Below are positions 1-44,279 of a stretch of DNA of 44,279 bases, one piece after another. This DNA comes from Candidatus Poribacteria bacterium (GTDB lineage Bacteria > Poribacteria > WGA-4E > WGA-3G), in contig VYCT01000331.1 of the NCBI GenBank assembly GCA_009843785.1, positions 1 to 44,279 of the forward strand, in the 5' to 3' direction. The notes under the pieces are model-generated. The model was not told where the DNA came from and made no database searches. It worked only from the letters and a program-made list of their open reading frames with translations. Made by a program: the position numbers and the translations under genes. Each line of letters begins with the position of its first letter. Position 1 is the stretch's first letter.

Positions 1-136
1 ATTTTTCTGATATACTCTTATAATCAGTTTTGGTTGGCACATCTACGAATTGGATTCTCACTTCGTTTCTGCCACTCGCTTGGATCTGAAGAATGATTGC
101 AACTTAATCTTGATTGAATGTTGAAGGGAAGGTTTC
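1..136. other. left edge, non-coding leader
   Basis: No gene is visible. A TATAAT hexamer lies at 19-24, but its -35 region would fall at or beyond the window edge, so it is only a possible promoter. A purine-rich ribosome binding site (GAAGGGAAGG) ends a few bases before the ATG at 137. Confidence 0.35.
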
Positions 137-403
137 ATGGCAGATCAAAATAGTCCAGATATATTTGAACTTAAGGAAGACGCTATTCGGCTTCAAGCAA
201 GAATGGAAGAGGTCAATAAAGTTGAATCACGCCTCGGTGCTCGGATTCAGGAAGTAAAAAGCGACCTGAGGAGTGATATTCAGGGGGTCAAGAAGGACCT
301 CCACGACAGAATAACTCGGTTGGAAACTCGCTTGCAGTGGTCTGTAACTATAGCGATAGGTGTTACAGGCATCGTTGTTGCTATAATCGTTAAATTTGTA
401 TAG
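137..403 (+). CDS. small coiled-coil protein with C-terminal membrane anchor
   Basis: This 88-residue protein has a long charged heptad-like segment (about residues 10-68, rich in E, K, R and regularly spaced L, V and I) followed by one hydrophobic segment (about 69-88) that ends at the C-terminus. The architecture is of small tail-anchored coiled-coil proteins (compare DUF1640 or XhlA-like proteins), but no specific family is claimed. The start is supported by a strong GAAGGGAAGG ribosome binding site. It probably shares a transcript with the gene at 424, 20 bases downstream. Function is unknown. Confidence 0.7.
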   Translation: MADQNSPDIFELKEDAIRLQARMEEVNKVESRLGARIQEVKSDLRSDIQGVKKDLHDRITRLETRLQWSVTIAIGVTGIVVAIIVKFV

Positions 404-423
404 TCGGCAAAGGGAGATTCACC

Positions 424-726
424 ATGTCAGAAAAACCGCAAGGATTGCATATATACACACCAACTCGTCTGGAATGGCTTGCAGTCATGTTAAATACGCT
501 TTTCCAGTATGACAATCTCTCATCCGATAAATTCATGTTGTATTATAGGGGATTAAAAGATGGGGAAACTATCCAAATAGTTGTCAGATATTATGCTAAT
601 GTGAATAGAGAGCTCATGGAAGGGCGGATTAAGGTGGGCGAAGAAGCTATTTCAAGATATGCTAAGAGTTACGGATGGGAATCATGGCTTAAGACTGAAG
701 TAGATATTGAGGAACTCAATCAGTAA
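424..726 (+). CDS. hypothetical protein, 100 aa
   Basis: A small soluble-looking protein with mixed charge, many aromatic residues (LYY, RYY, YGW) and no signal peptide or membrane segment. AAGGGAG lies just before the ATG. It follows the coiled-coil gene in the same direction with a 20-base gap, which suggests co-transcription. I do not recognise the family. The downstream neighbour is a broken restriction gene, so this may be accessory DNA. Confidence 0.6.
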   Translation: MSEKPQGLHIYTPTRLEWLAVMLNTLFQYDNLSSDKFMLYYRGLKDGETIQIVVRYYANVNRELMEGRIKVGEEAISRYAKSYGWESWLKTEVDIEELNQ

Positions 727-762
727 TTGAAACTATTTCCTGAAACCTAATTATCGTGCCCT

Positions 763-2050
763 ATGCCAAAACTGAACCTGAAACCGAGCCACAAAGCGAT
801 CCGAGCCTTCTACGCTACACTGCAGCAATACGAACAACACGCAGTCCGACACGAAGGTGCGGTTAGTTCGCCCTTTGAAACTCTCCTGCACACCTGTGCA
901 AAACAGGTAAATGCCACACTCATCCCCCAATATGCGATGCACGCCGCAGCAGGAAACCGTATTGTCGTTGATGGTGTGATCCTCGACGCATACGGTTTGC
1001 CCTTCGCTTATTGGGAACCGAAACGCTCTCACAGAGAATTTGATACAGATGATGGAATATTACAATGGGCAGATGTTTCAATGGGAACGACGAAAAAATA
1101 GGGATATTAACGTTAATGATTTTATAGATACTGATGACACCAAGATCAAATGGACCCGGAGCCTGAAGTCCAAGTTCAAAACAGGCACATTAGCGGAATT
1201 TTCGGATGAAAATGTTCGCACATCTCTTTACCGGCCCTTTACGAAATCACATCTCTACTTTCATAGGATGATGAACGAATGCGTGTATGTGTTCCCTTCA
1301 ATTTTCCCTGCGTCTGACACAGAAGCAGAAAATCGGGCAATTTGTGTCAGTTCCCCAAGGGCGGACACATCTTTTCACACATTAATGGTTAATGCGATTC
1401 CAGATTTTCATTTTACAGGTGATTCTCAATGCTTCCCATTCTATACTTACAACGAAGACGCTACAAATCGCCAAGAGAACATCACCGATTGGGCACTGGC
1501 AGCCTTCCGAGCCCATTACGGTGACGACACCATCGCCAAGTGGAACATCTTCCACTATACTTATGGTGTCTTACATCAGCCCGATTATCGCGAAAAGTAT
1601 CAGGCGAACCTTAAGCGCGACCTACCGCATATTCCGTTTGCCGAAGATTTCTGGGGTTTCGCGAAGGCAGGCGCGGCGTTGGCTGACCTTCATGTTAACT
1701 ACGAATCTTGTCCGAAGTCCGATGAACTGGAGGAGAGAGAAACGGTGGGTATGCAGGTAGATTGGCGGGTTGAGAAGATGAAGTTATCCAAAGACAAAAC
1801 ACAGTTGAAATACAACGACTTTCTGACTTTAGACGGCATCCCCGCCGAGGTGTATGACTATCGGTTGGGGCCGCGTTCAGCGGTGGAGTGGGTAGTGGAC
1901 CAGTATCGTGTGAAGGTGGACAGACGGAGTGGGATTAAAAACAATCCGAATCGTGAGGCGGAGCCGCGATATATTGTAGATTTGATTGGGCGAATTGTCT
2001 ATGTCAGTCTGAAGACGGTGGAGATTGTTAAAAACTTGCCGGCGTTGTAG
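763..2050 (+). pseudogene. type ISP restriction-modification enzyme, internally deleted remnant
   Basis: Two reading frames encode the two ends of one large type ISP (single-polypeptide restriction, helicase and N6-adenine methylase) enzyme. The first frame (763-1101) begins with the family's N-terminal nuclease-side domain and stays recognisable as far as LPFAYWEPKRS (to about 1030). The second frame, offset by one base, becomes recognisable at about 1028 (ENLIQMMEYYNGQ) and runs to 2050 with the C-terminal target-recognition region (DDTKIKW, SLYRPF, ITDWAL, FAEDFWGF, KLSKDKTQLKYNDFLTL). The helicase motifs and the methylase NPPY region expected between them are absent. Intact family members are much longer. 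The locus cannot make an active enzyme. The C-terminal part could in principle start at the TTG at 1040. The family is recognised from memory. Confidence 0.8.
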
Positions 2051-2119
2051 GCTTCTCCATTCCACCAGGACTATTTAGTTTTCATTTTTTCGATCAATTT
2101 TGCTCCCCCAGGCCCGGTA

Positions 2120-2141
2120 GGTTCGGTTTCCTAACCGAACC
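2120..2141. repeat. perfect GGTTCGGTT/AACCGAACC hairpin
   Basis: A perfect 9-base inverted repeat (2120-2128 and 2133-2141) with a TCCT loop, preceded by CCCGGTA. It lies 70 bases after the restriction-gene remnant and could end its transcription, although there is no T-run. It resembles other GTAGG-containing palindromes between genes in this window. Confidence 0.6.
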
Positions 2142-2166
2142 GGATTCGTGAAAGGATGCGCGAAAC

Positions 2167-2514
2167 TCAAGAATCTCTTAAAACAGAAAACTCTGGACTT
2201 CTCGAAACGCTGACCACAGGATCGGCATGTTCAAGCTGCGTAGCAACCCTGGGCGTACAAGTGATGAATAACATATTGAAAACTGTCGGTTCCTCAATCT
2301 TGAAGACCTCAGCATCCAATCCCTGTATTTTAATCCATGCTTTAATTTCATCCCTGCGTTTGACAGAATTTGCCTTTAACAGTTTATACTTCTCTGCCCG
2401 GTCAATCCCTGCTAGGTCTGTGGATGAGGGACGATTTATCCTCACTATAAATTCGGCCATATTTGTGGGTGGGACCGAATAGATACTTGCCATTTTATCG
2501 GTTTCTGTTCCCAT
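2167..2514 (-). CDS. small protein resembling a subtilase I9-type prodomain
   Basis: The frame can be read from a TTG at 2532, but ATG 2514 (MGTETDKM) or a later ATG is more plausible. The pattern, an IVRINRP-like first strand, a helix and then FITCTPRVATQLEHADPVVSVSRS, resembles inhibitor-I9 subtilisin prodomains (a run of the type 'leu-glu-x-hydrophobic-asp-pro-val-val-ser-val'). It lies directly downstream of a subtilase fragment on the same strand, so it is either a scrambled piece of a broken protease gene or a free-standing chaperone/inhibitor of a protease encoded elsewhere. The fold assignment is an inference. Confidence 0.45.
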   Translation of the reverse strand: MGTETDKMASIYSVPPTNMAEFIVRINRPSSTDLAGIDRAEKYKLLKANSVKRRDEIKAWIKIQGLDAEVFKIEEPTVFNMLFITCTPRVATQLEHADPVVSVSRSPEFSVLRDS

Positions 2515-2535
2515 CTTATGTAAACCTCGCAAGTC

Positions 2536-2808
2536 CTACGCCAACCCTATCCGCGGGTGTCTGTAGTGAAGCGGAACATAACGAAAATCAATTTGTTTCC
2601 GCCGAAATTGAATATGGTCTGCATCACAGCCAGTATCAAGTACACCAACCAACACACCTTTTCCAGTAATGCCATTTCTGTGTGCTTCATGAACGCCACT
2701 TTCCGTTGGCCAGTTTATTTGCTTTCTACGCCGGTAAACTCTTTCGGACTGTGTAGGTTGATGATTCCTCTTGCCATATTTCTGTTTGCTATACATACAG
2801 TATACCAA
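2536..2808 (-). pseudogene. S8 (subtilisin-like) serine protease, N-terminal fragment
   Basis: The 90-residue frame contains the subtilase catalytic-aspartate signature GKGVLVGVLDTGCDADH at residues 49-65, followed by RYVPL. It then stops, without the HGTH and GTSMA regions that supply the catalytic His and Ser. The sequence after RYVPL does not continue the family in any minus-strand frame I checked. It is therefore a truncated, inactive remnant. The N-terminus has no signal peptide. Confidence 0.7.
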
Positions 2809-2976
2809 GGATGCATTAAAATTGCAAAAAAAAATCAGAAACGCACGTATTTACAAGAAGTTACGTTTGTATAAGGCGATTTATGGACTGTTTGCGTAAA
2901 TCCTGATTTAGACTTTGAGGGTATAGGAACTGCTCATTTTTTTATCCGCAATACCAAATTACAAAAAATCCGAATT

Positions 2977-3010
2977 TTGTCTTATTTTCGTAACAATTGG
3001 GTGTTATAAT
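2977..3010 (+). promoter_or_regulatory. putative Pho box and -10 for the pst operon
   Basis: Two 7-base half-sites separated by 4 bases (TTGTCTT at 2977-2983, ATTT, TCGTAAC at 2988-2994) have the 7-4-7 geometry of a PhoB box. A perfect -10 TATAAT sits at 3005-3010, 10 bases after the box and with no good -35, as in activator-dependent Pho promoters. The pstS start is 32 bases further on. No phoB or phoR is in the window. The half-sites match the enterobacterial consensus only loosely. Confidence 0.45.
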
Positions 3011-3042
3011 TTACAGTAGAATCAAGCAAGCGAGGGAGATAG

Positions 3043-3960
3043 ATGCAAAAATATGGTTGGACAAGTTACACGATTATAGGCATTTTGGTGGTTGTGGCAT
3101 GCGGCTGCGTTATCACCGGTTGTTCACCTCAAGATGGCGAAAGCAGTGCCGGTGAAGCAGCAGCACAAGTTATCAAGAATAAAGGCTCAGATACGATGGT
3201 GAATTTGGCACAGGCGTGGGCAGAGATATACACGGGGGTCACCATTACTGCGTCCGTAGAGGTATCGGGCGGTGGTTCTGGTACAGGGGTCGCCGCACTT
3301 ATTAATGGCACCGTAGATATCGCAAACTGTAGTCGTCAAATCAAACCCAAAGAGTTAGAACAGGCGACGCAAAATACGGGTAAAGCTCCACAAGAATTTA
3401 TTGTCGGATACGATGCGCTCGCGGTCTATGTCTACCACGATACACCTCTCGATAAAATTACGATTCCCCAACTCGCGGAAATATATGGTGAAGATGGTAC
3501 TATAACCAAATGGAGCGATCTCGGCGTTGCGCATGAGGATTGCCCGAGCGACAAAATTATCCGTATCAGTCGGCAATCTAATTCCGGCACTTACTTCTAT
3601 TTTCGAGAAGCACTACTTGGTAAAACGCGTGACTTTGAACTCGGTTCTTTGGATTTGCACGGCTCTAAGGACGTCGTAGAGGTTATTGGGCGAACGCCGT
3701 GTGCTATCGGCTACAGTGGTATGGGATACGCAACTTCGCATGTGAAAATGTTGGAAGTCGCTACAGCAGATGACGCACCTTATTATGCCCCAAATCTCAA
3801 AAATGTCCTCGCCAAAACCTACCCCATCGCTCGTCCATTGTACATGTATTCCCTTGGTGAACCTACCGGAGAAGTGAAAGCATACCTTGATTGGATTTTG
3901 TCAGCAGAAGGTCAAAAGATTGTGGAGAAACTCGGTTTCGTACCGTTAGAAAGCGACTAA
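3043..3960 (+). CDS. pstS: phosphate ABC transporter substrate-binding lipoprotein PstS
   Basis: This 305-residue protein starts with a hydrophobic signal segment ending in a lipobox (VITGC, Cys27), so it should be lipid-anchored and face the periplasm. Typical PstS phosphate-contact loops are visible: KGSDTM near residue 48, GGGSGTG near 77 and RQSNSGTY near 180, in a PBP-like type 2 fold. The length fits PstS. GGGAG lies before the ATG. It is the first gene of the operon and lies 18 bases before the permease gene, behind a possible Pho box. It would capture phosphate for PstC/PstA. Confidence 0.93.
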   Translation: MQKYGWTSYTIIGILVVVACGCVITGCSPQDGESSAGEAAAQVIKNKGSDTMVNLAQAWAEIYTGVTITASVEVSGGGSGTGVAALINGTVDIANCSRQIKPKELEQATQNTGKAPQEFIVGYDALAVYVYHDTPLDKITIPQLAEIYGEDGTITKWSDLGVAHEDCPSDKIIRISRQSNSGTYFYFREALLGKTRDFELGSLDLHGSKDVVEVIGRTPCAIGYSGMGYATSHVKMLEVATADDAPYYAPNLKNVLAKTYPIARPLYMYSLGEPTGEVKAYLDWILSAEGQKIVEKLGFVPLESD

Positions 3961-3978
3961 AGGAACACACTGGCTCAA

Positions 3979-5196
3979 ATGAATTTTATACAAATCTGTT
4001 TCTCCTTTAAAGGACGGATCAATAGAACAACATGGTGGATGATGCAGTTGCTAACACTCCCCATTTTTATTATTGCTTCCGTTATTACCTATAATGCTTA
4101 CACAGTATTATCAATGCCTATCCTCATAACATCGGTATATCTTATTCCCATAGTATTGATATTAGTGCTAATTTGGGTGAGTTTGGCAGTAACCACAAAA
4201 CGTTTGCACGACAGAGATAAATCAGGATGGTGGTTATTGATTAATTTTATCCCGATTATTGCGATGTTTGAATTGGGCTTTATTAAAGGGACAAGGGGGG
4301 ACAATCGCTTCGGAGCTGACTCAGAAACATCCTCTGAAACCGTAATTGAAACATTGATCCGCCTTTGCGGTTTTAGTTGTATTATCTTTGTCTTCGGTAT
4401 CTTCTTCTTCGTGTTTCGAGAGGGAGCAGGTTTTCTTTTCAACGGATTGGACTTGGGACAGTTCCTGACAAGCCCTGAGTGGTACCCAACTTCGCTGAGT
4501 AACAAAAGATACGGCACTTTCGCCTTGATTTTGGGCACTTTTAGCGTAACTACATTAGCGATGTGTATTGCTGTGCCTTTTGGACTCGGGGCAGCGATCT
4601 TTGTATCGGAATTCTGCAGCCCAAAACTCAGAGAAACATTTAAAATTATCATCGAATTGCTCGCCGCGATCCCTTCTGTTGTGTGGGGGTTCATCGGATT
4701 GACCCTGATGAATCAATTGATTATCGCGGTATTCAATGCCCCGATCGGTCTAACGATGTTGAACGGCAGCATCATGTTAGCGTTGATGAGTGTGCCGATT
4801 ATCGTTTCTATAGCAGAGGACGCGCTCAAAGCCGTTCCCGACTCCTATCGCGAAGCGGCGGAAGCACTCGGAGCAACCCGATGGCAGGTCATCTACCGCG
4901 TACTGCTACCCGCGGCAAAAAATGGACTCTTGGCAGCTGTGCTGCTCGGTGCCGCACGCTCCATTGGTGAGACGATGGCAGTCCTCATGGCGACAGGACA
5001 CTCCGTTAACATTCCATCGGGACCCCTCTCATGGATTCGCACACTCACGGCAACGATCGCTGCGGAACTCGGTGAAGTGGCAAGAGGCGACGAACACTAT
5101 CAGGTACTTTTTATCATCGGCGTATTGCTCTTTACCATTACGTTTGTCGTCAACCTCATCGCTGATTTAGTCATCAAAGGCATCCGCCAGGAGTAA
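3979..5196 (+). CDS. pstC: DUF805 domain fused to phosphate permease PstC
   Basis: Residues 1 to about 114 form a complete DUF805 membrane domain: FKGRINRTTWW near the N-terminus, hydrophobic segments, TTKRLHDRDKSGWWLL near 72-87, and the closing GTRGDNRFGAD. Residues from about 119 to 405 are PstC: SETVIETLIRLCGF, several membrane segments, the EAA loop (REAAEALGATRWQ) that docks on PstB, and RSIGET with the Arg and Glu needed for phosphate transport. There is no stop or credible internal start between the halves, so one polypeptide is expected. Ordinary PstC lacks this extension. The function of DUF805 is unknown. Ribosome binding is weak. Confidence 0.9.
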   Translation: MNFIQICFSFKGRINRTTWWMMQLLTLPIFIIASVITYNAYTVLSMPILITSVYLIPIVLILVLIWVSLAVTTKRLHDRDKSGWWLLINFIPIIAMFELGFIKGTRGDNRFGADSETSSETVIETLIRLCGFSCIIFVFGIFFFVFREGAGFLFNGLDLGQFLTSPEWYPTSLSNKRYGTFALILGTFSVTTLAMCIAVPFGLGAAIFVSEFCSPKLRETFKIIIELLAAIPSVVWGFIGLTLMNQLIIAVFNAPIGLTMLNGSIMLALMSVPIIVSIAEDALKAVPDSYREAAEALGATRWQVIYRVLLPAAKNGLLAAVLLGAARSIGETMAVLMATGHSVNIPSGPLSWIRTLTATIAAELGEVARGDEHYQVLFIIGVLLFTITFVVNLIADLVIKGIRQE

Positions 5197-5226
5197 TACT
5201 ATTATTTTCGCCAGCAATTTTTGGGT

Positions 5227-6198
5227 ATGGCTCGCAAGCCAAAACTCGCTGTTATAAAGCCTCAAGGATCTTATGGAAATATGAACACGGATATACAGGC
5301 ATCGCCAGAAACAATGTTTACAGAAACAGAAATCGGTAAACACAAGCGGCGGATCGAAAATGTGATGCGGATTTTCTTCCTCGTGATGACGAGTCTGATG
5401 ATTATTCCGCTGCTGCTCATTGTTGGTTACCTCCTCTACAAAGCACTCCCCGTTCTTTCGCTTGAGTTCCTGTTTACGAACCCGAAGGATAACATGCGCG
5501 CTGGAGGGCTCTGGGCACCTTTCCTCGGAACAATCTATTTAGTCGTCGTCTCTCTATTGGTAGCAGCACCTATTGGCGTGTTCGCAGCCGTCTATCTCAA
5601 CGAGTATGCCCGTGAAAGTTGGTTTACGCGTATCACAAACTTGGCTGTTGTGAACCTCGCGGGGGTGCCAAGCATTGTCCACGCTTTGTTCGGTGTCGGT
5701 GCCTTTGTGCTATTCGCGGGGCTCGGCGAATCCATCTTAGCAGCGTCGCTCACGTTGGCGATCATGACGCTCCCTGTTATTATTGCGAGTACCACGGAGG
5801 CTTTGAAGGCGGTACCGATGGCCTTCCGGGAAGCATGTTGGAATCTCGGCGCTACACGATGGCAAACAATACGGCGCATTGTCATCCCGAACTCAATCAG
5901 CGGTATTTTGACAGGTGTGATTCTACAGGTGTCGCGCGCAGCAGGTGAAACAGCTCCAATTATGTTTACGGGTGCTGTCTTTTATAAAGCTATTGTAGAA
6001 GGAAACCTTTTCGCCTATAATATAACAGAACAGTGTATGGCACTCTCGCTCCATCTCTTCACGATTTCAACACAGGTTCCGGATGTTACGGAAGGCATCC
6101 CTTATGGAACTGCGGTGGTACTCGTCGGTAGTGTGTTACTCGTCAACGCCGTATCGATTGTGCTAAGGATTTATGTCCGAACTCGGAAGAAGTGGTAG
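5227..6198 (+). CDS. pstA: phosphate ABC transporter permease PstA
   Basis: An integral membrane subunit with about six transmembrane segments and the EAA motif REACWNLGATRWQ near residue 205, followed by SRAAGET, the PstA equivalent of the conserved Arg/Glu pair. It pairs with PstC to form the phosphate channel. The frame is open from a TTG at 5221. I use ATG 5227, but ATG 5281 (MNTDIQ, with AAGGA 12 bases upstream) is a good alternative because the first 20 residues look unlike the family. It follows pstC by about 30 bases. Confidence 0.92.
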   Translation: MARKPKLAVIKPQGSYGNMNTDIQASPETMFTETEIGKHKRRIENVMRIFFLVMTSLMIIPLLLIVGYLLYKALPVLSLEFLFTNPKDNMRAGGLWAPFLGTIYLVVVSLLVAAPIGVFAAVYLNEYARESWFTRITNLAVVNLAGVPSIVHALFGVGAFVLFAGLGESILAASLTLAIMTLPVIIASTTEALKAVPMAFREACWNLGATRWQTIRRIVIPNSISGILTGVILQVSRAAGETAPIMFTGAVFYKAIVEGNLFAYNITEQCMALSLHLFTISTQVPDVTEGIPYGTAVVLVGSVLLVNAVSIVLRIYVRTRKKW

Positions 6199-6301
6199 GT
6201 ACAAAAGTCTTTGATCACGAGTCCCTATAATAGAGTTGGGCTTACCTACCGCCAAGTGATAGGGCACCACTGACTGCGACTCTTATTAGGAAGGAAGGTT
6301 C

Positions 6302-7030
6302 ATGGAGAAAAAAGAAAGATTACGCGCCATTGTTGAAGGGAGTGTATTTACCGGAATCATCCAATTCCTGATTCTTGCTTCTGCTGTTGTCTTTGTGATT
6401 GAATCCGATAGACAGCAATTGGAGGTGGATCCTTATGCAACCCATTTCATTGTCTTAGACGTGGTTTTTCTGGTACTGTTTTCGATAGAATATGCGCTGC
6501 GCGTCTATATTGAACCAAAGAAACGGGATTTCGTTTTTAGTTTCTATGGTCTCATTGACCTGGTCGCCATTTTACCATCTCTGTTCCTCGTGCCGGGGTT
6601 TCGCGTGCTACGGATACTTCGGTTTTTGCGAATTTTCAGAATATTTAAGGCGACGCGGTTTATTTTAGCCGTGGATCGGCTCGGAGCGGCACTCCGTGAA
6701 ATTCAACAGGAGCTTTTAGCACTGGTAATCTTATCGTTGATGTTTGTATACCTCGCTGCCTGCGGCATCCACTTTTTTGAAAGAGAGGTGCAACCTGAGG
6801 CATTCGGCTCTATTCTTGATTCAATGTGGTGGTCAGTCGTGACGTTAACCACAATCGGTTATGGAGATGTCTATCCGACAACCTCTGGCGGGAGGCTTTT
6901 CACTGCTCTCGTCGCGCTTGTCGGGGTAGGCTTAATAGCAATTCCGTCCGGCTTGTTAGCTTCTGCCTTAACAGAAGCGCGAGTGGAACGCGAGCAGATA
7001 GAAGCAGATGAGGCGGAAAATGAAAAATAA
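6302..7030 (+). CDS. voltage-gated-type potassium channel
   Basis: This 242-residue protein has the six-segment Kv layout. S1-S3 cover about residues 14-95. The S4 voltage sensor at 101-119 has Arg or Lys at nearly every third position (RVLRILRFLRIFRIFK). S5 follows, then the pore helix and selectivity filter TIGYGD at 184-189, then S6. A charged C-terminal tail (about 226-242) could form a coiled coil. It should conduct K+ across the inner membrane. AAGGAAGG precedes the ATG. It sits between pstA and the pstB-like genes, all in one direction, with a 103-base gap upstream, so it may be co-expressed with phosphate uptake. Confidence 0.92.
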   Translation: MEKKERLRAIVEGSVFTGIIQFLILASAVVFVIESDRQQLEVDPYATHFIVLDVVFLVLFSIEYALRVYIEPKKRDFVFSFYGLIDLVAILPSLFLVPGFRVLRILRFLRIFRIFKATRFILAVDRLGAALREIQQELLALVILSLMFVYLAACGIHFFEREVQPEAFGSILDSMWWSVVTLTTIGYGDVYPTTSGGRLFTALVALVGVGLIAIPSGLLASALTEARVEREQIEADEAENEK

Positions 7031-7099
7031 AATAGAAATTACAAATTCGACAGATAGAAGGTTATGCAAACGAGGCAAACGTGGAAAATAAAATAGAGA
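7020..7099 (+). repeat. near-duplicate of the pstB1 start region
   Basis: The bases from 7020 (ATGAAAAATAAAATAGAAATT) nearly match those at the real pstB1 start at 7081 (GTGGAAAATAAAATAGAGATT). The first copy overlaps the end of the channel gene and opens only a 23-codon frame. It may be a small tandem duplication that left a decoy start, or chance in AT-rich sequence. Confidence 0.35.
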
Positions 7100-7836
7100 T
7101 TTCCGACCTACAGGTCCATTACGGAGATAAATCGGCACTGAATGGTGTCTCCTTTGATGTTCATCCAAATGAGATTCTCGGTATCATCGGTCCCGCGCAG
7201 TCGGGTAAAACGACGCTTTTAAAAGTTATCAATAGAACCTTGGAATTCACACCGGAGGCAACAGTGCAAGGTTCTGTCAAATTGGATGGCGTGGACATTG
7301 ACACAATCGGCGATGTGTATGAATTGCGCCGACGCATCGGTATGGTGCTACCTTTACCGGTCGGTTTACCGCTTTCCATATACGATAACGTCGCTTTCGC
7401 GCCGCGGACGGCAGGACTTCGCACGAAATCTGAATTGGATGAAATCGTTGAACGCTGTCTACAGCAAGCGGCACTCTGGGACGAAGTGAAAGACCGTTTG
7501 GATAGCCTCGGCACCAAATTGTCGGGTGGACAACAACAACGTCTGACAATCGCGCGTGCCCTTTCACATCAACCGGAGGTTCTTTGTCTTGACGAATTTT
7601 CTATCGCTATTGATCCTGTCACAACGATGCGTATTGAAGATGTCCTGAAAACTTTACAGACAGAAATGACGATTTTGCTGGTCACGAATTTGGTGCAACA
7701 GGCAAAACGGTTAGCGAATCGTACTGCCTTTTTTCTCAATGGCGATCTCGTTGAGATTGACACAACAGATGTAATTTTTTCCGAGAATCCGGCAAATCAA
7801 GCCACTTATGATTATGTCAACGGCACCTTTGGCTAA
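7081..7836 (+). CDS. PstB-like ABC ATPase 1 (degenerate Q- and H-loops)
   Basis: This 251-residue protein is PstB-like throughout. Walker A is GPAQSGKT (37-44), the ABC signature LSGGQQQR (147-154) is intact, and Walker B ends in LDE (170-172). However, the Q-loop Gln of the PstB motif GMVFQ is replaced by Pro91 (GMVLP), and the switch histidine of VTHN is Asn203 (VTNL). Its own ATP site is thus probably inactive or slow, while its signature can complete a partner's site. The start is GTG with a weak ribosome binding site. It lies directly after the K+ channel and ahead of a second PstB-like gene, its likely heterodimer partner. Confidence 0.88.
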   Translation: MENKIEISDLQVHYGDKSALNGVSFDVHPNEILGIIGPAQSGKTTLLKVINRTLEFTPEATVQGSVKLDGVDIDTIGDVYELRRRIGMVLPLPVGLPLSIYDNVAFAPRTAGLRTKSELDEIVERCLQQAALWDEVKDRLDSLGTKLSGGQQQRLTIARALSHQPEVLCLDEFSIAIDPVTTMRIEDVLKTLQTEMTILLVTNLVQQAKRLANRTAFFLNGDLVEIDTTDVIFSENPANQATYDYVNGTFG

Positions 7837-7843
7837 ATTGGCT

Positions 7844-7922
7844 ATCAGCAGTCAACAATCGGCAATCAGAATAGTAGGGGCGAGGTCCCCTTGTCCGCAC
7901 GGGTTGGAAACCTACCTCCTAC
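7844..7922. repeat. intergenic repeat: TCAGC-type heptamers plus imperfect GTAGG palindrome
   Basis: Between two pstB-like genes lie ATCAGCAGTCAAC-type units (7844-7869), then an imperfect inverted repeat with 13-base ends matching at 10 positions (7874-7886 GTAGGGGCGAGGT and 7910-7922). Both motifs recur elsewhere in the window (28.98, 29.05 and 31.5 kb; 2.1 and 27.1 kb), so this is a dispersed repeat, not a specific regulatory site. It could weaken read-through in the operon. Confidence 0.5.
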
Positions 7923-7943
7923 AAAACGCGAAAGCCATAAAAA

Positions 7944-8729
7944 ATGAGCTTGCAAACTATTTCTATGAATCATAGCATTGAAACGGAAAACCTCAGTCTT
8001 TGGTATGGCGATTTTCAGGCACTCATTGATGTCAATGTGAAAATACCAGACGGTCAGATAACGTCCCTTATTGGGCCTTCTGGATGTGGAAAAACAACGC
8101 TATTGCGCTGTTTTAATCGTGTCAATGAACGCTACGGCAACGTTACTACAGAGGGGAAGATTGAGATATTAGGGAAAAATATCTATGATCCAGATGTCTC
8201 TTTGCCGGAACTCCGAAAAGCGGTTGGGATGGTGTTTCAGAGACCGAATCCGTTGCCGATTTCCGTTTACGAGAATATCTTGTTTGGATTACGTATCCAT
8301 TCGCCAATGCGGAGTCTCACGCGGTCAGAATCCGATCAGATTGTTGAAGAAGCACTCACATCTGTCTTTCTTTGGGAGGATCTGAAGGACAAATTGAAGA
8401 CACGGGCGACATCGCTCCAGCTTGAACAGCAGCAAAAACTCTGTATTGCCCGTCTGTTGCCTCTTAAACCCAAAATTATTTTGATGGATGAACCCTGCTC
8501 CGCCTTAGATGCAAAAGGCACACTTGCTGTTGAAGAACTCATGGAAGTCCTTGCGGGGACATATACATTTTTGATCGTGACGCATAACATGGCACAAGCA
8601 CGGCGCGTCAGCGAGGAGTGTATTTTCATGTTCCTCGGAGAACTTATCGAACACAGAGAGACGCAAGCCCTGTTTGAGGACCCAAAGCAGGAAAAAACCG
8701 CTGATTATGTGCAGATGCGGTACGGTTAG
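7944..8729 (+). CDS. PstB-like ABC ATPase 2 (intact catalytic motifs, degenerate signature)
   Basis: This 261-residue protein has Walker A GPSGCGKT (44-51), the Q-loop GMVFQRPNP (Gln99), Walker B MDEPCSALD (181-189) and the switch His214 (VTHNM), all exactly as in PstB. The ABC signature is ruined: LSGGQQQR reads LQLEQQQK (158-165). It is the mirror image of ATPase 1. Paired with ATPase 1 it would form one normal ATP site (its own Walker motifs facing the LSGGQ of ATPase 1) and one degenerate site. It should energise the Pst permeases from the cytoplasmic side. Confidence 0.9.
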   Translation: MSLQTISMNHSIETENLSLWYGDFQALIDVNVKIPDGQITSLIGPSGCGKTTLLRCFNRVNERYGNVTTEGKIEILGKNIYDPDVSLPELRKAVGMVFQRPNPLPISVYENILFGLRIHSPMRSLTRSESDQIVEEALTSVFLWEDLKDKLKTRATSLQLEQQQKLCIARLLPLKPKIILMDEPCSALDAKGTLAVEELMEVLAGTYTFLIVTHNMAQARRVSEECIFMFLGELIEHRETQALFEDPKQEKTADYVQMRYG

Positions 8730-8848
8730 GTAAACGTATAGATCACTTTGATGGTCGCACTACATAAGCAACAGTCTCAGCACCATTAGAAAACCGTGTT
8801 CGTCTTGCTCAATCGGCAGAATAAATCTTTACATGAAGCCTTCACACC

Positions 8849-9676
8849 ATGAATTCTATGACGCCTCGCGCAGAGCGAAAACAGAAAATCGTTTTGCAGA
8901 GCATCGCCTTTATTATACTGGGAGTTGCGTTTGTTGGTCTATGGCATGAGTTGAAAGATGCGCGTGCGACCGGTGGGCAACCAGCATCAGAAGCAATTCT
9001 ACTCAGCGCGTTGTCTTCTCTGTTTAACAATCTCTACGTTGTTCTTTCGATGAGTTTTTTGGCGATTCTGTTTGGCATAGCGTTTGCCTTCTACTTAGAA
9101 GAATGGCTACCAGCAACCAATTGGATTCGGCGTTTGATTGAAAGTTTAGTCGCTATTTTGACGGGTATACCTTCAATTGCTTACGGAATCTTGGCAATCC
9201 TCATTTTTTTTAGTTACGCTGATACTCTCAAAGAAGCGATTGAGGCTTTTCCCCTTTCTGAGAATATAGAGGCAATACCCTCCCAGATTGAGACTACAGT
9301 GTTTTATGCTGAAGCATTAACCTTCATATTAATGGTAATGCCGTTAACAATCAAAACGACCCAAGAAGCACTTCGCTCGGTAGCGACACCGATCCGTGAA
9401 GCGGCTTATGTGCTGGGTGCAAGCCAGTGGCAAGTACTAACAAGGCAGGTTGTTCCGATTGCCTTCACTCGGATACTCGCTGGCGGATGCCGCTCAATGT
9501 CCCGCGCATTTGCTATGGCAGCGTTACTTGTTGGTATCTATACATGGCACTACACAACCGAACCCGGAGGAATGTCCGGTAGCTTTATACTATTTTTAGG
9601 TGTGGCACTGTTCTTGAGCATTTTCTCAAGTACCCTTATATGGGTGTACGGTTCTGACTCGGCACAACACAGTTAA
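8849..9676 (+). CDS. divergent PstA/PstC-like permease
   Basis: A 275-residue membrane protein of the binding-protein-dependent transporter permease class, with about six transmembrane segments and a good EAA loop (REAAYVLGASQWQ, near 183-195). After the loop, the phosphate-permease motif RAxGET is replaced by SRAFAMAALL (about 218-227). The Arg remains, but the Glu that matters in PstC/PstA is missing. The substrate may not be phosphate, or the subunit may be structural. It lies between the second and third ATPase genes. It has no partner permease of its own nearby, so it may act as a homodimer or swap with PstA. Confidence 0.8.
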   Translation: MNSMTPRAERKQKIVLQSIAFIILGVAFVGLWHELKDARATGGQPASEAILLSALSSLFNNLYVVLSMSFLAILFGIAFAFYLEEWLPATNWIRRLIESLVAILTGIPSIAYGILAILIFFSYADTLKEAIEAFPLSENIEAIPSQIETTVFYAEALTFILMVMPLTIKTTQEALRSVATPIREAAYVLGASQWQVLTRQVVPIAFTRILAGGCRSMSRAFAMAALLVGIYTWHYTTEPGGMSGSFILFLGVALFLSIFSSTLIWVYGSDSAQHS

Positions 9677-9744
9677 TTTTGGTGTAGTGAATCATAAAGA
9701 AATAGACGGAGGCGGGAGTGTGAAGTCCACTCGCGAAACTAAAA

Positions 9745-10512
9745 ATGCTGAGTGAAAAAGAGCAATCTATTTTGAGTATCCGTAATCTAAATATCTGGTA
9801 CGGCGACGCGCAGATTCTGAGTTCTCTTTCTTTCGAGGTCCAACAGAAACAGGTAACTGCGTTCATCGGACCTGCGAACTGTGGTAAAAGCACGCTTGTC
9901 CGATGTCTCAATCGATTAAATGACTTTGTACCGAATTTCAGGTCTACTGGCGAAATACTTTTTAAAGGCGTACACTTGGGCACTTCAACAGATACGACCG
10001 CGCTTCGGAAACAGATCGGAATGGTGTTCCGAAGACCGGTACTCTTTCGGTGCTCCATCTATGAAAATGTAGCGTACGGTGCCCGGATTTCCGGCGTGAA
10101 CCAAGCCGCACATCTCGATACGATTGTTGAGAAAAACCTCCGAAAAACGGGACTTTGGGGTGCGGTTGAAAATATTTTGGATGAAACACCAGAACAACTC
10201 TCAAGAGGACAGCAGCAACTGCTCTGTATTGCACGTGCATTGGCGGTTGACCCCGAAGTTTTGATATTTGATGAACCGTGTGGAGAACTGGATCCTATAG
10301 AAACCGTCAAAATTGAAACACTCGTGCGCGATCTGACAAACGAATGCACGCTCATCTTTGCGACCAACAAAAGAAGACAAGCCGCCCGTGTCTCTGATGT
10401 GGCTGGGTTTCTCTACGGGGGTGAGTTGATCGAATTTGGAGCAACGGAAAAAATTTTTACGAATCCACAGGACAATAGAACCGAACAATATGTAACAGGA
10501 AGACTCGGTTAA
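9745..10512 (+). CDS. PstB-like ABC ATPase 3 (degenerate Q-loop, signature and H-loop)
   Basis: This 255-residue PstB relative has Walker A GPANCGKS (42-49) and Walker B FDEP (175-178). The Q-loop Gln is Arg96 (GMVFR), the signature reads LSRGQ (152-156), and the switch His is Asn208 (ATNK). The overall PstB frame, including the C-terminal YVTGRLG, is retained. It probably cannot work as a homodimer and would need the intact catalytic side of ATPase 2. It lies 68 bases after the divergent permease and 30 before phoU. Confidence 0.87.
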   Translation: MLSEKEQSILSIRNLNIWYGDAQILSSLSFEVQQKQVTAFIGPANCGKSTLVRCLNRLNDFVPNFRSTGEILFKGVHLGTSTDTTALRKQIGMVFRRPVLFRCSIYENVAYGARISGVNQAAHLDTIVEKNLRKTGLWGAVENILDETPEQLSRGQQQLLCIARALAVDPEVLIFDEPCGELDPIETVKIETLVRDLTNECTLIFATNKRRQAARVSDVAGFLYGGELIEFGATEKIFTNPQDNRTEQYVTGRLG

Positions 10513-10542
10513 CCGAAACGGCAAGGTGCCGCGGCAGAAAAT

Positions 10543-11193
10543 ATGTTACAAGCAGAAATCAGAACCCTTCAGCACAAACTTTTGGAAATGGCTGGGCTTG
10601 CTGAACAGATGTTCCGCCAGGCTGTTGAATCCGTCTTAGAACGCGATGAAGCGTTAGCTCGGGTTGTCATTGATACAGACGACACGATTGATCAGTTTGA
10701 AAACGAAATCGAATCCTTGTGTATCCAGTTAATCGCGCTTCACCAACCGGTAGCGTTTGAACTCCGTTTCCTGACGATGGTGATGAAGATCAGCCACAAC
10801 ATTGAAAGGCTTGCTGACAAAAGCGTCGCTATCGCCAGACGGAGCATTGAACTCTTAGAATACCCACCCGTCAAACCGTTCGTTGATTTACCGCACGCGG
10901 CACAAGTGATTCAAACAATGGTGAAGGATGTGATTGATGCGTTTGTGAATCGGAACGCTGAACTTGCCTTAGAAATTCGAGGGCGGGATCATGAAGTAGA
11001 CGAAATCTATGACAGAATGCTCCATGAACTTCAAACGATTTTAAGTGAGCACCCTAAACTTATCCAACCCGGTATCAGCCTTTTACTCCTTTTCCGACAC
11101 CTGGAGCGCGTCGGTGATCTCGCTGCAAATATCGGTGAAGAGGTCTATTACCTCGTCAAAGGCGATGTCATCCGCCATTCCGATACGCACTAA
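10543..11193 (+). CDS. phoU: phosphate transport regulator PhoU
   Basis: This 216-residue all-helical protein has the two PhoU repeats: one in about residues 10-100 with ERLADKS, one in about 115-205 with HLERVGDLAANIGEE. These E/D-rich motifs bind metal clusters in the family. PhoU restrains phosphate uptake and links Pst to the PhoR/PhoB signalling pair. It is the last gene of the operon, as usual. AAGGTG lies before the ATG. Downstream genes converge on it from the other strand. Confidence 0.93.
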   Translation: MLQAEIRTLQHKLLEMAGLAEQMFRQAVESVLERDEALARVVIDTDDTIDQFENEIESLCIQLIALHQPVAFELRFLTMVMKISHNIERLADKSVAIARRSIELLEYPPVKPFVDLPHAAQVIQTMVKDVIDAFVNRNAELALEIRGRDHEVDEIYDRMLHELQTILSEHPKLIQPGISLLLLFRHLERVGDLAANIGEEVYYLVKGDVIRHSDTH

Positions 11194-11249
11194 GCGTTGA
11201 TATATCTAAAGTCAACAGCCTGCACACCAATCCCACTCCAGATGCTGCG

Positions 11250-12446
11250 TTATGAGTTGATTTCCTTCGGGTAAAAATGGACATCCCTTTGTGGGAACGG
11301 GATTTTAATGTTGTGTTCTTTAAATTTGTGCCAGATCATGAAATGAAGATCGCTCGCAATATCAAAACGCTTGAAGGAATCCGGAATCCACATTAATAAC
11401 TCAAAGTCTAAAGATGAATCTCCGAAGTTAGTAAATCGGACAAACGGCGGGGTAACGCTTTCCAGAACAGGGATCGGCTCTTTAATGATTTCTGGATGTG
11501 TATGAGCAACTTCGAGGAGCACTTTTTTGACGAGTTCCACGTCCGAACCGTACGACACCCCGACAGCAACATGAAGTCGGAATAAATTGTTATCGTGCGT
11601 AAGGTTATGAACAGCTTCTGTAATCAGTTGAGTATTCGGGACGATAATTTCCTTCTCATCCAGCGAAACGATGACTGTGGAACGGAGATTAATGCTGCTG
11701 ACTCTGCCAAATATGTTAACATCCATAATCTCCACAAGGTCGCCTATTTTGATAGGTCTCTCAAAAATGAGAATAAATCCTGAAACCAGATTTGAAGCGA
11801 TATTCTGTAGACCGAAACCGATACCGATACTTAACCCACCGAAAATTATCGCTAAGCTTGTGAAACTGACACCGACGGCACTGAGGGCAATAAGTACCCC
11901 GATAATAAGAAAAATAAAGTGAATAAAGCGGAGTAAAATAAATTGGGTATGTCTTGCGATTTGAAGGGTTTGTAGTACCTGCCGTCGTAACACCCATTGC
12001 ACATACTTAGACAGGATAAACGCGCCGAAGACAATCACGAATGCAAAAAAAAGCCGCTTCAAGGTTAAAGGGCTTCCAACATCAACGGCAACGGACGATG
12101 TCTCTTCACCTGTCTCGGTTTCAACAGGTTTTTGCGGCGGTTGAAACAGTTTTGTGATTGGATAATTAAAAACTTTGCCAAGGAAACCGGTACTGATTTT
12201 TGCAAACCTAAATGCTAAACCAATCCCAACAACCATAACGATAAGAAATAACAGTGCCAGCAATCGGTTCGCAAGATCTTGGGGTAGCCGGAGTCGGTTG
12301 AAAAGGCTGCGGAACCATCGGTGCAAATATCCTGCACCGATGAACATGACTATCAGCGTTAGGATAAAGGTAAAGATTTGCTCGACTGTTATTGCTTCGC
12401 CTAAAATGTTTATAGAATTTTGAAAGAAATTTTTAATTTGTTCCAT
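11250..12446 (-). CDS. MscS-family mechanosensitive channel (large form)
   Basis: A 398-residue protein with about five membrane segments. The last is the pore helix GGLSIGIGFGLQNIASN (near 225-241), rich in Gly/Ala pairs as in MscS TM3. The beta domain then begins with ERPIKIGD, and an alpha/beta tail ends with IPFPQRDVHF, the usual MscS end motif. A linker rich in T, E and V (about 108-125) separates two membrane pairs. It should open on membrane tension and release solutes. It is the last of three consecutive mscS genes and converges on phoU. Confidence 0.92.
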   Translation of the reverse strand: MEQIKNFFQNSINILGEAITVEQIFTFILTLIVMFIGAGYLHRWFRSLFNRLRLPQDLANRLLALLFLIVMVVGIGLAFRFAKISTGFLGKVFNYPITKLFQPPQKPVETETGEETSSVAVDVGSPLTLKRLFFAFVIVFGAFILSKYVQWVLRRQVLQTLQIARHTQFILLRFIHFIFLIIGVLIALSAVGVSFTSLAIIFGGLSIGIGFGLQNIASNLVSGFILIFERPIKIGDLVEIMDVNIFGRVSSINLRSTVIVSLDEKEIIVPNTQLITEAVHNLTHDNNLFRLHVAVGVSYGSDVELVKKVLLEVAHTHPEIIKEPIPVLESVTPPFVRFTNFGDSSLDFELLMWIPDSFKRFDIASDLHFMIWHKFKEHNIKIPFPQRDVHFYPKEINS

Positions 12447-12474
12447 CTTATACTATCCGACCCGTTGTTAGGTG

Positions 12475-13362
12475 TTAGTGAAAAATGTTGGCATATAAGT
12501 ATTGCGGTGGCGGTGCTTGTTCGTTTTTCGGTGTTAATTGAGTTTCATTTCGTATATATGCAAACTGAATTGTGCTTTCGCGATGAAACTGTTCAAAAAT
12601 CCGTTCGACGATCGACGTTGAAATTTCTTGTCGCTTGACAGCAAGTACCCGGTATCTTAATTTGGCGAGCACACCTGACGGAATAAACTCAAACCGCACA
12701 TAAGGTGATTCACCTATTTCGGCACATATATCGGCTGTAACTTCTGCTGCCTGTCCGCCCATAATCTGCTCGGCACGCGTTATGTCCGAATGATATGTCA
12801 ATCGAATGATAACCTCATCAAGGATATATTTCTCGTCTCGTGTATAGTTAATCACATTCCATCGAAAAAGGTGTTGGTTTGGAATCATAACGCTGCGTCC
12901 AGACTTTTCCTCACCACCAATAGTGCCGCCGACCTGATCCAGTTGTGTGTACATAACGGATATGTTCCGCACATCACCAATCGTTTCCCCTAAGATTACA
13001 CGGTCCCCAATCTTGTAAGGTTTTTTTAGAATAACTAAGAGCCATGCCGCTAAATTTGTAATTGGGTTTCGGAGCCCCCATCCTAACAGCGTCATCATAA
13101 AAGTGAGCGATATCCCGATCAATCCGATGGCATCTGAAAAGAGAAAAATGATAACCGCACCTATCGAGAACATGAACACATAACGCCAGAGAAAAAAGAA
13201 TCGGTCAGCATTTTCTGGTTTATAGGCGCGTGCATCAGTAAACTTCCGCATCTGTGAAGTCAAGCGGAAGTAGACAATAACGGTTCCAATTATCACTACA
13301 ACCATTGAAACCACAGAGGCATACTTGAAATTCAGGAGAGCGTCCCAGATTTGCGAAAACAT
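12475..13362 (-). CDS. MscS-family mechanosensitive channel (short form, copy 2)
   Basis: The frame is open from 13440, but ATG 13362 (MFSQIW) is the better start: it lies 2 bases after the stop of the gene before it, and the upstream residues look unrelated. The 295-residue product has three membrane segments, a pore helix LGWGLRNPITNLAAW and the beta-domain opening KKPYKIGDRV, followed by IPNQHLF. It is closely similar in layout to the next mscS gene upstream, which points to local duplication and divergence. The C-terminal 25 residues (rich in P, Q and N) are not typical of the family. Confidence 0.88.
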   Translation of the reverse strand: MFSQIWDALLNFKYASVVSMVVVIIGTVIVYFRLTSQMRKFTDARAYKPENADRFFFLWRYVFMFSIGAVIIFLFSDAIGLIGISLTFMMTLLGWGLRNPITNLAAWLLVILKKPYKIGDRVILGETIGDVRNISVMYTQLDQVGGTIGGEEKSGRSVMIPNQHLFRWNVINYTRDEKYILDEVIIRLTYHSDITRAEQIMGGQAAEVTADICAEIGESPYVRFEFIPSGVLAKLRYRVLAVKRQEISTSIVERIFEQFHRESTIQFAYIRNETQLTPKNEQAPPPQYLYANIFH

Positions 13363-13364
13363 AA

Positions 13365-14291
13365 TTAGTCCTGACTCCGTGCAGCAGTGCCCATAGGCAA
13401 TACCGAAGTGTTTTGTGGTAACATTGATGCGTCTTTCCAAGAGTAGATAACCTCCGAGTGTGCATAGCAGAATTCGACACTATCGCTCTCGGAAAACTTG
13501 TGGAAGACGATTTTGACAATATCACTAAGACTTTTCGCTCTATCTACGGGACGCGTTTTGTAGCGGAGTCGCATCATTACACCTGCGTCAAACAGTTCCG
13601 CGCGAATAAAGGGTTCTTCTCCGATTTCTTTAATAACATTGGCTGTAACCTCCTGTGCTGCCCTAACCAGTATCTGCTCTGCTTCTGACCAGTTTGATTC
13701 AAAGGTAATCCGCACAGGTACTTCAACGAGGATATACTCCTCTTCCAAAGTATAATTCGTGATTGTTTGTCCGAACAGAATTGCATTTGGAATGAGGATG
13801 CCGCGTCCGGAACGTTCCTCACTGGAAACTGTTCCGCCGACTTGGTTGAGGATCACATGTGTTAAAGTAATGTCCATGACATCGCCTGTGATGCCGGCAA
13901 TAATGACGCGATCCCCAATCTTGAAGGGGCGTTTCAGGATTAGCATTAACCACGCGGCAATCCCTGTGACAGGTGCTTGCAAGGACCAACCTAAGACCAT
14001 ACCAAGAAACCCCGCTGAGATACCAAGCGTTTTCAGAGAACCGCTGAGGCTAATGATGCCGAAAATAGCAATGATAGCCGTCCATATATAGCCCCACACT
14101 GCCATGAAATTTTGGGCGTTTGTTTCCAATTGGGCGTGCTGGTAAACATATCGTTTGACGAAATATCCTAAAACCGCTTTGAGAATAAGTAAAGTTACTA
14201 TTGTGACGATGGCTAAGATAATTCCTCTAAAGGGTGAATTGATAATAGCATCAATTGTGGATCCTAACCGCTCTATGAACTCAATAAACAT
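13365..14291 (-). CDS. MscS-family mechanosensitive channel (short form, copy 3)
   Basis: A 308-residue channel with membrane segments near 23-45, 65-85 and 92-115, a pore helix LGWSLQAPVTGIAAW and KRPFKIGDRV, then IPNAILF. It is the first of the three mscS genes in transcription order and is translationally close to copy 2 (2-base gap). The TNYTLEEEYIL stretch parallels NYTRDEKYIL in copy 2, a sign of a common ancestor. It should act as an emergency valve under hypo-osmotic stress. Confidence 0.9.
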   Translation of the reverse strand: MFIEFIERLGSTIDAIINSPFRGIILAIVTIVTLLILKAVLGYFVKRYVYQHAQLETNAQNFMAVWGYIWTAIIAIFGIISLSGSLKTLGISAGFLGMVLGWSLQAPVTGIAAWLMLILKRPFKIGDRVIIAGITGDVMDITLTHVILNQVGGTVSSEERSGRGILIPNAILFGQTITNYTLEEEYILVEVPVRITFESNWSEAEQILVRAAQEVTANVIKEIGEEPFIRAELFDAGVMMRLRYKTRPVDRAKSLSDIVKIVFHKFSESDSVEFCYAHSEVIYSWKDASMLPQNTSVLPMGTAARSQD

Positions 14292-14342
14292 TGTTGTACA
14301 ACCCTCTTACTATCAGTTCGGCGAACCGATATGTATAGCTTG

Positions 14343-16607
14343 TTAGTCAATCGAGATTGGCTCAATTGAATGGACAAACAGAACCTCGTTTGCTCCCTTG
14401 TAAGATTGAAGGTTTTGTGCTAATGCCTCAGAATCTATATTTTCTGCTGTTAGTCCTACGATGGTCAAATCCGCCTGCTCAGAGCGCAAGGTGACTTCTT
14501 CCTCTAAAGTCTCTTTGCTGTCGTAGGACACGGAAGTGATATTTTGCATCGAGATCGGCAGTCTACCTTCTTGCATGACTGTTGAGAGTTTATCTGCCTC
14601 ACGTTCCACGTCTCTGGAATCGGAGCACACAAAGAGACGGATTTCGGCGCGTTTCCAATCTGGATGGCCGACAATAATATAGGCAAGCAAAAGCATCATC
14701 GGTGCGTTCCCCAAATTGTCCTCAGTCACCCAAATATGGATAGAAGATTTGTAGCCGAAACGGTAGCCGGTTGAGCGCAGGATTAGGACATTGAAGAGTG
14801 AATTCGCAGCGAGTTGAGCACCTTGTATAACCTCGTCAATCTCATCAGGGTTCTCTCGATCAAACTCAAGCAGAATACAATTATTCGGCAACCCAGAAAT
14901 GCCTGGCATCTGCAGTACCTGTGCCAGCGCGAGTTCGAGTGTCGGCGAAATGAGGGAATCAACAAAAACACCTGCTCTACTCACCTCAGTCCGTTTAATT
15001 AATTCATCAACTTTGATGCGGGCTTCGATTTCACCGGAAAACGAATAATCGCCGTGGAAGAGTCGAATGAAATGGCCGAATCCATGCCTATGACAAATCC
15101 AGCGGAGTAGATCGAAATGCCCGAGCCGCCGCTCCCCGAACCGCGTCACCGCGACAATGGAAGGGCGCCATCCCCCTTCAGAGGAAACGACTCGACTTTT
15201 TTGCAAGGTTGTCTGTAACCATCGGGTTAGCTGAAACATCGCCCCTTGGAAGATCGCTGCTAAGTCGCGTTGTCCTTGGTGCCCCCGGCGGAGACCGAGA
15301 TAAGCTATTGCCATAAGCACAATGGAAATCAGGGCGTATAATGCACTTATCTGCATCATCAGTACACCACACATCACTGTCCCTACAAGCGACACGTACC
15401 AGCGCGAATGGAATGTCGGACGATAGGAGGGGTTACTCGCGAAATGTTCTAAGAAGGATACTGCACACAGCGCACCATAGGTTACCATGAAGAACATAGT
15501 CAAAATCTGGGCGATAAAATCTAACTCACCGATGGCTACGAAGACGATCGCGATGACACCGGAGACGCATGTTGCGTAAATCGGCTCCTGCGTTTCTTGC
15601 ACCCCTTTTGCCATGAGGAGATTCAGTTTAGGGATAGGCAGCACATTGTCACGCCCAAGCATCTGCAGCGTTCTCGGTGCTACCATGATCGAACCGAGAG
15701 CTGAGGAGAGTGCGGCTGCTCCCAAGCCAACATAGATAGAAGGGCTCCATAGCGAAATCTTTGCCATGATGAAATAGTCTTCGGCGAGGGCTTCAGGCGT
15801 GGCACGCTGTGCCAACTTGATAGCGACAAACACATATATAATCATACCCGCGAATGTCGCTCCAATCGTACCGAGGGGTATGCTTCTTTGAGGATTTTTG
15901 AGGTCCCCCGATAACCCTAAACCCGCGATCATACCCGTGAAAGCAGGAAAACAGGTTGCGAAAACTGTGCCAAAACTATCAGGCGTTTGAATGGTTGCTG
16001 CCAGAGTTAGCCGCTCAGGGCGCAAATCCATCTCTGCGGGTCCCTTACCTAATAGGAACGCCGCGATGGATGCTGTGAGGATTATACTGACAACCCACAA
16101 AACTTGCACACCAAGGTCAGCACCTTTTGTGAGCATAAGTGTAATAATCACAATTGTACAAGGGAGACTGACCCAGCGCGGGTCCAGCTGTCCCCCGCGC
16201 GTGGCTTCAACTAATTCGTAAACAGGTTGAAAAGCTTCCGCAAACGCTACAATATAAAAGGCAACTGAGATCGCTTGGGAAATATAGAGTGCGATACCTA
16301 TGGTGCCGCCGATGCTCTCACCGAAGGAACGGCTGACAATATAATACGCGCCGCCCCCCGCCACTCGACGGTTCGTCGCAATTTCAGATACCGCAAGGAC
16401 TGTGGGAATGGTCACCAAATGCCCAAGCATCACGATCATCAAACTACCCCCGAGTCCGACGTGTGCGACCGCGTAACCGAACCGCAAAAAAAGAATCGCG
16501 CCGAGAATCGTGCTAATTGAGGCAAGGAACACGGGTGCTGTGCCAAAGCCATGCCCTTGTTGGATATCAGAGGCACTACTGGGTTGTTGACCAGGGTTTG
16601 AAGACAT
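14343..16607 (-). CDS. SLC12-like cation-chloride cotransporter / APC-superfamily permease
   Basis: The frame is open from 16661, but ATG 16607 (MSSNPGQQ) is preceded by AAAGGAAATT and matches where the protein becomes family-like. The 754-residue product has about 12 membrane segments beginning TAPVFLASISTILGAILFLRFG, with GGGAYYIVSRSFGESIGG as in SLC12 (Na-K-Cl and K-Cl cotransporters). A soluble C-terminal domain of about 300 residues resembles the SLC12 cytoplasmic domain (nucleotide-binding, USP-like fold). It would move Cl- with K+ and/or Na+ across the inner membrane. It fits the ion/osmotic theme of its mscS neighbours. The substrate is not decided by sequence alone. Confidence 0.85.
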   Translation of the reverse strand: MSSNPGQQPSSASDIQQGHGFGTAPVFLASISTILGAILFLRFGYAVAHVGLGGSLMIVMLGHLVTIPTVLAVSEIATNRRVAGGGAYYIVSRSFGESIGGTIGIALYISQAISVAFYIVAFAEAFQPVYELVEATRGGQLDPRWVSLPCTIVIITLMLTKGADLGVQVLWVVSIILTASIAAFLLGKGPAEMDLRPERLTLAATIQTPDSFGTVFATCFPAFTGMIAGLGLSGDLKNPQRSIPLGTIGATFAGMIIYVFVAIKLAQRATPEALAEDYFIMAKISLWSPSIYVGLGAAALSSALGSIMVAPRTLQMLGRDNVLPIPKLNLLMAKGVQETQEPIYATCVSGVIAIVFVAIGELDFIAQILTMFFMVTYGALCAVSFLEHFASNPSYRPTFHSRWYVSLVGTVMCGVLMMQISALYALISIVLMAIAYLGLRRGHQGQRDLAAIFQGAMFQLTRWLQTTLQKSRVVSSEGGWRPSIVAVTRFGERRLGHFDLLRWICHRHGFGHFIRLFHGDYSFSGEIEARIKVDELIKRTEVSRAGVFVDSLISPTLELALAQVLQMPGISGLPNNCILLEFDRENPDEIDEVIQGAQLAANSLFNVLILRSTGYRFGYKSSIHIWVTEDNLGNAPMMLLLAYIIVGHPDWKRAEIRLFVCSDSRDVEREADKLSTVMQEGRLPISMQNITSVSYDSKETLEEEVTLRSEQADLTIVGLTAENIDSEALAQNLQSYKGANEVLFVHSIEPISID

Positions 16608-16671
16608 ACCAATTTCCTTTCGTTGGATGGAACCAAGATAGATAGACGAAAGCGTTAGCACCTTAAAAGCG

Positions 16672-16702
16672 GATTATCCATATCCATTATAAGATTATCC
16701 AT
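16672..16702 (-). promoter_or_regulatory. putative promoter with flanking direct repeats (operator)
   Basis: Read on the minus strand, ATGGATAATC occurs twice, at 16702-16693 and 16681-16672, 21 bases apart (two helical turns). A perfect TATAAT (16691-16686) lies between the copies, and a third partial ATGGATA overlaps. There is no good -35. The cotransporter start is 65 bases downstream. The arrangement suggests a protein binding across the -10, most simply a repressor. Confidence 0.45.
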
Positions 16703-16738
16703 GGGCTATTGACTTCGCATTGAGCTGTGTTTTCGACA

Positions 16739-17491
16739 CTATAACGTAAATCGCAATATTGATAAATACTTGTAATGCCAGTTTTCCGTTAGTGGTTCAC
16801 TATTATAAGTCACAGCCCCACTTAAACGCAAGCCTAATCGGGTGGATAGGCTAAACGTGATAGCGGGTTCTGCTGAAAATTTATAGTTTTTAAAGCCGAT
16901 TTCTGGTGTGAATTTTAACTGTGTATTGAGTTTCCGCCATCCTATAGACGAGAAAGCTAACCACCGAAACGCCGTCGGATCAAATTGTCTTAAATCAATA
17001 TCTTGGAGGGGTTGGATATTTTCAATGAATGCTCCAATACCACCGGAGATGCGGAGTTCACCGTTCTCATAAATCGCTGGACGAATGTAACTGCCAATTT
17101 GGGATGTCAATGCGGTGCCTTTAGTGATGTCGCGCTCCAAATCTGTGAATCCCTCAATACCGAAAGTCCGAATCCGGAACCCGCCCTGAGCACGTGCTTT
17201 AACGATTTCAGAAAACGCACCTTCTTCACCGGAAGCGCGCGATCCGAAGATTCCTGCCCACCCATTAATCTGACGGATGGGTATGACAGTTGTTAAACTG
17301 AATGTCTGTGAAGCAGCGTCCCCATTCACACCAACATCCACAGTTTTGGTATCGCGCGGTAAATCCGCAAACTGCGAATACGCCGATATTGCAAGCAGCA
17401 TTAAACCTATGACTCCCAGAAAAAACAACAGCGATCGTCTCAATTGAACATCGCTGGAATAGGTTAACTGCGCCTTTATCAGACTTTCCAT
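16739..17491 (-). CDS. predicted outer-membrane beta-barrel protein
   Basis: The frame extends to 17653, but ATG 17491 (MESLIKAQ) has a strong GAGGAGGAAA ribosome binding site and leads into a signal-type hydrophobic segment (about residues 20-38, ending SAYSQ). The 250-residue product then alternates polar and hydrophobic residues in strand-like runs (SLTTVIPIRQI, GGFRIRTFGI, LRISGGIGAFI, AITFSLSTRLGLRLSGAVTY) and ends in RFTL, as expected of a small barrel. I do not recognise a family. It is probably in an operon with the gene upstream at 17572. Confidence 0.65.
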   Translation of the reverse strand: MESLIKAQLTYSSDVQLRRSLLFFLGVIGLMLLAISAYSQFADLPRDTKTVDVGVNGDAASQTFSLTTVIPIRQINGWAGIFGSRASGEEGAFSEIVKARAQGGFRIRTFGIEGFTDLERDITKGTALTSQIGSYIRPAIYENGELRISGGIGAFIENIQPLQDIDLRQFDPTAFRWLAFSSIGWRKLNTQLKFTPEIGFKNYKFSAEPAITFSLSTRLGLRLSGAVTYNSEPLTENWHYKYLSILRFTL

Positions 17492-17571
17492 TTTCCTCCT
17501 CAATTTGGAAGGCTTACAGTGAAGACCGTTTTTCACAGGACGTTTAGCACTTGCTCTCACCCTCGTATTGC

Positions 17572-18081
17572 TTAATCGCGAGTGGCTCTGTACAGAAGTG
17601 TGATTAAATATGCCTCTACAGGGGCACCAATGAGACACCCCGCCAATGCCCAATTAAATTGTAGTTTCTTTGTTTTCACCTTATAGGCATCATAGTAGAA
17701 AGCGATATATTGCGGGGACTTGCCAAGGACGCGTGCAGTCGGCATAAAAGGTTGGTGGCGCTGGGAAAAAATAGGACCGATTAAAGGGAAAAAACAGCCA
17801 GTACTAAACCACAAAGTTCTATTGAGATGTGCCGTCGCATCTTTTTCAGCATCAGCTACGGCTTGTTCAGCAACAGACTTCAGCGCAGCCGGTGTAATCG
17901 GTGAATCCTCGACCTCTATAATCTCGTAGCGTTTTGTTTCAATGATGTCGTACTTTTTTGGATGACCATTGACTTCAGTAGTGATCCGCTCATTTTCTTG
18001 GGAAAAACCTGACATATACGATCCAAAGATGAAAGTAAAGATCAAAAACCCACATAGATAGAAACGTAAATTTATTTTCAC
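17572..18081 (-). CDS. hypothetical membrane protein with N-terminal signal segment
   Basis: GTG 18081 is preceded by GGGAG and gives a signal-like N-terminus (KINLRFYLCGFLIFTFIFGSY). The alternative ATG at 18132 only adds residues ahead of it. The rest has a charged, E-rich region (about 30-75) and two hydrophobic segments near the C-terminus (LWFSTGCFFPLIGPIF; FNWALAGCLIGAPVEAYLITLLY). The family is unknown. It lies between a PKD lipoprotein and a predicted barrel protein on the same strand, so an envelope role is likely. Confidence 0.6.
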   Translation of the reverse strand: MKINLRFYLCGFLIFTFIFGSYMSGFSQENERITTEVNGHPKKYDIIETKRYEIIEVEDSPITPAALKSVAEQAVADAEKDATAHLNRTLWFSTGCFFPLIGPIFSQRHQPFMPTARVLGKSPQYIAFYYDAYKVKTKKLQFNWALAGCLIGAPVEAYLITLLYRATRD

Positions 18082-18153
18082 TATGAACTCCCTATAAATA
18101 TGCGCGCTATCAATAAACCTGGTTAACCTCATCGCGCAAAAAACACATAAGCG

Positions 18154-18867
18154 TTAATTCAATTTCTGGTAGACGTGTCCAGTAGAAGTCGCTGTCCAAA
18201 ACAGCACTAATAATTCACCGTCCCAAGTGTACGTACTCACAATGGGTTCAGTGCTCCCATCAGAGAACCAGTAGATTGTTCCTTTTTGTGCGTCAAACGG
18301 TTCAATCAATTTATAGGCACCGAAGAAGAATGCCCCGTTACTCTGATATTCTCTTGTAAATGTTGCTGTTGTCAGCCGCATGGATCCGAATGCCTCAGTC
18401 GTTTCACCGGCTAATTGGGTGCGTACAAGTTCGTAGACACCACTGAGTGCTTCAGCGACCCTGTATGATTTTGAAAAGACGATAACTGCAGCGGACTTTG
18501 AGACGGTTTCCTCACCCTGGTCCCTAATGGACACATGAACCGTAACCGTTTGGTCAGGCTCAATTTCAGAAGCGGGAAGTTCCGGAGCCGTCCATTGAAC
18601 CTCTGCCCCTTGTTCAGTGGTTAATGTTCCGGCAGATACCTCCCATGTGTAGGTTAACTCGTCGTTTTCAGGATCGAAAACGCCAACTTTAAGTTCAACG
18701 CTTTCGCCATAGCGCACCTCTTTCGGGACAGTGAAAGTACTAATCTCGGGTGGATCGTTTGTCCAGGTTTCATACGCGTCACAACCACTGAATATTAGCA
18801 ATTGACAGGCTAAGAGGGGAAAGACGACGAGCAGCGCAGTGTAAGGCATAGGGTTTAAAATTTTCAT
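18154..18867 (-). CDS. lipoprotein with PKD/Ig-like domain and lipocalin-like C-terminus
   Basis: This 237-residue protein has a signal peptide with lipobox LIFSGC (Cys29). Residues of about 38-130 fit a PKD or cadherin-like beta sandwich (NDPPEISTF, VFDPENDELTYTWEVSAG, WTAPE). Residues of about 135-237 (LSGVYELVRT, ending LFWTATSTGHVYQKLN) look like the small beta-barrel 'lipocalin-like' domains found on lipoproteins. A very good ribosome binding site (AGGAGG) lies upstream. It probably faces the periplasm or cell surface. The binding target is unknown. Confidence 0.75.
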   Translation of the reverse strand: MKILNPMPYTALLVVFPLLACQLLIFSGCDAYETWTNDPPEISTFTVPKEVRYGESVELKVGVFDPENDELTYTWEVSAGTLTTEQGAEVQWTAPELPASEIEPDQTVTVHVSIRDQGEETVSKSAAVIVFSKSYRVAEALSGVYELVRTQLAGETTEAFGSMRLTTATFTREYQSNGAFFFGAYKLIEPFDAQKGTIYWFSDGSTEPIVSTYTWDGELLVLFWTATSTGHVYQKLN

Positions 18868-19150
18868 AACATACCTCCTTTTTAATACTTATACGACTTA
18901 CGCAATAGAGATAAAATAGAAGAGTTTTGAGTTGCTGTCGTATGTAATCGTGGATTGCCAAGCAGAATTTTCAAAGGCTTATTCCTGTTTAATTTCAGGA
19001 GTAACCCCGGGTATTGGAACTACCACGTAGGTGAACTCCCTATGAAGTGTTCCTATTTTGCTGTGATTTATTTAGTTAGTCAAATCCATACGAGAAAAGT
19101 TCACCTTTTCGTATAGATTTTGTTGATCTGTAGTGTGCTATTTATAAAAT
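18868..19150. other. intergenic region between corA and the lipoprotein gene, with a hairpin
   Basis: No coding frame is convincing in these 283 bases. A hairpin at 19088-19114 (ATACGAGAAAAG against CTTTTCGTAT, with a 2-base bulge) lies 37 bases beyond the corA stop on the minus strand and could be its terminator, but no T-run follows. The lipoprotein promoter should lie in 18870-18960, which is AT-rich. No clear -35/-10 pair was found. Confidence 0.35.
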
Positions 19151-20227
19151 TCAGAGCCATTTTTTAAGCTTGAAAAAGATAAACATGCCGATGCTCATGC
19201 TTAACATGACCAATAGAACAATCGGGTATCCCCATTTTGTTTCGAGTTCAGGCATAGACTTGAAATTCATGCCATAAATACCGGCAATGAAAGTTAAAGG
19301 AATAAAGAAGGTCGCTACGATAGTCAACACCTTCATCACTTCATTCATCCGATGGCTAACTGCCGAGGTATAGACATCAAATAGCCCTGAAACGGCTGAT
19401 CGGATCATCTCTAACATCTGAATTATCTGAGTGAGATGATCATAAACATCGCGGAAGTATCGATGTGTATTTTCGCCAAGTAATGGTATTTCATCCTCCA
19501 AAATTTCGATGAGAACGTCCCGTAACGGGAGAATCGGTCTACGGAGCAGCAGCTGTTCTTCTCTTAAAACATTGACTTTTGTGAGAACTTCTGGTGAAGG
19601 GTCCTTCATAATCTCTTCTTCCAAGGCTTGAATCCGTTCATTGATTTCATCGAGGACTATGAAATAGTGGTCAACAATAAGATCTATCAACGCATAAGCG
19701 AGATAACCCGATTGCATCCTCCGAATCCTGCCGTGTGCGTTTCGGAGTCTATTTCGGATAGATGTGAAAATTTCGCTATAGTTTTCTTGGAGGGATAGCA
19801 CAAAATTAGGACCAATGATAAGACTAATTTGCTCTCTGGAGACCCTTGCGGACGCAGCGTTATAGTCGAGGCTTTTGAGGATGATAAAAACGTAGCCTTC
19901 ACAAACTTCTATCTTAGGAAGTTGGGTTGGACTTAGCATATCCTCAAGTAAAAGTGGATCGACACCGAAGCACGCGCCAATCTCCTCAATGACGGGTATT
20001 TCATGAATCCCTTCAATCTGAATCCATGTTACGGTTTCAGTATCTATGAAAGGGACGCACGCCTCAACCGTTTGCGTTTCTTCTTCCTGAAGGTGTGTTT
20101 CATCGTAATCAATAATGGTAATCCGAACAGGTTCAGTTGGTTGTTCACCGGTGTAAACAAGGGTTCCAGGGGGCTGCCCGACCTTTTGCGTATATCTTTT
20201 AAATAGGTTTAATAATGGAATTTTCAA
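19151..20227 (-). CDS. corA: magnesium/divalent cation transporter CorA
   Basis: The product ends with two membrane segments joined by a loop and carries the CorA signature GMNF (in GIYGMNFKSMPE, about 45 residues from the end). Before it lies a long cytoplasmic domain with helical, acidic stretches (EEIMKDPSPEV). The frame is open to a TTG at 20329, but that TTG is the -35 hexamer of a good promoter, so translation must start later. TTG 20227 (KIPLLNLFKRYTQKVGQPPG) gives a normal-length protein of 358 residues. CorA forms a pentameric Mg2+ channel in the inner membrane. Confidence 0.9.
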   Translation of the reverse strand: MKIPLLNLFKRYTQKVGQPPGTLVYTGEQPTEPVRITIIDYDETHLQEEETQTVEACVPFIDTETVTWIQIEGIHEIPVIEEIGACFGVDPLLLEDMLSPTQLPKIEVCEGYVFIILKSLDYNAASARVSREQISLIIGPNFVLSLQENYSEIFTSIRNRLRNAHGRIRRMQSGYLAYALIDLIVDHYFIVLDEINERIQALEEEIMKDPSPEVLTKVNVLREEQLLLRRPILPLRDVLIEILEDEIPLLGENTHRYFRDVYDHLTQIIQMLEMIRSAVSGLFDVYTSAVSHRMNEVMKVLTIVATFFIPLTFIAGIYGMNFKSMPELETKWGYPIVLLVMLSMSIGMFIFFKLKKWL

Positions 20228-20300
20228 CTCAGCACCATCGAATAAGTTATGTTGACAACGTAATCCAAGAAACAAAACAGCCCGAGTAAACAATGGGTAT

Positions 20301-20329
20301 ATATTATTCAGCAGAAACCATTTTGTCAA
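20301..20329 (-). promoter_or_regulatory. sigma70-type promoter of corA
   Basis: On the minus strand, TTGACA (20329-20324) and TAATAT (20306-20301) are separated by exactly 17 bases. Transcription would start near 20295, about 68 bases before the proposed corA start at 20227. This rules out the longest open frame as the true protein. Confidence 0.65.
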
Positions 20330-20437
20330 GTTAAATCAGAAATGCTGCGATACGCTTCCAACCTTCAGGGGTGGATAGAAGATCAGAGAAACCTCTTGTG
20401 TTAACCTACAACTGAGCTCGAAAAAAAGCACTTTAAT

Positions 20438-20466
20438 TTGCTAAAAAAACGCATCTGTGATATTGT
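20438..20466 (+). promoter_or_regulatory. putative promoter of the Gfo/Idh/MocA gene
   Basis: TTGCTA (20438-20443), a 17-base spacer and TATTGT (20461-20466) precede the gene at 20507. Each hexamer has mismatches to consensus, so this is tentative. Confidence 0.4.
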
Positions 20467-20506
20467 AATACATCAGACTACCACGCTTACCAAAAAGGGG
20501 AAAATC

Positions 20507-21694
20507 ATGGCAGTTCAAATAGCAATTATCGGATGCGGTGGGATGGCGAATGGACATCTCAACGCCTATCTTACAATACATCAAACAGAGCCAGGGAAAG
20601 TGGAACTTGTCGCGATGTGCGACGAAGTCAAAGATCGGGCGGATCAATTCGCCGAGCGAGTTAAAGAGGTAACGGGCAAAAAACCAGCGGTATTTGATGA
20701 CACCGATACTATGCTCGCAACTGCAGACTTGGACGGGGCAGACATTTGCACTTCGCACGCACATCACCACATCAACGCGATAAAATGTCTCAATAACGGT
20801 GTCAACGTCATGGTAGAAAAACCGATGGGTGTTACTGTCAAAGCGAGCCATGCGATTATTAGCGCTGCAAAAGCGAATCATAAAATCGCTGCAACGGCTG
20901 AGAATATCCGGCGGATGCCGAGTCGGCGCACGGCAGAATGGTTGATGAATGAGAAACAGATGCTCGGTGATTTACGGACGTTTTCCGCACAGCACGCCAG
21001 TTATCGGGCACCGGACCCCCAAAGCAACTGGCACTGGCGACTGGATCTGACACTCGGCGGTGGTGGCATGGTAATGGATTCTGGCGCACACTACTGTGAT
21101 ACAATACGCTATCTCTTTGGCGACCCGAGCACTGTCTATGCACGCGTCTGCCAGTTTGAAGATTTACGCGTCACCAAAGCTGGAGAAATCGTCAAAAACG
21201 AACAGGAAGACACATGGATAGCGACCCTCAACTTCAAAAGTGGAGTCATCGGACTTTGGACGTGTACATGGGCAGCGATTGGACACAATTTGCATCACGT
21301 CGTCTACTACGGTAGCGAAGGGTGTCTGCTTGATGATGGCGATATCTTCCACGGTCCCTTTGATGGTGCGGAAGTCATCCTCAAAGATGGAACCCGCCAT
21401 AGCATGGAAAGTCTTATCGCTGATTACATGGCAAGCCTGTCAGATGAAGAAAAATCGAGACTTTTCCCGCACAATTTCACTGACGGCGTCGTACTGGAAT
21501 GCTACGATTTCGTGGACGCAATAGCGCACAACCGTCCGCCTGAACTCGATGCCGAAGTAGGACTTCGCGCAAAATCGATATGTGAAGCCATTTACGAATC
21601 CAATGCATGCGGACAAGCAGTAGACTATGAGGCGGTAGTCGCAGGAGACATTGAAGTCTACCAGAAACCGATCAATGAGAGATGGGGTCTGTAA
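20507..21694 (+). CDS. Gfo/Idh/MocA-family NAD(P)-dependent oxidoreductase
   Basis: ATG 20507 is preceded by AAGGGGAAAATC and begins directly at the Rossmann strand. The 395-residue product has the dinucleotide-binding motif GCGGMANGH (residues 9-17), the family's second motif VMVEKPMGVT (near 99-108; the Lys is the catalytic-type residue), and a C-terminal alpha/beta domain with GGGMVMDSGAHYCD (His as in sugar dehydrogenases). Members oxidise or reduce sugars, inositols and related compounds in the cytoplasm. The substrate cannot be told here. Its stop codon abuts the start of the MFS gene, so the two are probably coupled. Confidence 0.88.
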   Translation: MAVQIAIIGCGGMANGHLNAYLTIHQTEPGKVELVAMCDEVKDRADQFAERVKEVTGKKPAVFDDTDTMLATADLDGADICTSHAHHHINAIKCLNNGVNVMVEKPMGVTVKASHAIISAAKANHKIAATAENIRRMPSRRTAEWLMNEKQMLGDLRTFSAQHASYRAPDPQSNWHWRLDLTLGGGGMVMDSGAHYCDTIRYLFGDPSTVYARVCQFEDLRVTKAGEIVKNEQEDTWIATLNFKSGVIGLWTCTWAAIGHNLHHVVYYGSEGCLLDDGDIFHGPFDGAEVILKDGTRHSMESLIADYMASLSDEEKSRLFPHNFTDGVVLECYDFVDAIAHNRPPELDAEVGLRAKSICEAIYESNACGQAVDYEAVVAGDIEVYQKPINERWGL

Positions 21695-22987
21695 TTGTCT
21701 AAGCAGGAACACACGCCAATAAAGTCCGCGATAGATCGCCAGCAAGAAGCAGGGAAACCGGTCGGATATATTACACTGATCCGCCAGAACTCTAACTTCC
21801 GATGGCTCTGGTGTGGACAACTCGTCAGTCTACTTGGGGATTGGTTTAACCTTATCGCTTCTGCGATATTAATTGCGGACTTAACCGGTTCTGGACTTGC
21901 CATAGGTGTCCTGTTTACCATTCGGATGTTCGCGCCGTTTTTTGTTGCGCCGATCGCAGGAATATGTGCTGACCGTTACAACCGGAAATACCTTTTAATT
22001 ATCACCGACGTTGTTCGCGTCTTTATTGTCTTCGGATTTCTTTTTGTCCGAGACGCGAGCGATATCTGGTTGCTCTATGCGCTCACGACACTCTTGTTTG
22101 CCGTAAGTGGTTTCTTCAGTCCTGCTCGGAGTGCGATTCTGCCGGACGTTACGGCTCCGCACGAACTCGGTACGGCGAATGCGCTCGGTGCTGCCACATG
22201 GTCAGTAATGCTTGCGCTCGGTGCTGCGATTGGTGGGATAACAACCGGCCTCTTTGGCAGTCAGACGGCTTTCTTTATTGATGGACTCACCTTCGCGCTT
22301 TCAGCGGTGTTTCTGTTTGGAATCAAACTGCCTAAGGCATCGCCTGAAACGCGTCGAGCACATGCACGTGAGAAGCATTCAGCATTCCGCTATATGCGTC
22401 AGCATCCCGACATTTTCTTCATCGCGATGCATAAGGCAGCGATAGCCCTCCTACTCTCATCGGGTTTTCAGGTCGTACAAGTGGAGATTGCCAAGAGCCA
22501 TTTCGTCATCGGTGTCGGTGGCGCGATTAGTTTGGGGTTGATGTACTGTGTAAACGGTGTCGGTAGCGGTATTGGACCGATTCTCGCGCGGCATTGGACT
22601 GGCGACCGTGATAAGCCGCTCCGTGTTAGCATTAGCATCGGCTATCTGATTGGTGCGCTCGGACTTGTGGTTACTGCGCCACTATTTGGGTTGGTTGAAG
22701 TGCTTATCGGCGGGTTCGTGCGCAGCATCGGTGGTGGTATTGCCTGGGTATTTTCAACGCAACTCCTCTTGCAACGCGCGCCAAATGAGATCCGAGGACG
22801 CATCTTCGGCACCGAGTTTGCCTTCTTTACACTCATGGGCGGTATCGGCACGGCGATTGTCGGCGCACTGTTAGATCGGTTTCATGTGCGTACAATTCTG
22901 TGGGGAATGACAATCCTGCCGCTGATTCCGGCAGTCTTGTGGTGGTTCTGGCAGCGGCATTTTAGTCGGATAGAATCACGGAAATAG
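21695..22987 (+). CDS. MFS transporter, EntS-like (MFS_3) class
   Basis: A 430-residue membrane protein with about 12 predicted segments. N-terminal features are FRWLWCGQLVSLLGDWFN near residue 30 and the intracellular loop APIAGICADRYNRK (the MFS motif A G-x-x-x-D-R) near 86-99. The second half repeats the layout (LLLQRAPNEIRGRIFGTEFAF). This subgroup contains exporters of siderophores and drugs. The start codon TTG directly follows the TAA of the upstream oxidoreductase gene, which suggests translational coupling and possibly export or import of that enzyme's substrate or product. Confidence 0.88.
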   Translation: MSKQEHTPIKSAIDRQQEAGKPVGYITLIRQNSNFRWLWCGQLVSLLGDWFNLIASAILIADLTGSGLAIGVLFTIRMFAPFFVAPIAGICADRYNRKYLLIITDVVRVFIVFGFLFVRDASDIWLLYALTTLLFAVSGFFSPARSAILPDVTAPHELGTANALGAATWSVMLALGAAIGGITTGLFGSQTAFFIDGLTFALSAVFLFGIKLPKASPETRRAHAREKHSAFRYMRQHPDIFFIAMHKAAIALLLSSGFQVVQVEIAKSHFVIGVGGAISLGLMYCVNGVGSGIGPILARHWTGDRDKPLRVSISIGYLIGALGLVVTAPLFGLVEVLIGGFVRSIGGGIAWVFSTQLLLQRAPNEIRGRIFGTEFAFFTLMGGIGTAIVGALLDRFHVRTILWGMTILPLIPAVLWWFWQRHFSRIESRK

Positions 22988-23026
22988 TCCGGAGATAGGG
23001 TCGTGTCAAATTTCAAAGATGCGGGT

Positions 23027-23617
23027 TTACTCTTTCCATCGTTGAATAAGTTTTGTATCTATGTCGAACTGATCAAGGATTTTCGTCACGACAAAATTTA
23101 GCAAATCATCCACGTTTTTTGGGAAATGGTAGAACCCCGGCATTGCTGGTAACACGCACACTCCGATCTGTGCTAATTTGAGCATGTTTTCGAGATGGAT
23201 AGGACTCAAGGGTGTCTCGCGCGGCACGAGTACGAGTTTCCGTTTCTCTTTAATGCATACATCGGCAGCGCGTTGGATCAGGTTGCGCGACATCCCCGCC
23301 GCGATGGAGGCGACGCTCCCCATGCTACACGGTACAACGATCATCCCCTCTGTACGAAAAGAGCCGCTGGCAATCGGTGCAGCGATGTCCGATTCGTGAT
23401 GGTAAATAACCCGCGGCGAGGAGACACCGATCAGCGACTCCAATTCAAAGTTATTGAGATCTATCTCAATCTGAAGTTCCTCCGACAAGGCGCGCGCACC
23501 GGATGCCGAGATCGTCAAATGGACCTCTATATCCTCATGCTCCGTGAGGACCTCAAGCAGGCGGACCCCATAGATGCCTGCACTCGCGCCTGTTATTCCT
23601 ACAATTAATCGCTTCAA
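23027..23617 (-). CDS. ubiX: flavin prenyltransferase UbiX
   Basis: A 196-residue flavoprotein of the UbiX/Pad1 family, which attaches a dimethylallyl group to FMN to make the prenyl-FMN cofactor of UbiD-type decarboxylases. Visible motifs are the N-terminal GITGASAGIYG (8-18), IASGSFRTEGMIVVPCSMGS (about 82-101) and the LVPRETPLSPIHLENML stretch (near 133-149). Length and motifs are typical. The gene runs opposite to both neighbours. No ubiD is in the window, although a UbiA-type prenyltransferase occurs 9 kb away. Confidence 0.93.
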   Translation of the reverse strand: MKRLIVGITGASAGIYGVRLLEVLTEHEDIEVHLTISASGARALSEELQIEIDLNNFELESLIGVSSPRVIYHHESDIAAPIASGSFRTEGMIVVPCSMGSVASIAAGMSRNLIQRAADVCIKEKRKLVLVPRETPLSPIHLENMLKLAQIGVCVLPAMPGFYHFPKNVDDLLNFVVTKILDQFDIDTKLIQRWKE

Positions 23618-23685
23618 TGGTTACGTTCTCCTCCGAGAAAATCATGCTCAACTTCAAAAAGTATGTGCGCTTGTAAAGTATATCT

Positions 23686-23713
23686 ATTATATCCAATTTC
23701 GAGAAAATTGCAA
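23686..23713 (-). promoter_or_regulatory. putative promoter of ubiX
   Basis: On the minus strand, TTGCAA (23713-23708), a 16-base spacer and a perfect TATAAT (23691-23686) lie 69 bases before the ubiX start. A GGAGGAGA ribosome binding site is close to the ATG. Confidence 0.55.
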
Positions 23714-23739
23714 AGATAAACCGCTGTGGTACGAACTAC

Positions 23740-23768
23740 TTGACACAAAAGTGCACAACAGGTAAATT
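23740..23768 (+). promoter_or_regulatory. putative promoter of the D-threonine-aldolase-like gene
   Basis: A perfect TTGACA (23740-23745), a 17-base spacer and TAAATT (23763-23768) lie 58 bases before the gene at 23827. It is divergent from the ubiX promoter. Confidence 0.55.
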
Positions 23769-23826
23769 AAGCGCAGATACCTATTTGACATAATGTCGCT
23801 TGTAAATCTCCATTGCGAGGAACATA

Positions 23827-24870
23827 ATGAACACTGCTACCTTAGACACACCAACGCTGGTTGCGGATCTGGACGTGCTTGAACAGAATATCGACGGCAT
23901 GGCGACGCGCTGTCGTCAACTCGGTATCCCGCTGCGCGTGCATACGAAGACGCATAAAGTGCCAGAAATCGCTAAACTGCAAATCGCTGCGGGTTCCGAA
24001 GGTATCACCTGTCAGAAATTGGGTGAAGCAGAGGTGATGGTGGATGCAGGCGTTGACAACATCCTTATCCCGTATAACATTGTCGGAAAACCGAAGCTGA
24101 AACGGTTGACTGCACTCGTCCAACGCGCGCGAATTACCGTCGCACTCGATTCAGAGGAGACCGCAACAGGTATCTCTCAACAAGCAATCGCTGACAGTTG
24201 TGTTGTGCCTGTTATCGTGGAACTTGATACTGGAAGTGGACGCTGTGGTGTGCAATCACCGCAAGCAGCACAACGCCTTGCACAACAGATTATGAAAATG
24301 CAAGGCATTAATTTCCAAGGTATTATGACGTATCCAAGCAACGTGCGTGCGAAGCCGTTTATTGACGAAACGCTTGATCTACTCTCAAGCGACGGAATTC
24401 CTGTGAATATTATCAGTGGGGGTGGCACAGGTTCTGAAGCGGCATCAAAGGAAATTGGCTGTACAGAAACCCGTAGCGGATCTTATGTCTATGAAGGCAT
24501 GACCCGCATCGGTAATTCAGAGATGCTCACACCTGAGCGGTGTGTCTTGCGCGTGATCGTAACCGTTGTCAGCACGCCAACACCTGATCGAATTATCATT
24601 GATGGTGGTCAGAAGACGTTTGCGAGTTACCCACCAACGCCTTACGGGCATATCATTGAACATCCAGACGCGAAAATTTATGGCATGTCGGTTGAACACG
24701 GACATGTCGATGTCAGCGAATGTTCACACCGATTTAAGGTGGGTGAGCAGCTCTCAGTTATCCCGTTACATCAAGGGATGACGAGCAATCTTCACGACAA
24801 ACTCGTAGGTATACGCGGCGATCAAGTTGAAGCCGTCTGGCAAATCGCCGGTAGAGGCAAAGTATTTTAA
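23827..24870 (+). CDS. D-threonine aldolase / D-serine dehydratase-like PLP enzyme
   Basis: A 347-residue fold-type III PLP enzyme. The N-terminal alanine-racemase-like barrel has the likely Schiff-base lysine in RVHTKTHKVPEIA (near residue 42), LDTGSGRCGV (about 134-143) and the phosphate-binding ISGGGTGS (about 196-203). The C-terminal D-serine dehydratase-like domain contains EHGHVD and PLHQGMTSNLHD. Characterised members carry His-x-Cys or an equivalent metal pair in the last motif. Here the pattern is His-x-Gly, so metal use or reaction may differ. Strong AGGA lies upstream of the ATG. PhyH and amidohydrolase genes follow. Confidence 0.83.
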   Translation: MNTATLDTPTLVADLDVLEQNIDGMATRCRQLGIPLRVHTKTHKVPEIAKLQIAAGSEGITCQKLGEAEVMVDAGVDNILIPYNIVGKPKLKRLTALVQRARITVALDSEETATGISQQAIADSCVVPVIVELDTGSGRCGVQSPQAAQRLAQQIMKMQGINFQGIMTYPSNVRAKPFIDETLDLLSSDGIPVNIISGGGTGSEAASKEIGCTETRSGSYVYEGMTRIGNSEMLTPERCVLRVIVTVVSTPTPDRIIIDGGQKTFASYPPTPYGHIIEHPDAKIYGMSVEHGHVDVSECSHRFKVGEQLSVIPLHQGMTSNLHDKLVGIRGDQVEAVWQIAGRGKVF

Positions 24871-24986
24871 TTTAGCGCAAAGCGTGTAAAAATAGTTTTT
24901 TATCTAATAACGGTTTTCTCTTAAGCACCGCAGGCTTCCGTTGTCGCCTGCTCACATCATCCAAACACATCAAGAGAGGGGAAATC

Positions 24987-25703
24987 ATGATTCTACCGAC
25001 ACCCGATCAAAAAGCACAATGGGAAGCAGAAGGGTACCTTGTCTTTGAAAATGCAATTCAAGGGGAGGATCTTAAGCGGCTTCAAAACGCTTTCGACTAT
25101 TGGGCAGAGGCATGCAAAGCCGAATGGCTGGATAGAGTCGAGGCGGGAGAAGCCGTCGCAACCTTCTATGACATCCCAAACCCACTTGAAAAAGATCCGG
25201 TTTTCATTGATATTATCGACTATCCAAGTTATTACGGCGCGTTGATGGAGTTCACCGACCACGACCTGATTCTATTGGGTCCACAGGTTCGGACGGTGGC
25301 ACCGTGGCCCGTGAGTTATACCGGCTGGCACCCCGATGTAGGACATAGCAATCCACTCCACATTAAGGTACAAATCTACGTCAATGATGTCGAGCCAGGA
25401 AGTGGGGAATTCGGCTTTGTGCCGGGCAGCCACAAACCAGATGCCGGTCCATATAAGCGTCCGATGCGGCAAGAGAGCATGCCCGGACACAAAACTTTTC
25501 CCGGTAAAGCAGGCACAGCGATTATGTTCAATTCCTGCGGGTGGCACGTTTCGATGGACAATCACTCCGATACACCGCGTAAATCAATTATCCTGATCTA
25601 CGAGAAACGAACACCTGGACGCATTGGACCAGAACAATTCGCTTCCATCTCAGATTATTGCCAGACACCGGAACGTCGTAAATTGTTTAGCTTAAACGGC
25701 TAA
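24987..25703 (+). CDS. phytanoyl-CoA dioxygenase (PhyH) family protein
   Basis: A 238-residue Fe(II)/2-oxoglutarate dioxygenase. The metal-binding His-x-Asp is in TGWHPDVGH (about 111-119), and the distal His with the 2-oxoglutarate-binding Arg is in the CGWHVSMDNHSDTPRKS region (about 184-200). GSGEFGFVPGSHK is the usual PhyH core strand. Family members hydroxylate small molecules or lipids in the cytoplasm. The substrate is unknown. GAGAGGGGAAATC precedes the ATG. It lies 19 bases before the amidohydrolase gene, so the two probably act in one degradative route. Confidence 0.9.
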   Translation: MILPTPDQKAQWEAEGYLVFENAIQGEDLKRLQNAFDYWAEACKAEWLDRVEAGEAVATFYDIPNPLEKDPVFIDIIDYPSYYGALMEFTDHDLILLGPQVRTVAPWPVSYTGWHPDVGHSNPLHIKVQIYVNDVEPGSGEFGFVPGSHKPDAGPYKRPMRQESMPGHKTFPGKAGTAIMFNSCGWHVSMDNHSDTPRKSIILIYEKRTPGRIGPEQFASISDYCQTPERRKLFSLNG

Positions 25704-25722
25704 TCAAAGGAGAGGTATCATA

Positions 25723-26616
25723 ATGCCACGCATTGACGCGCATTTGCACGTATTCACGAGAGCCTCCTCCGAGTTTCCGAGGGAGATATCAGACGTTTGG
25801 CCCGCGGAGCGGGAAGAGCCTGTCGAAAAGCTCTTAGACGAGATGGAAAAACATCAGATTGATCAGGCAGTGCTTGTCCAAATGGCAGGCGCGAGCATAG
25901 CGAACCATCGTTACTTGCTGCAGTGTCTCAAAGAATATCCAAACCGATTTTTAGGAATTGGATTGGTCCCAGAAGGGCATCCGAACCCTGTTGACCACAT
26001 GGCGGAACTCACAGATAACACAGGAATTATCGGATTCCGGTTTTCTACGTTTGGGGGCCCACGTGATATTTTTGCGAAGATGGATGTCCGCGAGTTCGCG
26101 GCATATCCGATTTGGAAGTGCGCTGCTGAACGAGATTATGTTTTGTGGCTCTATCCGAACGCTATCAATGCCCACCTCCTGCCATACCTCATACAAGCAT
26201 TCCCGCAGGTGCGCGTTGTGCTGAATCATCTCGCCGTGTGTCCAGGAAAAGGCAAATTCAGTTGGGACGCATTCGGGAGACCTCAAATACAGGTGACAGG
26301 TTACAACCTCACTATGCACACCACTTATCGACTCGCGCGCTTTGAAAATGTTAATGTACATCTCTCTGGTCAGTATGCTTTTAGCACGGAAGAGTTCCCC
26401 TATAAAGATTTAGCGGGATGGCACAGCGGACTTCTGAGCGGCTTTGGCGCGAAACGATTGATGTGGGCAACGGATTTTCCATGGATATTGGAAGAACCGG
26501 GTTACGGTAAACTTACCACAGTTATAGAAGAATTACTACCAAACCTATCTGAAGCGGAGTTAGCAGACATTATGGGTGGGAATGCGAAACGGATTTTACG
26601 TTTTCCTGACTTGTAA
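25723..26616 (+). CDS. amidohydrolase-2 family TIM-barrel metal hydrolase
   Basis: This 297-residue protein begins with the metal-binding HxH (RIDAHLHVF, His7 and His9), continues with a barrel containing VVLNHLAVCPG (metal or catalytic His) and WATDFPW near 250 (catalytic Asp), and ends with NAKRIL. These are the marks of the ACMSD/lactonase-like amidohydrolase-2 family (hydrolysis or decarboxylation of cyclic or carboxylate substrates). A good AAAGGAGAGG site precedes it. It is probably co-transcribed with the PhyH gene. Confidence 0.87.
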   Translation: MPRIDAHLHVFTRASSEFPREISDVWPAEREEPVEKLLDEMEKHQIDQAVLVQMAGASIANHRYLLQCLKEYPNRFLGIGLVPEGHPNPVDHMAELTDNTGIIGFRFSTFGGPRDIFAKMDVREFAAYPIWKCAAERDYVLWLYPNAINAHLLPYLIQAFPQVRVVLNHLAVCPGKGKFSWDAFGRPQIQVTGYNLTMHTTYRLARFENVNVHLSGQYAFSTEEFPYKDLAGWHSGLLSGFGAKRLMWATDFPWILEEPGYGKLTTVIEELLPNLSEAELADIMGGNAKRILRFPDL

Positions 26617-26632
26617 GGTATTGGAACTGACG

Positions 26633-26656
26633 AAAAGCAATTTAGAATCTGCTTTT
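26633..26656. terminator. possible bidirectional terminator between convergent genes
   Basis: AAAAGCA (26633-26639) pairs with TGCTTTT (26650-26656) around a 10-base loop. It lies just past the amidohydrolase stop and overlaps the end of yraN on the other strand. The stem is short, so this is weak. Confidence 0.3.
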
Positions 26657-27028
26657 GGCTTGAAATTCAAACGCACTCTCAATCTGTTCAAGCTTTAATA
26701 ACGCAAGCTGCGGAGACAAATGAATCGCGATGACATCAAAACGACAGGGCGCGTCAAAGAGGTTCTTGGCTTGTAGATATGCTAAAGCGACTTTGGAAAT
26801 CTGTCGCTGTTTTTGGGTCGTTACAGCCGTTTGGGGTAACCCGAATTTGAGACTGCGTCGCGTCTTAACTTCCACAAAAACGATAAAATCGCCATCTCGT
26901 GCGATAAGATCAATCTCACCGCGGACGGCTCGGTAATTCCGTTCAAGGATTTTATACCCGCGCGCTTTGAGATGTGCAACTGCTAACGACTCACCGGTCT
27001 TTGCGATGTCCAAACGTGAATATTCCAT
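26642..27028 (-). CDS. yraN: UPF0102 (YraN) family endonuclease-like protein
   Basis: A 128-residue protein with the UPF0102 PD-(D/E)xK-like core: GESLAVAHLKARGYKILERN (13-32), GEIDLIARDGDFIVFVEVKTR (the E..D..ExK pattern, 37-57) and an FDVIAIHL strand. The family is widespread and often lies next to rnhB. Its role is thought to be in DNA processing, with poor experimental definition. It is separated from rnhB by a small inverted-repeat element, but the order rplS-rnhB-yraN is the conserved one. Confidence 0.9.
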   Translation of the reverse strand: MEYSRLDIAKTGESLAVAHLKARGYKILERNYRAVRGEIDLIARDGDFIVFVEVKTRRSLKFGLPQTAVTTQKQRQISKVALAYLQAKNLFDAPCRFDVIAIHLSPQLALLKLEQIESAFEFQAKSRF

Positions 27029-27050
27029 TTGCCCTTTTCCTTTCTAAGCT

Positions 27051-27190
27051 GTGTGTGTTATAGTAAAGCCCATAATTATTTGGACGCGCGATTGATCGTA
27101 GGGACTGGGGAACCCAGCCCCTACGATCAGGCAATGTGGGTTGCTATTGTGGTGTGTCAATTTGTTTTCGTGCTTTACTATAAAACACGC
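27051..27190. mobile_element. MITE-like element with terminal inverted repeats
   Basis: The ends 27051-27069 (GTGTGTGTTATAGTAAAGC) and 27172-27190 are inverted copies matching at 17 of 19 bases, the inner 12 perfectly. Inside is a strong hairpin at 27094-27128 with 16-base arms (GATCGTAGGG.CTGGG, one mismatch) and a 3-base loop. It encodes nothing convincing and sits between rnhB and yraN. The 140-base size and structure suggest a non-autonomous element. No target-site duplication is obvious. Confidence 0.55.
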
Positions 27191-27203
27191 AAGCGTCCTC
27201 ATT

Positions 27204-27797
27204 CTAATCATCCGAAAGCAGCTTAAAGGTGTGTCGATGAATATCGGAGGCACCAAACTGAGCAATTGCATGTCGATGCTGTGATGTAGGATAACCTTTG
27301 TGTTGGGAAAATCCGTAGTCAGGATAGGTGCGATCCAAGGCAATCATGCGTCTATCGCGGGTTGTCTTGGCAATAATAGAGGCAGCCGCAATAGAATAAC
27401 TTCGGCGATCGCCTTTCTTAATGGCTTCACCTTGGATATGTGTTACAGGAAAATTGATGCCGTCAACGAGGAGATAATCAGGTTGGGGGGTGAGTTTTTC
27501 TATGGCTTGCCGCATTGCCAATAGGGTCGCTTCAAGAACATTCAACTTGTCAACAAGGTGGTTATCCACGGCGCCAATCGCGACAGACACAGCGGCACTG
27601 TAAATTTCATCGGACAAACGGGCGCGTTGCTTCGGTGTTAACTGTTTTGAATCTTTCAAACCCTGGATATTGCAATTGATCGGTAAAATGACTGCGGCGG
27701 CAATGACGGGGCCAGCCAATGCCCCTCGGCCTGCCTCGTCAATGCCCGCAATCAGTCTATAACCGTTTTGTTGGCAAGTGCGTTCAAAAACGTCCAT
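27204..27797 (-). CDS. rnhB: ribonuclease HII
   Basis: The frame is open far upstream, across the rplS gene in another frame, but ATG 27797 (MDVFERTC) places the start 10 bases after the rplS stop and 13 codons before the family start. The 197-residue product has IAGIDEAGRGALAGPV (catalytic Asp and Glu), the DSKQLT motif, LLVDG (Asp) and the DRTYPDYGFSQHKGYPT region. It cuts RNA of RNA-DNA hybrids, including single ribonucleotides in DNA. It ends with HRHTFKLL as is typical. Confidence 0.93.
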   Translation of the reverse strand: MDVFERTCQQNGYRLIAGIDEAGRGALAGPVIAAAVILPINCNIQGLKDSKQLTPKQRARLSDEIYSAAVSVAIGAVDNHLVDKLNVLEATLLAMRQAIEKLTPQPDYLLVDGINFPVTHIQGEAIKKGDRRSYSIAAASIIAKTTRDRRMIALDRTYPDYGFSQHKGYPTSQHRHAIAQFGASDIHRHTFKLLSDD

Positions 27798-27807
27798 CTC
27801 TATCAGG

Positions 27808-28152
27808 TTATTGTCTGCGTTCTCTGACGCGGGCGGCTCTACCGGTACGCTCGCGTAAGTAATACAACTTCGCTCGCCGGACGGCGCCGTATCGTACCAC
27901 CTGAATGCTTTCAATATTAGGTGAATGAAGAGGGAACGTCCTTTCACTGCCTGCCCCGAATGCAACACGTCGGACAGTAAAGGTTTCCCGGAGTCCACCG
28001 TGTGCGCGCCGGATAACAGTCCCTTCGTACGCCTGAATCCGTTCCTTCTGTCCTTCGCGGATACGTGTATTGACCTTAACAATATCCCCGGGACCAAACT
28101 CAGGAATATCGCTTTTCATATATTGATTCTCAAAAGATTCGATCAAATTCAT
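27808..28152 (-). CDS. rplS: 50S ribosomal protein L19
   Basis: A 114-residue protein with the L19 pattern: [16 protein letters not shown]-like opening ([11 protein letters not shown]), [16 protein letters not shown], a [22 protein letters not shown] block, and a basic tail ([20 protein letters not shown]). It sits at the subunit interface of the ribosome. GGAGAAG lies upstream. Its place between trmD and rnhB is the conserved one. Confidence 0.95.
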
Positions 28153-28228
28153 CTTTACTTCTCCTTTTCGCTAAGGTATAAAATCGATTTTATGATTCGG
28201 TATAAATTCAAAATACACTATTTTTGCT

Positions 28229-28957
28229 TTACTCCGCTAACCCCGCCGCTTTAAGTATTGCGCTATCTTCCTCGCTGAGTTCTAGTTTCTGGAGTAAATC
28301 TGGACGCTGTTCCGCTGTGCGTTTGAGTGCCTCGGCATACCGCCACTTTTCAATATTTTCATGATGTCCGCTCACGAGTACCTCAGGAACATGCATGCCA
28401 GCAAACTCCGCAGGGCGTGTGTAGTGCGGATGGTCAAGCAATTCCTGACTGAATGAATCGACGTGTGCAGACTCGTAATCTCCAAGTGCACCCGGCAGTA
28501 CACGCCCAATAGCATCAATCAAAACAAGGGCTGCAATTTCGCCACCGCTCAAGACATAATCGCCGATGGAAAGTTCAGTCGTTACCAATCGGTCACGCAC
28601 CCGTTCATCAACCCCTTTGTAGCGCCCGCATAAAAGCACGAGATGTGTTTCCAAAGAAAGCGATTCCGCGACCCCTTGGGTCAAAGGTGTACCTTGAGGG
28701 GTCAGGTATATAATATGTGCCGTTTTTCCCGAGTTCAGTGCTGCAACCGCCGCGAAAATAGGCTCAGGTTTAAGAATCATTCCCGCGCCGCCACCATAAG
28801 GATAGTCATCAACTGACTTATGTTTATCAGTTGCCCAATCGCGAAGGTTATAAAGATTAACGGTGAGTTTATCCGCCTCCTGAACACGTTTGAGGATTCC
28901 GGTCTCTAACGCCGGTGCGATTATCTCTGGAAATAGGGCGAGCACATCGATTTTCAT
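28229..28957 (-). CDS. trmD: tRNA (guanine-37-N1)-methyltransferase
   Basis: ATG 28957 (MKIDVLALFPE) is the family start; the frame upstream to 28987 looks unrelated. Motifs of the SPOUT trefoil knot are present: YGGGAGMILKPEP near 53-65, LLCGRYKGVDERV near 108-120 and SIGDYVLSGGE near 131-141. It methylates G37 of tRNAs to prevent frameshifting. The tail (SEEDSAILKAAGLAE) is slightly long. Upstream, where rimM usually lies, is only a palindromic repeat. Confidence 0.94.
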   Translation of the reverse strand: MKIDVLALFPEIIAPALETGILKRVQEADKLTVNLYNLRDWATDKHKSVDDYPYGGGAGMILKPEPIFAAVAALNSGKTAHIIYLTPQGTPLTQGVAESLSLETHLVLLCGRYKGVDERVRDRLVTTELSIGDYVLSGGEIAALVLIDAIGRVLPGALGDYESAHVDSFSQELLDHPHYTRPAEFAGMHVPEVLVSGHHENIEKWRYAEALKRTAEQRPDLLQKLELSEEDSAILKAAGLAE

Positions 28958-28985
28958 TTTTATTGGCTTTCGGTTTTCGGAAACC

Positions 28986-29063
28986 ATCAGCCATCAGTTC
29001 AAGACGGATATGATAGTTCTGGAGAAATATCCAAGCAGAAACCCGTCTTTTCTGACTGCTGAT
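28986..29063. repeat. palindromic intergenic element in the usual place of rimM
   Basis: Inverted arms ATCAGCCATCAGTTCAAGACGG (28986-29007) and its near-complement at 29043-29063 enclose about 35 bases. The arms carry the TCAGC heptamers seen at 7.85 and 31.5 kb. No rimM-like coding frame exists in the 144 bases between the khpA and trmD starts. Confidence 0.6.
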
Positions 29064-29101
29064 TGCTGAAAGGAAAACCTGAAAGATGACCGTCCTGACC
29101 G

Positions 29102-29365
29102 CTATTCTTCGATCGACACATCCGGCCTCGGTTCATCAATCAACTCAAGAATCACCTTTTTATTTGCTCGCAATCCGGCGGTATAAAGGACACTCCTAAT
29201 GGCTTTCAGTGTTCGTCCGTATCTACCGATGATTTTCCCCAAATCTTCCTCTGTGACAGTCAGTTCAATAATAACCACCGTTTCGCCAGTTACTTCCCGA
29301 ACCACCACCTCGTCAGGATAATCAACGAGAGATTTCACGATGTATTCAATCAAATCTTTGAACAT
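29102..29365 (-). CDS. khpA: KH-domain RNA-binding protein KhpA (YlqC)
   Basis: An 87-residue single-KH protein. The start LIEYIVKSLVDYPDEVVVRE and the RNA-binding loop IIGRYGRTLKAIRSVL (GRYG, 46-49) are diagnostic, followed by KKVILELID. In other bacteria it pairs with KhpB and binds many RNAs. It sits between rpsP and trmD as in many genomes. Ribosome binding is ordinary. Confidence 0.92.
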   Translation of the reverse strand: MFKDLIEYIVKSLVDYPDEVVVREVTGETVVIIELTVTEEDLGKIIGRYGRTLKAIRSVLYTAGLRANKKVILELIDEPRPDVSIEE

Positions 29366-29430
29366 AGTTCACTTTCGGATTTCAGTAGATATGCCCACCG
29401 CCTGTATTTCCAGTACCTGTCAAGCAGGTG

Positions 29431-29841
29431 CTATTCTTCTTCATCGGCGGATTCGTCGGATGTTTCTTCAGTCAGCAGGGTATCTGCTTCAGGTGCTGTT
29501 TCTTGTGCTTCGGTAGGTTCGGTATCATCCGTTTTTTCGGCTTCATCGGCGGTTTCAGTTCCGGGCATCGGTTTCCCCAACTTTTCGTATTCAAATTTCA
29601 TCAAAATTCCACTTTTGGAGAGTAAACGTTTTGCCGTATCCGAGGGCTGCGCGCCGCGCCTCAACCATTTCAAAGCTTTCTCTTCATCAATGAAAACATC
29701 TGCGGGATCCGTTAACGGATTGTAATGGCCGAGACGTTCTAAAAACACGCCATCTCTCTGCGCTCGTGCGTCAGCTGCGACGAGCCGATAAAAAGGACGT
29801 TTCTTTCTACCGTGTCGTTGTAATCTAATTCTAACTGCCAA
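29431..29841 (-). CDS. rpsP: 30S ribosomal protein S16 with acidic C-terminal extension
   Basis: Residues 1 to about 85 are standard S16 ([46 protein letters not shown]). About 45 extra residues follow, nearly all E, D, T and A, with no counterpart in short S16 proteins. Similar low-complexity tails occur on S16 in some phyla, but this one is strongly acidic, which is odd for an RNA-binding protein. It is in the ffh-rpsP-khpA order with a 55-base gap to ffh. Confidence 0.94.
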
Positions 29842-29896
29842 AAAATACCTCCTAATGGTATCTGTGCCGCTTTTTTTTATAGACAGGCGTTCTCAC

Positions 29897-31318
29897 CTAT
29901 CGCTGTTTGCGGCGTTTGCGCTTCCGGGGCTTTCGTGATGCCTTCCGCTTCGGACGCGGCATCGCGTCTATTTTCCGCCCCATCTTTTTGTTTAAAGATG
30001 CTCCCATTTGCGGCATTGCCATTGCCGCTTGCTGGTTTAACATACGGTTCATCATCTGGAGCTGTGAAACCAGCATATTTATCTGATTTACGGTCGTGCC
30101 GCTACCTTTGGAAATACGGAGTTTTCGACTTCTATCTAACAGTCGAGGGTTCTTTCGTTCCTCAAGCGTCATTGATTGGATGATCGCTTTTGCGGTTCGC
30201 AAATGGCTCTCGTCAGGTGTAAGGTTCTGGACAGGCAACTGGTTCTTAAAGGGCATTAGATCCATTAATTGGTCCAAAGGTCCCATATTTTTCAGCTGCT
30301 CAAGTTGTGTAAGAAAATCGTTAAAATCGAGTCCTTTGTTTTCTACGAGTTTACGCTCAAGTTCCTTCGCCTGATCTTCGGTGAAGACTTCCTCCGCCTT
30401 TTCAAGCAGCGTTTGGAAATCGCCTTGTCCGAGGATCCGAGAAGACATCCGCTCTGGATGAAATTCTTCAAGGGAGGCTGCCTCAATCTTCTCACCGACA
30501 CCGATGAATTTAATTGGTTTTTCTGTGATGTGCCGAATCGAAAGTGCTGCACCGCCGCGGGCGTCTCCATCCATTTTCGTCAGGATAACACCGTCAATGT
30601 CCAAGTCGTTGTTGAAGTTCTCTGCTACATTTACGGCATCTTGTCCGGTCATTGCATCAACGATGAGCAAAATTTCAGAGGGGTTGACCTGCGCTCTAAT
30701 CTGCCGAAGTTCACCCATCAATTCATCATCAACATGCAAACGTCCCGCGGTATCAATAATAACGCAGTTATGTCCGTGTGCGAAAGCCTCCTTGACAGCA
30801 GCCGCCGCGATCTCGACTGGGGAAACGTCTGTTCCCATTGAAAACACGGGTGTTTCCGTCTGTTCACCGAGCACTTGTAACTGCTTAATAGCGGCGGGTC
30901 GATATACATCGGCGGCAACGAGGAGCGGCTTCCGTCCCTCTTTGCGGAATCTAAGGGCTAACTTCGCTGCCACGGTGGTTTTACCGGCACCTTGTAAGCC
31001 GACAAGCATCACCACTGTCGGACCGTTGGGCGCGATTTGAATTTTTTCGGCCCTGTTGCCCATCAATTGGGTCAGTTCTTCGCCGATAATTCGGGCGATC
31101 TGCAACTCAGGCGTAAGGCTGCCTAACACCTCTTGACCGAGGGCGCGTACCTTAATCCGCTCTATAAATTCACGTGTGACTTTATAGTTAACATCTGCCT
31201 CCAGAAAAGCGCGTCGCACCTCACGCAAGGTGTCAGAGATATTGTTCTCTGTGAGTTTCCCTTGCCCTTTGAGTTTTTTGAAAGTGCTTTGCAACCTATC
31301 GTTTAAACTCTCAAACAT
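29897..31318 (-). CDS. ffh: signal recognition particle GTPase Ffh (SRP54)
   Basis: A 473-residue protein with the helical N domain (MFESLNDRLQSTFKKLKG), the GTPase G domain (G1 GLQGAGKTT near 108-116; DTAGR near 189-193; TKMDGDARGGAALS near 247-260) and the methionine-rich M domain (QINMLVSQLQMMNRMLNQ), which binds signal peptides and SRP RNA. It targets ribosomes making membrane proteins to FtsY. The last 30 residues form a very basic tail (KRKASRKPRKRKRRKQR) beyond the M domain. It heads the operon downstream of a perfect-consensus promoter. Confidence 0.95.
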   Translation of the reverse strand: MFESLNDRLQSTFKKLKGQGKLTENNISDTLREVRRAFLEADVNYKVTREFIERIKVRALGQEVLGSLTPELQIARIIGEELTQLMGNRAEKIQIAPNGPTVVMLVGLQGAGKTTVAAKLALRFRKEGRKPLLVAADVYRPAAIKQLQVLGEQTETPVFSMGTDVSPVEIAAAAVKEAFAHGHNCVIIDTAGRLHVDDELMGELRQIRAQVNPSEILLIVDAMTGQDAVNVAENFNNDLDIDGVILTKMDGDARGGAALSIRHITEKPIKFIGVGEKIEAASLEEFHPERMSSRILGQGDFQTLLEKAEEVFTEDQAKELERKLVENKGLDFNDFLTQLEQLKNMGPLDQLMDLMPFKNQLPVQNLTPDESHLRTAKAIIQSMTLEERKNPRLLDRSRKLRISKGSGTTVNQINMLVSQLQMMNRMLNQQAAMAMPQMGASLNKKMGRKIDAMPRPKRKASRKPRKRKRRKQR

Positions 31319-31461
31319 GCTTTCTGTGTCCTTTTTCCGTAGGTGCGGTTATGCTCATGATTTCCGCTGGGTGCCTAAAATGTGCAATTGCCGATGTATC
31401 ATCTGCAGCTTTATGAAAATGCGAAGAAATGTGTAAAGACACACTAACCCCTAATTATACA

Positions 31462-31490
31462 ATTATAGCAAATTTAACTGCTGATGTCAA
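31462..31490 (-). promoter_or_regulatory. perfect-consensus sigma70-type promoter of the ffh operon
   Basis: On the minus strand, TTGACA (31490-31485), a 17-base spacer and TATAAT (31467-31462) match the sigma70 consensus at all 12 positions. Transcription would start near 31455 and cover ffh through at least rnhB. Strong constitutive expression fits ribosome and SRP genes. Confidence 0.8.
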
Positions 31491-31505
31491 ACTTTTTTTC
31501 AAGAA

Positions 31506-31542
31506 GCCGTCAGCCGTCAGCGGTTCGTAAACGTTACGACCG
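31506..31542. repeat. TCAGC-type repeat with hairpin
   Basis: Two tandem GCCGTCA units (31506-31519) run into a hairpin, CGGTTCGTAA (31521-31530), ACG loop, TTACGACCG (31534-31542), with one bulged T. It belongs with the repeats at 7.85 and 28.99-29.06 kb. Confidence 0.5.
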
Positions 31543-31658
31543 AAAAATCGTTTCTACAAGAAAGGTCCCACGATTGGAAGACCTAAATTGCGGAAAGCTG
31601 AATGGCTTTGGTTTCTTTGATACTTGACACGAATCCTTACCTATGGTAAAAATATAGC

Positions 31659-32750
31659 ATGAAAACAACAATTATGAAAAAACAACATAAGAAATTCACG
31701 CCTTATACCGTTCTAATTTTCCTGATCTGCGTTCTATCGGGATTCTATTGCGGATGCCAAGGCGAGATGTTCAATTTCAACATAGACGGTGCGAGTTTTG
31801 AAATTGTAGAGAAGTCCGGTGAACTGACCGAGAATGAGGTCTGGGACGGACGCATCTATATCACCAGCACCGTCGTGGTGCCGGAAGGTATAACATTGAC
31901 GATCCGTTCGGGAACTATTGTCGGTTTTGAACCGACGGATACACCGAGCGAACTTATCGTGCATGGCGAACTCTATGCCGAAGGATCACCAGAGCGTATG
32001 ATCGTCTTCGGTTCTTTAGGGAAACAACGGAAAAACGAACAATCACCAATAGCAAAGACAACGGCTTCTACATTTGCGACAAACCCCTCTGCCATGGGGA
32101 GACAGGGGGATACCGGCCCCAGCATTCCGAAAACTGTAGCAGCAGACCCGCCAAGAGCGGGAGATTGGGCAGGCATTCAGATTGAAGCCACAAGTCCAAA
32201 TAGTCGTCTAACATATTGCCGGATTCAACACGCGACTGTCGGGATCACTACTCGAACGGACGCAGTCCAAATCGAAAGCTGCCTTTTTAGCGAGAATAAT
32301 ACAGGCGTCCTTTGTGAAAGCACCACTCCGACGATTAGCCGCAACGAATTTAACAGGAACGGGATAGGCGCAAAATTACAGGGCAGTGCTTCACCGGAAG
32401 TCGAGTACAACGAATTCACCGCCAACGAATACGGAATTTCATGTGAAGATGACTCCCGACCGCGTATCCAGTATAATATCCTTCGTGCTAATTATCAGAA
32501 CGCGATTACTTGCTATTCGACTGCCTCCCCAGAAATCGTCTCTAACAACATCACAATGAACATCGGTTGGGCGGTCTATGATGGTGGTAGGCTCCGGGAC
32601 AATTTCATTCAAGGCAATAAACAGGTTGGACCTAATATAACAGAACTCGGCATCGGGACACAGAGCGATCAGTTTTACGGCGTAGAGGAATCATTTGAAC
32701 CGAGAAATTCTCCGGTGACAGAGGCTGGTGTGCCGCGAGAAAATTTCTAA
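31659..32750 (+). CDS. NosD-like right-handed beta-helix lipoprotein
   Basis: Starting at ATG 31659 (or ATG 31674), the protein has a basic N-terminus, a hydrophobic segment and a lipobox at FYCGC. After a jelly-roll-like start (VWDGRIYITSTVVVPEGITL) and a low-complexity insert (about 125-165), residues of about 185-320 form short repeats of the NosD/parallel beta-helix type: LTYCRIQHATVGI, IESCLFSENNTGV, ISRNEFNRNGIGA, VEYNEFTANEYGI, IQYNILRANYQNA, IVSNNITMNIGWA. These stack as helix rungs. It is probably anchored to a membrane facing the periplasm or surface and may bind polysaccharide. No enzyme active site was seen. Confidence 0.8.
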   Translation: MKTTIMKKQHKKFTPYTVLIFLICVLSGFYCGCQGEMFNFNIDGASFEIVEKSGELTENEVWDGRIYITSTVVVPEGITLTIRSGTIVGFEPTDTPSELIVHGELYAEGSPERMIVFGSLGKQRKNEQSPIAKTTASTFATNPSAMGRQGDTGPSIPKTVAADPPRAGDWAGIQIEATSPNSRLTYCRIQHATVGITTRTDAVQIESCLFSENNTGVLCESTTPTISRNEFNRNGIGAKLQGSASPEVEYNEFTANEYGISCEDDSRPRIQYNILRANYQNAITCYSTASPEIVSNNITMNIGWAVYDGGRLRDNFIQGNKQVGPNITELGIGTQSDQFYGVEESFEPRNSPVTEAGVPRENF

Positions 32751-32764
32751 TAGGAAATTGATAT

Positions 32765-33688
32765 ATGAGCCGCCTCAAAGCCTATCTTGACCTCATCCGC
32801 TATCCGCTCTTTGCGATTCCGATTGTCGCGACGCTTCCGGGTGCGCTCATCGCAAGTCAGGGCAAGCTCACGTCGCGTGTTGCGGTAGCATTGGTCATCG
32901 CGCTTTTTGGCTACTTCGCCGGGATGATAAAAAACGACTATTTCCATCACGAAACGGACAAGCAGACTAATCCAGAACGTCCACTGCCCTCTCAGCGACT
33001 GACCCCGCGACAAGCGATCATACCTGCGAGTGTGATCTATGGATTATGTGTTATCGGTGGTTTCCTGCTCAATCCGCAAACCGGTTTCCTTGTCATGGGG
33101 TTGGTCGCGATCTCGCATCTCTACAACGCTATTTTCAAAGCGAAAGGCATCTTAGGGAGCCTCACACTGCCTTTCGGAATTGGGTTCCTGAGTATCTTCG
33201 GCGCATTAGTCGTTAGCGGGACTGTGCCCCGTTTGGTGTGGTACGCCTTCGCTGCGACGACGCTTTACGATTTAGGCACACATATCACAACGACGTTCAA
33301 AGACATTTCACGCGACGAACACCTCGGCATCTTAACGACACCGCTTCAGATTGGGATCCGTCCGGCACTCTGGGTCTCTGCGGTTGCAACGATACTGGCT
33401 TTTGCTATCGCACTTTTACCATACTGGCTGGAGCCAGATATTCAGAGGTCTTATATTGTTTGGGTGATTTTGGGTGTCGTTGCCACTGTTAGCACCCGTA
33501 TCTCACTCTATGTGGAACCCAACGAGAAAAACGGTTATTTCGCACTGAAGGGTTCGATGGTGGGGTCTATTCTCTTTTTTCCCTGCCTTATCGGCGCGCA
33601 GGTCTCTATCGTTATTTCCGCAGCGGTCATTCTGCCGTTGCTATTGATTACACTGTTTCTGTTAAAAACGACGCGCCAAGAGGTTTAA
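32765..33688 (+). CDS. UbiA-family prenyltransferase
   Basis: A 307-residue polytopic membrane protein with about 8-9 hydrophobic segments. The first Asp-rich motif is KNDYFHHETDKQTNPERPLP (about 58-77), with the NPERPLP ending typical of UbiA relatives. The second is THITTTFKDISRDEHLG (about 180-196). These bind prenyl diphosphate through Mg2+. It transfers a prenyl chain to an aromatic or sugar-type acceptor in the membrane; the acceptor is unknown. It starts 14 bases after the beta-helix gene, so co-transcription is likely. Confidence 0.87.
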   Translation: MSRLKAYLDLIRYPLFAIPIVATLPGALIASQGKLTSRVAVALVIALFGYFAGMIKNDYFHHETDKQTNPERPLPSQRLTPRQAIIPASVIYGLCVIGGFLLNPQTGFLVMGLVAISHLYNAIFKAKGILGSLTLPFGIGFLSIFGALVVSGTVPRLVWYAFAATTLYDLGTHITTTFKDISRDEHLGILTTPLQIGIRPALWVSAVATILAFAIALLPYWLEPDIQRSYIVWVILGVVATVSTRISLYVEPNEKNGYFALKGSMVGSILFFPCLIGAQVSIVISAAVILPLLLITLFLLKTTRQEV

Positions 33689-33734
33689 GGCGCGATTTTA
33701 TCTAAGACGCATTAAAGGAGACAAATTATCAGAT

Positions 33735-35183
33735 ATGAAAAACATTGTTTTGCTGATTACGGATACCTTTCGGTATGATAACTTAGGGGAACGCGCGAGA
33801 CGGCCTATTCGCACGCCGATGCTCGATAAATTTGAGGCGGAGCGCGCAACGGCTATCGACAAATTCTATATGAGCAGCTTCCCGACCGTCCCACACCGGA
33901 CGGATATTATGACTGCAACAGTCGGATGGCCCCACTATCCGTGGCAGCCCATCGATCAAAGTGGACGGCCGGTCATCGCGAGACTTCTGAACCAGCAGGG
34001 ATACGCAACGCAGCTGATATGTGATACGCCACACCTGTTCAACGTCCGTTTCCAGCACTGTTTTGAAGCCGCATTCCAGCATCGTGGTCAGGAAGGAGAC
34101 AAACCGCTTCTCCATCTCAATGACGAAATAAAAGTCGTTATGCCCAATGAGAAGACGCGACCGCATCCAGCGTTCCGTGGGCACACACTGCCGAACACGC
34201 ACCGTTGGACGAACCACTACTACCAGTATGAGTCGGAGACGTTCTCCGGTAGGACCTCCGAGACCACAATCCGATGGTTGGAGGAGAATCACAACTCGGG
34301 TCCCTTCTTCCTCTGGGTAGATTTCTTCGATCCCCATGAACCGTGGGATCCACCCGAATATCTCGTCAAACGCTACGATCCGGATTACACCGGTCCACCG
34401 ATGCTACACCCGAACTACGGTCTGTCCTCCCTCTTTACGGACGCGGAATTGCACAATCTTTGGGCACACTATGCTGGTGAATCTGAACTCGTTGACCGGC
34501 ACATTGGACGGATTTTGCAGAAGGTGGAAGATTTAGAGTTATGGGACGATACGCTCGTTGTTGTGTTGTCCGACCACGGGATGTCTATCGGTGAACACAG
34601 TCGGACAGGTAAATCCAACATTGACCCGAAAGATGAACGCTATTGGCCCACGTACCCGGAAATTAACCACGAGATGTTCTTGGTTGCTGGTGGGGATGTT
34701 CCGCAAGGGCAACGTCTGAATCTCATCGCGCAACCGATGGATATTATGCCGACGCTCTGCGAATTGGCGGGTGTTACCTTGGATCCACCAAAACCGTTCG
34801 AGGGACGTTCTTTCGCGAACGCGCTCCTTAATGGTGATACACAGCACAGGGAATACGCCGTAACCGGTTGCCATATCGGTGCCCGCGATGGAAGTGTACC
34901 TCGCCGAGCGACAGTGCCGTTCCTCGTCACTGAACGCTGGGGATACGCACCCGTCGGTGAATACGGCAGACCGGAGTTGTTTGATTTGCCTGCAGATCCG
35001 ATAGCCGAGAACAACATTGCTTCGGATAACATGGAACTCGTCAAGGAGCTGCATGAAATGTTTATGTCGCATCTCACGGAGCATAACGCCCCTGAGAAGT
35101 TTCTTGATCTCTGGAAAGAAGAGCCTTCTGGTGATGGGCGCGGCAAATGGTCGATTGACTATCCAGAGGATTCGGATGAATAG
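33735..35183 (+). CDS. sulfatase-like hydrolase of the alkaline phosphatase superfamily (Thr nucleophile)
   Basis: A 482-residue protein with no signal peptide. The metal-binding Asp10 (LLITDTFRYDNLG), WVDFFDPHEPWDPP (about 195-208), the DHG motif in VVLSDHGMSIGEH (near 279) and the late NHEMFL stretch fit the sulfatase/phosphatase fold. In the nucleophile loop, sulfatases have Cys-x-Pro-x-Arg, in which Cys (or Ser) is turned into formylglycine. Here it reads Thr51-Val-Pro-His-Arg. Thr cannot be matured, so phosphodiesterase, phosphonate or phosphatase activity is more likely than sulfatase. AAAGGAG lies upstream, and the gene is possibly co-transcribed with the UbiA gene. Confidence 0.87.
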   Translation: MKNIVLLITDTFRYDNLGERARRPIRTPMLDKFEAERATAIDKFYMSSFPTVPHRTDIMTATVGWPHYPWQPIDQSGRPVIARLLNQQGYATQLICDTPHLFNVRFQHCFEAAFQHRGQEGDKPLLHLNDEIKVVMPNEKTRPHPAFRGHTLPNTHRWTNHYYQYESETFSGRTSETTIRWLEENHNSGPFFLWVDFFDPHEPWDPPEYLVKRYDPDYTGPPMLHPNYGLSSLFTDAELHNLWAHYAGESELVDRHIGRILQKVEDLELWDDTLVVVLSDHGMSIGEHSRTGKSNIDPKDERYWPTYPEINHEMFLVAGGDVPQGQRLNLIAQPMDIMPTLCELAGVTLDPPKPFEGRSFANALLNGDTQHREYAVTGCHIGARDGSVPRRATVPFLVTERWGYAPVGEYGRPELFDLPADPIAENNIASDNMELVKELHEMFMSHLTEHNAPEKFLDLWKEEPSGDGRGKWSIDYPEDSDE

Positions 35184-35203
35184 AAAAATCGAAGGTTAAA
35201 ATG

Positions 35204-35241
35204 AAAAAAGAGGCTTTAGGTAACGACAACCTAAAGCCTCT
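35204..35241 (-). terminator. strong intrinsic terminator between convergent genes
   Basis: A perfect 12-base stem, AGAGGCTTTAGG (35209-35220) against CCTAAAGCCTCT (35230-35241), has a 9-base loop. On the minus strand it is followed by a T-run (TTTTT at 35208-35204, then CATTTT), so it ends the transcript of the binding-protein gene. It may also stop the sulfatase-like gene from the other side. Confidence 0.85.
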
Positions 35242-35278
35242 CTGTATATGTCAGGCTCGACTTAATTGAGACACATGC

Positions 35279-36451
35279 CTACTCGAAAATCTCAAATTCG
35301 CCATCTTTGACAATCAGAACAATTGGGTCGTAGACTGCGTCCCCAACATCGTTAAAAGAGAACGGACCGAGAATGGTGTCAAAATCTCGAATTTCTGCGA
35401 GCGCAGCGGCAATTGCTTTTGGATCGGTTGATTGGGCATCCACTATTCCTTTGGCGAGAATATGAACAGCGGCGTAAAATTGCGCCGCCCAAATATTGGG
35501 TTCCATTCCGTATTTCATGCTGTAGTTCTGTACAAAGGTTTGATTGCCTGGTGTATCCGCTGTGCTATTCCAGCTCGTAAAAGTGATCGTTCCTTCGGCA
35601 GCGTCGCCCGCAGCTGCCACTAAATCTCTGGACAGCGTGAGGTTCACAATGAACGGAATATCAGAAGGAACGCCAAGTGCACGTCCTTGAATCAGAATAT
35701 CGGCAATGTCCGCGACTGTAGATGAGATAAAGATAACATCCGGATTTGACGCTTTGATGCGCGTAAATTGGGCAGACAGGTCCATCTCCTCGGTTTGGAA
35801 ACTCTCAGCCGTGAGAATCTCGACACCGTTATGGGTAAGTGCTTTCCGTAACTCCGCATCGCTGGTCCGGGAAAAGAGATCAACCTCATCAAATAACGTA
35901 GCCACTTTTTGGTACCCGAGCTTCTCCTGTGTCACCCTGACCCCGTTTGGAATAAGCACGTCTGTGGTGAGGTTGGTGCGGAAAACAAAGTCGCTAATTG
36001 CGCTCAAGCCAGAAGCGGCTGAGGAAGGGCTAATCGCTACGACTTGATTCTGGTGCACGATCGGAAAAGCCTCTTGTGCCTGACTTGAGGATCCCGGACC
36101 GAGAATAATAGAAACTTTGTCTTGATGAATCAGTTTGTTGAAGGCTTCAACCGCACCCTCTACGGTACTCCGACCGTCCTCCGTGATGAGTTTGATTTTC
36201 ACGTCGCTGTGTTGTGAGTTGTTAATTTCTGAAACAGCGAGTTTAATACCGTATTCTACTGGAGAGCCTGCCAAACTGGAGGGCCCTGTGATAGGATAGA
36301 CAGCACCGACTAAAATCTCCTCGCTAGTCCCTTCCATCTGAGGTATGGCAGGTTCGACAATCTGCTGAACCCGTTCACAACCGATAAAACCCACTATTAG
36401 CACAAGAGCAGCTAATACAAACGTAAATGTTATGATTTTTTTACTTTTCAA
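35279..36451 (-). CDS. branched-chain amino-acid-type ABC transporter substrate-binding lipoprotein
   Basis: TTG 36451 with a GAGGAG site 6 bases upstream is the best start; the frame continues to 36490 inside the end of the previous gene. The 390-residue product has a signal with lipobox GFIGC, then a periplasmic type-1 binding-protein fold: VGAVYPITGPSSLAG, INNSQ, LITEDGRS, VSIILGPGSSSQA, VVAISPSSAASGLS, ASNPDVIFISS. These are LivJ/LivK marks. No permease or ATPase genes are nearby, so it is an orphan subunit, or a sensory binding protein. It ends at a strong terminator. Confidence 0.9.
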   Translation of the reverse strand: MKSKKIITFTFVLAALVLIVGFIGCERVQQIVEPAIPQMEGTSEEILVGAVYPITGPSSLAGSPVEYGIKLAVSEINNSQHSDVKIKLITEDGRSTVEGAVEAFNKLIHQDKVSIILGPGSSSQAQEAFPIVHQNQVVAISPSSAASGLSAISDFVFRTNLTTDVLIPNGVRVTQEKLGYQKVATLFDEVDLFSRTSDAELRKALTHNGVEILTAESFQTEEMDLSAQFTRIKASNPDVIFISSTVADIADILIQGRALGVPSDIPFIVNLTLSRDLVAAAGDAAEGTITFTSWNSTADTPGNQTFVQNYSMKYGMEPNIWAAQFYAAVHILAKGIVDAQSTDPKAIAAALAEIRDFDTILGPFSFNDVGDAVYDPIVLIVKDGEFEIFE

Positions 36452-36486
36452 GTTGATCTCCTCGTTTTTATGTAACTGGTTTTGCT

Positions 36487-38889
36487 TCAATCAAGATTTT
36501 GGGAAAGTTTCACTCGGATAGCATCGAAATCGGGGCCATTGGGCATGATAAACAGGCACTGTCCTCCGCTACGTGCCTCCCATAGTTCACCGATTTCGCG
36601 CTTTTCTCTGGCATCATCTGCTGACCAAAGTTGTCTACCTTTATACTCAACAACCAAATAACGCCCATCAGTCAAGCGGCAGACAAAATCGGGGTAAAAC
36701 CTGTCGGTTGACGTCTGAAGCCAAAAAGAATGTAACGGTTTGCGTTCAAGGTTTCGTACCCAAAATTTAACTTCAGGCAACCTGTCAATGAACTCCGCGC
36801 ATTTGAATTCTTCACCCTCTGATTTCAGATCGCCGACATCGCGGTAGTAATGTTTCTGGAATTGGTATGCCCCCGCGTAACGGGTATTGTATGGATAACG
36901 ATGTTCATCAAAGGAAAAACAGTGGTCTGGTGAGACGACAACCGGAGTTTCGCACTCGGGTAGCAGGAGATTTTGATAGGCACCGCGGTGGGCATTTTGG
37001 CGGTAACTATCAATCTTTGCCTCAGCAGCATCTTTCAACGCGTATTTATTGCGTATGAGAATCTCTATAGGGATATTACGCTCTTCAATAAGATGGTTAA
37101 CCAATCGCTGTAGAAAAGGTAAAGATTCACGTTGTAGGATATCAAGATGTTTAATGGTTCTGTCAAGCCAGTTCGCAAGTTGGGCAGCATCCCAGTTTTT
37201 ATCAGGTGCAAGGAGCGTCATCTGTTGATGGAGTTGCCCCAAAAAACGCATTTCTACTCTACCTTCTTGAGAGAGTCCAATCTCACCGCGTTCCCCTGTA
37301 CGAAATTCGGATGGAAATTCTTCCTCAGAAAGTTCAGCATTACATTCGGATAATTGCCATACGACTTCTAAGAACCGTGATGCCTCAAAGTCAAGATAAG
37401 TTTGGTTGCGCTTGACCATAAACTTTGGGACTTTAAAAGTTTCACCGCGCGCAGCAGGAACAGATTCAGATTCAGATTGTGCCCCACCTCCAGGGATTGT
37501 TAACTCGGTTTGTCGCTCATCCGGCGGACAAATGAGATCGGCAGCGGCTTGCTTATCAAACCCGTTTTGAATAAGACCATCGGTTAAAGCGGATGCAGCA
37601 TCGAAGAAACTCTGGGAGGCGACAAAAGCATAAGCACTGTTCAGCGATTCCTGTTTTTTCCGTTTTGCTTTCGGGAGCCGCATGACCCTACCTAATATTT
37701 GTTCAACAGCGGTGGAAGATCTCATCTCCGCGACAGAGCAGAGGACATAGGCAAACGGGCAATCCCACCCTTCTCGTAACGCCTGCACAGTGATGACATA
37801 ACGAATTTCACACTCTGGATCGTTGATGTCAACATTGTCAAGTCCTTTGTCCTCACCTGTGGCACGCGCAATCTGGTCTTCTGGAATGTTGTGCTCTTCA
37901 AGTAAGCATCTCTCAACGACTTCGACTGTCAAAGTCTCTCGGTCTTTGTATTTCGGCTGCGCCTGAATCAGCATCACAGGACGGATATATTCCCCTGTAT
38001 CTTTGCGTTCTTTTTCCGCATCTACTTCAAGTGCGTTCCGGTGCGCAATAGCAGCGGTAAGTAGCCGTTTCCAATCCGAATCAGTTTCCAACAGAATTGG
38101 CATCTTAATCATATCTTCTGCTTGGAGTTCAGCGGCAGAGACAGTATAGAGGACGTTAGAGCGGTTTTCCTCCATAGCAGGCGTTGCGGTAAATTCAATA
38201 ATTGCAGATGGATTGAAACGAGCAAGTGTGTCAAAAGAGAGTGGAGTCCGGGCGTTGTGCGCTTCATCAACAATAACAAGCGGACGTTTGACGCATAAGA
38301 GGTTGGCAAGTGAATAGGCAGGTTTACCGTTGTCGCCCTCAAGTTCTGAAAGGATATCATCTGAAAGGTTCGTGAAGTGTCCCATTAGCGCGCCTGAATC
38401 TTCATAAACCTTGCGTCCCTCTGTATCTTCAACGCGGAACGCTTGCATTGTGGAGACAATAATCGTGGTTTTTGTATTAAGAATGTGGGGTTGCAGGTGA
38501 AGGGCATCGCCAACAGTACGGATCTCCACGTTGTAGCCGGCAGATCTAAAAGCATCTCTGTACGGATGATCGGGTTCTTTAAGGGCTTTGAGTGTTTGGT
38601 CGCGTATGGCATTTGAAGGGGTCAACCAAAGCACAATTGGGCTCTCCGTCTTTAAGAGTTCAGAGGCAGTAATCCCGACAGCGTGGCACGCAACGAAAGT
38701 TTTGCCACCCCCCGTAGGCAGTCTAAGGCAGATGTATGGCATACCGGGTAACCCTTCAACGGCGGCGTAAGGTCGTTGGGTGAGCTCGTAGAACGCGGTG
38801 TTGGCATTCTCATACTGCAGGCATTTTTGGTAGTATTCCGTTAATGTTTCAAGGGTACGTTCTTGGTATTCTTTGAGGGGTAGGGGCAT
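36487..38889 (-). CDS. type III restriction endonuclease Res subunit
   Basis: An 800-residue superfamily-2 helicase and nuclease. Motifs are Walker A PTGGGKT (58-64), DEAH-type DEAH (208-211), FTATPAM soon after, and motif VI LGRVMRLPKAK (near 393). The C-terminal PD-(D/E)xK nuclease core is YPDFVCRLTDGRYLVVEYKG (about 738-757). It would translocate on DNA and cut near unmethylated sites together with Mod. It starts 2 bases after the duplicated-domain gene, and Mod is four genes away, an unusual separation. Confidence 0.9.
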   Translation of the reverse strand: MPLPLKEYQERTLETLTEYYQKCLQYENANTAFYELTQRPYAAVEGLPGMPYICLRLPTGGGKTFVACHAVGITASELLKTESPIVLWLTPSNAIRDQTLKALKEPDHPYRDAFRSAGYNVEIRTVGDALHLQPHILNTKTTIIVSTMQAFRVEDTEGRKVYEDSGALMGHFTNLSDDILSELEGDNGKPAYSLANLLCVKRPLVIVDEAHNARTPLSFDTLARFNPSAIIEFTATPAMEENRSNVLYTVSAAELQAEDMIKMPILLETDSDWKRLLTAAIAHRNALEVDAEKERKDTGEYIRPVMLIQAQPKYKDRETLTVEVVERCLLEEHNIPEDQIARATGEDKGLDNVDINDPECEIRYVITVQALREGWDCPFAYVLCSVAEMRSSTAVEQILGRVMRLPKAKRKKQESLNSAYAFVASQSFFDAASALTDGLIQNGFDKQAAADLICPPDERQTELTIPGGGAQSESESVPAARGETFKVPKFMVKRNQTYLDFEASRFLEVVWQLSECNAELSEEEFPSEFRTGERGEIGLSQEGRVEMRFLGQLHQQMTLLAPDKNWDAAQLANWLDRTIKHLDILQRESLPFLQRLVNHLIEERNIPIEILIRNKYALKDAAEAKIDSYRQNAHRGAYQNLLLPECETPVVVSPDHCFSFDEHRYPYNTRYAGAYQFQKHYYRDVGDLKSEGEEFKCAEFIDRLPEVKFWVRNLERKPLHSFWLQTSTDRFYPDFVCRLTDGRYLVVEYKGRQLWSADDAREKREIGELWEARSGGQCLFIMPNGPDFDAIRVKLSQNLD

Positions 38890-38891
38890 CT

Positions 38892-39566
38892 TTACTCTTT
38901 GACAACCTCCTCAAGTGTATACATTTTACCGCCAGACCGGATATATTCGTCTTCGCGTTCTAATTCTTCAATGAATTCTTGTCGCAATTCCAATCCTTCG
39001 TCTGGGTCATAATCATAGTTCTCAAGGAACAATTCCATTTCCAAATAACAGACGAAAAACTCACAGAATTCAGCCCGTAGATGTTCCGTTATCTCAATAG
39101 ACTTTTCCGTTCCGATTAACTTAACGAGACGTTCCCGCGATGCAAAAAGCTGCCAATTTCCGAGTGTCCGCATGAAAGTTTGGAAATCATCAACAGATAA
39201 TGCTGCCACCTTTATCTCTGGCACAGGGTCAGTATCTAAGGATAACCCCAGTCGCCGCGCTTCACGCCCTAAAGGTGAACTTCTCCGTTGCGCTTCTACA
39301 GCAGAAACCCGATGTTTCAGATGTGCCAGAGCATCAGTAGCCTTTATGATCTCAAGAACAGACTCCTCATGCTCTTCCAATTCTAAGGCGAGCGAATAAT
39401 AGCCGTTGAAGAACTCTCGAAACTCTTTTTTAAGTGCCTCGTGCGGGCTGTTCTTTGCAAGAAGCACGGTGAGTCGTTCACGCGATGCGAATATATCTTG
39501 GTTGACAATAGACACGATCCAGTCGCGGAACTGTTGAGAACTCATTTTTTTTATATTTGGTGTCAT
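38892..39566 (-). CDS. unknown protein built of two copies of one domain
   Basis: ATG 39566 has AGGTG upstream; the frame also opens at GTG 39575. The 224-residue, acidic protein carries the same pattern twice, at about 13-67 and 128-183: a first helix (FRDWIVSIV / FQTFMRTLG), then the identical FASRERL, a leucine-rich helix, and EFREFFNGYYSLALELEE / EFCEFFVCYLEMELFLEN. A linker with SAVEAQRRSS joins the copies. No known family or catalytic motif was recognised. Its stop lies 2 bases before res, so the two are translationally linked. It may be an accessory or specificity factor for the neighbouring nucleases. Confidence 0.8.
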   Translation of the reverse strand: MTPNIKKMSSQQFRDWIVSIVNQDIFASRERLTVLLAKNSPHEALKKEFREFFNGYYSLALELEEHEESVLEIIKATDALAHLKHRVSAVEAQRRSSPLGREARRLGLSLDTDPVPEIKVAALSVDDFQTFMRTLGNWQLFASRERLVKLIGTEKSIEITEHLRAEFCEFFVCYLEMELFLENYDYDPDEGLELRQEFIEELEREDEYIRSGGKMYTLEEVVKE

Positions 39567-39626
39567 TGGGTTCACCTGTATCTTATCTGCGATTAGATTA
39601 TTTTGCGCATTTGTCAGAACATGACA

Positions 39627-40628
39627 TTAAACGGAAGCATCCGGCAAATTGCGACATTCTCTCAAGTGTGAGCTCTCCATCATATTTAGCGTAAAAAAGT
39701 TTCTCCGAAACTCACCATTTGGCTTGAAGAGATCAAAGCCGTGATCAATTCGGATAATAGCGTGCTGCGTCTCTAAATACCTGGCATGAAAGATACCATC
39801 GGGATCGTCTTTCACAGACAACTTTATTCGCCAAGGAAAATCTTCGTTTAATGGCTCTATAAGTTCTCGGACGACTTTTTGGTAATTCTCTTGATTCCGC
39901 TCTGCCTTACTCTCTTTGGCAGAATCTGTCTCATCGTCCCGAATCTGCTCAGCAGGACACGTAAATATTTCCACGCTTCCAACCCCTTGCTGAGATACGA
40001 AAAAACCGTGTTCACGCCAGAGAGATAAAATGTATTCAATACCTTTTCGGAAATGGCTCGTATTGTCTCCTGTTCCAATGTATGCATCATAAAACCGCAA
40101 CCATTTTGAGAAACGGACGGAACGGATGATGATCTCATCCACTTCCGATCTGGAGAGTGTATCTATTGGTCCAAATCCGTCGGAATATTTTTGACGTTCT
40201 TCCTCAAAATCGCTATCGCGGTATTCAGATAAAGGCACAATGCCATGCCTATGTTCTGGGTCAAATCTTAGTTTTTTAAAGTTTTCGTTCCCTACAATCA
40301 AACCATCGGTTTCGGTATCTCTTTTCAGATGACACGTTAAGTCCAAAAGATCCGCCGATGATACATTACTTGGTGAAACAGAGGGCACAGCGACTCGTTT
40401 TGATTTCTCTTTTAGGAGATCGGTGAGTAAAGTTCTCAATCGATTGCCCTTAATTGGAAGCGATGCAGCCTTTTTGAAGAGTTCCTCTTGTAATTTTCTT
40501 TCTGAATCAACAATCAGCACTCCATTTCTCCATATCCCTTGCAAGAAATCCTCCGCTTGAATCCTATAAAGATCATTAAAATCCTCGGCATCAAATGCAG
40601 AAGGATCAAGCACTGCACTCATTAGCAT
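39627..40628 (-). CDS. predicted PLD-like (MITD1 C-terminal-like) effector protein
   Basis: The frame opens at 40691 inside the ATPase gene, but ATG 40628 has GGAG 8 bases upstream and leaves a 20-base gap. The 333-residue product has an N-terminal alpha/beta part of unknown type (about 1-155). The C-terminal half resembles the phospholipase-D-like domain of MITD1 and bacterial relatives: KWLRFYDAYIGTG (175-187), then FHARYLET (280-287) and IIRIDHGFDLF (291-301). Only one His-x-Arg/Lys-type motif is visible, so dimeric catalysis or a non-enzymatic, lipid- or nucleic-acid-binding role are both possible. Homology is inferred from motif order only. Confidence 0.7.
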   Translation of the reverse strand: MLMSAVLDPSAFDAEDFNDLYRIQAEDFLQGIWRNGVLIVDSERKLQEELFKKAASLPIKGNRLRTLLTDLLKEKSKRVAVPSVSPSNVSSADLLDLTCHLKRDTETDGLIVGNENFKKLRFDPEHRHGIVPLSEYRDSDFEEERQKYSDGFGPIDTLSRSEVDEIIIRSVRFSKWLRFYDAYIGTGDNTSHFRKGIEYILSLWREHGFFVSQQGVGSVEIFTCPAEQIRDDETDSAKESKAERNQENYQKVVRELIEPLNEDFPWRIKLSVKDDPDGIFHARYLETQHAIIRIDHGFDLFKPNGEFRRNFFTLNMMESSHLRECRNLPDASV

Positions 40629-40648
40629 TAACTTAACTCCTTCTGTTA

Positions 40649-42247
40649 TTACAGTTCCCGAAGGCGTTCCAAGAAAAATCCGTTGGGCCATTCATCAATA
40701 AAATCGCCTGCCTCATCAAGATGTAAACGTTCTGCTTTCGCTCCCTCAGGCCGACGACTGACATAGATAACCGATATGTCCTCTGGTTTGATTTCCTTTT
40801 TACGGACTAAACGCTGCAGGCGTAAAATCAGATGCTCACTATGGGTTTCGATAATAAATCGATTTTGACGTGGCTCTTTAATCGCTTCCGCTAAGAGATC
40901 CCCCAGATCCGCTTGCAATTTCGGATGCACGTGAACTTCTGGCTGTTCAATAGAGATAATCCGTCTGTCTGAAGCCAAACTTTGCACAATGAACGGAAGA
41001 AGCTGACTAACACCAAAACCGACATCGGGTAGTGCTACACTTACGGGTTCTTTTCGACGCGTATCTATGAGTCTCACCTCAAACAGATCGCTTGAATCGG
41101 ATCCCACCGATTTGACCTCTAGTTGATAACCCATATCAAGATGTTTTAACCATTTATTTGTTTCTTTAACCAATTCAGGATGCCGAAAAAGTAAATCTGA
41201 GAGCAGGTCTCCTCGGTATCCTACATTTTGAGGCGTGGTACCCCTAAAAATGTACCATCTCTCTGGGGGAATCCGAAAAGGTCTTATTGAAAAAAGAGCT
41301 TCCAAAGTTTTTTCCAAGACATAACCTGCTAACATAGCGATTCGAGCAATATCGAAGTCTGTATCATCTGTATCATCAGATTGCCAGTGCAGTAGTGAGC
41401 GGGATCCTGTTATCCCAGAATTTCTTTCCTCAGATATAATCCCAACTGGAAGGAAACCCTGTACCCCTAAAACCCTACTCATCTTTTCCCTATGTCTTTT
41501 GGAAATGTAGGTTTTTAAATCAAAATCTGATGAGAAAAAATTGAAATCTTCACTCAAAGAGTTAAATCTTTCCTGAAATTTTTCACTGGAATGTTCCCGT
41601 TCATCATTGTTTTCCATATCTGTTTGATGCTTGAGGTGTTCCTCTAAATCTGATTTCTCTTCGCTGATCCAGTTAAGTATCTTGTCCTTATTCTTTTTAC
41701 ACAATTCAAACTCTGGCTCCCAGTACTCTGTTGCTTTTGTTAACCAAACACATCTTACTGCAGCTAATTTTGCAGGTGAAAGACCTTGCCGATCGCGGAA
41801 AGAGCCCATTGTCATCCAAAGATCCCAGCGATCTACGGTTGTACCCGATGGTTGAAACCTTGCGATACACTTAGAGGATTTTCCATCATAAATTTGGATT
41901 TGATCTAAAAGTACTTCTGCCTCAAGAGAGGGGCTTTTGAAACTAAATTCAATCGCTAATTCCCGATCCAGATCGGTGTTCACACGAATTGAGAGCGTCC
42001 GTTTCAGGTCATGGTCAAATAGCATCTCCTGAAAACTGCCGAGATCAACAATCCCATTTTCAGTTCGAGGGAGTAACGGAGCATCTGACTCGCGGCTTTC
42101 CCGCGTCTGTTTGAGCAGGTAAAGGGCCTGCAGAATTGTGCTTTTTCCCGCGCTGTTTTCGCCGAAAATGAGTGTTATCGGGGCAAATGGAATGCGAGCA
42201 CGCTTTCCAAAGGCTTTGAAATTCTCTAATTCCAGTGCATGAAGCAT
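40649..42247 (-). CDS. AAA_15/AAA_21-type ATPase with C-terminal DUF3696
   Basis: A 532-residue SMC/RecF-like ATPase. Walker A is GENSAGKS (29-36). The ABC-like signature region is DVGFGVSQLLP, Walker B is ISIEQPEVHVHP (near 430) and the switch histidine is in ETHSEHL. The C-terminal DEWPNGFF motif is typical of DUF3696. A long middle insert (about 170-330) is charged and probably coiled. No Toprim nuclease domain is seen, unlike OLD proteins. Such ATPases usually sense or license a partner effector, here probably the PLD-like protein just downstream. It is preceded by its own strong promoter. Confidence 0.88.
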   Translation of the reverse strand: MLHALELENFKAFGKRARIPFAPITLIFGENSAGKSTILQALYLLKQTRESRESDAPLLPRTENGIVDLGSFQEMLFDHDLKRTLSIRVNTDLDRELAIEFSFKSPSLEAEVLLDQIQIYDGKSSKCIARFQPSGTTVDRWDLWMTMGSFRDRQGLSPAKLAAVRCVWLTKATEYWEPEFELCKKNKDKILNWISEEKSDLEEHLKHQTDMENNDEREHSSEKFQERFNSLSEDFNFFSSDFDLKTYISKRHREKMSRVLGVQGFLPVGIISEERNSGITGSRSLLHWQSDDTDDTDFDIARIAMLAGYVLEKTLEALFSIRPFRIPPERWYIFRGTTPQNVGYRGDLLSDLLFRHPELVKETNKWLKHLDMGYQLEVKSVGSDSSDLFEVRLIDTRRKEPVSVALPDVGFGVSQLLPFIVQSLASDRRIISIEQPEVHVHPKLQADLGDLLAEAIKEPRQNRFIIETHSEHLILRLQRLVRKKEIKPEDISVIYVSRRPEGAKAERLHLDEAGDFIDEWPNGFFLERLREL

Positions 42248-42336
42248 CTGACTTCTCCTAATCGGAAATTTTTATCCCTCAATTTCCCTAATCCCAAAAA
42301 TCCTATAATCTTGTCTATCACGATTCAGACAATAGC

Positions 42337-42365
42337 ATAATACGACATCCAACCTAATTTGTCAA
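42337..42365 (-). promoter_or_regulatory. sigma70-type promoter of the ATPase-PLD-like-res operon
   Basis: On the minus strand, TTGACA (42365-42360), a 17-base spacer and TATTAT (42342-42337) lie about 90 bases before the ATPase gene. It uncouples the four downstream genes from mod. A GGAGAAG site is near the ATPase ATG. Confidence 0.7.
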
Positions 42366-42402
42366 CCTGCAAATTGGTAAAAATATCCGGAATACAATCC
42401 CC

Positions 42403-42431
42403 TCCTACAAGTTTCCTACTGCTGCTCCTAC
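42403..42431. repeat. three TCCTAC direct repeats at the end of mod
   Basis: TCCTAC occurs at 42403, 42414 and 42426, 11 and 12 bases apart (one helical turn), overlapping the mod stop codon and upstream of the ATPase promoter. It could be a protein-binding array, or part of the GTAGG repeat family of this genome. Confidence 0.35.
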
Positions 42432-44050
42432 ACGAGATTGTAAGGCATTTGGCGGAAGGTGATGCTTAACTGCTTTAAGGTGGCTTCGGTGAGTTGGGTG
42501 CCGCCGCAATGGATAATCTTCATTCCATCATGCCGTGGTAAACGTTTTATCAGATCTTCAGTGAGGACATCATCGCTGTTGAGTAGGTAGACTCCGACAC
42601 CGTCTGCACTGCCCAAAAAGGCGCGTTGGCGTTTTTCATCGGTGGTGCAAGAATTATACGGGGGCCGATCATCTTCCACAAGAGATAAGGCGATATCTAC
42701 TGACATCGGTGTTCCTGTTTCCTTGAAAAAGAGCAACTGTGCCATTTCACTAAACGGAATTTCCTCTTTGTCTAAGAAGGTTTCGCCGACGTGATAATAA
42801 GAAAATGTGCCTTCAGTGCCGAATACATGTTGTAGTCTCCCCTTTTGTTCGTATGTATAGCCTTCACTGACACGTTCAAGGCGGACAGCCGTAATTTCAC
42901 GGGCTATTTTCGGCTCTACCTCAACCAGAATGAAACGCCGACTACCGCCATCCTCACGATTTTGTTCCATAACCGCGTGTGCCGTTGTTCCACTGCCAGC
43001 GAAGGAGTCAAGGATAATGGCATCTTTACTGCGTAGCAGTTCCAGCAAAAACTTAATAAATTTTACAGGCTTGGGTTGGGGGAAAACACCGCCTTCACCA
43101 AATATATTACGAAGTTCAGTTGTGCCTTCTTTGTTGAACCCTACGATTTCTGGTGAGAGGAATACGTCTGGTGGTTGTCCTTCTTGTACCTCAGAGAGGT
43201 AGCGTTTTGCCCGCGGTTCGTTCCCAGAGAAATCAATGCGACCCTCGCGTTCCATCCTACGTAATGTATCTTGCGAATAACTTGGATAACGTCCTGAAGG
43301 CGGGGACCATTCAACGCCATTTTCAAAGGTGAATGTGTATGGTTCGTAATAGTTTCGTGCACTGAGTGGATCAAGTTTATATTTACCTCTACCGTCGTTA
43401 TCATCATGAGGATATTTCGTTGATTTATCAGTAATGTAACGAATATACCGACTTTTGTCTTCACCAAACCATGATTTTTCTTTGGCATAAACCAAGGTGT
43501 AGTCAGCATTGTGATTAAAATCTTTACTGGAGTTACGCACGGTGTGCATTGCTCTTCTTGTGAGGATTGCAAAAAAGTTCTTTTCTCCGAAAATCTCATC
43601 CATTAGCATTCGTAAATGATGCACTTCATTATCATCAATTGATATGAAGATCACACCATCCTCTCGAAGGAGTTGATGGAGGAGGCAGAGGCGAGGATAC
43701 ATCATACAGAGCCATTTATCATGTCGGGAGAGATCTTCAGAGAGCTTGCCAACAATTTTTCCGAGCCATTTCCGGATGGTTGGGTTGTTGACATTATCGT
43801 TGTAAATCCAATTTTCGTTGCCTGTATTATAAGGCGGATCAATGTAGATGCATTTGACTCTACCAGCATAGTAGGGTAGGAGTGCTTTGAGGGCGAGGAG
43901 GTTATCGCCTTCGATGAGGAGATTACCGGTGCCGAGCGGCTTGTTCTCGGCTCCTAAGGAGCGACCAGGATCGTGCGTGAGCGTGTGTATCGGCACCTCA
44001 TCGTGGTGGTTGATGACGGCTTCTTTGCCGATCCAATTTAGTGTTGGCAT
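42428..44050 (-). CDS. type III DNA N6-adenine methyltransferase Mod
   Basis: A 540-residue beta-class methyltransferase. The catalytic DPPYNTG (71-77) comes before the SAM-binding FAGSGTT (near 347), the order expected of type III Mod. LIEGDNLLALKAL precedes it and ISIDDNEVHHLR follows. The region between the two motifs (about 150-330) is the likely target-recognition domain. The C-terminus is shorter than in EcoP-type Mod. It should methylate one strand of the target site and guide Res. GGAGATAGGG lies before the ATG. The upstream DNA has an IS3 remnant. Confidence 0.92.
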   Translation of the reverse strand: MPTLNWIGKEAVINHHDEVPIHTLTHDPGRSLGAENKPLGTGNLLIEGDNLLALKALLPYYAGRVKCIYIDPPYNTGNENWIYNDNVNNPTIRKWLGKIVGKLSEDLSRHDKWLCMMYPRLCLLHQLLREDGVIFISIDDNEVHHLRMLMDEIFGEKNFFAILTRRAMHTVRNSSKDFNHNADYTLVYAKEKSWFGEDKSRYIRYITDKSTKYPHDDNDGRGKYKLDPLSARNYYEPYTFTFENGVEWSPPSGRYPSYSQDTLRRMEREGRIDFSGNEPRAKRYLSEVQEGQPPDVFLSPEIVGFNKEGTTELRNIFGEGGVFPQPKPVKFIKFLLELLRSKDAIILDSFAGSGTTAHAVMEQNREDGGSRRFILVEVEPKIAREITAVRLERVSEGYTYEQKGRLQHVFGTEGTFSYYHVGETFLDKEEIPFSEMAQLLFFKETGTPMSVDIALSLVEDDRPPYNSCTTDEKRQRAFLGSADGVGVYLLNSDDVLTEDLIKRLPRHDGMKIIHCGGTQLTEATLKQLSITFRQMPYNLV

Positions 44051-44101
44051 GTATGCCCTATCTCCAAGATTCCTTTTCGGATTATGTCATGACAAAACGA
44101 G

Positions 44102-44236
44102 TTAGTGCTTCCACTTTGAGAGTTGATCTTCGCTGAGGTTATGTCGGCGACACACTTCCGTTTGTGAACTTTCACTGCTAAGTGTTTCAAGAACAACTGA
44201 CACTTTAAACTCGGGGGTGAATCTTTGTAGTGCCAT
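44102..44236 (-). pseudogene. IS3-type transposase OrfA, N-terminal fragment
   Basis: A 44-codon minus-strand frame (MALQRFTPEFKVSVVLE, then EVCRRHNLSEDQLSKWK) has the helix-turn-helix start of IS3-family OrfA proteins (FTPEFK...VL...S...CR.H.....LS.WK). It then ends in a stop right after the WKH, where the intact protein continues for about another 45-60 residues. No OrfB follows before mod. It marks past insertion-sequence activity next to the restriction island. The window ends 43 bases upstream. Confidence 0.75.
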
Positions 44237-44279
44237 CGCTTATTAGGGCCGGATTTCCGTAAAGTTAAGACAAGTTTTT

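Follow-up and report, generated by a model that had tools for sequence, protein, structure and literature searches.

Background

DUF805 is, to our knowledge, a common small bacterial membrane domain about whose role almost nothing is known. It is common in Proteobacteria and Firmicutes, and the Escherichia coli proteins YhaH and YhaI are members of the family. A stretch of 44,279 bp from the genome of a Candidatus Poribacteria bacterium (contig VYCT01000331.1; hereafter 'the window', with the genome denoted G000) was predicted to carry an entire DUF805 domain fused in frame with PstC, an otherwise normal permease subunit of the Pst phosphate importer. This raises the questions of whether such a fusion is genuine, how it arose and what it might reveal about the domain. 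Natural alleles of PstC with and without the domain, in near-identical operons, provide a clean comparison of its effect on a well-studied importer, and the locus also offers a case of recombination between species by which a nutrient-uptake operon of uncultured, sponge-associated symbionts has gained an entire protein domain.

Results and Discussion

A complete DUF805 domain precedes a complete PstC

The gene at positions 3,979-5,196 of the forward strand is a single ORF with an ATG start, encoding 405 aa without an internal stop. The DUF805 domain occupies residues 1-113 (3,979-4,317), with the Pfam profile PF05656 matching residues 7-113 (3,997-4,317) over the whole of its length (1-111 of 111; E 9e-25; 87.7 bits relative to a cut-off of 25.7) and the 15 most conserved columns of the family all being retained. 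It is followed by the linker DSETSSET (residues 114-121; 4,318-4,341), which lies within the peptide RFGADSETSSETVIE, and by the PstC core (residues 119-405; 4,333-5,193), a complete permease with the EAA loop EAAEALGATRWQ. This part of the protein matches the equivalog NCBIfam model TIGR02138 at residues 121-400 (270.3 bits; curated cut-off 196.45) and BPD_transp_1 (PF00528) at residues 199-403 (E 1.3e-23). The protein consists, as predicted, of a whole DUF805 and a complete PstC in the same frame.

The original prediction that neither a stop nor an internal start separates the two domains is likewise borne out, as the frame is open over all 405 codons and no in-frame ATG is present close to where the PstC part begins, the earliest candidates being a TTG at residue 126, a GTG at residue 145 and an ATG at residue 195. 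No ribosome-binding motif was seen before the TTG. Production of a separate PstC from an internal start was considered and rejected, since the frame has no ATG ahead of residue 195 and no other start codon is conserved.

Relative to E. coli PstC, as represented in the PstSCAB structures 9k3s, 9k3x and 9k3y, the fused protein shares the complete permease domain, the EAA loop, the position of the gene between pstS and pstA and the fold, but has about 110 extra N-terminal residues corresponding to DUF805. The domain itself shares the full profile and the invariant GR..R..W, KR.HD and G....N..G motifs with known DUF805 proteins such as E. coli YhaH and YhaI, but differs from them in being fused to a transporter subunit.

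An AlphaFold model built from 77 diverse sequences had a mean pLDDT of 80.5, compared with only 48.5 for an earlier model from 28 close sequences. The permease portion of this model has a fold match to E. coli PstC in the cryo-EM structure of PstSCAB (9k3x_B; Foldseek E 2.5e-12, TMt 0.75). Within DUF805, helices were modelled at residues 16-43, 50-76 and 83-102, with the third helix and the linker of low confidence (pLDDT 46-62). By the positive-inside rule, basic stretches at residues 11-16, 74-81 and 103-110 suggest a cytoplasmic location for the N-terminus, the middle loop and the linker alike, in which case the third hydrophobic segment may be re-entrant or paired. The three-helix model does not by itself yield a cytoplasmic linker.

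The fusion is patchily distributed within one family

A search of 98 relatives found pstC in most genomes of the window's family, and 56 of these had a full-length PstC core. The fusion is present in 20 of the 56, with the remaining 36 lacking DUF805 on PstC: it occurs in six of 36 genomes from the window's own genus, in 14 of the 17 from a second genus (g3) and in none of the three from two further genera. The nearest named relatives are all metagenome-assembled genomes (MAGs) of Candidatus Poribacteria. In every one of the 20, which come from independent assemblies and include two single-contig chromosomes (G005 and G045), the junction at about 4,310-4,340 is in frame, and the alignment reveals the same linker, D(S/A)ETSSE, throughout. 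The fusion is therefore genuine, and not an artefact of assembly. Short PstC proteins have only ..PFSET at this position, and free DUF805 proteins end in ..RFGPDPVKR; neither has the fusion linker.

A history that we consider probable would account for these observations. A DUF805 coding segment would have been inserted once between pstS and pstC of the Poribacteria pst operon, and read-through from the inserted segment into pstC would have created a genuine, functional PstC permease subunit with an N-terminal membrane domain. The resulting cassette, comprising the end of pstS, DUF805, the linker and the start of pstC, would then have passed from one species to another by crossing over within the conserved pstS and pstC sequence on either side, such that fused and short alleles could come to coexist among close relatives.

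The fused DUF805 domain is constrained

An open reading frame is no proof that the DUF805 domain functions, as PstC would be lost too if a stop arose there. More telling is the pattern of substitution: nine residues (G12, R13, R16, W20, R75, D78, G104, N109 and G112) never change across the 20 fused copies, whereas other positions do. The 15 columns most conserved among free DUF805 proteins have a mean conservation of 0.94 in the fused copies, compared with 0.72 elsewhere, and column conservation in the fused and free sets is correlated (Spearman 0.56). The retention of all these invariant residues indicates that the domain is under selection. It nevertheless evolves faster than the permease to which it is joined, with a dN/dS of 0.19-0.32 relative to 0.02-0.05 in PstC, which leaves some probability to its being a weakly constrained passenger.

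This bears on the main rival explanation, that DUF805 is a tolerated passenger, accidentally fused without harm to PstC and hitchhiking in ordinary recombination of the pst region. The absence of the domain from 36 of the 56 family members, with an identical operon, is consistent with such a proposal, as is its faster evolution, seen in its two length types: type B copies have a tandem duplication of the WW..IP segment (in G005 a 72-base repeat, with 92% identity over 36 bases), and type A copies a shortened third hydrophobic segment. Signs of exchange are present in other genes of the cluster too, such as the ion channel gene described below, for which dS between G000 and G006 is 0.14. A passenger free of selection, however, would have lost the defining residues, which are the same in 20 of 20 copies whilst the rest of the domain diverges at dS of up to about 1.2. 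We accordingly regard the passenger explanation as unlikely, if still to be taken seriously.

Exchange of the fused segment between species

Comparison of the window with G006, another species, gives a dS of 0.04 in DUF805, relative to 0.63 in pstS, 0.58 in the PstC core, 0.54 in pstA and 0.69 in rpoB. A scan identified a single low-divergence segment at 3,898-4,352, with eight differences in 455 bases compared with 13.3% divergence outside; none of 1,000 shuffles attained its score, a procedure that ignores differences in constraint between sites, although the lower constraint on DUF805 than on its neighbours works against such a result. The tract spans the 3' end of pstS, DUF805 and the linker and terminates just inside the PstC part, its ends falling as expected for homologous recombination through conserved pstS and pstC flanks. 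A weaker signal links the window to G014, with a dS of 0.22 in DUF805 and 0.58-0.77 in pstS, the PstC core and pstA (scan p about 0.06). The exchange tract is thus strong for G000 and G006 only and suggestive for G000 and G014. Judged from these sequence comparisons, at least one copy of the fused segment has moved recently between species by recombination.

A bolder proposal is that the DUF805 part of PstC is a cassette for specificity or regulation that can be exchanged, with the alleles (none, type A or type B) being swapped between sponge symbionts as selection on the membrane face of Pst varies, imposed for instance by a partner protein, the lipid environment or phage. We consider this improbable; were it correct, DUF805 would represent a general plug-in modulator of membrane complexes.

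A probable single origin from a short ancestral PstC

A phylogeny of DUF805 domains, both fused and free, places all the fused ones in one clade (support 96/93), adjacent to which are free-standing DUF805 genes of Poribacteria. A single fusion event is the simplest reading of this topology, and appears likely. The fused state nonetheless requires five changes on a tree of the PstC core and six on a DNA tree of rpoB, in which the window's genome groups with its unfused sister G011, G006 with the unfused G021, and G014 with the unfused G004, G028 and G032.

Such patchiness could alternatively reflect a fusion ancestral to the family that was lost many times, as its occurrence in two genera and its predominance in g3 might suggest. 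Yet the short PstC proteins of all four genera have N-termini that are both short and homologous (MNILRKKSAANLPFSET and variants), a similarity that separate deletions would not produce, and the PstC proteins of the outgroups, at order level and beyond Poribacteria, are short too. The widespread short form is consequently most likely the ancestral state, and the low-divergence tract would require recent exchange whatever the ancestor; repeated loss of an ancestral fusion is therefore decidedly improbable. Separate lineages might instead each have fused a closely related DUF805 gene to pstC, which would also be compatible with a patchy distribution and with the existence of two length types, but this is a still more remote prospect given the single clade of fused domains and a linker that all of them have and that free DUF805 and short PstC proteins lack. 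As for an assembly or binning artefact at 4,310-4,340, the fact that most of the genomes are metagenome-assembled counts for almost nothing against the recurrence of an identical junction in 20 genomes and against divergence of the flanks from relatives that matches that of rpoB, meaning the contig belongs to its genome, and the idea can be dismissed.

The fusion appears confined to Poribacteria

Among the best 80 relatives of the PstC in GTDB contigs, no DUF805-PstC fusion was found outside Poribacteria, and the non-Poribacteria proteins match only from about residue 98-120. Neither was one found on plasmids, where no place covers 80% of the query, nor among DUF805 matches in parts of four other phyla. 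No open-access literature linking DUF805 with PstC was found. Provisionally, then, the fusion is absent outside Poribacteria, and what is new here is the joined architecture, together with its inter-species exchange, of two families that are themselves known.

The original view that DUF805 is normally free-standing requires qualification: this is usually the case, but other multi-domain DUF805 proteins exist (L096, L097, L253, L256 and L272). No permease domain was detected, by Pfam or by reading, in these or in L251, all of which are long DUF805 frames from the other phyla sampled or from relatives within the order. Three of the long proteins (L272:2,025-4,019, L097:482-1,660 and L253:697-1,902) are other, unrelated DUF805 fusions with the domain at the C-terminus; the region ahead of it has no Pfam match in L097 and L253, the two to which Pfam was applied. 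A different elaboration of PstC is found in G082, from another family of the phylum, in which the protein (L095:2,503-3,756) is 418 aa long and includes a PstS-like segment (PF12849 at residues 53-148; E 1.1e-5) between the first helix and the permease domain.

A possible accessory role

The fusion had been proposed as a first functional clue to DUF805, but as such it is weak, since the unfused majority of the family includes close sisters with the same operon. As PstC is intact and the operon the same with or without it, the domain is accessory. It may hold the N-terminus and linker in the cytoplasm and pack against the permease as an additional membrane module, and could tune how the Pst importer is assembled, stabilised or regulated whilst being dispensable for transport; we judge the chances of such a modulating role to be about even.

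No pst or phoU homologue was found within about 1.5 kb of a free-standing DUF805 gene at any of 52 loci, which are mostly from Poribacteria and one other phylum. The closest relatives of the fused domains, the free DUF805 proteins of the Poribacteria G011, G015, G032 and G044, are about 51-55% identical to them over residues 1-115, but are encoded by separate genes with a TTG start, are about 116 aa long, end in ..FGPDPVKR and do not have pst nearby. The window's own genome contains no DUF805 other than the fused copy. In E. coli, no link to phosphate was found for yhaHIJ, with yhaH appearing in literature lists only; modulation by the envelope-stress regulator CpxR is listed for these genes (PMC2731931). 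The fusion shows that PstC of one lineage tolerates DUF805 and has kept it, whereas a general action of DUF805 proteins in phosphate uptake is not supported.

The surrounding pst cluster

The genes flanking the fusion, all on the forward strand, form an operon with the same order in fused and short-PstC genomes. The phosphate-binding protein PstS is encoded directly upstream (3,043-3,960; TIGR02136, 217.9 bits, cut-off 206.6) and the partner permease PstA downstream (5,221-6,198; TIGR00974, 254.7 bits, cut-off 193.45). These are succeeded by an Ion_trans channel gene (6,302-7,030; PF00520, E 3.2e-35), PstB-like ATPases 1 (7,081-7,836; 281.7 bits) and 2 (7,944-8,729; 315.1 bits), a third, divergent PstA/PstC-like permease subunit (8,849-9,676; TIGR00974, 92 bits; below the cut-offs for PstA and PstC), PstB-like ATPase 3 (9,745-10,512; 303.8 bits) and PhoU (10,543-11,193; TIGR02135, 194 bits, cut-off 130). 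All three PstB-like proteins, at 282-315 bits, fall below the TIGR00972 cut-off of 343.2, and the presence of three divergent ATPases and a third permease distinguishes this operon from E. coli PstSCAB.

The first two ATPases have lost complementary motifs. ATPase 1 retains an intact LSGGQ but lacks the Q-loop glutamine at most of 48 loci and the H-loop histidine (VTN), while ATPase 2, across 47 loci, has intact Walker A and B motifs, Q-loop and histidine but the signature LQLEQ. The predicted assembly is a heterodimer in which one ATP site is canonical and the other dead, in contrast to the PstB homodimer of E. coli. ATPase 3 has an altered Q-loop and histidine, and together with the third permease adjoins phoU on its upstream side, an arrangement conserved across the family. 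The Ion_trans gene, between pstA and ATPase 1, encodes a potassium-type channel with a TTIGYGDVYP filter, and it keeps this position at essentially every family locus that extends far enough.

Elsewhere in the window's genome, the rpoB of its genus (L211; G000:C104:2,400-5,300) contains approximately 370 extra in-frame residues inside PF00562. Other genera of the family and order, where the matches are continuous, lack the additional segment, which may be either a lineage insert or an intein.
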